Source: Cephalotus follicularis (Eukaryota > Streptophyta > Magnoliopsida > Oxalidales > Cephalotaceae). Taken from it: 64,000 nucleotides of DNA. The position numbers and the translations under genes were made by a program. The stretch spans positions 93,678-157,677 of the forward strand of contig BDDD01001503.1 of NCBI GenBank assembly GCA_001972305.1, in the 5' to 3' direction. This document shows positions 1 to 64,000 of this stretch, in pieces (position 1 is the stretch's first letter; the number at the start of each line of letters is the position of its first letter). The notes beneath the pieces are model-generated. The model did not search any database. It had not been told where the DNA came from and saw only the letters and a list, made by a program, of their open reading frames with translations.

Positions 1-846
1 GAGCTTTTGCTGAAGCTTCTCACGAATAAAATGACAATCTACCTCAATATGCTTAGTACGTTCATGAAATACAGGATTTGAGGCAATATGAATAACAGCT
101 TGGTTATCATACCACAACTGTGTAAGAGACAGGTCACCAAACCCAAGTTCACACAATAATTGTCGTATCCACATCAACTCACATGTAACATTAGTCATAG
201 TTCTATACTCTGACTCAGCACTAGAACGTGCAACTACACTCTGTTTCTTGCTTTTCCATGAAACAAGGTTACCTCCAATGAAAACACAATAGCCGGTAGT
301 AGACCTTCTGTCAGAAGCAGACCATACCCGATCAGCATCAGAACAACCTTCAACCCGACGATGACCATGACCACAATATAACAACCCACATCCTGGACTA
401 CCCTTAAGATACCTCAAAATACGAATAACAACATCCCAATGAGATGACCGAGGAGATGATAAGAATTGACAAACCACACTCACAAGAAAAGCAATATCCG
501 AGCGAGTGACAGTTAAATAATTAAGTTTACCCACCAACCTCCGATACTTCTCAAGATCCTCTAATAAATGTCCATTATCTACCATAAGCTTTTGGTTAGG
601 ATCCATTGGAGTTTCAAGAGGTTTGGAACCTAACATCCCAATTTCATCCAATAAATCAAGTACATATTTACGTTGGGACATAAAAATACCTTTGCTTGAC
701 AATTGTACTACTTCAATACCCAAAAAATACTTAACTCGTCCCAAGTCTTTAGTTTGAGATCTCTGTTCAAGGTAAACTTTCAACAACCGAATACCCTCAT
801 GATCATCTCCTGTAATCAAAATGTCATCAAGATAAAACTCAACAAA
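1..846 (-). pseudogene. Ty1/copia reverse transcriptase-RNase H fragment
   Basis: The complement is open across about 280 codons with no stop seen, but has no start because the 5' part of pol is missing. It begins inside the RT palm, with YLDDILIT (about 823-834) as the copia form of the catalytic YxDD box, and runs through the thumb and connection. It ends with the copia RNase H tail, where a HIEVDCHF-REK motif lies at about 15-60. In an intact element this polyprotein copies the genomic RNA and degrades the RNA strand in cytoplasmic particles. The open frame suggests a fairly recent insertion. It lies downstream of the ankyrin gene on the same strand and may sit in one of its introns. It is cut by the window edge on the left and breaks abruptly at about 850. 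Confidence 0.85.
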
Positions 847-892
847 ATCCTCCAAGTATTAGAGTGGATATAGAACACCGAATGATCACTAC

Positions 893-1335
893 TACAATGG
901 ATCTCCAAACAGGTCAACAAGTTAGGACAAATCGTATGGTTGGACTATAAGTTTTATCATGGTATCAGAGTCAGGCAGACGTAATTCTTTCATTTTCACC
1001 GTTATCTCAACATTTGACGTTGCGTGAAGCACTAATGTTCGATTTTTCATAAGGTTTGGTTTTAAGACTGTCATCTCCTTTTCTATTGGCAATTATGTTA
1101 TCTTTTTTATAATATTCTATTTTCCCGTGATGGTTGTTCCATACAAGATCCCCAAACGGGTGTCAACAGGTTGGGATAGATCATAAGGTTGGACTATAAG
1201 TCTTATCATGATTAGGGCCAAACAGACTCAATTATTTCTTTTTCACTGTTATCCCAATATTCGATGTTGTGTGAGGTACTAATCTTCAATTTTTCGTGAA
1301 GCCCGGTGTTAAGACTTTGTTATCTCCTTATTACC
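893..1335. repeat. Diverged direct duplication of about 200 bp
   Basis: Two copies, about 893-1090 and 1137-1335, share the order of several blocks: a CCAAAC-GTCAACA block, GGTTGGACTATAAG, TTATCATG, a TTTTCAC-GTTATC block and a TTAAGACT-TTATCTCC block. The first copy contains TGGTATCAGAG (about 960), resembling an initiator-tRNA-Met primer binding site, but no LTR end abuts it. It is probably decayed retroelement leader or LTR sequence. No gene is seen from 850 to 1840. Confidence 0.5.
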
Positions 1336-1499
1336 ACGTTGCGCTTTAACCCAATATTTGATTATTATCATGAAGGCAGTTGTTTGTTAGTTGTGCATGT
1401 GTTGTTTTATTCCACGTTGCCCATGAAGACGGATGTTGAGATGACACATATCCCACATTGTTTGAGAATAAATGAGCTGACTATTTTAAATAATTGAAA

Positions 1500-1650
1500 G
1501 ACCCCCCAATTATTTTTTTTTATAAAATTTTACCTATAAAAAAATTAGCAAAAAAAAATTATATAGAAAAAAAAAATTCGACCTCATAATTATTTAAAAT
1601 TTTTACTTTGACCCCCCAAATTTTTATGACTTGATCCGTCCCTGTTTCTC
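1500..1650 (-). mobile_element. Possible end of a hAT-like transposon
   Basis: An AT-rich tract with two GACCCCCCAA-type blocks ends near 1646 in a sequence whose complement reads CAGGGACGGATCAAG. That resembles the CAGTGGCGGA-type terminal inverted repeats of plant hAT elements. The partner end was not found, so this is a weak call resting on the terminus alone. Confidence 0.3.
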
Positions 1651-1841
1651 ATAAGCATGCTTTTAAGATAGATTTAATCTTAACATATTTGTTCTTTAAA
1701 ATGGGAATATAATTTAACACCTATTTGGGGGGTTTTCTTTCTCCTTCTTTGTAATGCTTATACTACAAAAAACAAGAGAAGAATGTCAAGGAAAAGAAGC
1801 GAAATAATATAAAGTCAAGATCAAAGGGTAGATATACTAAC

Positions 1842-3583
1842 AAGAATAAATGAACCTTTGCCAGAAAGTCAATCGACAGCCACTTGGGAATGCAGTAGGA
1901 ACGTATGCTAATGCAACAACAGGGCTGCTCCATTCTTTGTTTGGAACCATAGTCAAATGTGGCCCACGCCTGAGCAGATCCAAAGCGAAATCTTGTACAG
2001 TATTATGCCAACAAACAATATGAAAGATGAGTAACTATGATAAGATATCAAAGCTCATTGAAAAGATAATGATACCATCGTCTATATTAGAACAACTAGA
2101 TTAGTTATGCTTACCAAACATTCTTAAACTGATAAAGTAAGAAAGGACTAGAGATCCATGGCTGCCATTTTCTGAGAGTAGGAAGTCAATCGGAGTGACG
2201 GAGTAAAGATAGCGAATCATATTTTGATGGGCTGCATAACGTAATGCCATCACAAGTGGGATGTGTCCTCTCTTGTCAGGGGCAACAACCAATTCTTCAT
2301 TTTTTCTTACAATGCATTTTGCAATTTCCGTCCTTCCATACATAGCAGCAATTCCAAGAGCCGTAAGACCTTCAGTATCCCTAATTTCTATGTCCTGTTC
2401 TGACATTAGCTCCACCAAGTTCTCCACAATCTTCACATGTCCAGCAATGATTGCAAGATGAAGAAGAGTTTCACCATAAATCGAGACTTTTGCAGTTATT
2501 GCATCTGGGTATACATAAAGGATGTGTCTCACAAGATCCCAATCAGCTCTATTTATAGCCACGTGCAGGGGCTTAAATTGAGAATAATCCACATTGTTAG
2601 TACCTGCAAATTAAATTCATTTCTTCAAAATTATTTTCTTCGCTAGTTTTGACTAGATACCAATACCATTCCTGTTATTTACAATGTTAATTTATTTTGA
2701 AAATTCTCCTACATATAGCTTTCTTGGTTTCAATTACTGCTGTATTTGCTGCCTTGCAATGTAGGCAATTACCAAAGCTATAGACATGATCAGAGACATC
2801 ACCTTGGTTGGCAGTCGCTCGCTGAGGTTGGAGATTGGACGAATCACCTTGACTAAGTGTCGGTGCTTGCAATTCCTGTACTTTACTCTGTTGATTTGTA
2901 ATTGTTGCTGGTAACTGGTGCTCCTCCACCTTGGCAGCTGGTTGACCTGACTCATCCACAGTTGTTGGTTCATATATTTTAGCTAAAGCATTCCAGGCAT
3001 CTTTGGCTGAAGTTATCTCCCCTATCTCAGAAATTAGGTTGGGTTCACATGAATTCTGCATTGCAAGTAAGGCTGCGGCATTTTTCTTTCTCCAATTCCT
3101 GATATCGGCTTCTGAATCCTCTGCTTTGCGCTCTGAACTTGCTTCTATAATATCCCAAAGATCTTGAGCCAGCAAATAATTTTTCATGCAAACACTCCAG
3201 TTTTTGTAGTTATCTCTTGCAATTGCAACATCCTTATAACTTGTTGAACTTTGGATCGTAGTGGATCTGTCAAAACTCCTATAAAATACCCATGATTACA
3301 CGAGTCTTAAATGTCTTATAATTTAAAATTCTGAAGAATCCTTAATAGATATGAATGAATAGTTTGTTTTTTGTCTCCAAACAAAACTAATAGTGATGTA
3401 AATAAGGTTACGTTATGTAGGCAAGCTAAAATACGATGTAGCATACAATTATATATCTATGCTTCTTTTTGTTACATTCAGTAACTAAAATGGAATTTAG
3501 TGCTGCAGATTCAACAAAATTCAAGCACAGATCAAGAAGCTTTACCTGAGGATGTGAGATACTGGAGAGGAGCATAACGCCAT
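1842..3583 (-). CDS. Ankyrin-repeat protein (ITN1-like) with a Gag-like N-terminal region, 3' end missing
   Basis: Four exons are inferred on the complement: 3583-3546 (ATG), 3278-2713, 2603-2115 and 1991-1842. Each boundary has GT..AG and the phases agree (2, 1, 1, then 1 at the last donor, GTTAGT at 1841). Residues about 36-110 (NYKNWSVCMKNYLLAQDLWDII, then AWNALAKIYEP) resemble the UBN2/DUF4219 Gag-like region of copia elements, as in many plant ankyrin proteins. Residues about 205-370 hold ankyrin repeats (KPLHVAINRADWDLVRHIL, ETLLHLAIIAGHVKIVENL, GLTALGIAAMYGRTEIAKCI). After the last visible splice comes ALDLLRRGP and FWQRFIYS, the usual lead-in to the membrane-bound PGG domain. That C-terminal domain is absent here: it is either beyond the left edge, past the copia fragment, or lost. 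Family members are plasma-membrane proteins linked to stress and defence signalling; the role of this copy is unknown. Confidence 0.75.
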
Positions 3584-4117
3584 TTTGGAAAGCACCAGTA
3601 GTGTTATAATCTGCGTGCCAGTTTTAGAACTATTAATATGCATGTCATCTTGAACAATACAATTGGCAGTTAACTTAATTCGTTCAGATCATTGTTGTGT
3701 CTTTCACAATGGAATGACGAGTCTTCACTCCTTGTTTATAGCTAACCAAGAGTGAGCCGATAAGAGAACGGACACATACACATTGTTCCAACATACTCGA
3801 GGGAGAAAAGAGAAGCTTGCTAACAGCAAATCATAAAAATGGTCAAATCGGTAGCTATCAATTGAACTAAAGATGCATCCTGGATTATTAAAAATACCCA
3901 AAGTTTGAGGGTGTGGCTTTGCTATAGCCATAGATTGTGCATGTTAAGAAAGCTAGTTATTTAGGTATATGTATGGTAAGGTATGCAGGTTGAATCATAT
4001 AACAGAGAGTTTTAATTAGATAAAAATGTAAATGAAGAACATATGGGATCTGTGTTGACATGATCGTCAAGAATGCTGACCTCCCCCAAAGTGACACCAA
4101 GAAATTTGTAAAAGAAA
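3584..4117 (-). promoter_or_regulatory. 5' flank of the ankyrin gene with a possible TATA box
   Basis: No coding sequence is visible. On the complement GCTATAAACAAG at 3742-3731 lies about 150 bases upstream of the inferred ATG at 3583, a plausible distance for a TATA box plus a short leader. No other element was recognised. Confidence 0.35.
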
Positions 4118-4989
4118 GAGTAAATAAAACTTTAATCCTTCAGTTTTGATCGTTTTTTCAAACTAGTCCACTAGTTTAAAAAACTAACCAATTAATTCTG
4201 AATTTTCACTTCACCTATCAATTTAATTCATTTTAATAATTTTTTAAGCAAAATAACCGAAAACGTTAATAAAATATTATACACTAATCAGATGATTGTT
4301 ATAAAGTACACTTAATGCTAAAATGCCAATTTTTCAAGATATTTAACTTCATCGATGAATTAAATTATAAAGTTTGTAAAACAATTTGTGACACCCGGAA
4401 TTTTATAATATAAAAGAATGTCTGTTGAACTGGGCCGAATGTTAGGCGGAATTGTTTAAAGAAGAAATTGTGCTAAAATGGTATTAATATTGATATTTAA
4501 GCTTTAAATGTGTTATTGTTATTGGGCCAAATGTTATAAGTAGAGAAAGGGAAGGCTTGGGCCGAATTTGGCCCAAGGAAGAGGAAGTGATATTGGGCTG
4601 AAATTGTGTTTAAAAAGGAGAGGAAACGATGCTAGTAGACCAATGCAAATTATCAGCCCAATTTAGTGAAGAAAAGGATAGAATTGTGTAGTGTATTCTA
4701 GAGCCTTCTTTGGCTGTCTATAAAAAGGAGAAAGGAGTGAATTAGATGGCTGCTGATAATTTGGGAGAGAAAGAGACGGGTAAAACTACCAGGGAAGACT
4801 GTTAGAGGAATAAGGGACAATAACTAAGAATGGAGCAGAGCAAAGGAGAGCATAATCATTCATCGGCGGATTCCAGGTAGGATCTACTTCCTGCTCAGCC
4901 TTTACTGTCTGTGGGTATTGTTTATGAATTGTTATTGTTTATGCTGGAATTAGAGAATGATAGGAATGATGCCTAAGTGTTATATGCAT

Positions 4990-6180
4990 ATATACGTACT
5001 GTGTGCCATGGTGTCACGCCTAAGCAGTACGTCACGTATGCGTATATGCCATGCGCCCAAGTTAGCGCCTGACTACACAAGTACCGAGCATGTCGTGCGT
5101 TACCATGTTACGCATCTGAGCATGGCTTCCATATGCCAACGTGCCGAGCATGCATCTCGGCATCCATGCGCTTGAACAGTGCGCTCACCGCATGACTGAC
5201 GTGCCGAGCTCTCCATTGTAGACGTCCTGAGCGTGCGTCTACCGCATGCCCGACGTCTCGAGCTCTCCACTATATGCGCACCAAGCACGTAAGGCGCCGA
5301 CCATTATCATGCAATGGCGCCAAACTATCCACAGTGAACACCTGAGGAACCAAGCAGGTGTCTGAGCATGCATGGAAAGTGACCGAGCTCGCCATGCTAT
5401 GCGTCTGAGCGTAGCATAGCGCCAGAGCACGCCTTGTGCCGATGTGCCATGCGCCGAGGTGCCATTGCGCCGAGGTGTGCCAACCATGGCCTTCCACTGC
5501 CAAGGTGCCGAGGATGCGCCGAGGAAGCGCCCTGTCGTGCATGCGCTGAGGATGCGTCCGACGACAAGCGTCCGAGGATGCGTCAGTGTGTCGCATACAT
5601 CCCGAGCTCCCTGGCTAAGTGTCAAGCTCAACACTGAGGTGCACCGAGCTTGCCAAGTGCTGAGCACCAAGTGCCGAGCTCTACACCATGAATGTCCGAG
5701 GAGCCATGCGCCGAGGTGCCATGGTGCCGAGGATGCAAGGCGCCGAGCTCTCCTCTGCCAAGCGTCCAAGGATCCAACCATGGTCTTCCACTGCCATGGT
5801 GCCGAGGATGCCATTATGCCATGGCGCCCAAGAAAGCTATGCATGCGCCTGAGCTCGCTTCATATAGGCATCCAAGAAGAAAAGGTGCGCAAGTGAGGAA
5901 ATGCATGTGTCCGAGATGGCGCTCGTGCGTGGCATGCATGCGTCCCAAGCATGCATGCGTTTAAAATACTGAGATGACGTCTAAGTGTGCATGGCCAACT
6001 CCTGCATGCATTCCTAATATTCTACACGTGCGCCCAAGTGCCGAGATGACATTTAAGCACACCATGCATGCGTCCGAGCATGCATGTGCCCAAGCTACGC
6101 GTCACAGTACTCTTGCATGTGTCCAGAGCATGCAAGATACGCAACAAACAGTGCCCTGCATGCGCCTAGCATGGGCTTTT
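4990..6180 (+). repeat. GC-rich degenerate motif array inside the solo LTR
   Basis: About 1.2 kb is made of short irregularly spaced repeats, mainly TGCCGAG(C/G) with CTCTCC, GCCATG(G/C) and ATGCATGCG-TCC variants, CpG-rich against AT-rich flanks. Several open frames cross it on both strands, but they translate to low-complexity Cys/Arg/His/Ala-rich strings unlike any family and are by-products of the repeat. It lies downstream of the LTR TATA box, so it would be transcribed as leader. Confidence 0.75.
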
Positions 6181-6608
6181 GAAAATTTTTTTTTTTTTTT
6201 TGGAAAGTTCAGTATATATTAATGTAATTTAGATAAAGGGGGTCTTTATGCCTTCCCTTGTACAGAGGCTAGAATGTCACAAAAGCCAACGCTTACAATC
6301 CCATCCCAAAAACAGAGACAAAACGTGACTATCTCTTGCACTTTCTTTCTATCTCTATCTAATTACAGAAGAATTAGAAACCAAAACAGCTATCATTCTC
6401 AAACTGCACATGAACTCTACAGAGACCAGGGACCTAAAAACTAAACAAAACAGTGCAGCCCAAGAGGGGCACATCAAGCCCAAAGCATAAATGGGCACCT
6501 GCATCCAAATGACCCCCACAGTTCAAGCAGTACCCAGCCAAAATCCTTCATCCGCTTCAGTACACAGCGCCATCAACAAAACACAATCCTCCCATTCCAC
6601 AGCCATGA

Positions 6609-7785
6609 TCAACGCCTTCCATTGCCAAGCCGTGCGCCACCCAACCCCGAGCCATAGCCAGAGCATGGTCGAAAAATATTCTCCTCAATCTCCCAATTGT
6701 CCACGATGGACCTGTTGGTGGGAGTGTCTATAATGCTCATACACATGGCGGCCTTCCTTGCTATATATGAAGTGATGCGAGCTAGCAAAACACTAGGGGA
6801 GGCCGCAGATTGCCTGAAAATAATATTGTTTCTCTCCCTCCAACAGTGGTAAACTGACGCTGCAAGCCCTGCTCTTCTCATCCACAAGTGGAACTGATTT
6901 CCTATAGAGTGATCCAAAGCCCATGTAACAATGTTTTCCCAGTTCCAAGCAGCAGGGAAAGGACAATTGTTAAGATGTAACACTTTACTCCAAATACTCT
7001 TGGTGGATGGACACTGGAAAAAGAGATGGTCTATTGATTCTTGTTGCCCGCATCCAAAAGGACATAGACTGCTCTGAACAATACCGAGTCTGTGGAGTTT
7101 GTCCCGTGCGAAGTGAGCCTTGCGGAAGGTGAGCCACAAACAGAAGGCATGCCTTGGAATGGCGCCACTGAACCAAACAATCTTGCCCCATGGAACCAGA
7201 GGGACAGCCAATCTAGTGGACTCCCATGCCAGTTTGAAAGAGAACGCCCTTCCCACCCTACGCCAGCCAATAGCATCCCTCTGCCCAATTTGACTGTCAG
7301 AGCACGCAGCAACTATATTCCTCAGCTGCCACACATGAGCTGGCCAATTCCATCTCGCATCCTGGATTACCTCTGATAGTGTGGTATCGCGTGGCAACCC
7401 CGAGTTATAGATGGCCCTATTCCCTACCCTCACAAACAAAGGACAGTTTTGGAACCAGGGATCGTGCCAAAGGGACCATGTAGAATTGCGTCCAATGGTA
7501 TATACCAGGTTAGCTGAGACAGGTGTACGGAGTTTCAGGATGCGTTTCCAAGTGACGGATAAAGACTGCTTCCATTCAATCTGCCAGAAAGATCGACCCT
7601 TGAGAATTTCATCTTTACACCATCTTACCCACAAAGAGAGCCTATCCGTTAGAATGTCCCATATTAATCTCATCACTGCTGCTTTGTTGCAATCCGCAAC
7701 CCTTCTCAACCCAAGGCCCCCTTCAACCTTAGGTTTACAAACCTGTGACCAAGAGACTTTTGATCGTTTTTTGCCTCTAGCTCCT
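6609..7785 (-). pseudogene. LINE polyprotein, C-terminal zf-RVT part
   Basis: This is the same reading frame as the RT at 7789-9239, separated from it by one in-frame TGA (about 7786-7788) where the family usually has Trp (FL-stop-AGARGKK). It continues with the conserved WSLWHDPWF block. Near its C-terminus is the zinc-binding domain of plant LINEs: CPFGCGQQESIDHLFFQCP, a Cys-Cys-His-Cys pattern, followed by WRERNNIIF. The domain follows RT in plant L1 elements and is thought to help RNA binding. The single stop makes the copy non-functional. Confidence 0.8.
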
Positions 7786-7788
7786 GCT

Positions 7789-9239
7789 CAGAGAAAACCT
7801 CTCATGATTTTCTCACATTCCTGCATGGTCTCTTTAGGAAGGACCGCATTGTGAATCCAGAAATTTTGGATACCGGAAAGGGTGGCTTGAATAAGCTGCA
7901 ACCGGCCTGCGAAGGATAGGCATTTGCTGGTCCATGTATTGATCTTGTCAACCAACTTCAACGTAAGGCATTTACAATCCATGGCTGATAGTCTCCCAGA
8001 GACAAGTGGGAGGCCAAGATATCTGAGCGGCAAAGTGCCAACCTGCATACTTAAGGCTCTACAAATCTGATCCCTGGTGCTGCTTGGGGTGTTACCAAAA
8101 ACAACAGAGCATTTGTTAATGTTTAAAGACATACCAGCAGCTTCCAAAAAGCGATTCAGACCTTCAAGAAGAAGCTTAACAGATAGTACATCAGACTGGG
8201 AAAAGAAGAGAATATCATCAACAAACATTAAATGAGTAACACCCGCCCTTTTGCATCTGGGGTGGAACCGAAAGCCAGCCGACTCAGAAGCAGCTTTAAG
8301 GGAACTAGATAGGGCATCCATGGCAAGGACAAAGAGGAAGGGTGATAACGGATCACCCTGTCTAAGTCCTCGTTTGCCTTCAAAGAAGCCACATAAGCCA
8401 CCATTCACTGCCACAGAGAAGGAGGGAGAGGTGATACATGTTTTGATCCACAACACAAAATTATCAGGGCACTCGATGGTATTCAACAGGAGGAGAATGA
8501 AGTCCCAACTAATGGAGTCGTATGCTTTGTGTATATCCGTTTTGATCGAGCATCTCGGAATACCCCCTTTCTGTTCATATCCCCTGAGGAGCTCCTGAGC
8601 AATAAGAACGTTATCCCTAATAGCTCTCCCTCGGATAAAACCCGCTTGTGCAATATCAACAAAGTCAGCAAGAATCAGTTTGAGCCTTCCCGCAATGAAC
8701 TTGGACAGCACTTTATAGAGGAAGTTGCAGCAGGCAATGGGTCTATAGTCATTGATGCAGTTTGTGTTCTTCTGTTTGGGAACAAGGGAAATAATGGTAG
8801 CGTTTAGACCCTTTGGCATATATGGATGATCGAAGAAGAATCTGCAAGCAGCTATCAAATCCTTTCCCACTATCCCCCAGACTGATCTGAAAAAGAAGCA
8901 ATTAAAGCCATCCGGACCCGGCGCTTTTTCAGGGTGGAGAGCCCAGAATGCATCCCTGATTTCTTCATCTGTTATTCCCCTGCCCAACAAAACTTTTTGT
9001 GCCTCCGATAGCTTCTTCGAGTAGTCGAGATTAGAGACGGCGTGAGGAGCCTGCACTCCCAGGAATTCTCTAAAGTGTTCCACAGCCACCTGCTCAACCT
9101 CTGCCTGTGTGCAAGCCCAACTGCCATCTGACTTTAGCAATCTGTCAATGTGATTTCTGTGGTGTAGGGAAGCAACAGATCGGTGAAAGAATTTTGAGTT
9201 GGAATCTCCAAGCTTGAGCCAAGTAATGCGGGATTGATA
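7789..9239 (-). pseudogene. LINE reverse transcriptase domain
   Basis: The reading begins at the truncated edge (ITWLKLGDSNSKFFHR, about 9228-9180) and covers the non-LTR RT domain. Recognisable blocks are YRPIACCN, AGFIRGRAIRDNV (fingers), the GLRQGDPLSPFLF turn, and the catalytic FVDDILFF box, the LINE version of YxDD. It ends at an in-frame TGA before the zf-RVT part. LINE RT copies its own RNA directly onto a nicked chromosome end in the nucleus. The endonuclease that would make the nick is absent. Confidence 0.85.
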
Positions 9240-9369
9240 TTAAATATTAAGGAAAGCTATTGTGATAATGAAGGGATTAATAGTAAATGACTGTAGTATA
9301 AAGTAATAAGGCAGACTAAGTGTATTATTGTCAGACCTCTTAAGGACCCGAGCTCCCAGCTCTAGTCCA

Positions 9370-9620
9370 ATAAATGCTAGTGTATTGTAATGTAGTGTAA
9401 TACTGTAATGTAGTATAGAGTAGTGTAATATAATGTAATATAATGCAATGTAATGTACCGGGTCACCAGTGAGCTGAACCAGAAAGTGTAGTGTAATGTA
9501 CTGGGTCACCACTGAGCTGAACCAGAAAGTGCAGTGCAATGTACGGGGTCACTGACTGAGCTGAACCAGAATTGGGTCACCGACCGAGTTGAACCTGAAA
9601 GTGAATGAATGTTACTGTAT
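9370..9620 (+). repeat. Tandem repeats in the distal LTR
   Basis: At about 9450-9600 a unit of roughly 45 bp is repeated about four times with mismatches; its core is GGGTCACC-GAGCTGAACCAGAA. The preceding 9370-9450 is a simple TGTAATRTA-type tract. Both lie between the LINE and the end of the solo LTR. No coding function is suggested. Confidence 0.7.
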
Positions 9621-10630
9621 AGCGTAATGTCAAGTGTAACTGCTAAGGTCTGACTAAGGGCAATGTAATTGTGAATGTACCTCTCATCTGCCTTTAACGC
9701 CTAAAGCGCGTATATGCTCTTCCTCAAGCCGAGGAGTTCGAGGAACCAAGTCTGTCTAAGGAATGTATTATTGCCCACCACGGCTTGCTAGCCTATAACG
9801 TCTGGAACGCGTTCTCTGCTCCTCCCTAAGCGAGGCAAGCCGAGGAGTGATACTAGTGACTGTAATGAATGGATGGAATGTGTGAATAATTATTAATGAT
9901 TTTAGAATGGTATGGATGCCTGTGTTGTATTGTTAAACTGTTATTGCATCTCTCATTTGCATTGCACATGCTTGCTGCATCTACATTTCATAAATGCATG
10001 GTGGTAGTTCCTACACGACCAGTGGTCCCTGACCCATTGCATGGTAATGTAATGGGTCAGGTACAGGTGAAGCTTCGCAGCAAGTTGAGGATTGAAGCCC
10101 CGGGTGAGTCTCCTCCCTCTTATTGCAGTTCGACGACCCAAGAGTTAAAGATGGTTTTGTATATTTTTTTATGACATGCCAGTCTGTGGCAGAGCTTTAT
10201 TGCTATCTGTATTGTATAACTGGGTTTTATCCACTCAAGTCATAATTTATTGAATTATTCCGCATGCATTATTATATTGTTAAATGTTTTAAATTTATTC
10301 CACTGAATATTGGTAATGAATGGTACTATTGTAACGCACTAAGCATTGGGGGCCCACCCTTGGGGTTTGGGGCGTTACACAATTTGTATGAGAAAAAAGA
10401 GGTGAAAGCAACGTTAAATATCTGGAAAAAAAAATACTATTTTAACATTAAAAATGTTCTTTAACCCTCATATGACTAATACGTTATTTTATTAACGATT
10501 TCTATTATTTTAGTAAAAAAATATTAAAACAGACTAAATTATTGAATAGATTAAAAATTTAGAATTAGTTTTTTAGTTTTGTAAACTAGTACTTATTATT
10601 AAAACAGAGGAACTAAATTGTTATTTACTC

Positions 10631-11959
10631 AAAAAAAAAAAAAAAAAAAGATCAATTTTGTTGTTTGACTTGACACCAAAAAAATTATAAAAGAAACACA
10701 ATAAATTTCGTTGCTGATCTGAATATTCTAAAAATGAAAGAAGCTTTGGTTCAACATACGGATTCCCCTTGAAGGCATTAAAACTTATTTGAAGTTTTGG
10801 AAACAATGTATCCTGGAAAGTTAAAGAAAAAAGATTGGATCAGCAACTAAAACATAATCAATCCTCATAAGACTAATCAAATCCCATTATTGCATATTAC
10901 TTTAGACTGATGATTAATAATTTTTATATTTTTATAATAATGTTTCAACAATATATTGTCTTGGCTAACTTAAGGGTATCAAATTTTGGATACATCGAAA
11001 GTTTACAATTATTACATCTATACAAATCATAAAAATGATTTATATTTAAATAAACCAATAATTGACTTAAATCTCCAATAATGGTGCAACAGAAAATATC
11101 AATTTGCATGGTCCACATAGTTGGGTATTAAAATTAAAACTTGTTGGTTGTATCATAAATGCAACTAGATGGAACCTCAATAATGTCAAAAATAACTAAT
11201 ATTAGCGGGGCCCTCTTCCAGCTGGTGCCATCTTTCAGTGGCTGCCGATTCTTTCGCAGAGAGTAAAAGTGTATACTTTTGGGGGGATTTAGCCTTACAA
11301 ATTCAAGGATCCAAGAAACAATCAAGAAAAAACTAAGATTTTGACAGATTGTGTGGTAATGGAGAGAGAGTAACGAAATACGTAAGCTATAAGTTAATTG
11401 ATTGCCAAACCAACTAGTATATGTATACTTACAGGGAGTGAGCAGGCCGATGCCCTTTAAAGCTTCAAAGTAGTGAGTAGTGACTTCTGGCCGACAGATG
11501 GATAAACGAGTGAGGTAGCCTTAACTTTGGAAGCAGTGCAGCTTTTATAGAGACTTCAAAGGAAAGATGTGCTATGTTTGACTGTTGTAGTAATTTTTTT
11601 ATATAAGAATGCAATCGTATCAAACGGTCCATCAACAAATTTTTTTTGGAGATGTTACAGTTCATATATGCTCTTAGGTTAACAGTAAGAGAATTATATA
11701 AACTAGAGAAATACTCGTATTCCTTATGGTTTATATATGTTTTTTTATATTAGTATAAATAACTACGTAAAATATAAAGTGTTGATGTAAAAATTATTCC
11801 TTCAACAGTATCCTACGTGAAAGATTTTGATTTGTTAGTGGAAACGTTGAGCAATGTCCAAGAAGATGGTTTGGTGGTTGATAATCTCTGCACAAGTAAA
11901 GCAAACACTACGAAAGTCTAGTAGGTTGTTCTCCCGGGGACATTCTGACGCTCAAGTTA
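10631..11959. other. Low-coding interval with possible untranslated exons
   Basis: An A-run follows the foldback element. On the complement an acceptor-like TTTCCAG near 10815 precedes about 60 open codons (GNPYVEPKLLSFLEYSDQQ) that match no family I recognise. A block at about 11135-11320 contains ATGGCACCAGCTGGAAG followed by a nearby stop. They could be scraps of a host gene starting at the promoter near 11549, but no complete protein can be assembled. Confidence 0.3.
11433..11549 (-). promoter_or_regulatory. Possible Pol II promoter and non-coding first exon
   Basis: The complement has CTATAAAAGC at about 11550-11541, a good plant TATA box. About 110 bases downstream is a strong donor, CCCT|GTAAGTAT, with the exon ending at 11433. 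The sequence between is not A/T-rich like its surroundings, as expected of a leader. No protein-coding exon is clearly attached. The ankyrin gene lies further along the same strand, so a distant 5' exon of that gene is conceivable but unproven. Confidence 0.35.
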
Positions 11960-12320
11960 AACAATGCACAGGAAGATTGACCGAAGACGTCCATGTCCTT
12001 GGACAAAGACGTCGACGCGTTTCAATAAAAATAGCTTGGAAATGCGCATCGATGTTCAGCATCGATGTCTTCTCTGGGGAGAAGATATCTCAAGGCAAAG
12101 ACGTCGATATCTTTCAAAGACATCGATGTCTTTGCTGCAGAATTAAGGATGTTGCACTCTAAAGCGAAAGACATCGATGTCCATGGGCTGGGGATCGATA
12201 TCTTTGCTAGGCATGGTCGATTTTTGTGCAGAAAACCAGCAAATCTCAAGTCAAAATCCATTTAAAACCCATTCTTTGAAAACCAAGGGTTAAAATCGGT
12301 CTTTTAAGGTTAATAAAACT
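11960..12320 (+). repeat. Orphan LTR fragment carrying a GACGTCGATGTC palindrome array
   Basis: This stretch aligns, in the same orientation and largely base for base, with 45880-46200 inside the right LTR of the gypsy element at 36906-46789. The match includes the ATCGATGTTCAGCATCGATG block and the CCATGGGCTGGGG block. It contains about eight copies of GACRTCGAYGTCTTT-like palindromes. Neither LTR end is present, so it is an internal scrap of that LTR family. Confidence 0.8.
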
Positions 12321-12900
12321 TTTTACCAATACCCCTAAGGCTTAATTACTCGAATCAAATAGGCTACAAACAAAGACGGTATTCAAAGAGGTAAAATATG
12401 TTTTATTCTTTTTCTTTCTCTCTCTCTCTCTCTCTTTTTCTTTTTGATACATATATATGCAAGAACATCCATTCATTGTCATTCTCCTTACTAAGATGTA
12501 TGAAACATTGAAAACACACAAGATTAGTATTTTTATTCATTCTTCAAAAAAATTCGCATACACTCCTACCTGGAGATGTATTCCTTTCTTTTTCCTTGAA
12601 AACAATATTTTTATTATTTCTCCTACTGGGTTTTTCTATTATCGTCAAGCATATCTATATTTTGCATTGTCCTCAACGCAATGAAACACAACTATAAGAA
12701 TAACAATAAATGAGCAAAAATAGACGAAACAATGCAAATAAATAAAAGAACAATGGGGTAAGGTTTACCAGATACGGTCATGGAGGCTCGAAATAAGGAG
12801 TCTCATGCAGGTCCATCGTCTATTTTACTAGTGCAGCACGTAATTTACCTACAAAAATAATGAAAAATAAAAACATAAAGGAAACAAGGTACATAATTAA
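12321..12900. other. Non-coding interval with a CT microsatellite
   Basis: No gene is seen. A (CT)n tract of about 25 bases lies at about 12415-12440 within a longer pyrimidine run. The rest is AT-rich and may be the unrecognised outer end of the neighbouring decayed Athila-like element. Confidence 0.4.
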
Positions 12901-12959
12901 AACAGTGGGTTGCCTCCCACTAAGCGCTAGGCTTTAACGTCTTTAGCTAAACGCAGTTG

Positions 12960-13690
12960 GTGTAGATATCATAGAAGAGTGTAGACAGGATCAATCAAGT
13001 CAACAGACTCAATGATCTGTCCATCAGTAATTCCATCCACATATTGTTTCAGACGCTGCCCATTGACTTTAAATACGTCTTCAAAACCTGTCTTAGCAAA
13101 CTCAAAAATATCAGGTGAAAACACAGTTTGAACAATATAAACAATATTCCAACGGGATCGCCACCAATAAAAACCAACAAGAAAACTATAATATTTTAAT
13201 GCATCACCTATACATGTCATAGCAATGGGAAACACACAATGTGAGAAAATAATTGTTACAATATAAAAACATTCCTAACAAGACCTTCACCAGTAAAAAC
13301 CAACAAGAACATCATGAGTCCCTGGCTGACGAATCTCAAAAGCAATATATGAGTAAACAATGTTAACCATATAAGGATCATCCCAATAAGATTTTCACCA
13401 GTGCATGGGTGACTTTTCCAGAGGAGGTTATGGCTTACATTTATATGTCCACAGGGGAAGATTGGAAAATACGGGAGAATCCAACAGGGCATTAATATCA
13501 ATAGTGTAAGAGTCTGTATCGTCATTGTTGCCAAAGAAGCTCAAATATTGCTGTAAAATGTCTCGGGTGTACACTCGGATACTACCTCATCTATCATATA
13601 TACGGCAAAACAGTCCTCCTCACCCTGAGGTCCTAGGGCTGCATTGAAGATGTTTAGTCTCAACTTCTTATTACCAAATGATATGTCCAT
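12960..13690 (-). pseudogene. Athila/Tat-like pol scraps: protease end and integrase tail
   Basis: From 13690 the complement continues the protease region cut by the solo LTR (MDISFGNKKLRLNIFNAALG) to about 13540. A frameshifted piece follows (LLDSPVFSNLPLW). At about 13090-12970 is FKVNGQRLKQYVDG, matching the C-terminal 'FKVNGxRLKxY' end of Athila/Tat integrases. Between them are about three degenerate copies of a roughly 120-bp segment. Catalytic domains are missing, so nothing here is functional. Confidence 0.6.
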
Positions 13691-16453
13691 TGTAATATCC
13701 CGTTTTTCTAGATAAAATTTTTGGACCTTTTTAATCTTTTCGTATGGGCTGTTTGTTTTTCGGTATGTGGACTGCCCATTTCGGTTTGTTTTGCTCTTGG
13801 TTAGGCTAAGTGGGTTTCAGCCTTGGCCTAGTGGGTTTTGATAGCAAGACTATAAATGAATAAAACAATTTCGGCTTTTGTTTATTTGTTAAAACCCTAT
13901 TTCAGCATTTGAAAAATAAAAATAAAAACCCTATTTTATATTATTTTTCTCTTTTCTCTCCCATTTTCTCTCTCTCCCTTCCACCCCCTCTCCCGCTCTA
14001 TCTCCCCTCTCTACCTCTGTCGTCGGTGCATGCACCGATATGACGCTGGCGAAGGTACAGATCCCCCACAGCCTCCTGAGCACACTGGACGCCATTCCCA
14101 CGCCGCCAAACGGCCATAGTGCGTGCGCGATTGACTTCTCCCTTCCGCCACTGTTGGCTGCCATATCTCCCGCTCCGGTGATCGGCACGACAAGCCAAGC
14201 CCATATTCAGACTCCTGGCGTCGAGATGAAGCGAACCCGACCAGCCTCGACCCTTGGCGACGCCAACAACGCAGATCGGCAACAAATTCAACCGCGGTCA
14301 AATGCGTTCGTTCCAGCCAAATGTGGCGGTGCCATGGCAAACACACCCTGGATATGTGACCTTTGACCTCTGACGCTTCAGATCTGCCCTTTCCAGTGGC
14401 TGATAGGCGACCGCGCGTGAATGACGCATGAGCCCACGCGCCGGCAGTCTCCGATGACATGTTTTTGACAGCTTTCCGACTCCGTTCTTCGAATAGGTGT
14501 CATTCGTTACAGTTCCGCTACGTGATCCTGGCTTCGTGTTACGTTCCGTCTGCTTTCGGTAAACTCTGAACTCTGCTCCGTTAAATTTTGTTTTCTGTTG
14601 AATTCTGTCTTTCTGTATCTGTTTCTGCGATAGTATGAGCTGAATTTGTTTTATGATTCAAAATTGAATGACCTGGACGACCGCTTGAATTTAGTGAATT
14701 CAAAATTTATGTTTAGATGAGGCTTCTGCAATTTGGACTTATCAAACCTATTATTATCTTATATGGTCATGATCAGAGTACAGTGACCCATGAGTCAAGG
14801 TTTGATTTTATTTCAAATCCTTATGAGAACGATTTTATTTCTGTTAGATATTTGCAACAATCGAGGAGCGGTCTAGAGAATTATCGATATATATTCTTGA
14901 GGTTATTTTGGTGATCGCATAAGGTACGGATCTTTCGTTCCTTGATACCCTCCTATTGATTTTATTATGAGTAAAAAGCTAGCTTTACTTTTATGAATAT
15001 GTACGGATTTTCTTTCCTTGATATCTCCTTCGGTATTTTTGAGATAAATTCGGTTTTGTTTTAGTAAATAAGTACGGATATTCTGCTCTTTGATACTCTC
15101 TTTGATTTTTATCGAGATAAATACAGTTTTGTTTATGAAAGGATGTTCGTTCCTTGATATGTTCCTTTGGATTATGAACTTTGTTATGTTTCGGGTTTTG
15201 ATATGTTTTGGAAATAAAGACAGTTTTGACACCTCTACGAAATTAAATGTTCTTGACTTTATATTTTGCTATGATTTATGATATGATCATCTATTTTATG
15301 GTGAAAATAAATGAGTTGATTTCTGATTATGAAAGTATGTGTTATATGAAATTATATCATTTGATAATGACTTATGGATATGTTTTGGAAAACCTTTTAT
15401 GTGTTTAAAATTGATTATGATAAAATCAATATATTCAAAATGGTGAAGTACTGAGTTCATTTGTACCCACCTATGGGGCGTACCATAAGCATGTCGTAGG
15501 CCTGGCACGGGGACATGATACTTCCGTAGCTGTGTGATTAGTCTACGACGTCTCTCTATGTTATGATAATCCCATGAGGAGGATTATGGATTCGCTATTT
15601 ATGATAGAGACATATGGATCGATCCTAGGTATATGATATGATATGTTATGAGAATTGATTGTGTAGTGCCGTACACTTCAATTCTATTTGGCATGTGGAA
15701 GTAGCGCCTCCCTTGCTATATGTGTTTTGATATGTGATATGTTATGTGGCTCAGTATGAAACTTTATGTTTTGAAAGATATGCTTTATGTTCTGAAAAGT
15801 ATGGAACTTTATGTTTTGAAAGGTATGCTCTATGTTATGAAAAGTATGCTTTATATTTCGAAAGTTATGGATTTGGTTTATTCGAAAATTACTGAGATAA
15901 TTTATAAAGAATGTTTAAACTGTTTTGTTTTGTTTCGTTTCGAAATCTGTTTTGTTCCGAAATTTGTTTTGTTTCGTAACTATTCTGTTTTGATTCGAAA
16001 CTGTTCTGTTTTGTTTCGTAACTGTTCTGTTTTGTTTCGTAATTGTTCTGTTTTGATTCATAACTGTTCTATTTTGTTCGTAAACTGTTTTATGATTATA
16101 TATCCGTACTGAGGTTTGCTCAGCCGCTTTTTTGTTTTCCATGCGGCAGGTTATCGGGAGCTTCTGGGGCAAGTGTAATGAAAGAGTTACCCTGTGTCAG
16201 AGGATCACTTAGGAGTGTGATTCTGTCATTTGAATAATAATTGTATTATGATCATATGTTGACCAGTGTTATGAACTTAATTTTTGATTTTGGAGTTTAT
16301 GTTATGGATTATACATGTTTTCAGATTTTAGAACCACCATGTATTGATGATGACTAAGATTAAGATTTTTTTTGGCATGTTTTTAGCTCTGTTTTGTGTG
16401 ACACACCAATCCCGAATCGGGAGTGACCCCGGTTCCGAATCGGGGGTGTTACA
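13691..16453 (+). mobile_element. Solo LTR, same family as the LTR at 54226-58542
   Basis: It begins TGTAATATCCCG and ends GGGGGTGTTACA, flanked by the 5-bp duplication TCCAT (13686-13690 and 16454-16458). The insertion splits the Athila-like protease. It has a TATA box (TATAAATG, 13851-13858). Blocks shared with the other copy include CACCTATGGGGCGTACCATA (15467-15486), the repeated TACGGAT-TTCGTTCCTTGATA units, and ATATCCGTACTGAGGTTTGC near the 3' end. It lacks the CAGTCGACTG array of the other copy. No internal region remains. Confidence 0.9.
15925..16090 (+). repeat. Tandem CTGTTCTGTTTTGTTTCGTAA repeats
   Basis: Inside the solo LTR a unit of about 21 bp, alternating TTTGTTTCG and CTGTTCTG, is repeated some six to seven times with few mismatches. 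It creates open frames on both strands (FRNCSVL-type repeats) that are not genes. Confidence 0.8.
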
Positions 16454-17400
16454 TCCATGGGTCTAGATGCAAGCATTTGCTATGGATAAGAAAGGACAAC
16501 CTAAGATAATCGATTGTGGCTTCCCATTCGAAGGTGTTTTCATATCGAGCACAAGGAAATCCACTGTGAAATAGAGCTCATCTACTTTCACTGAAACGTC
16601 CTGAATGAATCCCTTAGGAATTTTCAGAGATCTATCAGCAAGTTGAAGAGTCACCTCAGTAGGTTTCAATTCTCCAAACCCAAAATGGTCATAAACTGAG
16701 CTAGGGAGGATGTTAACGCTGGCCCCTAAATCCATGAGTGCTCTCTCTATTTGTAAATTTCCAATCTTACAAGATATCAAAGGAGCTCCGGGGTCTTTTA
16801 GTTTAGGTGGCAGCTTGTTAGAAAGCACTGCACTCACCTGTTCTATGAGATGGACCATTTTTAGAATGTGAGTTTTCAGCTTACGCTTCGTGGTGCATAA
16901 GTCCTTTAAGAATTTGGCATAAGCTGGCACTTGCCGTATCGCATCTAGGAGAGGAAGGTTGATCTGGACCTGCTTAAACAGTTCCATCATCTCGTCCATC
17001 CTTCCAACCTTTTTACCAAATGGAGGAACCAAAGACGGAGATCGCAAACACTCAGGAAAAAGGTGCTTTAGGTGAAACAAGAGTAATGTCCTTTTCCTTC
17101 CCCTTGTGTTCACTCCCTTTATGCATAGAGGCTGTAGTGACTTCCGAGTCAGATTTGTTAAGGGTCTCTTTCTCACCACTCTCGGGAGACACTCTCTCCT
17201 CATGACTCGTATCATGAATCAGATCAGTATTTGGAACAATTACTTGCGATTCTCCGATTACCCTCCCACTTCTCAAAGTCGTAATTGCTTGGGTTTGTTC
17301 TAAGTGGGAATGATGTCCAAACTGATTTTTAGGATTGCTTACCACTTGACTGGGTAAGTGGCCTTCTTCTCTCTTTCTGATGATATCAGCTAGCTGTCCT
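16454..17400 (-). pseudogene. Athila/Tat-like aspartic protease region
   Basis: The complement encodes ALMDLGASVNILP at about 16735-16695, the retropepsin active-site block D(L/S/T)GAS of Athila/Tat elements. LQLADRSLKIPKG, VDFLVLDM and ILGCPFL follow. The reading then stops exactly where the solo LTR was inserted (16454) and resumes at 13690. The linker upstream (QTQAITTLRSGRVI) is typical of the Gag-protease junction. Frameshifts separate it from Gag, so it is not translatable as one product. Confidence 0.75.
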
Positions 17401-18495
17401 ATTTGAGTTTCCAATTTGGAGATGGATTAGGTATAGGAGTGAAGAATTTGATCATATTTCTGGCAATTCTTGTTGATCCCATCCAAAGCAAATAGTATTT
17501 TATCCATTTTATCCTCAGTTGCCATAAACGCTGGAGGTGTTGGCAAATTAGATTGTTTCCCATCCCTATAGGCATTCTGATATGGAAGGGAATTATTTTG
17601 CCTATAGGGGGGATCGTGGCTGGTATTGGGCTGCTTCCATGCGAAGTTGGGGTGATTCCTCCATCCCGGGTTATACGTGTTAAAGTATGGATCATTCCCC
17701 GGTCTAGAGAATCCTTGAACCGCTTGTGCTTGTTCTTGAATAAATTCTGGATAATGCACAACAAGCGGGCAATCACTCATATAATGTGTTGGGCTAGCAC
17801 ATAAGGCGCAAGCCTCTTGTGCAATAGAAGTCTGAGTAGATTGCGTAGGAGCGTCCCTATAGTTAACACTTTATCTAATTTCTGGGATAGGATGTCCACC
17901 TTGGCCATGATGGTTTCAAACTGGCTAACCTCATATATGCCTCATTTCTTCTGAGTACCCATTGCAGAGGACTCTACTCTGTATGATAAATGATGTAGAG
18001 AGTTCTTGCTGAGGGACTCAAACAATTGCCATGCCTCATCTTCACTTTTGTGCATAAATGTGCCTCCACAAGAAGCATCCACCATCTGTCTATTTTGTGC
18101 GGTCAATCCATCATAGAAGCATTGGACTAACTGTCATTTAGGGACGGCATGGGGCATTTTCTGATGAGGTCCTTTAATCTTTCCCATGACTCATGGAACT
18201 GCTCACCATCTTGCTGTGAAAAGCTAGTGAGAGCTCGCCTTATTTGGTTGGTCTGACCTATGGGAAAATATTTCTGAAGGGACTCCTGCTGTAATTGTGC
18301 CCATGTGGTGACAATCACAGAGTCCAAGGAATGGAACCATTGTTTAGCTCTATCCTTTAATGAGAATGGAAATAAAATCAGCTTAAGGGCATCCTCCGAC
18401 AAGTTCTGAATTTTGAATGTGGAACAGATCTCAATGAATTCATCCAAATGCTTATACGGTTCCTCTGCGGCAAGTCCATAAAAGGATGGTAACAT
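17401..18495 (-). pseudogene. Athila/Tat-like Gag with zinc knuckle
   Basis: The N-terminal part (18495-18127) has LPSFYGLAAEEPYKHLDEF, FPFSLKDRAKQWF and SWERLKDLIRKCP, the retrotransposon Gag core. Further on, at about 17815-17770, is CALCASPTHYMSDC, a complete CX2CX4HX4C knuckle that would bind genomic RNA. Stops and frameshifts occur between the blocks (about 17830-18127). In a live element this protein forms the particle. The element 5' end was not found. Confidence 0.7.
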
Positions 18496-18863
18496 CTGTA
18501 TAATACTAGTTATATATTTAGTATTTTGATGTCGTTGAACCGATTTTGTTTGATGTCGTTGAACCGATTCAAAATTACCCTAATCTAACAATTAGCACAA
18601 TCGAAAGTAGGGATCATTTCGACGAAGAGCTGTGATGATATGCTATAAATATGAACTTAGAATACTTAAGCAAAAATAAAAAACACTAAATTAATTAACT
18701 AAGCAAACAATGCTAATGGGAAAGCTTCAAAAAAGAATTGATTTGAATTAAACTACTTCAATGAGAAACTAAACAATTCAAATTAAATATCTAATGCAAT
18801 ATGACAATCTAAACAGGAAATTGATATGAGAAAACAGTCCCTTAGATGTGAGAATCCCCCATG

Positions 18864-18942
<79 letters not shown>

Positions 18943-19407
18943 TCAAGTTCATGGCATCAATTCTGGTTTAATGTAACATTATAGAAAATAATGATTTAGC
19001 CTAGGTATACCCTATCCTGTCAAACATTGATACTCTCAAAAGGTTGATTGGTTAAAGGATATCTTTGGTGCAATCACATAGAACAATTAAGAATTATTGC
19101 ATTATGTAAATGAAATAGAGCTACAAGCACTAAAACATCAAAACAGATTTTATATCATTAAAATTCCTTCTCATCAATGTTCCACATACATTAACAAGAA
19201 AAGAGTGTCTTACATACATGCTTTTAAACTAGAAAACCAGAACTTGAAATATATATAAAATACATGGGTTCATTTACATCCAGGGATTAAAATACTTATC
19301 CGGTCATGATAAAGTTGATAGCAATATTCTTCAATCTATTTTTGATCATCAGTCGTCTCTCAAATTCTCTCTTTGCTGACTTGACTTCATTTTTCTTTGG
19401 TTGATAG
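18496..19407. repeat. AT-rich non-coding interval with an (AT)n microsatellite
   Basis: An uninterrupted AT tract of about 33 units lies at 18868-18934 and ends in a short AC tail. A short direct repeat (GATGTCGTTGAACCGATT) occurs twice near 18530-18570. No gene was recognised; some of this may be the leader of the Athila-like element. Confidence 0.7.
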
Positions 19408-19812
19408 GAGCAAATGACAACAAAATTAAGTACGCTAGCATCGGAAAGCAGTCAAGATCCAACAATGCTAGACCAAGTCTTTGTTGATGTCGTTGGTGGT
19501 GATGGACATGGTCGTGCGCGGACAATGGGCATAGTTGATGTCCCGCCTAGTAGTAGATCAAGAACATCATCTTCTCAAGCTTCTCAATCTAATTTTGAAG
19601 CAAATATGCGTGCAAAGTATGAAGAAAGATTCACTGATCTTGAAAGAAAGTTGCAGCAACAAATAAGTAACCAACAATGACAGATTGCAGAACTTATGTT
19701 AGCTATGCGTAATCAAAATGTTACATCTCCAAGATTTCAATCAACAATTCCCACTTTTGCTTCTAGTGTCAGCGAAAGTCGGGATCCGACCTTTTTACCA
19801 ATCTCCCATCAG
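19408..19812 (+). pseudogene. En/Spm-type transposase (Transposase_24-like) C-terminal exon
   Basis: The exon begins after an acceptor (TTGATAG, ending 19407) and ends at CAG|GTAATT (donor at 19813). VFVDVVGGDGHGRART resembles the conserved block of plant Transposase_24 proteins, followed by a Ser-rich linker and a coiled-coil stretch (YEERFTDLERKLQQQ). An in-frame TGA at 19678-19680 interrupts it before QIAELMLAMRNQ. After the intron a few codons reach another stop near 19940. The product would act at CACTA ends in the nucleus; this copy cannot. Confidence 0.55.
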
Positions 19813-20411
19813 GTAATTATCTATATATGAAAATATGCATCTCATTTTCATAGAAAATATATATATTAAGGATATATATTTGAACTTGTATTTTATTTTA
19901 TACACAAACCTTTTGTAGCATAATGATACACCTGGGGCATAGAAGCACAGATAAATAAGTTAATAAGATTATTGGAGGTGAGTCTCTTCTAAATTTAGAT
20001 GATTATCTCTCCCCCTATCTCGCTCTCTTTGGGATGGGGGGTGAAATGGTTGCTTATATTTGTGATTTGCTATGATTTTAGATTAATTGATCCCTTAAAA
20101 ATCCATTCTATTGATAAAACTGGAGATATTTTATAATTCTGGGATGGGGGGTGAAATAATTGCTTATAATTGCTTGGCAACAATTACTGCTCCTATTTGA
20201 AGGCATTTTTTTAGTTTTGACTAGCATTATACCTTGTGCTTCCTTTAAGAGCCCCCGGGGAATGAAGCCTGAATTGTTCAATTATAAACCCTAACAAATA
20301 TGTGTCAAAGGCGATTTTTAGGTGAATCATTGCAAATAAGTTTCTTGCTCTCCTACATCTGATTTTTTCTATTTTCCCTGAACCTTTCTTACCTTTCCTC
20401 CTATTTTGCAG

Positions 20412-20504
20412 GCTGATGAGGATTGTTGCAATAACTACGAAAAAGTTCGTGAAGCATATCGAAAGAAAGGTTGGGCACTTTCAAATCCAGATTTGATTGA
20501 CCGG
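20412..20504 (+). pseudogene. Captured exon of an ERGIC3-like gene
   Basis: After a clear acceptor (CTATTTTGCAG, ending 20411) there are 31 codons beginning ADEDCCNNYEKVREAYRKKG and ending SNPDLIDR. I recognise this as the lumenal segment of ERGIC3-type ER-Golgi cargo receptors, with the Cys-Cys pair and the VREAY..KGWA..NPD pattern. It is followed by GTCTAT, a poor donor, then an in-frame stop. No other ERGIC3 exon is visible nearby. A lone intact exon inside a CACTA remnant suggests transposon gene capture. The parent gene is not in the window. Confidence 0.65.
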
Positions 20505-21293
20505 GTCTATTAGCACGTGAGCTTGTTGGTCAATTTGTAGAACTTGTGAGAAACAAAAGCAAATTGGATTAAGATGAATGTCATTCACCCTAAAATGTTT
20601 CCTGATGTTTTGATGTTTTGAGAAACAATAGTTCTATTTTTCTGATGTTTTGAGAAACAATAGTCAATTTGTAGAACTCGTGAGAAACAATAGTTCTATT
20701 TTTCTGATGTTTTGACTTTCTTGTATATTCTCTGTATTTGAGTGGTAAGTGATTGAAATGGGGCATCAGAAATAGCTAAGCAACTTATACATATTTTCTG
20801 TTTTGAGTTGTGGTTTACTGAGGGCTGAGCCCAATTATAAACTGTAATTTTCTTTACAGGGGGCATAATCTGATAAATAGATTCTACATGCCCGATTTTC
20901 GTAAAAATTAAAGACTTAGAATTATTTTTAAGTTTTTGTTGAAAAGTTAGACTTTATGATTTTAAATTATCTATGTTAGTGATATTCCTTAATGTTCTCT
21001 TTTGTAGAGTCACCAATTTTTTTTTTCTTTGTAATCATGCTACGCCATAATTTTTAAGCATATGCACATTGTTTATGGCTCAATGCTAGGCTAGCTAGCC
21101 GTATATATATTCTTGAAGAGAACATACACACAAGTTTAAAAAATGTATATAGTGATATATATAGTCAATATCTTTTACTTTCACTATTTTAAATCGAATT
21201 CTGATGGGTAAAATTAGAGCTGGTAGCATCGTTTACTTTCACATTTACCATTCGCTTGTACATTCAAGCAAAATAATTTGTTGTCTATAATAT

Positions 21294-21331
<38 letters not shown>

Positions 21332-21347
21332 ATTTAATTCGAGATGT
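20505..21347. other. Non-coding CACTA interior with a repeated gypsy-derived unit and TA microsatellite
   Basis: No gene is seen. A block at about 20815-20905 (GAGGGCTGAGCCC, then TTTACAGGGGGCAT, then CATGCCCGATTTT) is a diverged copy of a unit found twice at 29160-29490. A short repeat (TTTCTGATGTTTTGA) occurs near 20640 and 20700. A (TA)n tract lies at about 21298-21328. Confidence 0.6.
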
Positions 21348-21430
21348 AGCGTTTGTAGCTCAGTCGATACAATGTCTGCCTCCCAATCATAATGTCGTGG
21401 GGTCGATCTCTATTTTGCGTAAAAAAAATT
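21348..21430 (+). repeat. tRNA-derived SINE-like head
   Basis: GTAGCTCAGTCGATA (about 21355-21369) fits a Pol III A box and GGGGTCGATCTC (about 21399-21410) fits a B box, at tRNA-like spacing. A run of A follows. The acceptor stem does not pair well, so this is not a working tRNA gene. A 55-base A-rich segment after it (21421-21480) is repeated at about 21521-21575. It resembles a plant SINE head or decayed tRNA gene. Confidence 0.5.
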
Positions 21431-21483
21431 AGATTATAAAAGATTTAAATGAATTCTATATTGATTTTATTTTTAAAAAAAAA

Positions 21484-21990
21484 TCTTCCTTTTGAAACGG
21501 TTTTACTCTATTATTGGGTAAAAAAAAATTAGATTATAAAATATTTAAATGATTTTTTTATTAATTTTATTTATAAAAAAATACCCTTTTGAAACGGAGA
21601 ACTCGTTTCAAAATGGTCTATATTAATATTTTTTACTTAAAAAAATCACCCTTTTGAAACGGATAGGCCTTCCGTTTCAAAAGAGTGTCTTTTGAAACGG
21701 AAAGACCTATCCGTTTCAAAAGGATGCCTTTTGAAACGAAAGGCCAGGTCCGTTTCAAAAGGCGGCCTTTTGAAACGGAAGGCCTATTCGTTTCAAAAGA
21801 CACCCTTTTGAAACGGAAGGCCTATCCGTTTCAAAAGGTACTTTTTGAAATAGAAAAAACCGTTTCAAAAGGCTTTTGTTACGCCACTCAATTGAAATTC
21901 CATTCTTCCATTTCAAAACCGTTTCAAAAGACCTTTTGAAACAGAAAAACAGGCCTTTTGAAACGGATTCCATCCTTTTCAAAAGGCCTA
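21484..21990. repeat. Subterminal foldback array of CCTTTTGAAACGG motifs
   Basis: About twenty copies of CCTTTTGAAACGG and its complement CCGTTTCAAAAGG alternate over 500 bp, many paired head to head around GGCCTATC or GGAAGGCC centres. The array abuts the CACTA terminus at 22003. In CACTA elements, repeated subterminal motifs of this size bind the transposase accessory protein. The RNA would fold strongly on itself. Confidence 0.75.
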
Positions 21991-22007
21991 TTTTTTTGTA
22001 GTGCAGC

Positions 22008-22605
22008 TATCATAAAGCTGTGCAAGCTTCAAAGGTCGATTTATGGCCTAAAGCAAGCATCTAGGAGCTGGAACATACGTTTTGATGAGGCTATTAAGTC
22101 TTTTGGTTTCATTAAAAACGTAGATGAGCCTTGTGTCTACCGGAAACAGGATGAGCCCTGTATTATTTTCTTGGTGCTATACTTGGATGACATTCTACTC
22201 ATTAGGAATGATGTAAGAATGTTGCATTCCGTGAAAATACGGCAAACTCCACTACAGAAGCAGAGTATATAGCAACCTCAGATGCTACAAGAGATGGTGT
22301 TTGGATGCGTAAGTTCATAGATGAACTTAGAGTGGTTCCAAGCATTAGTTGTCCTGTAGTGCTATACTGTGACAATAATGGGGCCGTTGCACAGGCCAAG
22401 GAGCCCAGGTCTCACCAACGGTCCAAACATGTCTTGCGGCGTTATCATTGATCCGAGAGATCTTTGACAGAGGAGACGTTGTTTTAGAGAGGGTTGCCTA
22501 AGAGGAAAATTTAGCAGACCCGCTGCCTAAAGCTCTTTATAGTCAAGCGTCATAATAGTATGATCGGCTTGAACTATAGGGCTTCGTGGCTTGAGGGCCA
22601 AGTGG
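22008..22605 (+). pseudogene. Ty1/copia RT joined to RNase H by internal deletion
   Basis: The first part reads KLCKLQRSIYGLKQASRSWN to VLYLDDILLI, the copia RT with its catalytic LDD box. At about 22220-22230 it jumps into the RNase H region in another frame (STTEAEYIATSDATRDGVW, then LYCDNNGAVAQAKEPRSHQ). The rest of RT and the connection are gone. Stops follow. A polypurine tract (AAGTGGGAGA, about 22600-22609) and the 3' LTR come next, giving + orientation. The 5' part was lost at the CACTA boundary. Confidence 0.8.
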
Positions 22606-22610
22606 GAGAT

Positions 22611-23774
22611 TGTTAGAGAGAATGGGACCTGTCAAACCACTAGGTGTCTAGATGTACTTGTATTCTGCTCATTTTATATACAGTCTTATTCTATTCATGT
22701 TACATTGTACAAATTATATTTTATTGTTGGCATAACTATATATGTTTTATCACATAATTGAAGCTTGTCACTGCTTACATATATGGTGCCCTGTCACATC
22801 AAAGGGTTGGTTGTCGAGCTAAGGGCTATGAGAGCGACTTCCTTATTCCCTGTGACTAAACTGTTCCAAGTCATAGGTTCACTTACGTAGGGCATTTGTG
22901 AACCGGATAGACTTGCCGTGTTATTCTTGCTTTCGTGAATGGGAGGGTGGAGTATCTCATTGCCACTTGGGTTGAACCCTAAAGCTAATACAGAGTACCT
23001 GCTAGGAGCATGTACACTGAATTTGTCTCACCATGGGAATTCTATTTGGATGGTCACATATCCCGTTCCAGTAGAGTTTCCCATATGAGACAGTAGTGTA
23101 TAGACTCTACGAGTCTAGCAAGTTCTTGGTGGACTTGTCTGATCCTTAGACCTGAGCGGCTACTGTACATTGCATAGAGATTGTCTGACTTTGATTTCTG
23201 CCCTACCCAGTTCTTTCGCGGGGTTGGAAAACGGGCAGCTTTTGGGTCTTGCAGGATTTATGTGAATGTAAGTGAGTTCGCAATATGGGATCGTCACACC
23301 TGATGTGAGGGTGATTGGCTCTATAGTATATGTATTCATTATGGACTTTGAAATACCTGGCCATGTTATGACGAGCTGGAATCTAGGGTTTCTGGAAAGG
23401 CTTGTCGATAGTGATGATGGTAGTTACAGATTTATAGATACCGGCATATATAGGGTTGACACATATCCTTACCTTAGGCTGTGATCGGAGCCGAGGATGA
23501 CGAAGGATTATAGTACACGGTAACTATCGTTAGGATAAAGTATCGAATATATCGGAAATGAACTTAATTGTGGAAATTAATCAAGGGATTAATTTACACA
23601 GCTGGAATATGATAGTCATATGTTCAGGGTCTTAAAAGTAGTCAATGACTATTTCTAGTTAGTTTACTTAAGAGCAATGTGTCTTAGTAACAGGCATGGA
23701 TATGGGAATTAGCCAGGACATAGTTTGGCTAGATCTCAATGAGGTCCTTAGCAAGGCAGTGATTCCCGACAACA
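22611..23774 (+). mobile_element. 3' LTR of the deleted copia element
   Basis: It starts TGTTAGAGAG directly after the polypurine tract and probably ends CGACAACA at 23774, since TGTT and AACA are matching inverted termini. The right end is inferred. Open frames within it are short and unlike any family. It lies between the copia pol fragment and a gypsy fragment. Confidence 0.6.
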
Positions 23775-24205
23775 ATATCAAGGGCGTCCAAGCACTAGTT
23801 CACCTTCTACAGTGTGGGGAGACCGAGGCAAACAACCTATGGGTTTAACACCTATCGTGCAGGGCAGAGTGTATGTAATGGCTCACAGAGCTACTGCAGG
23901 ATCTGCCTCAGTCATTGGAGGTATCATTTCTATATCACAGCATATGGCACAGACCCTTATTGATCCAAGTTCATCTTATTCATACATCGCTATGTATTTT
24001 CTATGTCATGTTGAGGTAGCTACTGAGCCTTTATCATTTATAATGAAAGTCAGCACCCCGGTGGCAGAATCTGTATATGCTGAATGGGTGTGCAGGTCTT
24101 GTGCCATAGAGATCATTGACCTTGTATTAATTGCCAATCTTATAGTTTTACCGATGGATGAACTGGATGTAATCCTTGGAATGGATTGGTTATCGGCACA
24201 CTAAG
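23775..24205 (+). pseudogene. Gypsy Gag-protease fragment (RVP_2 type)
   Basis: The frame reads from the Gag tail (WGDRGKQPMG) into ASVIGGIISISQ, then TLIDPSSSYSYIA where the protease active site should be. The usual DSGAS is DPSSS here, so the catalytic Gly-Ala is lost. It continues through VSTPVAESV and ends LDVILGMDWLSAH-stop just before the LTR at 24214. It is probably the older host element into which the LTR element at 24214 inserted. The pol fragment at 31802-33463 may be its far side. Confidence 0.7.
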
Positions 24206-24213
24206 CTCAGCGG

Positions 24214-27212
24214 TGTAACGCCCCGAATTTCATAAATAATTATTATGAAATTGGTGCGTGTACAGTTGTGATAAAATCGATAGAGCCCGGAGTAATAAAA
24301 AGGCATTACGCATTTAAGTCGTAATCGTGTTAGCTAAGACGGCTAATAAAACCTGTTTTTAATGCGCGACAATAAAGCCAAAATGTTCGCATTTTTATTG
24401 CGATTATTTTGGTGGTTGTTCGGATAAATTATGTCGCGATTCGCGGAAAAATCGGGACCCAGACCTTAGTATTTTACCAGAAAATACTAAGGGGGAAGCA
24501 AAAAATAAAATGGAGGGAGAGAGACCACGAGCGCATCACACGCCTGTGTAAAGAAAAGGCAGCGGGCGCTCTGTGCGCCCGCGCCAAAGAGAGAATGAGA
24601 GAGATTGGGAGAGAGAGCGCGCCGAAGCTAGCCATCGGACCGGGAGAGCACGCCGGTCAACCCAGGCACGCCAACGGACGGTAACTCCTCATTGCCCCTT
24701 CTCTTTTCTCTTCTTTTTCTTCTCCTCTGCCGCCACTGTCGCACCTCCTCCCGGCGTTTCCCGGCGCCGTTAGCGTCGCGGATGGCGTAGAAGGCCCGCT
24801 GTACCCATTTCGACCATCGGTGAGGCATGATTCGGCCGGAAATGACTGGAATCAGTTGACTGAGTCGACTCAGCGAGTCGACCCACTGCCGCCTTGGACC
24901 GCGCGTTTAGCACTGAGTCTTGGCGAGTCACGGGCAGGGACGTGTAGGACTGGTGAATGTGGTGTTTTTGGGTGGCGATCGGACCTGTGGAGGTCCGGCG
25001 AGTTGACTCAGTGAGTCACAACTCGCTGCCGGCCGTGGCGGCGTTCGACGCTGATTCCCAGCGAGTCTTGACCAGTTTTGAGTAGACCATTCAATGTGGA
25101 ACCCGTTGATGGGTGATTCACCGCCTGGTTGTGTCGGTCGGAATCCGACCGGCGTTTCGGCGACGAAAATGTTTTGTGTGTCGAACATAACGGAAATGTG
25201 TTGTATGTGCAGTGTGTGAGTGGCAATTGGATTTGGCATTGAGGAACTGGTCAATCGATAAGAACCGGCTTCGGTTCAACGGTTATCGAAAAGGTTCGGC
25301 AATTGAACATGCAGCTCGACTGTACGGTTGTTACTGCTGTAACAGGTAGGGGAAACTATACATGCAAGTTTGAGTTCAATAATATTGTGATGCCATTGAT
25401 GAAATGCATGGTTTGCGGATTGTGAATTGTGTGACTGTGTTAGGGTTACTGTGAGTAGTTAACTTGTTATGCATATCATGCGTAGAATGATTGTGGACTC
25501 TGGATTATGGATTGTGTGACTGTGTTAGGGTTGCTATGAATAGTTAACCCGTCATGCATATTGTGTTTTACAATGATTGTAGATCGGATTGCATGTGTTG
25601 TATGCTTGAACTCTGTTGGTTTTGAGGCGTGTTGAGGGAACCGTGTTTTGGTTCGCTTAACCGTCGATGCTTAGGAAAGAAGCGTCGACGCTTACAGAAA
25701 ACGTCGACACCATGATTCGTTGTATGTGAGAATGGACACGTGTGTCGTTGACGCCTGAGGTTCCTACCTCAGAGCATCGATGCCAAAGGGATGAGACGTT
25801 GATGCGCGAAGTTCTGGTTGAAAGCATTGACACTGAGAGTTAAGCGGCGACGCTTAAGTGACTGGGTTGAACATTAATGCCTATACGGTACATGTTGACG
25901 CGAATAGAGCTCGTTTGCATTTTGAGCATATGTTTGCATTGCATACTGTTTTGGATTGAAATGTCTATAATTGCTAAAGTGTTTATCATTTTAGACAATG
26001 AGATTATGGTGTTGTTATAACCAATATTTTGTATGAAATGTTATATTTCAAAGATTGAAACGAGATTTTAAAGAATTGATACATATTTTGAGTAAATATG
26101 TTTTGGGCAAGAACTTTATTTTATATAAACTACTTGATGACTGTTTTGGAAAGGAATTTTTTGTATACATCTATATGTATGGATATGATTTCAAGAGTTT
26201 ATGAAAATATAGACTACTTGAAACATAATTGACTGGATTGATTGATTGTTGAGCTTTCCTAGCATCACGGGATGGTTAGCCATGTGCTTTCCCAGCTCGG
26301 GGCTGGTTAGTATCATTGATTGATGGATTGTGATGGGAATTCCGCATTAGTTACTAAACACGGTAACCGGGTGCTAAACACAGAGTGGAAGCATCTCTGG
26401 AGTGACTGATTGATTGTTGTGGCGGTTACTAAACGCAGAGCGGAAGTAACCGGGTTGCTAAACACAGAGTGGAAGTGACTGGGTGCTAAACACAGAGTGG
26501 AAGCATCCCCGCATAGAATGTTGTCCGTGGTGACATGATTGATTGACCGTGTTGGTTGTTTGTCTGTTGTGACATGTTTTACTGGATTGTTGGCCCGTCG
26601 AGGCATAATTGATGGTTTGTTCTGTCCTTTGAGGACATGATTGTGACTGGTCCGCTGAGGACATGACCGTGATTGTGTTGGTGTAGCCCTAACGGGTTGC
26701 ACCTGTACTGTGAATATGCATATATAGATACATATATGTATATACTGTTATATATACTGTACTGCATCACTGTGCATTCATACATGACATGCATTATCAT
26801 TGAAACCGAACTGTATTTATACTTAGCCGAGTGAGGACAAAGGCTAATCCCCTACAATTTCAGATTGATTTCAGGTTGATGCAGCGGATTGTTACCGTTG
26901 AGCTCCGTGGAGCAAATGGAGTTTTATGTTGTTTTTACTTTCGAGAAACGTTAATGGATCATTGTAATAAATGAATCGATGTATTGATGAATATTGTTCA
27001 CGCTCCGTTTGAGGGCAGTTAACTTTGATGATGTTTATTGTTGTAGCATGTAGTATGGGATGCATGTTACGTTTTATTTCGGCTTATATTTAAATGCTTC
27101 CGCAAGTTGTTAATGGTTATGGAAAGTTTTAAATTTATGGTAAATTGCATAAGCCGAATTTATATGTTGATTGCCACCACTATATATGTTGTTATGGGAA
27201 CGAGGTGTGACA
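24214..27212 (+). mobile_element. 5' LTR of a large non-autonomous Tekay-like element
   Basis: It begins TGTAACGCCCCGAATTTC and ends GAGGTGTGACA, immediately followed by a tRNA-Met-type primer binding site. Its length is 2999 bp, typical of chromovirus (Tekay) LTRs. It contains an array of GCGTCGACGCTT-type palindromes (about 25650-25900) and tandem CTAAACACAGAGTGGAAG units (about 26360-26510). The second copy at 29941 is very similar but lacks 643 bases equivalent to 24255-24897. Confidence 0.9.
25650..25910 (+). repeat. Palindrome array, GCGTCGACGC type
   Basis: Copies of AGCGTCGACGCTT and decayed forms (CATCGATGC, GTTGATGC, GTCGACAC) occur every 20-40 bases. The equivalent array in the second LTR is at about 30740-31020. 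The same arms occur in the LTR at 36003-36245. No protein is encoded. Confidence 0.75.
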
Positions 27213-27216
27213 GTAG

Positions 27217-27228
27217 TGGTATCAGAGC
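27217..27228 (+). promoter_or_regulatory. Primer binding site
   Basis: TGGTATCAGAGC lies four bases after the LTR end at 27212. It is the standard plant retrotransposon primer site complementary to the 3' end of initiator tRNA-Met, and it fixes the LTR as the 5' one. Confidence 0.9.
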
Positions 27229-29927
27229 ATATATCCATTTATATGCTTAGCTTGGATAAGTTCCTTGGCAATTAACAATTGTTTCCTCGAGATGAACAAT
27301 GACATCTTTCCTTATAGGAAACAAAATAGATGGAAGGAGAAGACGTGGAAGGCCTTGAGCCGCTAATGAAAGTGTTCCTGAGGAAGTAAATGACAGAACG
27401 GACCTTATGAGCCGTAAAGCGGATTACTTCCAGCATCAGACGGCTGCGAATGCTGCAACATGGTGGATATACGTCGATTGTACACACAAGCATAGCCAAG
27501 GCACATGGTTCCTAACCATGTTGCGCGGCATGATGGGAACCGTTTTGGAAGAGCCTGATATGAATGTAGATACCTAGAGTGATGATGTCGATGCCTAAAG
27601 GGTGGTGTTGACGCCAATAGCCCTGTTTTGGTGAAAGTGCCCAGTTTCGCATGGATCTCGATTCCGATTGAGATCAGGCTAATGTTTAAGCCTTCGAAAT
27701 AGTGCCTAAGGCTGCCAAGCAGTCTAGACTTGCCTGAAAGGCTGACCTCAAGAAGGCAGACCTCCCGAAATCCGACGGGATACATCGAATGAAGTGACAG
27801 TGAGGGCTTTGAAGTCCGAAATGGTCAAGTGACCAACCGAATAAGCCGTAATGGCTAAATGGTCGATCGGATGAGCCGAAAGGCATAAGTGTTGTCAGAA
27901 AAGTTTCCGTATCGAATATTGGTTGATCGGAATAGAATATGATGGTCATTGGAATTGGCTAGTGTATCATCATCGATCGTATTGTTATCGATTGTACGTA
28001 TCATTATGGACCGTTGTTGAACGGTTAGTGACCGAATGGGCCGTTGTTGAACGGATAGTGATCGTTTGAATCGTTGTTGAGCGGTTAGTGATTGTATGAA
28101 TCGTCCTTGAGCGGTTAGTGATCAAATGAACTGTTATTGAACGATTAGTGATCGAATGGGTCGTTATTGGTCGGATGGTGATCGAATGGACTGTTATCGA
28201 GTAGATGGGCATTGCATGGATGCTCGAAATAAATTGCGAGTGAACTGATAGGGCGGCCAACTACTTATATGTGCTGGTATGGGACAGTATATATATTTAG
28301 TCGACCGTTAGATGTGAACTACACATGTTGTTAGCATCTGGATTCCTAGTAGAGTGAACGGATATGGACCGTGAATGGCTGTTGGCCGTAACGGGAATGA
28401 ATTGTAAATTGGTATTGACCATAAACGACAGTAGGCCGTAAACGGATACGAATTGTGAATGGATATGGACCGTAAGCGGCTGTTGGCCGTAAACGAATGT
28501 GAAATGTAATGGATAGAGCACAATCATGGATTGATACGGGACGAAAGGCCTCGGATGATGGTATATGGTAGAGTTACTGATGACGTATTGTGTTATGACT
28601 TGTTTAAATGTGAAATGACATTGTCCACATTGCTTATGCTATGTATGCATCTCGCATGATTGATATTTTATATATATCTGCTACACCCTGGCACGCATTC
28701 ATTACATATGTATATTGTACATAGCCATTGGTTGCTGACCTGTTTCATTGAGATGAAGTGGGTCAGGTTCAGGTTCATATGACAGCTATAGTGATTAGTC
28801 AAGACAAGCACATGGTAAGAAATTATATTTCTCCAGCTTATCTTGTATTATATGAATAAAGTAAGGGAACTGATGTTTTGAGGCTTGTTATTGTACATTA
28901 TATGACCTGCCGACTTGTGGCAGTGCGAGAATATAAATGTGTGTTGATGTATTGGACCTGCCGGCATGTGGCAGTGCATCATTTGATCGGTGTATGATAT
29001 TACTGGATATGATCAGACCCATCATTTGAGGTTTTGACGTGATTATCCTTCGCATGTGTATGATATTATTGGATATGATCAAACCCATCATAGAGGGTAT
29101 TGAAATGATTGTCCTTTGCATGCAAACGATATATTTGGATTTAAATTGAGATGTAGTCTGGTGTGGGCGGAGCCCCCAGCATATAGATTGTGATGAGATA
29201 AGGGTTGATCCCCAAATATATAAACTGTGGTTTATCAGGTGTCATGGAGTCCGATAAACGAATACTTCATGCCGAAATTTCGAGAAATATTAAAAGTTTG
29301 ATTTTAATGGATTCATCACTTGAGGTTCTAGAATGATGATTCGGATCTAAATTTTGGGTTGTGGAGGGCTGAGCCCATTTGTGAACTGCAGATTCCTCCT
29401 TCGGGAGTGTGAATATATAAATTGTGTTTTCTTTACAGGGGGCATAGTCCTGTAAACGAATACTTCATGCCCGATTTTTGGGAGATTATAAGAGTTGAAA
29501 TGTATTCAATTGATTATTCCGCTGATGTGATATGATTGATAAAGTGGTAATTGGAGTCATTTGGAGTTGCGGAATAATAATAGGTGATATGTTGGTTATT
29601 GGAGACCCAGTGATATGGATATAGTATGGTTACAGATTGAACGGATACAGATTATACGGTTATGGATTATGCAGTCGTAAACCATATGGTTATGGATCGT
29701 ATGGTTATGAATGGTTTGATGTGGATGAGCTGTGGGCACAAGCCTATCGCTCCAGTTTCTCCGTACATCCGGCGATTAGCAAGATGTATCGAGATCTGAA
29801 GCTCGATATTGGTGGAAGTGTGATGGTAATACCATGGGCTTGGAAAGCCACTTGGAACGAGAGGAAGAAGTGAAGGCATTCTACCTTCACATGTTTAATC
29901 TAGGGAATCTCGGGACGAGATTTCTTT
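27229..29927 (+). other. Non-coding internal region of the large non-autonomous LTR element
   Basis: About 2.7 kb between primer site and polypurine tract holds no gag or pol frame, so the element had to borrow proteins (LARD-like). The only coding trace is [18 protein letters not shown] (about 29748-29803), a scrap of the integrase HHCC region. The remainder is repeat-rich: a 34-bp array at 28007-28205, a longer repeat at 28365-28505, and two copies of a GGGCTGAGCCC-type unit at 29160-29490. The stretch 28660-28925 resembles the distal part of the solo LTR at 4387-10379 (GGGTCAGGT-CAGGT and TGTGGCAG blocks). Confidence 0.65.
28007..28205 (+). repeat. Tandem array, about seven 34-bp units
   Basis: The unit is roughly GAATGGGCCGTTGTTGAACG followed by GWTAGTGATC, with mismatches in every copy. 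It generates Thr/Ser/Ile-rich open frames on the complement that should not be taken as genes. Confidence 0.8.
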
Positions 29928-29940
29928 AAGGAGGGGAGGA
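29928..29940 (+). promoter_or_regulatory. Polypurine tract
   Basis: AAGGAGGGGAGGA abuts the LTR start TGTAACG at 29941. It is the plus-strand priming site of gypsy elements; the same sequence precedes the LTR at 33508. Confidence 0.9.
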
Positions 29941-31801
29941 TGTAACGTCCCGAATTTCATAAATAATTATTATGAAATTGGACCGCGCGTTTAGCACCGA
30001 GTCTTGGCGAGTCACGGGCAGGGACGTATAGGACTGGTGAATGTGGCGTTTTTGGGTGGCGATCGGACCTGTGGAGGTCCGACAAGTTGACTCAGTGAGT
30101 CACAACTCACTGCCGGCCGTGGCGCGGCGTTCGGCGCCGATTCCCGACGAGTCTTGACCGGTTTTGAGTAGACCGTTCAATGTAGAACCCGTTGATGGGT
30201 GTTCACCGCCTGGTTGTGTCGGTCGGAATCCGGCCGGCGTTTCGGCGACGGAAATGTTTTGTGTGTCGAACATAACGAAAATGTGTTGTATGTGCAGTGT
30301 GTGAGTGGCAATTGGATTTGGCATTGAGGAACTGGTCAATCGACAAGAACCAGCTTTGGTTCAACGGTTATCGAAAAGGTTCGGCAATTGAACGTGCAGC
30401 TCGACTGTACGGTTGTTACTGCTGTAACAGGTAGGGGAAACTATACATGCAAGTTTGAGTTCAATAATATTGTAATGCCATTGATGAAATGCATGGTTTG
30501 CGGATTGTGAATTGTGTGACTGTGTTAGGGTTACTGTGAGTAGTTAACCTGTTATGCATATCGTGTCGTAGAATGATTGTGGACTGTGGATTATGGATTG
30601 TGTGACTGTGTTAGGGTTTCCATGAATAGTTAACCCGTCATGCATATTGTGTTTTATAATGATTGTAGATCGGATTGCATGTGTTGTATGCTTGAACTCT
30701 GTTGGTTTTGAGGCGTGTTGAGGGAACCGTGTTTTGGTTCGCTTAACCGTCGACGCTTAAGAAAGAAGCGTCGACGCTATGTATTGTTATACGGAGAATG
30801 AGTCCTGATTCGCGATAGACGTCGACGCCATGATTCGCTGTATGTGAGAATGGACACGTGTGCCGTTGACGCCTGAGGTTCCTACCTCAGAGCATCGACG
30901 GCAAAGGGATGAGATGTTGACGCGCGAAGTTCTGGTTGAAAGCGTTGACACTGAGAGTTAAGCGGCGACGCTTAAGTGACTGAGTTGAACATTAACGCCT
31001 ATACGGTACATGTTGATGCGAATAGAGCTCGTTTGCATTTTGAGCATATGTTTGCATTGCATACTATTTTGGATTGAAATGTCTATAATTGCTAAAGTGT
31101 TTATCATTTTAGACAATGAGATTATGGTTTTGTTATAACCAATATTTTGTATGAAATGTTATATTTCAAAAATTGAAAAGAGATTTCAAAGAATTGATAC
31201 ATATTTTGAGTAAATATGTTTTGGGCAAGTACTTTATTTTATATAAACTACTTGATGACTGTTTTGGAAAGGAATTTTTTGTATACATCTATATGTATGG
31301 ATATGATTTCAAGAGTTTATGAAAATATAGACTACTTGAAACATAATTGACTGGATTGATTGATTGTTGAGCTTTCCTAGCATCATGGGACGGTTAGCCA
31401 TGTGCTTTCCCAGCTCGGGGCCGGTTAGCATCATTGATTGATTGATTGTGATGGGAATTCCGTATTAGTTACTAAACACGGAGTGGAAGTAACTAGGAAT
31501 TTAACATGTGTTGGCTGCTAAACACAGAGTGGAAGCAGCAAGGGTTTCCCGTACGATGGTTACTAAACGCAGAGCGGAAGTAACCGGGCTACTAAACACG
31601 GAGTGGAAGTAGCCAGGGACTCCCACCTTCGGCAGTTACTAAACGAAGAGCGGAAGTAACTGGGTTACTAAACACAGAGTGGAAGTAACCGGGTGCTAAA
31701 CAAAAAGTGGAAGCATCTCTGGAGTGACTGATTGATTGTTGTGGCGGTTACTAAATGCAGAGCGAAAGTAACCGGGTTGCTAAACACAGAGTGGAAGTGA
31801 C
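29941..31801 (+). mobile_element. 3' LTR, internally deleted and truncated
   Basis: It starts TGTAACGTCCCGAATTTC and follows the LTR at 24214 closely. A 643-base segment is missing at the shared tetramer TTGG (29978-29981). It stops inside the CTAAACACAGAGTGGAAG tandem array at 31801, where unrelated gypsy RNase H sequence begins; about 0.7 kb of the 3' end is lost. The tandem array has more units here (about 31460-31800) than in the first LTR. Confidence 0.85.
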
Positions 31802-33463
31802 AGTGTTCGCGCTACGCAAATGGAGGCATTATCTCTATGGCACAAAGTTTGAAGTATATAGCGATCATAAAAGCTTAAAGCACCTGTTTTCCCAAAAGGA
31901 CCTGAATCTAAGGTAGAAAAGATGGATGGAATTGCTAAATGATTATAATTGTGAAATACAGTACCATCTAGGCAAAGCTAATGTAGTGGCAGAAGCCTTG
32001 AGTCGTCGTCTAGCTTGCCTAACAATAGCCAAGATTCAGGCACGTCCATGGTTATTGGAGAGAATCAGAGAAGCTCAAAGTTCAAATGGAATCTTGCTTT
32101 AGGCTATGTTGAATGAACAAGGTGGTTTGAAACCTGAATTCTCTATTCATAGTGATGGATTGATAAGATATCAAGGGAGAATATGTGTTTCTAATAACAC
32201 AGAGCTAAAAGATGAATTGCTATTGTAGAGCCATCGCTCTAGTTTCTCAATGCATTTGGGGAGTAACAAGATGTACCGAGATCTGAAGCTTAATTACTGG
32301 TGGAATAATATGAAGAGAGAGATAGCGGAATATGTTTCTTCCTGTCTAACATGCTAGAAAATCAAGGCATAACACTAGAGGCCTACTGGCCTACTTCAGT
32401 CACTGCCCATTGCTCAATGGAAATGAGAACATGTCACTATAGATTTTGTATCTAGGTTGCCAAGAACAAGGACTAACCGTGATGCCATATGGGTTATCGT
32501 CAATCGCTTTACCAAATCTGCGATCAAGACGACATATTCTCTTGAACGGTTAGCATCATTATTCATGGTGGAGATTGCAAGGATTCATGGAGTACCAATT
32601 AGTGTGGTATCTGACAGAGACACTCGGTTTACATCGCGGTTTTGGAAGAAGCTGCAAACTGCATTTGGTACCCAATTGAGCTTCAGCATAACTTTTCACC
32701 CTCAAACTGATGGCCAGTTCGACTGAACTATTCAGAATATGGAGGACATGCTGTGGGCATGCGTAATGGATTGGGATGGCAGTTGGGATGAACATCTGCA
32801 GTTAGTAGAGTTCTCGTATAATAACAGTTTTCATGCCAGTATTGGAATGACACCATTCGAGGCTCTCTATGGTAGAAAGTGTAGAACTCTAGTTTGTTGG
32901 TTTGAAGTGGGTGAAAAGAGTCTTTTGGGGCCAAAGCTTGTGCAAGAAATGACGAAGAAGGCCAAAATCATAAAAGATAGGCTTCTAACAGCCCAGAGCA
33001 GACAGAAAAGTTATGCAGATCATCGCAGACGAGAGTTGGAATTTTCAGTGGGTGACCATGTTTTCCTTAAGTTTTTTCCATCAAAGGGGATCATGAGGTT
33101 TTGCAAGAAGGGGAAACTAGCTCCTTGGTTTATTGGACCCTTCGAGATCCTTGAAAAAATAGGTGTAGTGGCCTACAAACTTGCTCTACCACCTAGCTTA
33201 TCGGATGTGCATAATGTCTTTCATGTCTCAATGCTCAAGAAATATCATCCAGATCCTTCCCACGTGCTTCAATTTGAGCTGTTAGAGCTAAGGACGGATA
33301 TGAGCTATGAAGAAAGGCCTATCCAGATCGTTGATGGCCGAATTAAGCAGCTACGAAACAAGATTATCCCATTGGTAAAAGTATTATGGCAACATCATGG
33401 ACTTGAAGATGCCACTTGGGAGCATGAGGAAGAAATGAAAGCCTTGTACCCTCACATATTCTA
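31802..33463 (+). pseudogene. Gypsy (Tekay/chromovirus) RNase H, integrase and chromodomain, degraded
   Basis: The frame opens in RNase H ([20 protein letters not shown], then YHLGKANVVAEALSRR). It passes the integrase zinc finger ([17 protein letters not shown]), the core with TIDFVS and VSDRDTRF, and the GPF-type C-terminal module (FIGPFEILEKIG). It ends with a chromodomain-like tail (PIQIVDGRIKQLRNK, LEDATWEHEEEM) to a stop at 33463. In live chromoviruses the chromodomain steers integration to heterochromatin. Several in-frame stops occur (about 31915, 32100, 32226, 32355, 32727). The third catalytic position is GQFD-stop where GQSER is usual, so Glu has become Asp next to a stop. RT is absent. 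Confidence 0.85.
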
Positions 33464-33494
33464 ACCTTAAGGAATCTCGAGACAAGATTTCTTT

Positions 33495-33507
33495 AAGGAG
33501 GGGAGGA
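33495..33507 (+). promoter_or_regulatory. Polypurine tract
   Basis: AAGGAGGGGAGGA lies immediately before the LTR starting TGTAATGCCCC at 33508, identical to the tract at 29928-29940. Confidence 0.9.
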
Positions 33508-33550
33508 TGTAATGCCCCAAAATGTGTAAATAATTGTTGTAATATATGGC

Positions 33551-35340
33551 TGTTGGAACCTTATGGCGAGTTAGCAATAAAATATCTAGATGCATAAAAC
33601 CTTAATATATATATTGTGTGATCATCTCATGAATATCAAGCCATATGGTTCGTTTCCTGGATCTTTTGAGCATACATATATGGTTAGATATAAATCAATA
33701 GGGAGGAGCAGGCGGAATTACTCACATGAATGGAACGGCTCCTTCCTTCTTCCTATGTGTCTTATTGCTTCCAAAAGCACATCTACTTGTTGAACGTTTG
33801 AAAAACGGTTCTAGCTTCCAAGTATAGAAAGCCTCCAAGGTATCTACACCAAGCTTCAATTTCTAACACCAGGTTTCTCAAACCTTCAACTCTTGATTGT
33901 ATATGAGATAGAGGAGAGAAGACACCAAGAGAGAGCACAAAAACGTCCGACAACCACTCTCAATAGGAAGGGTGTGTGTGTTCTATATATACTTACTGTT
34001 AGACAATCATATTAGAACACAAACTCTTATCCTATCATGCTTAGGGTTCCCTAATGCATTCATGATTCTTCCTTAGATAGTCTTTCTCTACTTTTTGATT
34101 TTTACTTTCCTTAATATCATTAAGGATAATTAATCTCATTAAATATATTTATATATTTAATCTCATTAAATATAATTAAGAAATAACATCCCAATTATTT
34201 TTCTCTCATCACTTGTTGGAAATATCTTCCTGTATTGTGTGTGTCCCTATGGGTTCACTATTACGTTGGCCGTAGGATTAAATTGTGACGCTCACAATTT
34301 ATCCAATTAAATATTTATTATCTCATAAAAAATATTCTCTTGAATATATCGAATTAAAATTCTTTTAATTCTTTTTCTTCCAAAATTAATTTATCAATTT
34401 AATCTCGGGCGACATAGACATCTAACAATGCATAACGACCCCTAGGTAATATGAATCATTTGCGAACCACTATTTACATATACATGCACGTATAGTCCTT
34501 TCATTGACAATGCTCTAATTAAATCTAGGGTACGGATTATGTCAGACCCCAATAATTTACTCTTTAGCCTCGTGACTATCTTTTATTAGCCTTAATAATA
34601 TCAGAGGTGCCCCTCTAATATTCAACCAATGATATCACACTCTTGATATCGTGGCTAGCTTGGTCAGGCGTTTAATCGCTAACGAAAATCATCCTGAGCG
34701 TAATCTTCTTTTACTAGAAGCAATGGATTCATTGTTGCCAATTCACATGGCTCCATACATAAGCATACTATGTCCAACTAATGCATGTATACACTTCATA
34801 GAATATGTGTTTAAGCATCATCAAAACACCGCATCCTATGCACAAGACATCCAATGATGGCTCATGTCCAAGGACCACATGCACTGTTGTAAAACTAGAA
34901 TTCTGTCTGACATGTAAGTAAAACTCCATATAGATATTCTATCAGTAGTCACCTTTAGTGAACTCATTAAATGAGCACCCACGTAGTTGTCATAGCATCA
35001 TCCATGCGAGTGAGTGTGAGATCAGTCACCCTCTGCTTACCGATCCGATAGTACGTGCTGGTCTATCCAGATTGATCATGCCCCAAGTGTCAATCCTATG
35101 ACCAAGAAGATTCGAAATAAAGTACACCGAGATTCCAACTCTCACATCATGATCTCATCATGAACTTGGTTCTCTAACTTTATTCCAGGACATTCATTTA
35201 CAATTAATAAAGCATGTATTAATGAAACGAACTCATAGCCATTGATAAAACATAAACATCTTTATTGAATTTATAAATCCTTTGTACAAGATAAAGTAAA
35301 TACAAGCTCAACACTGGCTCGTAGCACTTCATCTCTAACA
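33551..35340 (-). mobile_element. Copia-type solo LTR
   Basis: The ends are TGTTGGAACC (33551) and CATCTCTAACA (35340), bounded by the 5-bp duplication ATGGC (33546-33550 and 35341-35345). On the complement it starts TGTTAGAGATG, like the copia LTR at 22611 (TGTTAGAGAG), so the two may be related and this one is on the - strand. It is 1790 bp with no internal sequence. No gene is encoded. Confidence 0.85.
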
Positions 35341-36459
35341 ATGGCATATTGTATTGCTGTAATACAGCCCAATGGAGGCCGAAGCAATAAAAGATACTGT
35401 GTATTGAAACCCATGGTTATAAGGCCCAAATAGCTAATAAAGCCCATTTTTAATGAGCACCCATAAAGGCCCAATATTTGCATTAACCTCATGATTATTT
35501 AGTGGGTGGCTGGAATAATTGATATCACAATGTGGAGTATATGGGACCCATGCCGCATAATTTTGATGGGAAAAGACACATAATTGAAGAGAAAAGAGAC
35601 AAAGAACGTCTCTTGTCTTTTCTTCTAGAGAGTTCGATACTCTCATTTTTAACACCTCACCTCCTGAGTTGAAGAAAGAAGAAACGGGAGACAGAAGAGA
35701 GAAAGAGAAGAAGAACGAAGGAAAGAAAGAAAGAAAGAAAGACAGAAGGTAAGGTAGAGAACATGAGAGCGATTGAGGCAGAGAAAGTAGAAGTAGTTGG
35801 CGCAAGAGGAGTGCTGAGATCGTGACAGTAATTGAAACCTAAAGGAAGTAGTAGTTCATCGATTTTGCTGTAAGTCCTCCCAATTCACAAGCTCAATTAT
35901 TAACAGGCATATTATACATATGCTTTGAATTTCATATTGTGATGGATTGAAATGGATTTAATCCGGGTTTTGAGCTGTTCATCGAACCCTATGCTATAGT
36001 CAAACCATTGACGCTTGGTTAAAAGCATCGACGCTTTGAGAGTAATCATTTGACGCTTTGAGTGTGACTGGTCGACGCGTTTTGTGTTTCCTTGCGTTTA
36101 TGTGCCCTAATAAGTGCAACGCATTAACGCATAATGTTCAAATGCAACATTACAGTGCAGAGCATAAACGTCGACGCTTAGCACAAAAGTGTCGACGCTT
36201 AGGCACTAAGCGTTGATGCCTAGCACGATAGAGTTGATGCCTAAATCCCCCGTTTTATCCAAATCAGTTGTTTTATATGGGTTTCAATCCCAAATGATTC
36301 TTATGCCAGACTTGAAAAAGGCTTTATGGTTAGAAGACCTGTAGGGTCTCGGACCTTGCTCAGTATAATTAAGCTCAATGAGATAATCACTCCCATTCTC
36401 TTCTATGACAGGAAGGAATAAGGAGATGGCCTTGTCTAACAGATGTATGACCCTGGTTT

Positions 36460-36595
36460 GAGATGTCTGAAATATGGCACCAGCCGAGATGTCTAAAATA
36501 TGGCACCAATCGAGATGTCTGAAATATGGCACCAACCGAGATGTCCGAAATATAGCACACATTGAGATGTCTAAAATATGACACCAACTGACTTG
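36460..36595 (+). repeat. 26-bp tandem repeat, five copies
   Basis: The unit begins GAGATGTCTGAAATATGGCA and ends CCAACC, repeated about five times with one to four mismatches. It yields a repeated hydrophobic open frame on the complement, which is a by-product. Confidence 0.85.
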
Positions 36596-36638
36596 GCTAA
36601 TGAGAATCACTAAGTGTGATTTAATCCAGGGGATGCTG

Positions 36639-36817
36639 TGTCACACCCCCTTTTCAATTAACGCAGGGTTAATCCAATTAATCAAGTATTTACAAATTAA
36701 ATAATTTTCTTATTTTTTGCAGAAACATTAAATAATACTAGATTATTCAAATTCTATACACATGCAGCCCATACGACATGCTTAAACTGATACAATCCAA
36801 AGTTATATATTACATAT
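36639..36817 (-). mobile_element. Possible LTR end, - orientation
   Basis: TGTCACACCCCC at 36639 has the form of the complement of a gypsy LTR 3' end (GGGGTGTGACA). About 180 bases follow before the SIRE-type LTR at 36818 interrupts it. The family and the partner end are unknown. Confidence 0.4.
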
Positions 36818-36905
36818 TGTTGACATTTATGTGTTACAATCTTGGTTTTGATGATAACAAAGCACCTAACATGTTTGTTAATGTGAAGGTTTGCTTAAAT
36901 AAAAT

Positions 36906-38215
36906 TGTAACACCCCGTGCCCGCATGGCGGACACGTGGCATAACTCTCAATCCAATACACAATACAATGGTCGGAACTAGTAATATAAAAATGCGGAAA
37001 AACTTAAAACTTTACAATACATATCATTTTGCAGAAAATACCATACAATAATCCATCCATACGGTGCAATACAATACAAATCCTTTACAATACCAAACTT
37101 TTGCAATACACTTATCAAAGCAATATTACAATGAACTCTGTCAACTCCAGACGATCCCCTCGGTCGATGGAATCTTCAATCCTTTGGTCCGCTGCTGCCT
37201 GCTGCCTTACCTATGCCACATTAAAAATGTACAACACAACCCCACCCTGAAGGATGGGGTTAGCCAAACTGGCTAAGATGAAACCTGATGCAGCGTGTAT
37301 GCATGTACAATGTGCAATATCGGTGACAATCTATGCAATATCAATGTGCGGTGTACAATATCAATGCATGGCATGGCAAATGCATGTGCACAATTGGCGA
37401 TTAGACTACCCGTATGACAATGGCCCATAACAGAACATACGGATAGGATCTATAACAATCAATCAATGGCAGACACTCAATGGTGGTGTATAAAACACCC
37501 AATCAATCAATCAATGTCCTATAGAGCATGCGACCCCGGGTCAATACAATGTCAATCAGTTAGCAGTGATCAATCCCACGGAAGGTAATCCTTCAAAAAA
37601 GGTGGGAGATCTATCTATGTTTCTCAGACTGATCAGGTCCAGAACTCATAGATCTTCCAGCCTATGGCTGGGCCAATGCAATCTCGATGAGCTACAACCG
37701 AGGGAGCTACTGTTACAGTTAGGGAGCTACGGCCCTCAGGGAGCATCAATCGTGAATCAATCATGCTCGTCAGCAAGACAATACAATAGTTGGAGCAATA
37801 TGAGAAATGAAACGATTGACGGAATAGGTGGACAGAGTCAACAACCTAACTTGCCGACACGAATCATAAGGTTGCTCTATAGGTGGACAGAGTCAACAAT
37901 CGCTATCCTTGATGGTGGAGATGCAATTCGGGGCTGGTAGGGAGGAAAGTGGAGGCTGCTCAGCTAGAGAGAGAGAGAGGGAGAAGGATAGAGAGAGAGA
38001 AGCATGAGAATATGAGAGAATGAGAGTAAGAATTGACTTATATAGTCAATTCGGTCAATTCTCCAAAACTCAGCCCAAAATCCCAGCTATACATGCATGT
38101 AATCAATACAATAACCAATAGGTATAGGAATACCTCAATTCAATACAATTCAATACGGTCCAATATGGTATAAAATATGCATGAACAATGCAAAAAGGGA
38201 ATTCAGGTCGTCACA
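36906..38215 (-). repeat. Left (3') LTR, 1310 bp, internally deleted
   Basis: It matches the right LTR at both ends but lacks about 980 bases equivalent to 45488-46466, including the palindrome array. At the deletion point (about 37879-37899) is a 21-base copy of a segment from 37824-37844, a filler. The TATA box (CTTATATAGTC region, about 38037-38046) is kept. Confidence 0.9.
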
Positions 38216-38228
38216 TGCTCCCCTCCTT
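38216..38228 (-). promoter_or_regulatory. Polypurine tract
   Basis: The complement reads AAGGAGGGGAGCA directly upstream of the 3' LTR start (TGTGACGACC). It is the expected plus-strand primer and fixes the element orientation. Confidence 0.9.
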
Positions 38229-38229
38229 A

Positions 38230-39841
38230 AAAGCATCTGGTCCCCAAATTCAACAGTCAATCGATCAATCAAATAGGAAGAGATATGTCTCTCTCATATC
38301 GTCCTCGCGCTCCCAGGTGTGCTCCATAGAACCATGATACTTTTATAGAACACTAACCAAAGGAATGGTCTTGTTCCTCAATACTCTGATATGTCTGTCA
38401 ACAATCTGTATAGGAGTCTTGATAAACGATAAATCAGGTTCTAGCTGAATCTGACCATATTCAATGATGTGTGAAGGATCTCGAACATAACTCCTCAACT
38501 GAGAAACATGGAACACATCATGCACTCCCGACAATGCTGGAGGCAAGGCAAGCCTGTAAGCAAGTTGGCCAATCCGATCCAATACCTCGAAAGGTCCAAT
38601 AAAACGTGGAGAAAGCTTCCCTTTCTTCCCGAATCTCATGACTCCTTTAGTGGGCAACACTTTGAGGAAAACATGGTCACCAACACTAAACTCCAAGCCT
38701 CTACGATGAACATCAGCATAGCTTTTCTGTCAACTATGTGCAACAATCAATCGGTCTTTAATCAATTTCACTTTCTCTGAGGTAATCTATACAATCTCTG
38801 GCCCCAGAATGCTCCTCTCACCGACCTGATCCCAACAGACTGGTGATCGGTACTTCCTACCATATAGGTTTTCATAAGGAGCCATCTGTATGCTCTCGTG
38901 ATAACGATTGTTATACGAGAACTCAATCAAATGCAAGTAGTCATCCCAACTACCTCCAAAGTTGAGAACGCATGCACGAAGCGTGCCCTCAAATGTCTGA
39001 ATGGTCCTTTCAGACAAACCATCTGTTTGAGGATGAAAAACAGTGCTGAAACTCAATTCTATACCCATAGTTGGCTGTAACTTCCTCCAAAACCCGGAAG
39101 TGAAGCGAGAGTCTCAATTCAAAACAATGTTAACAGGAACTCCATTATCTTTGACAATCTCCTTTATGAACAATCTGGACAACTTTTCTCTGTAATACGT
39201 CATCCGAATCGCTAAAAAGTGGCCAACTTCGTGAGTCGATCTACCACTACCCATATACCATCGTGTCTGTCACGAGTCAGAGGTAACCCAGACATGAAAT
39301 CCATGGTAATGTGCTCCCATTTCCACTCAGGAATGAGCAAAGGCTGAAGCAAGCCTGCCAGTCTCTGGTGTTCTGCCTTAACTTGCTGACAAGTGAGGCA
39401 TCTCGATATAAACTCCACGATCTCTCTCTTCATGCCAATCCACCAATAGATAAGTTTCAGGTCACGATACATCTTCATACTCCCTAGATGGATAGAGAGA
39501 CGAGATTTATGAGCTTGAGAAAGAAGCTCTTCCTTTAACTCGCTATCGGCTGGAACACAAATCCTATTCCTGTACCTCAATAACCCATCTGTAGATAGAG
39601 AGAAATCAGGTTTCAATCCTTCATCAATAGAAGTAGCCACTTCCTGTAATTCAACGTCCACTATCTGAGCATCCCTAATCTGGTCAAGCAATACAGGTTG
39701 CACCTGAACATGGGAAAGAGTCATATAAGATAGCTTGCAACTCAATGCATCTACAACAACATTTGCCTTTCCTGGATGATATTCAATGTCACGATCATAA
39801 TCCCATATAAAAGAAGCATTCTTCTGTGTCAATCTAGTCAA
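38230..39841 (-). pseudogene. Gypsy integrase with C-terminal GPF module and chromodomain-like tail
   Basis: Starting from the residual RNase H edge (DIEYHPGKANVV, about 39800) the complement gives the integrase zinc finger ([19 protein letters not shown]) and the core with TMDFMSGLP, plus the Glu block (DGLSERTIQTFEGTL, about 39030). The second Asp block near 39100 is damaged. Then follow FIGPFEVLDRIGQLAYRL and VLRNKTIPLVSVL, with a chromodomain-like KYHGSMEHTWERED after a stop near 38340. It is split into three frames by stops and shifts near 39210, 39070 and 38700. Role in life: inserting element DNA in the nucleus. Confidence 0.85.
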
Positions 39842-40809
39842 AGGTGTGGCAATTCAGGAAAATCCCTCGACAAATCGATGATAATACCCTGCTAAACCCA
39901 AGAAGCTGCAAACTTCGGAAGCATTCGTCGATCGTTTCCAATCTATCATTGCCTCTACTTTCGATGGATCCACTGATAAACCATTACCAGAAAGAATATG
40001 CCCAAGAAAAGCAACCTCCAGTAACCAAAACTCGCACTTGTCGAATTTGGCATACAATCGATGATCTCTCAAAGTTTGCAATACAATATAGAGGTGTTGG
40101 GCATGCTCCTCATTGGTTCTGGAATAGACCAAGAGGTCATCAATGAAGACCACAATGAACTGATCCAAATACTGTCTGAACACTCAGTTCATCAGGTCCA
40201 TGAAACTGCGGGAGTATTAGTCACGCCAAAAGGCATAACTAGAAACTCATAATGGCCATATCGCGATCTCAAAGCAGTCTTCGGAATATTCTCCGGCCTG
40301 ACTTTCAACTGGTAGTAGCCCGATCTCAAGTCAAGCTTAGAAAACACTGTCGCTCCTCTAAGCTGGTCGAACAGCTCATCAATATGCGGTAGAGGGTACT
40401 TATTCTTTACTGTAACTTTATTGAGCTGTCAATAGTCTATACACATTTAGAGCGATCCTTCTTTCTTCTTGACAAAAAGAATAGGTGCTCCCCAGGGTGA
40501 AGTACTAGGCCTTATAAAACCTTTGTCCAGAATATTCTGTAACTGTATCTTTAACTCTTTCAATTCTATCGGTGCCATACGGTACGGTGCTCAAGAAATC
40601 GGTGCAGTTCCTGGTACCAAATCAATCACAAATTTAATCTCTCTATCTGGCGGTAACGAAGTCAAATCCTGAGGAAAAACATCTCTGAACTCTCAAACCA
40701 CTGAATATCTTCCAGCTTCAGCCTCTATATATCTGTATCAAGCACATGTGCCAGAAACCCCTGGCATCCTTGTCGTAACAATCTGTCCGCATGCAAAGCC
40801 GAAATCATC
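39842..40809 (-). pseudogene. Gypsy reverse transcriptase, RNase H deleted
   Basis: The complement has FFCNSDFEI-type decayed N-terminal blocks near 40700-40400 and [21 protein letters not shown] at about 40310-40230. The catalytic [10 protein letters not shown] is at about 40150-40125 and [14 protein letters not shown] at the end. At about 39795-39815 the thumb (TQKNASFIWD) is fused directly to the end of RNase H (YDRDIEYHPGK), removing its catalytic core. A frameshift lies near 40185. The right edge meets the solo LTR at 40815. Confidence 0.8.
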
Positions 40810-40814
40810 GGAAC

Positions 40815-42614
40815 TGTAACGCCCGATATTTTCCTGAATGTAATATTTCGATTTATGATGTAATCTTAAATTTGGAATAATGAGAATGTTGAGTTTTGGA
40901 CTCAAAAGTATGCTTAAAACCCTATTTATGGTCATGGAATTTGGAATGTGTATGTTAAGCTTGAAACGGCAACATTCTGGGACAAAGACATCGACGTCTT
41001 TTGGAAAGACGTCGACTCCTTTGGGAGCCAGGGCACACGTGAAGGAAGGACATGCACGTCGACTTTGGAAGAAAGCATCGACACCTCCTTACCAAACTGG
41101 AAAAGACATCGACGTCTAAGGAAAAGACGTCGACGCCTTTGTAAGAATGGCCAGCACGTTCTTCGTCGGCAGAAATGCATGTGGGGAGGATTGTTTAAGG
41201 CTAGACTTGCGTACTGGTACTCCCTGGTATGAAAAAGACATCGACGTCTTTGTGAAAGACATCGACGTCTTTGGTCCAGAAAAGCCTGGGAATAATTGTA
41301 CATAAGATTTACACTTTAGGCTAAAAGACATCGACGCCTTGGGGAATGACGTCGACGTCTTTCCTCCTGGACAGTAGAACTTCACATGAATGAGAACCGT
41401 TAGACCCAGAACGACTCTAGAAATGAACCTAGATGCATTCTGAGCATATGATTGCATTGTTACTATGACTTGCATTATGGTTGCTTTCCTAAAAGTGTTA
41501 AACCATTTTGAAAAGCTTGCACGATTATTATGATTATTTGGGTACGAAAATGTATATTTGTCAAATTATGAATTTATATATATATTTTTGAATTGCTTGG
41601 GGTTTGGTTATGAAACCAAATGAAATTTACGAAAATGTATAATTTATGAATATATATATTTTTGAAATGATTGGGGAAGTATTTCCAAAGACAGAGATAT
41701 GTATTGTTTTAAGCTTACGACTTATTACAACTTGTGAATTGAAAAGTATATTTTAAACAAATATATTTGATCAAGTAATTATATGTAATTGCTTGACTTG
41801 TGAAATGCTTGTGCTTGTGGATTATCAGCCATCGTGCTGATAACTTGTTGATTACTCAGCCGCTGTGCGGGTAACTTGCTGTTGGTTTAGCCGCCGTGCT
41901 AAGCAACTTATGGAGGACTTGCTCTAAAACCGTTCGCAAACGGGGATGGAGTGAGAGTGCGTGACGTTGAGGCCAGGAGGTGGCGACGGTTATGACGACT
42001 GGACTGTCTGGTTCCTTTTTGGGAACATATTTACTGCTTGTGTTAATATAACTTGAGTTATACTTGTATTGTGAACATGCACATATTTTTATATGTACAC
42101 ACGGAGGTATTTTACTGTGAAAATTACATGACATGGCTCATCATTATGCATTCACTCATGATACTCATTGCCTTATTACCTGAACTGTATTTATGGGTTA
42201 TTCACTTAGCCGAGTGAGGACAAAGGCTAACCCCTACTGTAACAGATTGATGGAGGGGTCTTGACATGGAGCATGCACGGAGATTTAAAGAGAAGACTTA
42301 TTATTTTCTCTTATTTTGGGTTGTTGAACATTTATCATGTTATTTGGTTTTGTAACGTTGGATATTTGTTATCTTGTATTGTATATTTCTCACGCTCCGT
42401 TTGGGTGATCAACAGTTCTAGGGATATTTATAACTTGTTGGGCATCACGTAGTTTGGGATGCGTGATGTGTTTTTAATCCGGCTTAATCTGAAATGCTTC
42501 CGCAAGTGATTAGTGGATACAGAAAGCTTAAATTTATGATAAAAATTGTATAAGCCGGGTTTATATGTTGATTGCTTTACCACTATTATATGATTTGAAA
42601 GACGGGGTGTGACA
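40815..42614 (+). mobile_element. Solo LTR with a GACATCGACGTC array, TSD GGAAC
   Basis: Its ends are TGTAACGCCCG (40815) and GGGGTGTGACA (42614), with duplication GGAAC at 40810-40814 and 42615-42619. It is 1800 bp. A palindrome array lies at 40978-41365. The distal half (CTCACGCTCCGTTTG, CTTCCGCAAGT, AAGCCG blocks, about 42390-42570) resembles the end of the Tekay-like LTR at 24214-27212. It inserted in the opposite orientation into the gypsy protease-RT junction. Confidence 0.92.
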
Positions 42615-43110
42615 GGAACAAACAATGGCTCTAAGGTGCCAAGGAATCGAAAAGGTGGTCGTCCCGGAGGACTGCAGACCACTACCTTTCGATGACAATC
42701 CACCTGAGAAAAGCTAGCAGACAACCAATCCATGCCCATAATCACATCTAGGCTATCCATAGGAAGAACAATAAGATCGGCTAATAAGCAACGATCATCA
42801 ATCTCAAAAATACAATCTCTACACACTCGATCGGTAGTCGCTAACTCACCGAGAGGTGTGGATACCGCCATCATGAAAGGAAGGTACTCGGGTCTCAAAC
42901 CAACATGGGAGACAAAATGCAATGCAATGAATGAATGGGATGAACCCAGATCAATTAAGAACCCGTGCTGGAAGCTGAAAGAGTCGAATGGTACCTCCAA
43001 TCACAACATCAGACCCTGCTATAGTACTCAGTTCCATAGCAAACACTCTAGCCTGAACTGTCGAAGCAGAACCCATAGGCTGTTTCCCTCTACACTGTGA
43101 AGTCCCATGG
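42615..43110 (-). pseudogene. Gypsy protease (RVP_2)
   Basis: The complement reads GSDVVIGGTIRLF and then LIDLGSSHSFIA at about 42960-42925, where the catalytic DSGAS is DLGSS (Ser to Leu, Ala to Ser). VSTPLGELATTDRVC and LDVIMGMDWLSA follow, the usual RVP_2 layout. The frame is cut at 42614 by the solo LTR and resumes on its far side at 40809. The changes around the active site suggest decay. Confidence 0.8.
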
Positions 43111-44321
43111 GAAGAAGACGGTACACTGGCTGTCGGTCCCTGTGGGGGCGGTGACTGCTGCATCTGGTCCAATCTTCTATAACGGAGATTCCGTGAAAAA
43201 TCTCTAGCAAGGTGGTCAGAACCACCACAAGCCAAACAATTGCCCAAGAACCATCTACAATTCTTAGAAGTATGGTTGGTCTTCTGACGATGCAGACAAG
43301 CAACCGTAGCACTCTGATTACCGCTCCCAAAAAATCTTGAGGGTGTACCCTGACTAGGTGCTGAAGATCGGTCTCCTCGGCGTGCATTCCTCGATCTGCC
43401 TCTCCTCCGAGAATGGGACGGGTTCCCGCTATACTGATTGCTACCATGAGAACCAGGTGATGGGCTACTATTAGTCTTCTACGATTTAGCACTTCCACTG
43501 TCACTACCACTCTTCCAAGAAGAAGGAGTAGGCCTAGTGTGGGCTATATCTCTTATCAGTTTAGCCTCAGCTAAAATATCCTCAAGCTACATAGCTCGGG
43601 AAGAAATATCCGATATGGAGGTCAATCCCAAGGGAGTCAAATGCCACCTCAAATCCAATCTCAGTCCCCGAAGGAACTTCTATGCTCTACGCGCTTGGCC
43701 TTCCACCAAGTATGGGGCAGATCAGGCTAACTGCATGAATCTAACCTCATACTCAGCAACTATCATACTTCCCTGAACCAAGTTAGCAAATTCAATCTCT
43801 TTTCTGTCTATCTCTACTTGAGGGTAGTACCTTGCATTGAATTCTCTTTTGAAGGCATCCCAAGAGAGGGCTGTACCAGTCCTTGTCCAATCCGTGTTAA
43901 CCATAGCCCACCAGTGCTCGGACTCTCCTTGGAGCATATACACTGCCAATACCAATTTCTGTTCATCATCACATCCCATGACCTCAAAGAACTTCTCCAA
44001 ATGGGTTAGCCAAGACTCAGCAAGGGTAGGATAAGGGAGTCCTACAAATGCTGGAGGCTGCAACTTTAGGAAACAGCTTAACATGTCTTCCCTCCTTGGT
44101 CTACGTTCAACTTGAGCATGTTGGCATCCCATCAGAGTATGCATCTGTGCCATGGTGGCACATAGCTGTCTCCAAACCTCAGGGTAAGCACCGGCTGGTG
44201 GAGCATTGGGATCATACTCTAGAAAAACATTACCGGGTGCCGGTTCATTAACAACAATAGCGGGGGCAGGAGTAGGAGAATTTCTTCCACCTCGACGGCC
44301 ACGCCTTCCCCTATTGTTCAT
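43111..44321 (-). pseudogene. Gypsy Gag
   Basis: The start at 44321 (MNNRGRRGRRGGRNS) is followed by a linker and the retrotransposon Gag core (AESWLTHLEKFFEVMGC, WDAFKREFNARYYP, 44100-43760). A stop at 43722 and others near 43585 and 43480 interrupt it. A degenerate zinc knuckle, CLACGGSDHLARDF, where the last Cys is Phe, lies at about 43235-43195. It begins about 170 bases after the primer site. Gag forms the particle and packages RNA; this copy could not. Confidence 0.85.
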
Positions 44322-44490
44322 TTCTATAAGAAGGCAACAATGGCATGATCAGATGCAATCTCTTTCAACTCTAATATCAATCTCTCTTCCAATAAACAAT
44401 GGCATGAATAAACAAGAACATATATCATACAAATCCATTCAGTCAATCTCAATCAACGCATTAATATACTTAGCTAGCAGGCCAACCAAT

Positions 44491-44503
44491 GTCTCTGATA
44501 CCA
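44491..44503 (-). promoter_or_regulatory. Primer binding site
   Basis: The complement reads TGGTATCAGAGAC, four bases inside the inner end of the right LTR (44507). It is complementary to initiator tRNA-Met with one variant base and marks the right LTR as the 5' LTR. Confidence 0.9.
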
Positions 44504-44506
44504 TTC

Positions 44507-46789
44507 TGTAACACCCCGTGCCCGCAGGGCGGACACGTGGCATTACTCTCAATCTAATACACAATACAATGGTCGGGACTAGAAATATAAAAATGCGAAA
44601 AAACTTAAAACTTTACAATACATATCATTTTGTGGAAGATACGATACAATAATCCATCCATACGGTGCAATACAATACAAATCCTTTACAATACCAAACT
44701 TTTACAATACACTTATCAAAGCAATATTACAATGAACTCTGTCAACTCCAGACGATCCCCTCAGTTGATGGAATCTTTAATCCTTCGGTCCGCTGCTACC
44801 TGCTGCCCTACCTATGCCGCACACAAAATGTACAACACAGCCCCACCCCGAAGGATGGGGTTAGCCACACTGGCTAAGCAGAAACCTCATACAGGGTGTA
44901 TGCATGTACAATGTGCAATATCGGTGACAATCTATGCAATATCAATGTGCGGTGTACAATATCAATGCATGGCATGGCAAATCCATATGCACAGTTGCGA
45001 TCAGACTACCCATATGACAATGGCCCATAATAGAGCATACGGATAGGATCTATAACAATCAATCAATGGAAGACACTCAATGGTGGTGTATAAAACACCC
45101 ACTCAATCAATCAATCAATGTCCTATAGAGCATGCAACCCCGGGTCAATACAATGTCAATCAGTTAGCAGTGATCAATCCCACGGAAGGTAATCCTTCGA
45201 AAAGGGTGGGAGATCTATCTATGTTTCTCAGATTGATCAGGACCATAACTCATAGATCTTCCAACCTATGGCTGGGCCAATGCAATCTCGATGAGCTACA
45301 ACCGAGGGAGCTACTGTTATCGTTAGGGAGCTACGGCCCTCAGGGAGCATCAATCGTCAATCAATCATGCTCGTCAGCAAGACAATACAATAAGTGGAAC
45401 AATACAAGAAATAAAACGATCGACGGAATAGGTGGACAGAGTCAAAAATCTAACTTGCCGACACGAATCATAAGGCCGCTCTATAGGATCCATACAATAC
45501 AATCAATCATGTCAGTACAATGTCAAAGCAATGTCAATAAGTGATGGTGTCTAATGAAGAAATGGGAATGTGCGTCCAATATACCGACTTAGACTCACAT
45601 CACTTATGACTCAAACAATCAATCAATGTGTCAATACAATCGTTAAAACCATTTTCAAACACTTGAACACCTCAAGTGAGGCTCCAGTCAAGTAACAATG
45701 AGAAAAGAAGTTGAAAACCAGCTTTAAAGTAGGTAAAAACTCCTTTCAGTCTATTAGGCATCGATGTCCTTGGTGGAAGACGTCGACGCATTTTTAAAAC
45801 GGTGGAAAGACGTCGATGTTTGAAAGACGTCGATGTCTTTCTCTATTTGTAAAGAGATCTGGCTGAAGGACGTTGATGTCTTTGAATAAAGACGTCGACA
45901 TGATTCAATAAAAGTAGCCTGGGAATGCGCATCGATGTTCAGCATCGATGTCTTTCCTGGGGAGAAGACATCTCAAGGCAAATACGTCGATGTCTTTGAA
46001 AGACATCGATGTGTTTGCTGCGAAATCAAGGATACATCATTCTAAAGCGAAAGAGATCGATGTCCATGGGCTGGGGTCGATGTCTTTGCTGGGCAGGGTC
46101 GATTTTTGTGTAGAAAAAGTGGCCAATCTCAAGTCAAAATCCAATTCAAAGCCATTCTTTGAAAACTAAGGGTTAAAATCAATCATTTAAGGCTAGTAAA
46201 ACTTGTTACAACCTTTCAATTTCAGTTTCAATCCTTCTAGATAAGTTAGATCAACGAAACCAATAAAAACCCTAGTTTTTCAATTTTATGCAATACAATC
46301 ACTCAATCATTCAATTCAATCATTTAATCAATCAAGCAGTAGGCAATTCAAGTAAAGAAGTCCTACCTATAATCGAAACTTCAAAAGTTGAGCTTCCAAT
46401 CAATCCATCGACTGAAATCACCCACGAATCAGCTGCTATCTCACCCAAACGGTGACCCACAACTTGCAATCGCTATCCTTGATGATGGAGATGCAATCTG
46501 GGACTGCTAGGGAGGAAGATGGAGGTTGCTCAGCTAGAGAGAGAGAGAGAGGGAGAAGGATAGAGAGAGGGAGAAGCATGAGAATATGAGAGAATGAGAG
46601 TAAGAATTGACTTATATAGTCAATTCGGTCAATTATCCGAAACTCAGCCCAAAATCCCAACTATACATGCATGTAATAAATACAATAACCAATATGTATA
46701 GGAATACCTCAATTCAATACAATTCAATACAGTCCAATACGGTATAAAATATGCATGAACAGTACAAAAAGGGAATTCGGGTCTTCACA
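44507..46789 (-). repeat. Right (5') LTR, 2283 bp
   Basis: Full-length form: complement starts TGTGAAGACCCG and ends GGGGTGTTACA. A TATA box (ACTATATAAG) lies at 46620-46611, about 170 bases from the LTR start. The palindrome array at 45760-46095 lies downstream of it, so it is in the transcript. A fragment of this LTR family is at 11960-12320. Confidence 0.9.
45760..46095 (-). repeat. Palindrome array, GACGTCGATGTC type
   Basis: About ten copies of GACGTCGAYGTCTTT-like motifs in both orientations, spaced 15-40 bases. The same motif occurs in the SIRE-type LTRs, which belong to a different superfamily. Confidence 0.8.
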
Positions 46790-46849
46790 AAAATATACAA
46801 AGTTAAGTTACAATTTTAAATAAGCAAAATATGTAGAACAGTCTTTTTG

Positions 46850-47310
46850 GCGTCGACACCTATGTTATAGACGTCAACGTGCTAGGCTTGAGCATGGATT
46901 CTGGGCTTTGGAAGATGATCTTCGTCAATGCCTTGAATGATTCTTGTCGACGTGCTCTGAATTTCATTATCTGCATCAACGCCATACGGAAAACGTTAAC
47001 GCCAAAAGGAGCAATTTCGGACAGTCGCTTTGGACGTTAACGTGAAGCATTTTTGGTGTCAACATCTATGAGGAAGACGTCAACGTCATGTTTAGACGTC
47101 AACGCAGAAGGATGATCAAATCTGAAATGGAATTGGACGTTAACGCATAAAGAATATGTTAACACTCATAAATGACATTCACGTCAACGTTATGAATACG
47201 AGTCAACGTGAATAAAGCAAGAATTGGACAGTAGCTTATGGAGTCAACGCAAAAAGCTAATGGAGTTAACGCATAAGGATGTAGACGTCAACGCTATGCA
47301 TACACGTCAA
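46850..47310 (+). repeat. Palindrome array, ACGTTAACG / ACGTCAACG type
   Basis: About fifteen copies of (G)ACGTYAACG(C/T) lie in the U3 part of SIRE LTR 1, ending about 120 bases upstream of its TATA box (47431). The core is mostly GTTAAC or GTCAAC rather than the GTCGAC of the two sister LTRs. Confidence 0.75.
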
Positions 47311-47986
47311 TGCCAATGACAGCCAGACCCAAAATCTGCAAAAATTGAAGGTGCTGAAATGGTGAGATTTTTCCCAAAATAATTCCAATGCTCCCTTGAT
47401 GATAGCAACGGTCATATTCAATAAGAAGCCTATAAATAGAGGCTGAGTCAAGAGCACAATAATCAAGGAAATCTGTAAGCAAACTTTCATATTCTTAAAG
47501 AGCTTTTGTTCTATTTCGCAAGTCTTATCTTTTGATATTGTGCAATTACTTTCATATTCAACCTCTGTAGAGGTTATAACAAACACTACACCTATCTGAA
47601 TATTTGTAACACCAGGTCATTAGTACCAACATTCAAAGTTAGGATTTAGCTTTCAAAAATCCGAGTTAGGATTCAACTTGTAAAAATCCAGAAGTTCGGA
47701 TTGTGATCGGGGGATTATAATCTTAGTGGAACCTCAAGTTGCTGCTTGGGAGAGTGGACATAGGCATTGTTGGCCGAACCACTATAAACTGTTTGTAACT
47801 CTCTTTCCCTTACCCTTTTAATTAACTGCAAGTTATTTTATTGCTTATAATTGTTTAGAGTAACTTGATTGATTGATTGTTTGAGTGTTCTTTCTTGTTT
47901 ATCTTGATCTTTAAAATTGAAAAGAAGGGTTATTTTTCGCATAACCTATTCACCCCCCTCTAGGTTGCTAGTTGTGAACCTACATT

Positions 47987-48000
47987 TGGTATCAGAGAGG
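47987..48000 (+). promoter_or_regulatory. Primer binding site of SIRE element 1
   Basis: TGGTATCAGAGAGG follows the LTR end near 47984. The identical site occurs in SIRE element 2 at 60842-60855. Confidence 0.9.
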
Positions 48001-48036
48001 TTTCAAATATTTATCTTAATAGTGTTAGAACGATCC

Positions 48037-49008
48037 ATGGCAACCTTTTCAATTGTTGATGATAATGTTAGTCGTTTGTTAACATGCCTCCTTTCTTTGA
48101 TGGTAATAATTATAATGAATGGAAAGTTAAGATAACTTCTTTTATTCAATCCCTCGATTACGATCTTTGGGATATAGTTGTTTTTGGCCTAGAGATGTCT
48201 AAAGAAGCCATTTCTAAAACAAAATTTAGATATGATGAAAAAGAAAAAGAAATGTTAAAAGTAAACGCCAAGGCCAAACATATTATTTTCTGTGCCTTGA
48301 ATTTAACGTGTTTGATTCCATTTCCTCTTATAACTCGGAAAAGGAAATTTGGGATAAGTTGGAAGATATACATGAAGAAAAGAATGATGAAGAAACAAGC
48401 TTGTGTCTAATGGCAAGAGATGCATCCAAAAGCGAAAGCGATGAAGAAGATGCAAGCAAAGGAGAAAATGAGGTAAGTTACGATGACTTTGTAGAAGCTG
48501 TAGATAGATATAACTCAATCATTTCCTCTTTAAAGAATAAGATTAAATGTTTGACTGTTAAAAACAACAAACTAAAATTGAATATTTCTTCGATGAAAGC
48601 AAATGAATCTAAAAAGGAAGAAATAGGATTGTTGAAAAAAGGAATTAGTTGTTTATCTATACAAAACGAAACTTTGAGAAATGAATTGGATATCTTAAAT
48701 ATGTCATTAGAATTATCAACTAATTTTAAGGAATAAAATGAAAAACTTAAAATTGAAGTAGACGCACCAAAGAAAACGTTTTCAAAATTTTTTAGTAGTA
48801 GTGATAAATTAAATAGACTACTAGGAGTACAAAAATGTGTTTTCGATAGAGCCGGTTTAGGCTTTGACGAAATGAACAAGGTTAAACATTTTGAAAATTT
48901 GTTAGATAGAAAGAAAATTGATAATGTTCTTTCTTGCAATTTTTGTGGCAAAAAATGGACATATAGCTAGTAAATGTTGGAATAAAAAGAATGTTATTTC
49001 TTGTAATC
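48037..49008 (+). pseudogene. SIRE-type copia Gag, broken and truncated
   Basis: It starts at ATGGCAACC (48037) and shifts frame at about 48084 into PPFFDGNNYNEWKVKI, the N-terminal Gag block of copia elements, up to NAKAKHIIFCALN. Frame changes and loss of the central part follow, then an acidic segment (SESDEEDASKGE), a coiled coil (about 48500-48730, rich in Lys/Glu/Leu/Asn) and a stop at 48734. A zinc-knuckle scrap (CNFCGKK, about 48938) precedes the end. Compared with the Gag at 60897-62537 it lacks the middle third. The gypsy LTR at 49009 cuts it. Confidence 0.8.
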
Positions 49009-51416
49009 TGTCACACCCCGTTTCCATTAACAACATATATCATGGCAATTTAACATAAATCCAGCTTACACAAAAATACGATAAATTTAAAACTTTGATT
49101 CTAATAACATCTTGTGGAAGCATTTAATAATAAGCTGAATAAGTAACCAAATCATGCGTCCCATACCACATGATTCCAACATTTAATATCATTATGCCAT
49201 TGTCAATTGCCCTCAAATGGAGCATGATCAAAAGTCGATCAACATCATTAATACATGAATACAGTAATCCAAAACAAAATATGTTTCAATACATCGTTTA
49301 ACATTTATTCAAGCAAATAAAACTTCATCTCCCCTCCGATTCGACCGTGCTCGAGCGATATCCCTATCACTGCATCAATCTGAAATAGTTGGGGGTTAGC
49401 CTTTGTCGGCTAAAATATAAGTGTAATTCAGGGTCAATGAATATGAATGTCATGAAATGAATGCATTCATGATGCAATACATAATATATCGCAGTAGGTA
49501 CATATATAATCTATGTCAATAGGTGCAACCATGCCAAGTGGCTACAACCACCAAATCATCAATCATGTCTCAAGGGACAAATAAAATCAAATCGAATCAA
49601 ATAAAATCAAATCAACTGTACGAAGAGCGCCACCATCTCCTGGCCCCGACGTCGTACTCTTACTTCGGCCCCCGACTCCCGGTCACAAAGCAAGGCAAAA
49701 AACCAAACTCATGATGCTCGCACTCTGTGTTCAGTAATCATGATATCCCGTGTTACTTGCACTCAGTGTTTAGTAACATTGTATTTGGACGTTCCTAGCC
49801 ATAGGGGATCATCCCGCCACCAGCCATCGGCGACACTCCATCAACCCAACCAGTATGGCATCAATGAAAATCAATCGATCAATCCGAATTCAACTCGTTT
49901 CCAAGTAATTCATAAGTTGTAAAATACTGGAAATATTACATTTATTCAAAATGTAATCAGTCTTTGAAATCACGTTTCAATCCGTCGAAAACATACATTT
50001 ATCAAAATATACATTTTCGCATAAAATAATGATTTGCATAAAATCATGTACACATTTCTAAAATGAATAAAACACTTTAGAATCATTCATATTCCAATCA
50101 GTAGTTCATTTCATATCGAAATGCAATGCAAACATATGTTCAAAGTGTAGGTCAATCCCCAACAGTCAGCTGTCTCCTCTTGACAGTCGGTTGTTTTCCT
50201 TCAACAGTCGGCTGTCCTATTTTGGCAGTCGGCTGTCCCCTTAACAGTCGGCTATCTCCTCTTGACAATCGGCTGCTTCATGAATAGTACGCGTCTTCTA
50301 CATCGCTACCCACCCCAACCTCGCCACCTCGGCGAATCCGGGTAAAGCGACACGTGGACAGTCGACTATCATCCCAACAGTCGACTGTGCCATCTACAGT
50401 CAGCTGCCCTATTTTGGCAGTCGACTTAGTCAACAGCAGGAGGTGTCCTCCATTAAATCGCATGAACAGTCGACTGGCTCATTTGCACAGTTGGTTGTTT
50501 CCCCTCGAGTAGTCGAAGGTTCTCACAAAACAGTCGACTAATAGCCTCAAACAGTCGGTTGTCCTCTTTGGGCAGGCAGCTGGTCTTGCGGGTAGTACGC
50601 AAACACAGCAGAAAATACGTGCGATTCTCAACCCAATCAATTCAAAATAGAGCATTCATCAACAACAACACATGTTCATGCTCATATCACAGTCTATTGT
50701 ATGCATTTTATCTATGAACATCCATTATAACTGAACTTAAACCACAATTATAAAATCCCCTACCAAGAATTCCTAGTTAAGAATTGCAATCCACCTCTTT
50801 AAGTCCCGGATCTGAGGCGTTCAAAGCTCCCAGGTCCGTCCAATGACTCCAACAAGCTCGGTTCTCCCACTGGTTCGAGCCTCCAAGTCCCCAGCTCAAG
50901 TATGGAGCATTTGGCCTTAACCTTTCTCTCTTTTTCTTCCCTTTTCCCCTCACAATCTCTCTATTTCTTTTCTCCATTTGAAATGCTGAATGAAAGGGGA
51001 GGAGAAAGTGTGCTTTTATGGGAAAAAAACGTATTTCCCTTCCCCCCATCTCTCTCTTTCTACCGACACAGTCCCCCAAATCACTCTCTCTCAGCCATGA
51101 CAGGTCTGGCGCGCACGTTATGCTGACTGACGCTTGGCAGTCGACTGTCTTATCTCGGCAGTCGACTGTCTCTGCCGATAGTTCCAGCCGGTTGTTCCCC
51201 CCCAGCAGTTGGCTGGTTCCACTTAAGGGGGTCCAGTCGACTGTCCCTCCTGACAGTCGGCTGCCTGCCCTATTTCAACACTCCTCACAATTTCTTTATA
51301 TTTTCATGCAAGCTTTAACATCACATAGTGGGAAAAACCATGATTCTCATTAATTCAAAGCATAGATTACATCAGGAAATACAATAATACATTCAATGAA
51401 AATCTCGGGCGTTACA
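49009..51416 (-). mobile_element. 3' LTR of the second gypsy element
   Basis: In + orientation it starts TGTCACACCCCG and ends CTCGGGCGTTACA, 2408 bp, next to a - strand polypurine tract. It carries two clusters of CAGTCGACTG / CAGTCGGCTG palindromes (about 50160-50570 and 51135-51265). Simple repeats such as CAAATCAAAT lie near 49590. No gene is encoded; a run of open frames at 50900-51350 is by-product. Confidence 0.88.
50160..51265 (-). repeat. Palindrome clusters, CAGTCGACTG type
   Basis: About twenty copies of CAGTCGRCTGTC-like motifs in two clusters separated by ordinary sequence. The same motif appears in the LTR at 54226-58542 (55190-55380), which is otherwise a different LTR family. 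Confidence 0.8.
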
Positions 51417-51429
51417 TCCAGCCCTCCTT
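51417..51429 (-). promoter_or_regulatory. Polypurine tract
   Basis: The complement reads AAGGAGGGCTGGA, adjoining the 3' LTR start (TGTAACGCCCGAG). Confidence 0.85.
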
Positions 51430-51469
51430 CGAGGAATTTCGTCCTCAAAATTAAATAATACTAAAACAA

Positions 51470-52441
51470 ATGAGGGAAATGCTCTCTAATGTCCTCCTTG
51501 CGTTCCCATGTCTCCTCATCGGGTCGATGGAACTGCCACTGAACCTTCATCATAGGAATGGTTCGGTTCCTTAATACCTGTGTCTTCCAGTCAAGGATTC
51601 CCACCGGTAATTACTCGCAAGAAAGGTCATCTCACACAGGAACTGACTCATAATCCAAGACATGTGATGGGTCTTGGATATACCTCCTCAACATAGACAC
51701 ATGGAAGACATCGTGCACATTTGACAGTGGAGGAGGCAAGGCAAGCTGATAAGCCACCTCCCCAACTCTCTACAAAACCTCGAAAGGACCAATGTATCAC
51801 GGAGCTAATTTGCCCTTATTCCCAAATCTCTGCATGCCCTTCCATGGTGAAACCTTCAGAAATACATGATCCCCAACGTTGAAGGTTAGAGGCCTCCTTT
51901 TGACGCTGCTGAGCTCTTCTGCTAGCTCTGAGCTGCAAGCAGTTTCTACCTGATAAACCTGACTTTCTCGGAGGTCTCCTCCACCAGATCTGACCCAAGC
52001 AATGGTCGTTCACCAACTTCGTCCCAACAAACTGGTGATCTACACTTTCTCTCGTACAAAGCCTCGTGTGGAGCCATACCGATACTGGAATGATAGCTGT
52101 TATTATAAGAAAACTCTATCAGAGGAATGTGGTCCTCCCAAGTACCAGCAAAATCGATAATACAAGTTTGGAGCATAACCTCCAAGGATGGTATGCTCTG
52201 ATTGGCCATCTATCTGCGGGTGAAAGGCATTGCTAAGGTTCAGATTTGTCCCAAAAGCTGTCTGAAACCTCTTCCAAAAGTTGGAAGTGAAGATCAAATC
52301 TCTGTCACAAACAATACTCACGGGAACACCGTGCAACCTCACGATCTCCTTCACATAAAACGAGCCAACTTGCTCGCTGAATCCGTGACATGTGTGGGCA
52401 AAAAGTGAGTCGATTTGGTAAGCCGATCCACAATGACCCAC
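51470..52441 (-). pseudogene. Gypsy element 2 integrase core, GPF module and chromodomain-like tail
   Basis: The complement has VPVSIVCDRDLIFTS (second catalytic Asp, about 52335) and FHPQIDGQSEHTI (catalytic Glu region, about 52215). FSYNNSYHSSIGMAPHEALY follows, and at the end VLRNRTIPMMKVQW and ETWERKEDIRE, the chromodomain-like tail (about 51600-51480). Frameshifts near 52360, 52205 and 51950 break it. It joins the upstream integrase zinc finger and first Asp in the next entry. The order matches chromovirus pol. Confidence 0.85.
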
Positions 52442-53274
52442 ACCTCATTGTGACGGTTTCGAGTCAGAGGGAAACCCGAAACAAAATCCATCGTCACATG
52501 CTCCCATTTCCACTCTGGAATCAGTAAAGGCTGTAACAAACCCGCTGGCCTCTGGTGCTCAGCCTTAACCCTTTGACAAGTATAACACTTCGCGACATAG
52601 TCAGCAATCTCCCTCTTCATGCTAGACCACCAGTAGTTCCGCTTCATATCTTGATACATTTTTGTGCTGCCATGATGTATGTTATATCGAGATTTATGAG
52701 CCTCATAAAGCAACTCACTCTTCAATCCGTCATCATCTGGGAGACACACCCGTCGCCAAAATCTCAATATGCCATCCTTATGTACCCGAAAATCTGACTC
52801 CGGTCCCAGATTCTCTTGAATCTCTCGCAACTCGGGATCATGCACTTGAGCATTCTTTATGTGATCAAGTAATGATAGCCGTGTCTGGAAGCTAGCAACA
52901 AAAACACTAGGTGATTCCATAAACGGAGTCCATCTCTGGAAATCCTCCAACATCCTCCATTGAGATACAATCGTGTTAGCAATCATAGCCTTACGGCTCA
53001 AGGCATCCGCAACCACGTTCGCCTTTCCGGGATGATACTGAATACTGCAGTCATAGTCTTTAAAGAATTCCACCCATCTCCGTTGTCTCATGTTCAGCTC
53101 ATTCTGACAGAATAAGTACTTCAGATTCTTATGATCAGTGAAGTTCTCAAACTGCGCTCCATACAAGTAATGTCTCCATTTTTGAAGAGCAAAAATAATC
53201 GTGGCTAGTTCAAGATCATGCGTTGGGTAGTTCTCCTCATAAGGCTTTAGTTTCCGCGAAGCATAAGCGATCAC
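52351..53274 (-). pseudogene. Gypsy element 2 RNase H and integrase N-terminal half
   Basis: One open frame of 307 codons. RNase H: VIAYASRKLKPYEENYPTHD, FTDHKNLKYLF, IQYHPGKANVVADALSRK. Integrase zinc finger: HHGSTKMYQDMKRNYWW and CYTCQRVKAEHQRP. Start of the core: TMDFVSGFPLTRNRH with the first catalytic Asp. A single in-frame TGA (about 53278-53280, after CVLMQ) separates it from RT, and a frameshift near 52360 from the rest of the core. The low number of lesions implies a younger element than the one at 36906-46789. Confidence 0.88.
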
Positions 53275-53280
53275 TCTGCC

Positions 53281-54225
53281 TCATTGCATCAATACGCAAC
53301 CCAATCCCTTACCCGAAGCATCGCTATAGACTGCAAAGCCCTCATTACCCTTAGGTAATGCCAAAACAGGAGCGAAAACCAACCGATCCTTCAGCTCTCG
53401 AAAGCTGACCTCATAATCCTCTTCCCATATGAACAAAGTCTTCTTCTGAGTAAGCTTAGTCAATGGTGCAGCTATCGTTGAGAAGTTCTGAATGAACCTC
53501 TTATAATAACCCGCCAAACCAAGAAAGCTGCGCACCTCGGTCACATTCCTTGGTTGCAGCCAATCTCGCACCACCTCAGTCTTTAACGGGTCCACCGCCA
53601 AACCTTCTCTAGATACAATGTGACCAAGAAAGATCACATGATCGAGCCAGAACTCACACTTGCCAAACTTGGCATACAACTGATGCTCTCTGAGAATCTG
53701 CAAAACTAATCTCAGATGATTGGCATGTTCCTCCTCACTCCTTGAGTACACCAGTATGTCATCGATGAACACTACCACAAACTGATCCAGGTAGGGCCGG
53801 AACACATCATTCATTAGTGGCATGAATGCTGCTGGTATGTTGGTGACACCAAACGGCATTACCAAGAACTCATAGTGACCATACCTCATCCGGAAGGCAG
53901 TCTTCTCTACATCTCCTTCCTTCACCCTGAGCTGGTGATAACTCGACTTTATATCAAGTTTGGAAAACACCATTGACCCTTGTAACTGGTCAAACAAATC
54001 CTCAATATGCTGAAGAGGATACTTATTTTTAATGGTGGCCTTATTCAACATCCTGTAGTCGATGCAAAGGCTCATCGACCCATCCTTCTTTTTCACAAAT
54101 AACACTGGAGCACCCCATGGAGAAACGCTCGTCCGTACAAAACCCTTATCAATTAAGTCTTGTAACTGTAACTTCAATTCTCCAACTCCGCAGAAGCCAT
54201 CCGGTAAGGTGCCTTAGAAATAGAA
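53281..54225 (-). pseudogene. Gypsy element 2 reverse transcriptase
   Basis: An open frame of 298 codons from [16 protein letters not shown] through [46 protein letters not shown] and [22 protein letters not shown] holds the catalytic [25 protein letters not shown] and the start of RNase H ([16 protein letters not shown]) follow. All RT blocks look intact. The N-terminus is cut at 54225 by the solo LTR and continues at 58548. A TGA after CVLMQ ends this frame. Confidence 0.9.
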
Positions 54226-55684
54226 TGTAATACCCCATTTGTTCATGTGCATATTTTTGGGCTTTTATTTGTGATTTGTTATATTGTTGGTCCATTTTAA
54301 ATTTTTGGGCTGTTATGTTTTAGGCTATCTGATACCATCTTTGGGCTTTGGTATATTGTTTGGAATATGACTATGGACAAGTAAAATTAATTGTTTTACA
54401 TTAAATTAGTTTTTAAAATTAGTTTTAATATGAGAATGGTAAAATTATTTTATTGGAAAACAGAATCCTTTCATTTTGGCAAAAATTATTTGTTTTTCCC
54501 TTATTTCCTTTCTTCCCTCTCCCGTACGTATCTCTCTTCCTCTTCTCAAAACTGATTCTTTCCTTCTTTCTCTCCCACAATCCCGTTTTTTATTGCCTCT
54601 TTCCCAATTCTATTAGGTTTTGGACTCTTTTCCTTATCAAAACAGATTTTGATGTCCCCTAGTATGTTTATGTATGCCTTTGCTCTTTATTTTTGTGCCA
54701 TCACCACCTCTCTTGCATAGGAGCCGAACCTGCAAGTTAGAAGCTGTTGTGTCCTTTATTGTTCATCATATCAGGTTTGTTCCTCTGCTGTTATGGTTGC
54801 TATTGGTTTTGTTTTTAATGTTATCCAGTTGCATGTTCATATAGGCTGCTAGTGTGTTTTGTTTTGATCCCTGCCATGTATGTTTTGCTATTGTTTCTGA
54901 GATTGTTAGCAAGTCCTGAGTTGTCTTGTGATGATAGAAAACAGGTTTTGAATATAAAAATTGGTGTTTAACAGAAATTTGGTAATGGAATTAAGTATAC
55001 AATGAATTGGAAAATTGTCTCTATAAAGTATGATCACCAATTGCATGATTTTCCTGTTTCTTTATGTTCATGTGCATCTGTTATGTCACATAAGTCCAAT
55101 GTAAATGATTAGGAACCTCTGGTAGTGTGATAATCAAGTTTTGATAGAAAACTGACATAGGTTTGTTAAAATTTTGCTGTTCTATAGAGCAGAACAGTCG
55201 GCTGTTTCGCTTGAGTAGTCGATTGCCTTGTAAAACAGTCGGTTGTTTTGTCTTGCACAGTCGACTAGACCCCTGTCACAGTCGACTGGCTATAGCTTTG
55301 TTTGTGTAGTCGACTGGCATGTGATACAGTCGACTGTCATGCCCCAAACAGTCGATTGGATTTTGTTACAGTCAGCTGGTTTTGTCCAGTAAATTTCTGG
55401 TTTCAAGTTTTGTTATCCGTTTGTTCTTTTAATGTTTTGAAGTCTGTTTTAGACACTGTTAAATTGATGTTTGATGTTCGGAAGTGGTTTTTGAATCCTT
55501 ATATGAATGATATTGCATGTTTTAGATTTTTGTGCTACGAGGGACAATTAGAAATTTGTTGATCAATTCGTAAGTCATTTCTGTGATCGCTTAAGGTACG
55601 GATTTTCTGCTCTTTGGCTATCTGATTTTATTGTAACTATCCCGTTTCACTTTTATGATTAAAGTACGGATTTTTCGTTCCTTG

Positions 55685-57015
55685 TGAACTTTTTGCAATT
55701 TTAATCTAACAAAACAATGAACAAGTAAATCAAGCAATAACAATAAAATCAACAATTTAAAGAGAGAGAGTTAGAGTGTTTGCAAACACTATTTTTAGAG
55801 TGGTTCGGCATAACTCTTGCCTACGTCCACTTTTCCCAAGGATCTCCTTGAGTTTCCACTAATCTCCGAATACAATTCCGGGTGCTATTTGGTACACCTT
55901 TGTGATTGAACTCAATCACTTACAACTCTCTTGGGTTCACTCCCCAATTTCTTTTAGGGTTCACTCCCCTTTTACAATCAAAGTAGATAAAATAGTGTTT
56001 CGATCTAAACCTCTCACAAGGTTGGATTTTACAAGATAAATTCGCTCAATTTAAGAGAAAACAGAAATGGGCTAAGATATAAGATTGAAGCTTTTTGAGA
56101 ACTTTAGAGCACTTGAGCTTTTGTGGAACTAGAATGCTTGAATTGATCTCTCTCTTGTTGTTGTGTAATTCTCTTGTTATTTCTCTATTAATTCTCTCTT
56201 CTTGTCTTCTCAGAAGGTTTTGAATCTTCCTTTATATAGACAAAAAGTCTTGTAGCCGTTGCATAAATCCTGGGAACTTTAGATATAAAAATGTGTTGAT
56301 GCAACTTTGTTTTTGTGTCTGCTGAGATGAAGATGTCGATGTCTTTAGAAAGACGTCGATGTCTTTGTCTGTTACTAGCCGTTGTAAGTGCGTTAACTAG
56401 CCGTTCCTTAATTCCTGGGTCAATCAATTTAAAAAGACGTCGATGTCTTTTATAGGCGTCGATGTCTTTTCTATGAATGTATCCAGGCATTTGAAGTTAT
56501 GTGCATCACATCGACTTCTTCTTCAAGGGTCGATGTCTTTTCTGGCTTTTTCAGTTGAGTCTAGAAACACGTCGATGTCTAAGGAAAGGGATCGATGTCT
56601 TTTGTTGGACGTCGATGTCTTCTCAAACAAGGATCGATGTCTTCACTCAAAATCGACCTGTAACTTTGGTAGCTCAAGACGTCGATGTCTTCTTGAAAGG
56701 GATCGATGTCTTTTGTTTGGACGTCGATGTCTTTACATATAAGGATCGATGTCTTTGCTCAAATTCGACCTGTAACTTTGGTGCACTAAAGACGTCGATG
56801 TCTTCCTGCAAAGGGATCAATGTCTTTCACCAAAAGTGGCCTGTAACTTTGGTATGTCAAAAGCGTCGATGTCTTCATGAATAGGGATCGACGTCTTTTC
56901 TATGCAGCTGTCTTTTGCCTTTTGTGACACTTTCTAACATCTTGCACATTAAGTGAACTTTGTTAAATGCAAATATGTTATCATCAAAACTAGGATTGAG
57001 ACTAAATCGTTAACA
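55685..57015 (-). mobile_element. SIRE-type copia solo LTR, TSD CCTTG
   Basis: It is 1331 bp, bounded by CCTTG (55680-55684 and 57016-57020). On the complement it begins TGTTAACGATTTAGTCTCAA and has TTTTGATGATAACATATTTG, as in the LTR at 59555. A TATATAAAGG box lies at about 56239-56229 and the GACGTCGATGTC array (56330-56900) is upstream of it. The other end has a GGGAGTGAACCC-type segment. No internal sequence remains. Confidence 0.92.
56330..56900 (-). repeat. Palindrome array in the SIRE solo LTR
   Basis: About eighteen copies of GACGTCGATGTCTTT or GGATCGATGTCTT, spaced 20-45 bases, in the U3 part. Longer repeats (ACCTGTAACTTTGG with flanking palindromes) recur about three times, so the array grew partly by duplication of 100-bp blocks. 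Confidence 0.8.
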
Positions 57016-58542
57016 CCTTGATATCCTCCTATTGGTTTTATTATAGTAAAAAGGTAGTTGTACTTTATGAATAATGTACGAATACTTCATTCTTTGACAC
57101 CCTCTTCGATGAATTCAGTTTTGTTTTATGAATATGATTCCTTCGATTTTATGAACTCCGTTATGCTCCGAACTTTGATATGTTTAGAAATAAAATCAGT
57201 ATGATATTTTTGTGAAAATGAATATTTTCTAACTTTATAATTTGGTTCTGAAATGTTTACGAAATGTTATGCAATCGTCACTTTATTTTGAAAATAAATA
57301 AGATGATTTTCCGTTTATGAAAGTATAATGATTTTGATAAGGAACATGACTTCTACTATCGAAGTGTGTTAAATCAACATGACTTTCACATTAGGAAGTA
57401 TGTTACCTTTGAATAAGGATATACAGAGATATTTCTCACCTATGGGGCGTACCATAGGCATGTCGTAGGCCTGGCACCGGGACATGACACTTCCGTAGCT
57501 GTGTATTAGTCTACGACATCTCTCTATGTTATGAATAAATCCCATGAGGTGGATTTATGGATCTGTTATGTATGATAGAGGCGTATGGGTTAATCCTAGG
57601 ATATGTTAAGGATTAGGATATTGGGGATTGATTGTGTAGTGCCGTACACGTCTGTCTGTCGGAGCATATGGGCCTTGCAAACCCCTTGCACTTATGCATA
57701 TGTATATGTACTTTGGATCTCCATGATGAGATTTCATAATCGGATAAATCTCTGTTATATGTTTTGGATCTCTATGATGAGATATCGGAATCGGATAAGT
57801 TTTGTTTTGAAAACTTTAACTCGGGTAATGTTAAAGAAATTTTGAATATTGTTTCGGATACCGTTTTGAATTTTAGATTTGGCTTTGAAACTTGGATTAT
57901 GCTTTAAAAATCATATTTTGTTTTCGGATATCGTTTTGAAAATTGGTTAACACTTGAAATTTGGATATTGGTTTTGAATTGATAGAATTGTTTATGTAAC
58001 TGCTTTCCTTCGTTTCTGAATTAATGTTGAATTATTTTATACATGAGATATATGACATTTTAAAGGTTCAGGTATTTTATGTTCTTTAAAGTGTCGTCTT
58101 ATGTTTTATGACTCTATATCCGTACTGAGGTTTGCTCAGCTGTGTTTTTTTTTCATGTTGCAGGTATTCTGGGACAGCATCTGGGAAACGTGTGATGAGA
58201 GAGATGTCACTTATGTCTGAGGATCACTTAGGAGATGGATTCGTTTATGTTTAGTTATTTTATGGTCATGCTAGGACCCCTTTTGAACAATGTTATGCCT
58301 TTCAGTTTATGACCTTGGATTATGTTTAAGTTTTTGGTTTATGTTTAAGTTTTCAGTTTATGAATAAAGTTTCAGACTATATCTTAGATTATAAATGTTA
58401 TGTTTAGACCATCACACATTTGAATAAAAGATAAACTAAAATTTTGATAAAACGAATAAAATCGAGCCTTGATATATGTATACGTTATGTTCAGTTTTGG
58501 ATTAGGAAACCGTAACGACTCCAGCCGTTCGGGGGTGTTACA

Positions 58543-59100
58543 TAGGAGCCTTACCGGGTACCAGATCAATCACAAACTCCATGCTCCTCCTGGGTGGTAA
58601 AGACACCAAATTTGCAGGGAATATATCAGGGAATTCATTCACAATAGGAACCTCTCCCAAACTCTTACCTTTCTCCCTTCTTCTGTCAACCACATGCGCC
58701 AGAAACCCTTCAAACCCTTTCTCCAGATATCTCGATGCATGAATAAATGATATAATCGGCTTCAAGAACCCTTTGTCTCCCTTGAACTGAGATGTAGTTC
58801 CATCGGGTAAGCAAAAATCCACAGTCTTGTTGTAAAAGTCCATGTGTGCACGATAAGCTGATAACCGGTCCATACCTAAGATGACGTCAAAATCATGATT
58901 GAGCAGTACAATCAAATATGCGTACACTGGAATACCTGCCATAGAAATCTTGCAACCCCTATACACCGAATCTGTACACATGGAACCCCTAACAGGTGTA
59001 CTCACATCGAGAACATATGGCATGCAATCAAGAGGCATATTCAAACATGATGCAAATCGGAAGCAATAAAAGAATGCTATGCTCCCGAATCCATCAACAC
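58543..59100 (-). pseudogene. Gypsy element 2 protease
   Basis: The complement reads MDSGA at about 59093-59080, the catalytic site, immediately followed by TAG where the family has Ser (then HSFIA). It continues VLDVSTPVRGSM, FDVILGMDRLSA (Trp to Arg) and [13 protein letters not shown], which leads into RT. The frame is broken by the solo LTR at 58542. Role in life: cutting the polyprotein into particle components. Confidence 0.8.
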
Positions 59101-59554
59101 TCTAGCAGAAAAACCGTAAACATACATAGTACCTCCCACAATAGAAGAAGACTCTGGAACCTCTGTCTGGGTGAGAATGAAAACTCTACCTTTCACGACA
59201 CCTTTGCCGGTATCTCTTAGCTGTGACGGTCCAGCGACAGTTACACTGCCACTCGCTGGCCCTGTAGGTGCTGTCGTCTGGCCCTTCGGGCAATCCCTCT
59301 CCATGTGGCCAGATTCCCCACATCTCATGCACAACCCTTTATTCAACCAAGAGTCTCTCTGAATGTGACCCATACGACTGCAGGCAGAACAAGCTCCAGG
59401 CCTCATGTTACTCCCTTGACTGGCAGACTGATTGGATCTATTCTTTGGTGACTTTGTTGGAGAACCGCTGCCCTGCCATTTCGATGATGCTGGCCTAGAC
59501 TAAGTAGAGGTCTGTTTACCCTGTTGTAGTCGGGCCCTCTCGGCTCGGTCTTTA
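59101..59554 (-). pseudogene. Gypsy element 2 Gag C-terminal zinc knuckles
   Basis: Two knuckles are visible: CSACSRMGHIQRDS (about 59388-59350, last Cys replaced by Ser) and CMRCGESGHMERDC (about 59325-59285, intact CX2CX4HX4C). They are followed by a Pro/Thr/Gly-rich linker to the protease. The rest of Gag would continue on the far side of the SIRE element that inserted at 59555, beyond this window. Confidence 0.8.
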
Positions 59555-60839
59555 TGTTGACGATTTAGTCCCAATCCTTGTTTTGATGATAACATATTTG
59601 CATTTGACAAGTTTACTTGATGTGCAAGAAATTACAAGTTCAATACCAAGGCAAAATACCATCTGCAGAAGAAGACATCGACTCTCAAGAAATGACATCG
59701 ACGTCCGTACAAGAAGACATCGATCCCTTCCAAAAAGACATCGACGTCTTTAGTGCAAGATCAAATTATAATGAAGACATCGTCCTTCCAGTAATGACAT
59801 CGACGTCCGTACAGAAAGACATCGACTCCTTTATAAAAGACATCGACGTCTTCAGTGACAGAATCTACTGTTCAAAATGTGCAATAAAGACATCGATCCC
59901 TACATGCAAAGACATCGACGTCAGTACAAAAGACATCGACACCTTTCCATAGACATTGACGCCTTTCTAGAGCTACCTGCATTTCCCAGAAAAGACATCG
60001 ACCCCTACAGAAGAAGTCGATGTGATGCTCAAAGTTTCAATACCTGGACATTTCCCAGAAATGACATCGACGCCTTTAAAAAGACATCGACGTCTTTTTA
60101 AATGGTTTGACCCGAGAAACATGGAACGGCTAGTTGGCGCACTTTCAACGGCTAATAACGGAAAAGAGATCGACGCCTTTCTAAAGAAGTCGACGTCTTT
60201 ATGTCAGCAGGAGACAATATTCAAAGATTGCAACTACACATTTTTAAATCAAAGCTTCAATGAATTATGCAACGGCTACAAATCTTTTATGCCTATAAAA
60301 GGAAGACTGAAACCTCAGAAGCAAATAGAGAACAACACTGAACTACATCAATTCAACAAGAATCACACAATCAAGAGAGATTTCATATTCAAGCATTCTA
60401 GTGTGCAAAAAGCTCAAAGTGCTCAATAGTGTTCTAACAAGCTTCTAAGCCTTATCCTTTGAAATTTTCTGAGTGTTTCATATTGAGAGCTGTATTATTC
60501 ATATCAACCTATTTGAGAGGTTATCTTGTAAACACTTTCACATTTTACTTGTAAAAGAGGAGAATCCTCTAAGGTCTTGAGGTCAAGGTCTTGTGATTGA
60601 GGTCAATCACGAAGTTGTAAGGTGTAACGAATTGCTGCCTTAATCAATTCGAGAAAGTGAAAACTCAAGGAGCTCCCTTGGGAAAAGTGGACATAGGCAA
60701 GAGTTAGCCGAACCACTCTAAATTCGGAGAAGTTTTTCTTTCCCTTCACTATTTACTTTGAAAGTTTTTAAATTTCCGATATTTACTTCAATATTCAATT
60801 CACCCCCCCCTCTTGTATATTGCAAGAGTGTTTATTTCA
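59555..60839 (+). mobile_element. 5' LTR of SIRE-type copia element 2
   Basis: It begins TGTTGACGATTTAGTCCCAA and ends about TTTATTTCA at 60839, followed by the primer site. TATAAAAGG lies at 60294-60302. The array of GACATCGACGTC palindromes (59660-60200) fills the U3 upstream of it. The transcript leader includes CACCCCCCCCTCTTG near the end, as in element 1. The element runs off the right window edge. Confidence 0.88.
59660..60200 (+). repeat. Palindrome array in SIRE LTR 2
   Basis: About twenty copies of AAGACATCGACGTC(T/C) or half-sites AAGACATCGA(C/T)CCC, spaced 15-40 bases, ending about 100 bases upstream of the TATA box. Confidence 0.8.
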
Positions 60840-60841
60840 AT

Positions 60842-60855
60842 TGGTATCAGAGAGG
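60842..60855 (+). promoter_or_regulatory. Primer binding site of SIRE element 2
   Basis: TGGTATCAGAGAGG just after the 5' LTR, complementary to initiator tRNA-Met over the first eleven bases. It lies about 40 bases upstream of the gag ATG at 60897. Confidence 0.9.
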
Positions 60856-60896
60856 TTAATCTTATTTCTTAATTGTTAGAGATTACAAAGATCCTT

Positions 60897-62537
60897 ATGG
60901 AATTGAATATGTCAAACAAGGAAAGCATATCCATCTCAAAGCCTCCATTTTTCGATGGAAACAACTATAGTCATTGGAAGGCAAAGATGACTATATTTAT
61001 TCAAGCTCTTGACTTCAACCTATGGGACATCATTATTGACGGCCCAGAACTTCCTCACATCATCTCGCAAGAAGGTATCAAAACCCTCAAACCGAGAAGC
61101 TCATATACGGATGATGATCGCAAGAAGGTACAATTAAATGCTAAAGCAAAACACGTTATTATATGTGCCTTAAATTCAAATGAATTCAATAGAGTATCAT
61201 CATGTGCTACCGCAAAAGAGATGTGGGATAGATTAGAGGTTACCTACGAAGGAACCAACCAAGTCAAGGATGCAAAAATAAATATGCTTGTAAGAGAATA
61301 CGAAATGTTCTCTATGAAGGAAAACGAAAACATTTTCGGTATGTTTGTTAGATTTACAAATATTATTAATTCTTTACAATCTTTGAATAAATGCTACACT
61401 AATAGTGAGATGGTAAGAAAGATACTTAGGTGTCTACCGAAAAGTTGGATGCCTAAAGTTACGGCTATAGAGGAAGCTAAAGACCTCAACACCTTGCCGC
61501 TTGAAGAACTTCTTGGATCACTCATGACACATGAAATGACCATCAAAAACCATGAGGATGATGAAGAACAAGATAAAAAGAAGAAGAAAGTCATTGCATT
61601 CAAGTCATCTACACCGAACTCAAGTGAAGAAGATAGTGACGATGAAATGGCTTTAATCACAAGAAGATTCAAGAAGTATCTAGCAAAGAAAAGGTTTGGG
61701 AACAAACAATTCAAGAAGACATTCCCCTCAAAATCCGAAGCAAAGAAAGAAGAAATAGTTTGTTTCGAATGCAATAAACCCGGACATTACAAGAGTGAAT
61801 GCCCAAGATTGAAGAAAGCAAAAGACACTATCAAAAAGAAGAAGGCTATGCTTGCTACTTGGTCGGATAGTGATGAATCAAGTTCCGAAGAAGAAGAAGA
61901 CCAAGAAGTAGCACAAATAGCATTGATGGCTATCAATGATAGTGATAAGGATGAATATGAAGATGAAGATGAGAATGAGGTAAGTGAACTTCTTGAATTA
62001 CTTGAGAAATTCAGTTTAGAAAACAATTCTCTTAAAAAGGCCATCAAAGCACTTAATAAAGAAAATGCTAGTATAAAACATGAATTAGAATGCTTATCTA
62101 ATAAGTCACTAGATGATAAGATTATTTCTTTAGAAAAAGAAAATGAGACTTTAAAAGTTGAAATTGATGCTCTTAAAAAGACTTTTTCAAAATTTTCAAA
62201 TAGTAGTGAAAAACTTGATAAACTCTTAGGTCTTCAAAGATGTGTGTTTAACAAGGCTGGCCTAGGTTATGATGAGATGAATAATGTTAAACATTTTCAA
62301 AAATATCTTGAAAAGAAGGATAATCAAAAGATCTCATCTAGCATGACTTGTAATTATGGCAATAAATATGGCCACACTACACACACTTGCTATCGCAAGA
62401 AAAATGACATGCACAAGAAAAACTTGTTATTGAAAAATAAATTGTTGAAGTTAAGAACTATATGGGTTCCTAAAGGAACATTTTTTACTAACCCCCCCGG
62501 ACCCAAAGCAACTTGGGTACCAAAGTCTCCAACATAA
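60897..62537 (+). CDS. gag: SIRE-type copia Gag, 546 aa
   Basis: The start is ATG at 60897, the first in the frame after the primer site. Residues about 15-210 form the copia Gag region (PPFFDGNNYSHWKAKM, WDRLEVTYEGTNQVKDAKIN, ILRCLPKSWMPKV). A Lys/Ser-rich linker leads to a zinc knuckle CFECNKPGHYKSEC (about residue 288, intact CX2CX4HX4C), an acidic stretch (about 320-365) and a coiled coil (about 365-445). A second knuckle near residue 485, CNYGNKYGHTTHTC, has Gly in place of the second Cys. The frame is open to TAA at 62535. Long Gags with coiled coils are typical of the SIRE/Maximus lineage. It forms the cytoplasmic particle. Protease follows in another frame. Confidence 0.9.
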   Translation: MELNMSNKESISISKPPFFDGNNYSHWKAKMTIFIQALDFNLWDIIIDGPELPHIISQEGIKTLKPRSSYTDDDRKKVQLNAKAKHVIICALNSNEFNRVSSCATAKEMWDRLEVTYEGTNQVKDAKINMLVREYEMFSMKENENIFGMFVRFTNIINSLQSLNKCYTNSEMVRKILRCLPKSWMPKVTAIEEAKDLNTLPLEELLGSLMTHEMTIKNHEDDEEQDKKKKKVIAFKSSTPNSSEEDSDDEMALITRRFKKYLAKKRFGNKQFKKTFPSKSEAKKEEIVCFECNKPGHYKSECPRLKKAKDTIKKKKAMLATWSDSDESSSEEEEDQEVAQIALMAINDSDKDEYEDEDENEVSELLELLEKFSLENNSLKKAIKALNKENASIKHELECLSNKSLDDKIISLEKENETLKVEIDALKKTFSKFSNSSEKLDKLLGLQRCVFNKAGLGYDEMNNVKHFQKYLEKKDNQKISSSMTCNYGNKYGHTTHTCYRKKNDMHKKNLLLKNKLLKLRTIWVPKGTFFTNPPGPKATWVPKSPT

Positions 62538-62554
62538 ATTCTCTTGTTTTGTAG

Positions 62555-62872
62555 GTGTCACCAAAGAGAAATCGTTGGTACCTCGATAGTGGTTGTTCCA
62601 AGCACATGACGGGTAATAAACGCCTATTTATAACTTGGAAACCGAAAGACGGAGGAAACGTAACCTTTGGAGACAATACAAAAGGACAAATTGTTGGAAC
62701 CGGCTCTATAGGTAATAAAGATATCTCTATTTCTAATGTATTGCATGTAAAAGGACTCAAACACAATCTCTTGAGCATAAGTCAATTATGTGACAAGAAT
62801 TGTAGAGTTATTTTTGAAAATACTTCATGTAGAGTTGTAGACAACAACAATAACGCTACTAAGTTTATTGGA
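62555..62872 (+). CDS. pol: SIRE-type copia protease, start of pol
   Basis: After a 17-base gap from the gag stop and in a different frame comes SPKRNRWYLDSGCSKHMTG, with the aspartic protease site DSG (about 62584-62592). VTFGDNTKGQIVGTG and LKHNLLSISQLCDKN follow, the standard copia protease blocks. How pol is expressed relative to gag is unclear (frameshift, or a lesion in this copy). Recognisable + strand coding stops at KFIG (62872). The continuation is present but written in reversed letter order. Confidence 0.85.
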
Positions 62873-64000
62873 GATTATGGAACAACTTACAGTGGTTACT
62901 ACCGAAGTACACCCACCAGAGATTGTTGGAACATTCAGAATAGATATTCAAGAAAAACCATCGATAGGAATCCAAATTGTAGATACAGAGTGGCTTCCAG
63001 GTACTTTTAGATATGATAGTACGTGTACACTTCTTCTTAGTACGTTGAGTAGTTTTTTTTGTACGTATCTAAGAAGATGATTATTTCATGCGAATAACTT
63101 TGTAGATATTCGAAATGATCTTTCCCTCATCGGTTCTTTATATGGAAGTAGGCGAAATCTTAGTTTGAATGGTTCAACTAGAAAAGGTAACAACACATAC
63201 TTCGTAAATGTAGGCTTCCGTGCTTTCATTGATTATAATCCGAAAGAGAGGAAGGTATTGAGCATACCTCAGAAAAACTCTTATCCGGAATAACTACAAG
63301 ATAAGTTTTATATCGTACGCCACAAACACCGAAGCCGGGTTTTTATGAAACCATTTAGTAAAAGCGTTTCGTAACAAGATCAGTAAAGAAGTTTTCAAGA
63401 TAAAGAGGAAAGTTGTTGAGGTAAAACAACTCCTCAGGATCCCCAACTTTTAAGTACAAATTTTGGTAAAAATTACGTTATTAGTAGTTTTTATAATAAA
63501 AGTTTAAGAAACGGTACCAGTGAGGATTAAAAGTTTTATCTTTCAGGAAAAAGAAAAACTTGTTAAAATGTTTTTAACCGTTTCTTCCATTTTCAAAGTG
63601 AAAATACACGGTTTTTTATTTGGGTACACATGGATCACATTAGTAGTTGTTATTGTATCCGTATTCTAAATGGAGGATTCGAAGAATACAAATAACCAGG
63701 TTTTTCCAGGTATACCTCATCAAGCTCACCGGATCTTCAACGTTGTTACAACCATCCAAATTTTGAACGAGAATAAACGAAAGGAACAACCGTTCGTAGT
63801 GTGTTAAATAGAAAAACTTTTGAGTTAAAACCTTCTGGAAATTGATCCAGTACAAAGTTTTTAAAACGTTACCAAGAGTATGAGTGTACAGGTTCGGAAG
63901 ATACGGTGTAGGTTGATAGAAGTAAATTCCTCTGTTCCGTAAAATGTAAAACTAAAACTTCCAGTAAATTTAATTATTGTATTTGTAACGGAAGAGAAAC
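62873..64000. other. Mirror-reversed segment containing copia integrase
   Basis: Neither the + strand nor its reverse complement encodes a known protein here. Reading the + strand letters backwards from 64000 to 62873, without complementing, gives an open copia pol frame. It has GAG-pre-integrase MWHRRLGHVSM, zinc-finger LCDACQQGK, and the three catalytic blocks HMDLFGP, RSDHGKEFEN and GVVERRNRTFEEM. KTPYELW and FLGYS follow, then, after one frame change near 63000, HPHEAIIGD. The first backwards codons (Q-R-E-G-N-V-Y) join in frame to KFIG at 62872. The reversed block therefore ends at, or continues past, the window edge. Natural inversion gives the reverse complement, not this. Confidence 0.93.

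Follow-up and report, generated by a model that had tools for sequence, protein, structure and literature searches.

A copia integrase region in mirror order beside an assembly gap in Cephalotus follicularis

The closest described systems are the programs that close or narrow scaffold gaps. LR_Gapcloser adds sequence from one edge of a gap and writes what remains of the estimated gap as N (PMC6324547). PBJelly, according to the sections of its paper that were consulted, extends contigs into gaps that stay open, and keeps apart those extensions for which no overlap can be identified (PMC3504050). The consulted part of the DENTIST paper states that the sequence inserted by gap fillers is often inaccurate (PMC8848313). 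In the literature, at the level of titles and the openings of abstracts, we found no report of gap-edge sequence that is reversed and uncomplemented.

We describe here a case of this kind. The window, that is, the whole stretch of 64,000 nucleotides that was analysed, corresponds to G000:C1503:93678-157677 in an assembly of 1,577,397,061 bases and 9,746 contigs. Its last 1,128 bases (62873-64000, no strand assigned), when read in reversed order without complementing, are the pre-integrase/integrase/SH3 region of a copia (Ty1-like) element. This block is most likely an assembly artefact, and not a biological feature.

The host element and the mirrored block

Ahead of the block, a copia element is written in normal order, with all its features on the forward strand. 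The 5' LTR (59555-60839) has TG...TTTCA ends and identical 5-bp flanks; the target-site duplicate CTTTA precedes it at 59550-59554, and its partner follows the 3' LTR at contig positions 163447-163451, beyond the window. These matching CTTTA duplicates on either side of the element indicate that a single insertion spans the gap described below. The primer-binding site TGGTATCAGAG, read directly in the sequence at 60842-60852, is of what we take to be the initiator-Met tRNA type. It is followed by gag at 60909-62537 (Pfam Retrotran_gag_2, 2.4e-30; zf-CCHC, 1.3e-4), and by the start of pol at 62555-62872 (Pfam Pol_BBD, 7.6e-23), which ends at the boundary of the artefact. The TG..CA LTR ends and the 5-bp target-site duplication are those of a Ty1/copia LTR retrotransposon. 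Along the element, gag (Retrotran_gag_2) and Pol_BBD come first, and rve follows within the reversed block.

The two LTRs are 98.3% identical over the 411 bases that match, which is all of the shortened 3' LTR that pairs with the 5' LTR. At about 163008-163040 of the contig, beyond the window, the 3' LTR is without some 1 kb of interior sequence that is present in one relative (L029); this may reflect either a genuine deletion or another collapse in the assembly. A separate observation concerns the motif GACATCGA, of which the window holds 45 copies, compared to about 1.7 expected, in five clusters (12062-12181, 40987-41334, 45761-46084, 56336-56873 and 59674-60090). Since one of these clusters falls within the 5' LTR, the remaining ones may represent further LTR copies, either of the same kind of element or of related ones.

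The block itself could be read in 12 ways (four orientations, three frames each). Only one reading contained a long open stretch, namely the mirror frame starting at 64000, with 341 codons; the second longest, on the reverse complement, had 103. The 341 residues matched three Pfam families, gag_pre-integrs (1.2e-20), rve (8.9e-17) and SH3_retrovirus (1.5e-24), and the closest solved chain by sequence was 7z0h_W, 'Integrase' (E 1.5e-19), which is presumably the Ty1 integrase. No significant match to Pfam, searched up to E 1, was obtained with the six frames of the block as given, the lone match having an E value of 0.09, under its curated cut-off. Dinucleotide composition was altered as well: the CG and GC odds were 1.12 and 0.31 in the block, compared to 0.71 and 0.99 in the rest of the window, an exchange of the two values that follows from mirroring, which requires these dinucleotides to be swapped.

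The exact position of the boundary was obtained from copies of the element elsewhere in the same genome. Seven relatives were fetched from a set of 40 scored matches that counts the window itself (5,263 candidates at first look), and the forward flank and the reversed block were searched against them as separate queries. In all seven, the reversed block began one base after the forward flank, so that the boundary is exact. The full 1,128 bases aligned, with one gap, at 94.1 to 95.4% in four of the relatives, and partially in the three others (811 bases, 101 plus 519 bases, and 61 bases). Wherever this region was present in the seven relatives, it was in normal order.

A chance origin, through low complexity or a simple or mirror-symmetric repeat, is ruled out by these data, and we give it practically no probability: all 1,128 bases align at the above identities in four relatives, Pfam matches reach 1e-24 in the mirror reading only, and the open frame and the dinucleotides point the same way. 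A first reading of the DNA, made from the sequence only, had already recognised 62873-64000 as a mirror-reversed copia integrase, with which the mirror frame, its three Pfam domains and the alignment of the relatives agree. Two details of that sequence-only reading have to be amended. It took the backwards reading to be continuous up to an HPHEAIIGD motif; the 341 open codons are there, but a frameshift follows codon 341 and HPHEAIIGD lies in the next frame. One base of the block near this frameshift is absent from the four full-length relatives and from the copy found after the gap. It also had a protease frame ending at 62872. The junction is indeed at that position, but the flank scores as Pol_BBD, and its frame runs open across the boundary, by chance, to 63010. 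The flank (62555-62872) does contain an LDSG motif, which we take to be protease-like.

The gap and the sequence beyond it

The letters of the assembly and those of the window were the same, with no mismatch over 2,178 compared bases (L009) and none in an overlapping segment (L001). On the contig, a run of 1,518 N (157678-159195) begins at the base after 64000, that is, at window position 64001. The anomalous block thus ends exactly at an N run, and the coincidence of its end with that of the window is accounted for by the start of the gap, with no edit of the window needed.

The sequence past 64000 was inspected, as the sequence-only reading had proposed. The reversal does not continue: after the N run, contig positions 159196-160195 carry the element in normal order, and match bases 127 to 1128 of the reversed block (1,002 bases) at 98.2%. 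Since the element resumes at block position 127, only about 126 of its bases are missing.

This copy after the gap was the closest to the block among the copies compared, with 1.7% difference over 1,000 columns. The four full-length copies differed by 5.1 to 6.2% from the block and by 6.1 to 7.3% from the after-gap copy, and for a copy on another scaffold, C7995, the difference to the block was 2.5% (685 columns). At thirteen columns, the block and the after-gap copy shared a state that all four full-length copies lacked. The block and the after-gap copy differed from each other at 19 columns, gaps included, and at 11 of these the block agreed with all four full-length copies. To judge by these sequence comparisons, the block may therefore derive from the other allele, or from an extension built on mixed repeats, rather than from the same molecule as the after-gap copy.

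Could the mirror order be a real rearrangement of the plant genome? The single point in its favour is that the letters are present in the assembly. DNA strands are polar, and breakage followed by rejoining yields direct or reverse-complement order only, so that mirror order is excluded as a product. In addition, the sequence resumes in normal order past the gap, and this block, like the second one described below, ends at a gap edge. We regard such a rearrangement as extremely improbable.

Mirrored sequence at another gap edge

Among the seven relatives, the one on scaffold C7995 proved to carry a mirrored block of its own, of about 1.1 kb (about C7995:20590-21688). It lies at the right edge of a run of 2,611 N (C7995:17979-20589), and normal sequence begins at 21689. 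In the extracted segment L030 (G000:C7995:15000-24999, where position 5591 is C7995:20590 and position 5640 is C7995:20639), mirror matches were found at 5640-6432, with 76.6% identity to C1503, and at 6445-6689. The mirrored content consists of a piece of LTR and another repeat. As it does not continue the adjoining copia element at its inner end, this extension is misplaced or chimeric as well as reversed. The artefact thus recurs at another gap of the assembly, one that was chosen for its mirror match.

This second block bears on the possibility that the first was altered on purpose. Such a planting would account for a block ending exactly at the window edge, and for a long mirror for which no natural process is known to us. 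The sequence-only reading had offered a deliberate alteration as one of its two explanations. An edit confined to the window would be absent from the source assembly and would not yield a second block on another scaffold. Both blocks are found in the copy of the assembly that was analysed, the second one outside the window and beside a gap, and the window edge coincides with the start of the scaffold N run. We therefore consider a planted alteration very unlikely. The data-handling fault that the same reading had named is supported, and is narrowed to the assembly by the presence of the block there, its end at an N run and the second block elsewhere.

Orientation was also assessed from composition, using a strand-symmetric six-mer score trained on window positions 1-59000 only. 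A blastn search (E 1e-3) of this training stretch gave no match for the window block; for the C7995 block, it gave two short ones, of 134 and 68 bases. Among 518 control windows of 500 bases, taken outside the window, the mean score was 0.125 (standard deviation 0.069, minimum -0.084). The values were -0.091, -0.132 and -0.133 for the window block, and -0.122, -0.171 and -0.085 for the C7995 block. With broader training, the blocks stood further from the controls (-0.162 and -0.169 for the window block, -0.119 and -0.167 for the C7995 block, compared to a minimum of -0.079 among 972 windows). These broader-training scores, like the segmentation, are not homology-free, because the training loci include normal copies of the element.

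A two-state k-mer orientation segmentation was run over 333,215 bases, a few kb of which were represented twice. It called mirrored order in two stretches only, C1503:156504-157672 and L030:5591-6600, the latter starting at the first base after the C7995 gap. Within the window, no mirrored stretch was called outside the block at its end.

Six N runs, of which one is a lone N, provided 12 edges, the 18 padded bases at the end of C1503 being excluded. Two edges were mirrored, one was doubtful (a gap of 25 N on scaffold C8639) and nine were normal. As the C7995 gap was examined for its mirror match, the proportion of 2 out of 12 carries a selection bias; the nine normal edges indicate that the fault is not universal. 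The doubtful edge is the right edge of the 25-N gap, from position 7282 of L037 (G000:C8639:27000-36999). Its orientation score (-0.065 or -0.058) falls close to the low end of the controls, and it was not among the stretches that the segmentation called mirrored. A mirror match of 36 bases at 97% was noted there between L037 positions 7375-7410 and 7882-7917, 500 bases apart. It is possible that this edge is a third mirrored case.

A probable origin and its comparison with known systems

The explanation that we consider very probable is that a gap-filling or contig-extension step wrote an extension of the flank, of about 1.1 kb, in reversed order and uncomplemented. In such a scenario, the software would have extended the left contig by about 1.1 kb into the scaffold gap, and the order of the bases would have been reversed on writing while the bases were left uncomplemented. 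The 1,002-base overlap of this backwards extension with the far contig would then have gone unrecognised, the gap would have been left open, and a run of 1,518 N would have been recorded for its leftover length. At this place, the plant's own DNA would be a copia LTR retrotransposon of the ordinary kind, in normal order. The mirror, its exact boundary, the adjoining N run, the normal-order copy past it and the second block are observed. The C1503 gap fits an extension whose reversed overlap the opposite contig could not match; from this it is inferred that the error arose in gap filling or contig extension, and not in some other program, and that this kept the gap open. Points against this explanation are the nine normal edges, the C7995 content that does not continue the neighbouring element, and the absence of such a bug from the literature surveyed. 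An operator's mask is another conceivable source of the 1,518 N, though the missing part of the element amounts to only about 126 bases.

We consider it somewhat more likely than not that a gap-closing or extension bug of this type affected many gap edges of this 1.58-Gb assembly, which would then carry reversed and uncomplemented sequence; other public assemblies built with the same program may perhaps be affected too. If the bug is widespread, the databases would hold a hidden class of 'mirror' DNA that ordinary aligners miss. Mirror blocks evade homology searches and resemble unique, unannotated DNA with spurious open reading frames, so that they can be mistaken for novelty. If the above is true, such DNA could be found without homology by the six-mer orientation test; since the fault recurs on a second scaffold and is detectable from composition alone, public assemblies could be screened for it.

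Compared to the known systems, the locus resembles the output of LR_Gapcloser (PMC6324547) in combining an extension from one edge with leftover N; it differs in the reversal, as the consulted section of that paper mentions no reversed output, and its main text contains neither the word 'reverse' nor the word 'complement'. With PBJelly (PMC3504050), the likeness is an extension into a gap that stays open, with no overlap recognised, and the gap threshold of 25 N given in the consulted sections, one gap of 25 N being present on scaffold C8639; reversal without complementing is not among the behaviour described in those sections. As for the element, its gag, Pol_BBD, pre-integrase, rve and SH3 domains, as identified by Pfam, are those of a Ty1/copia retrotransposon, and it departs from an ordinary member of this group in that the assembly gives 1,128 bases of its pol in backwards order.
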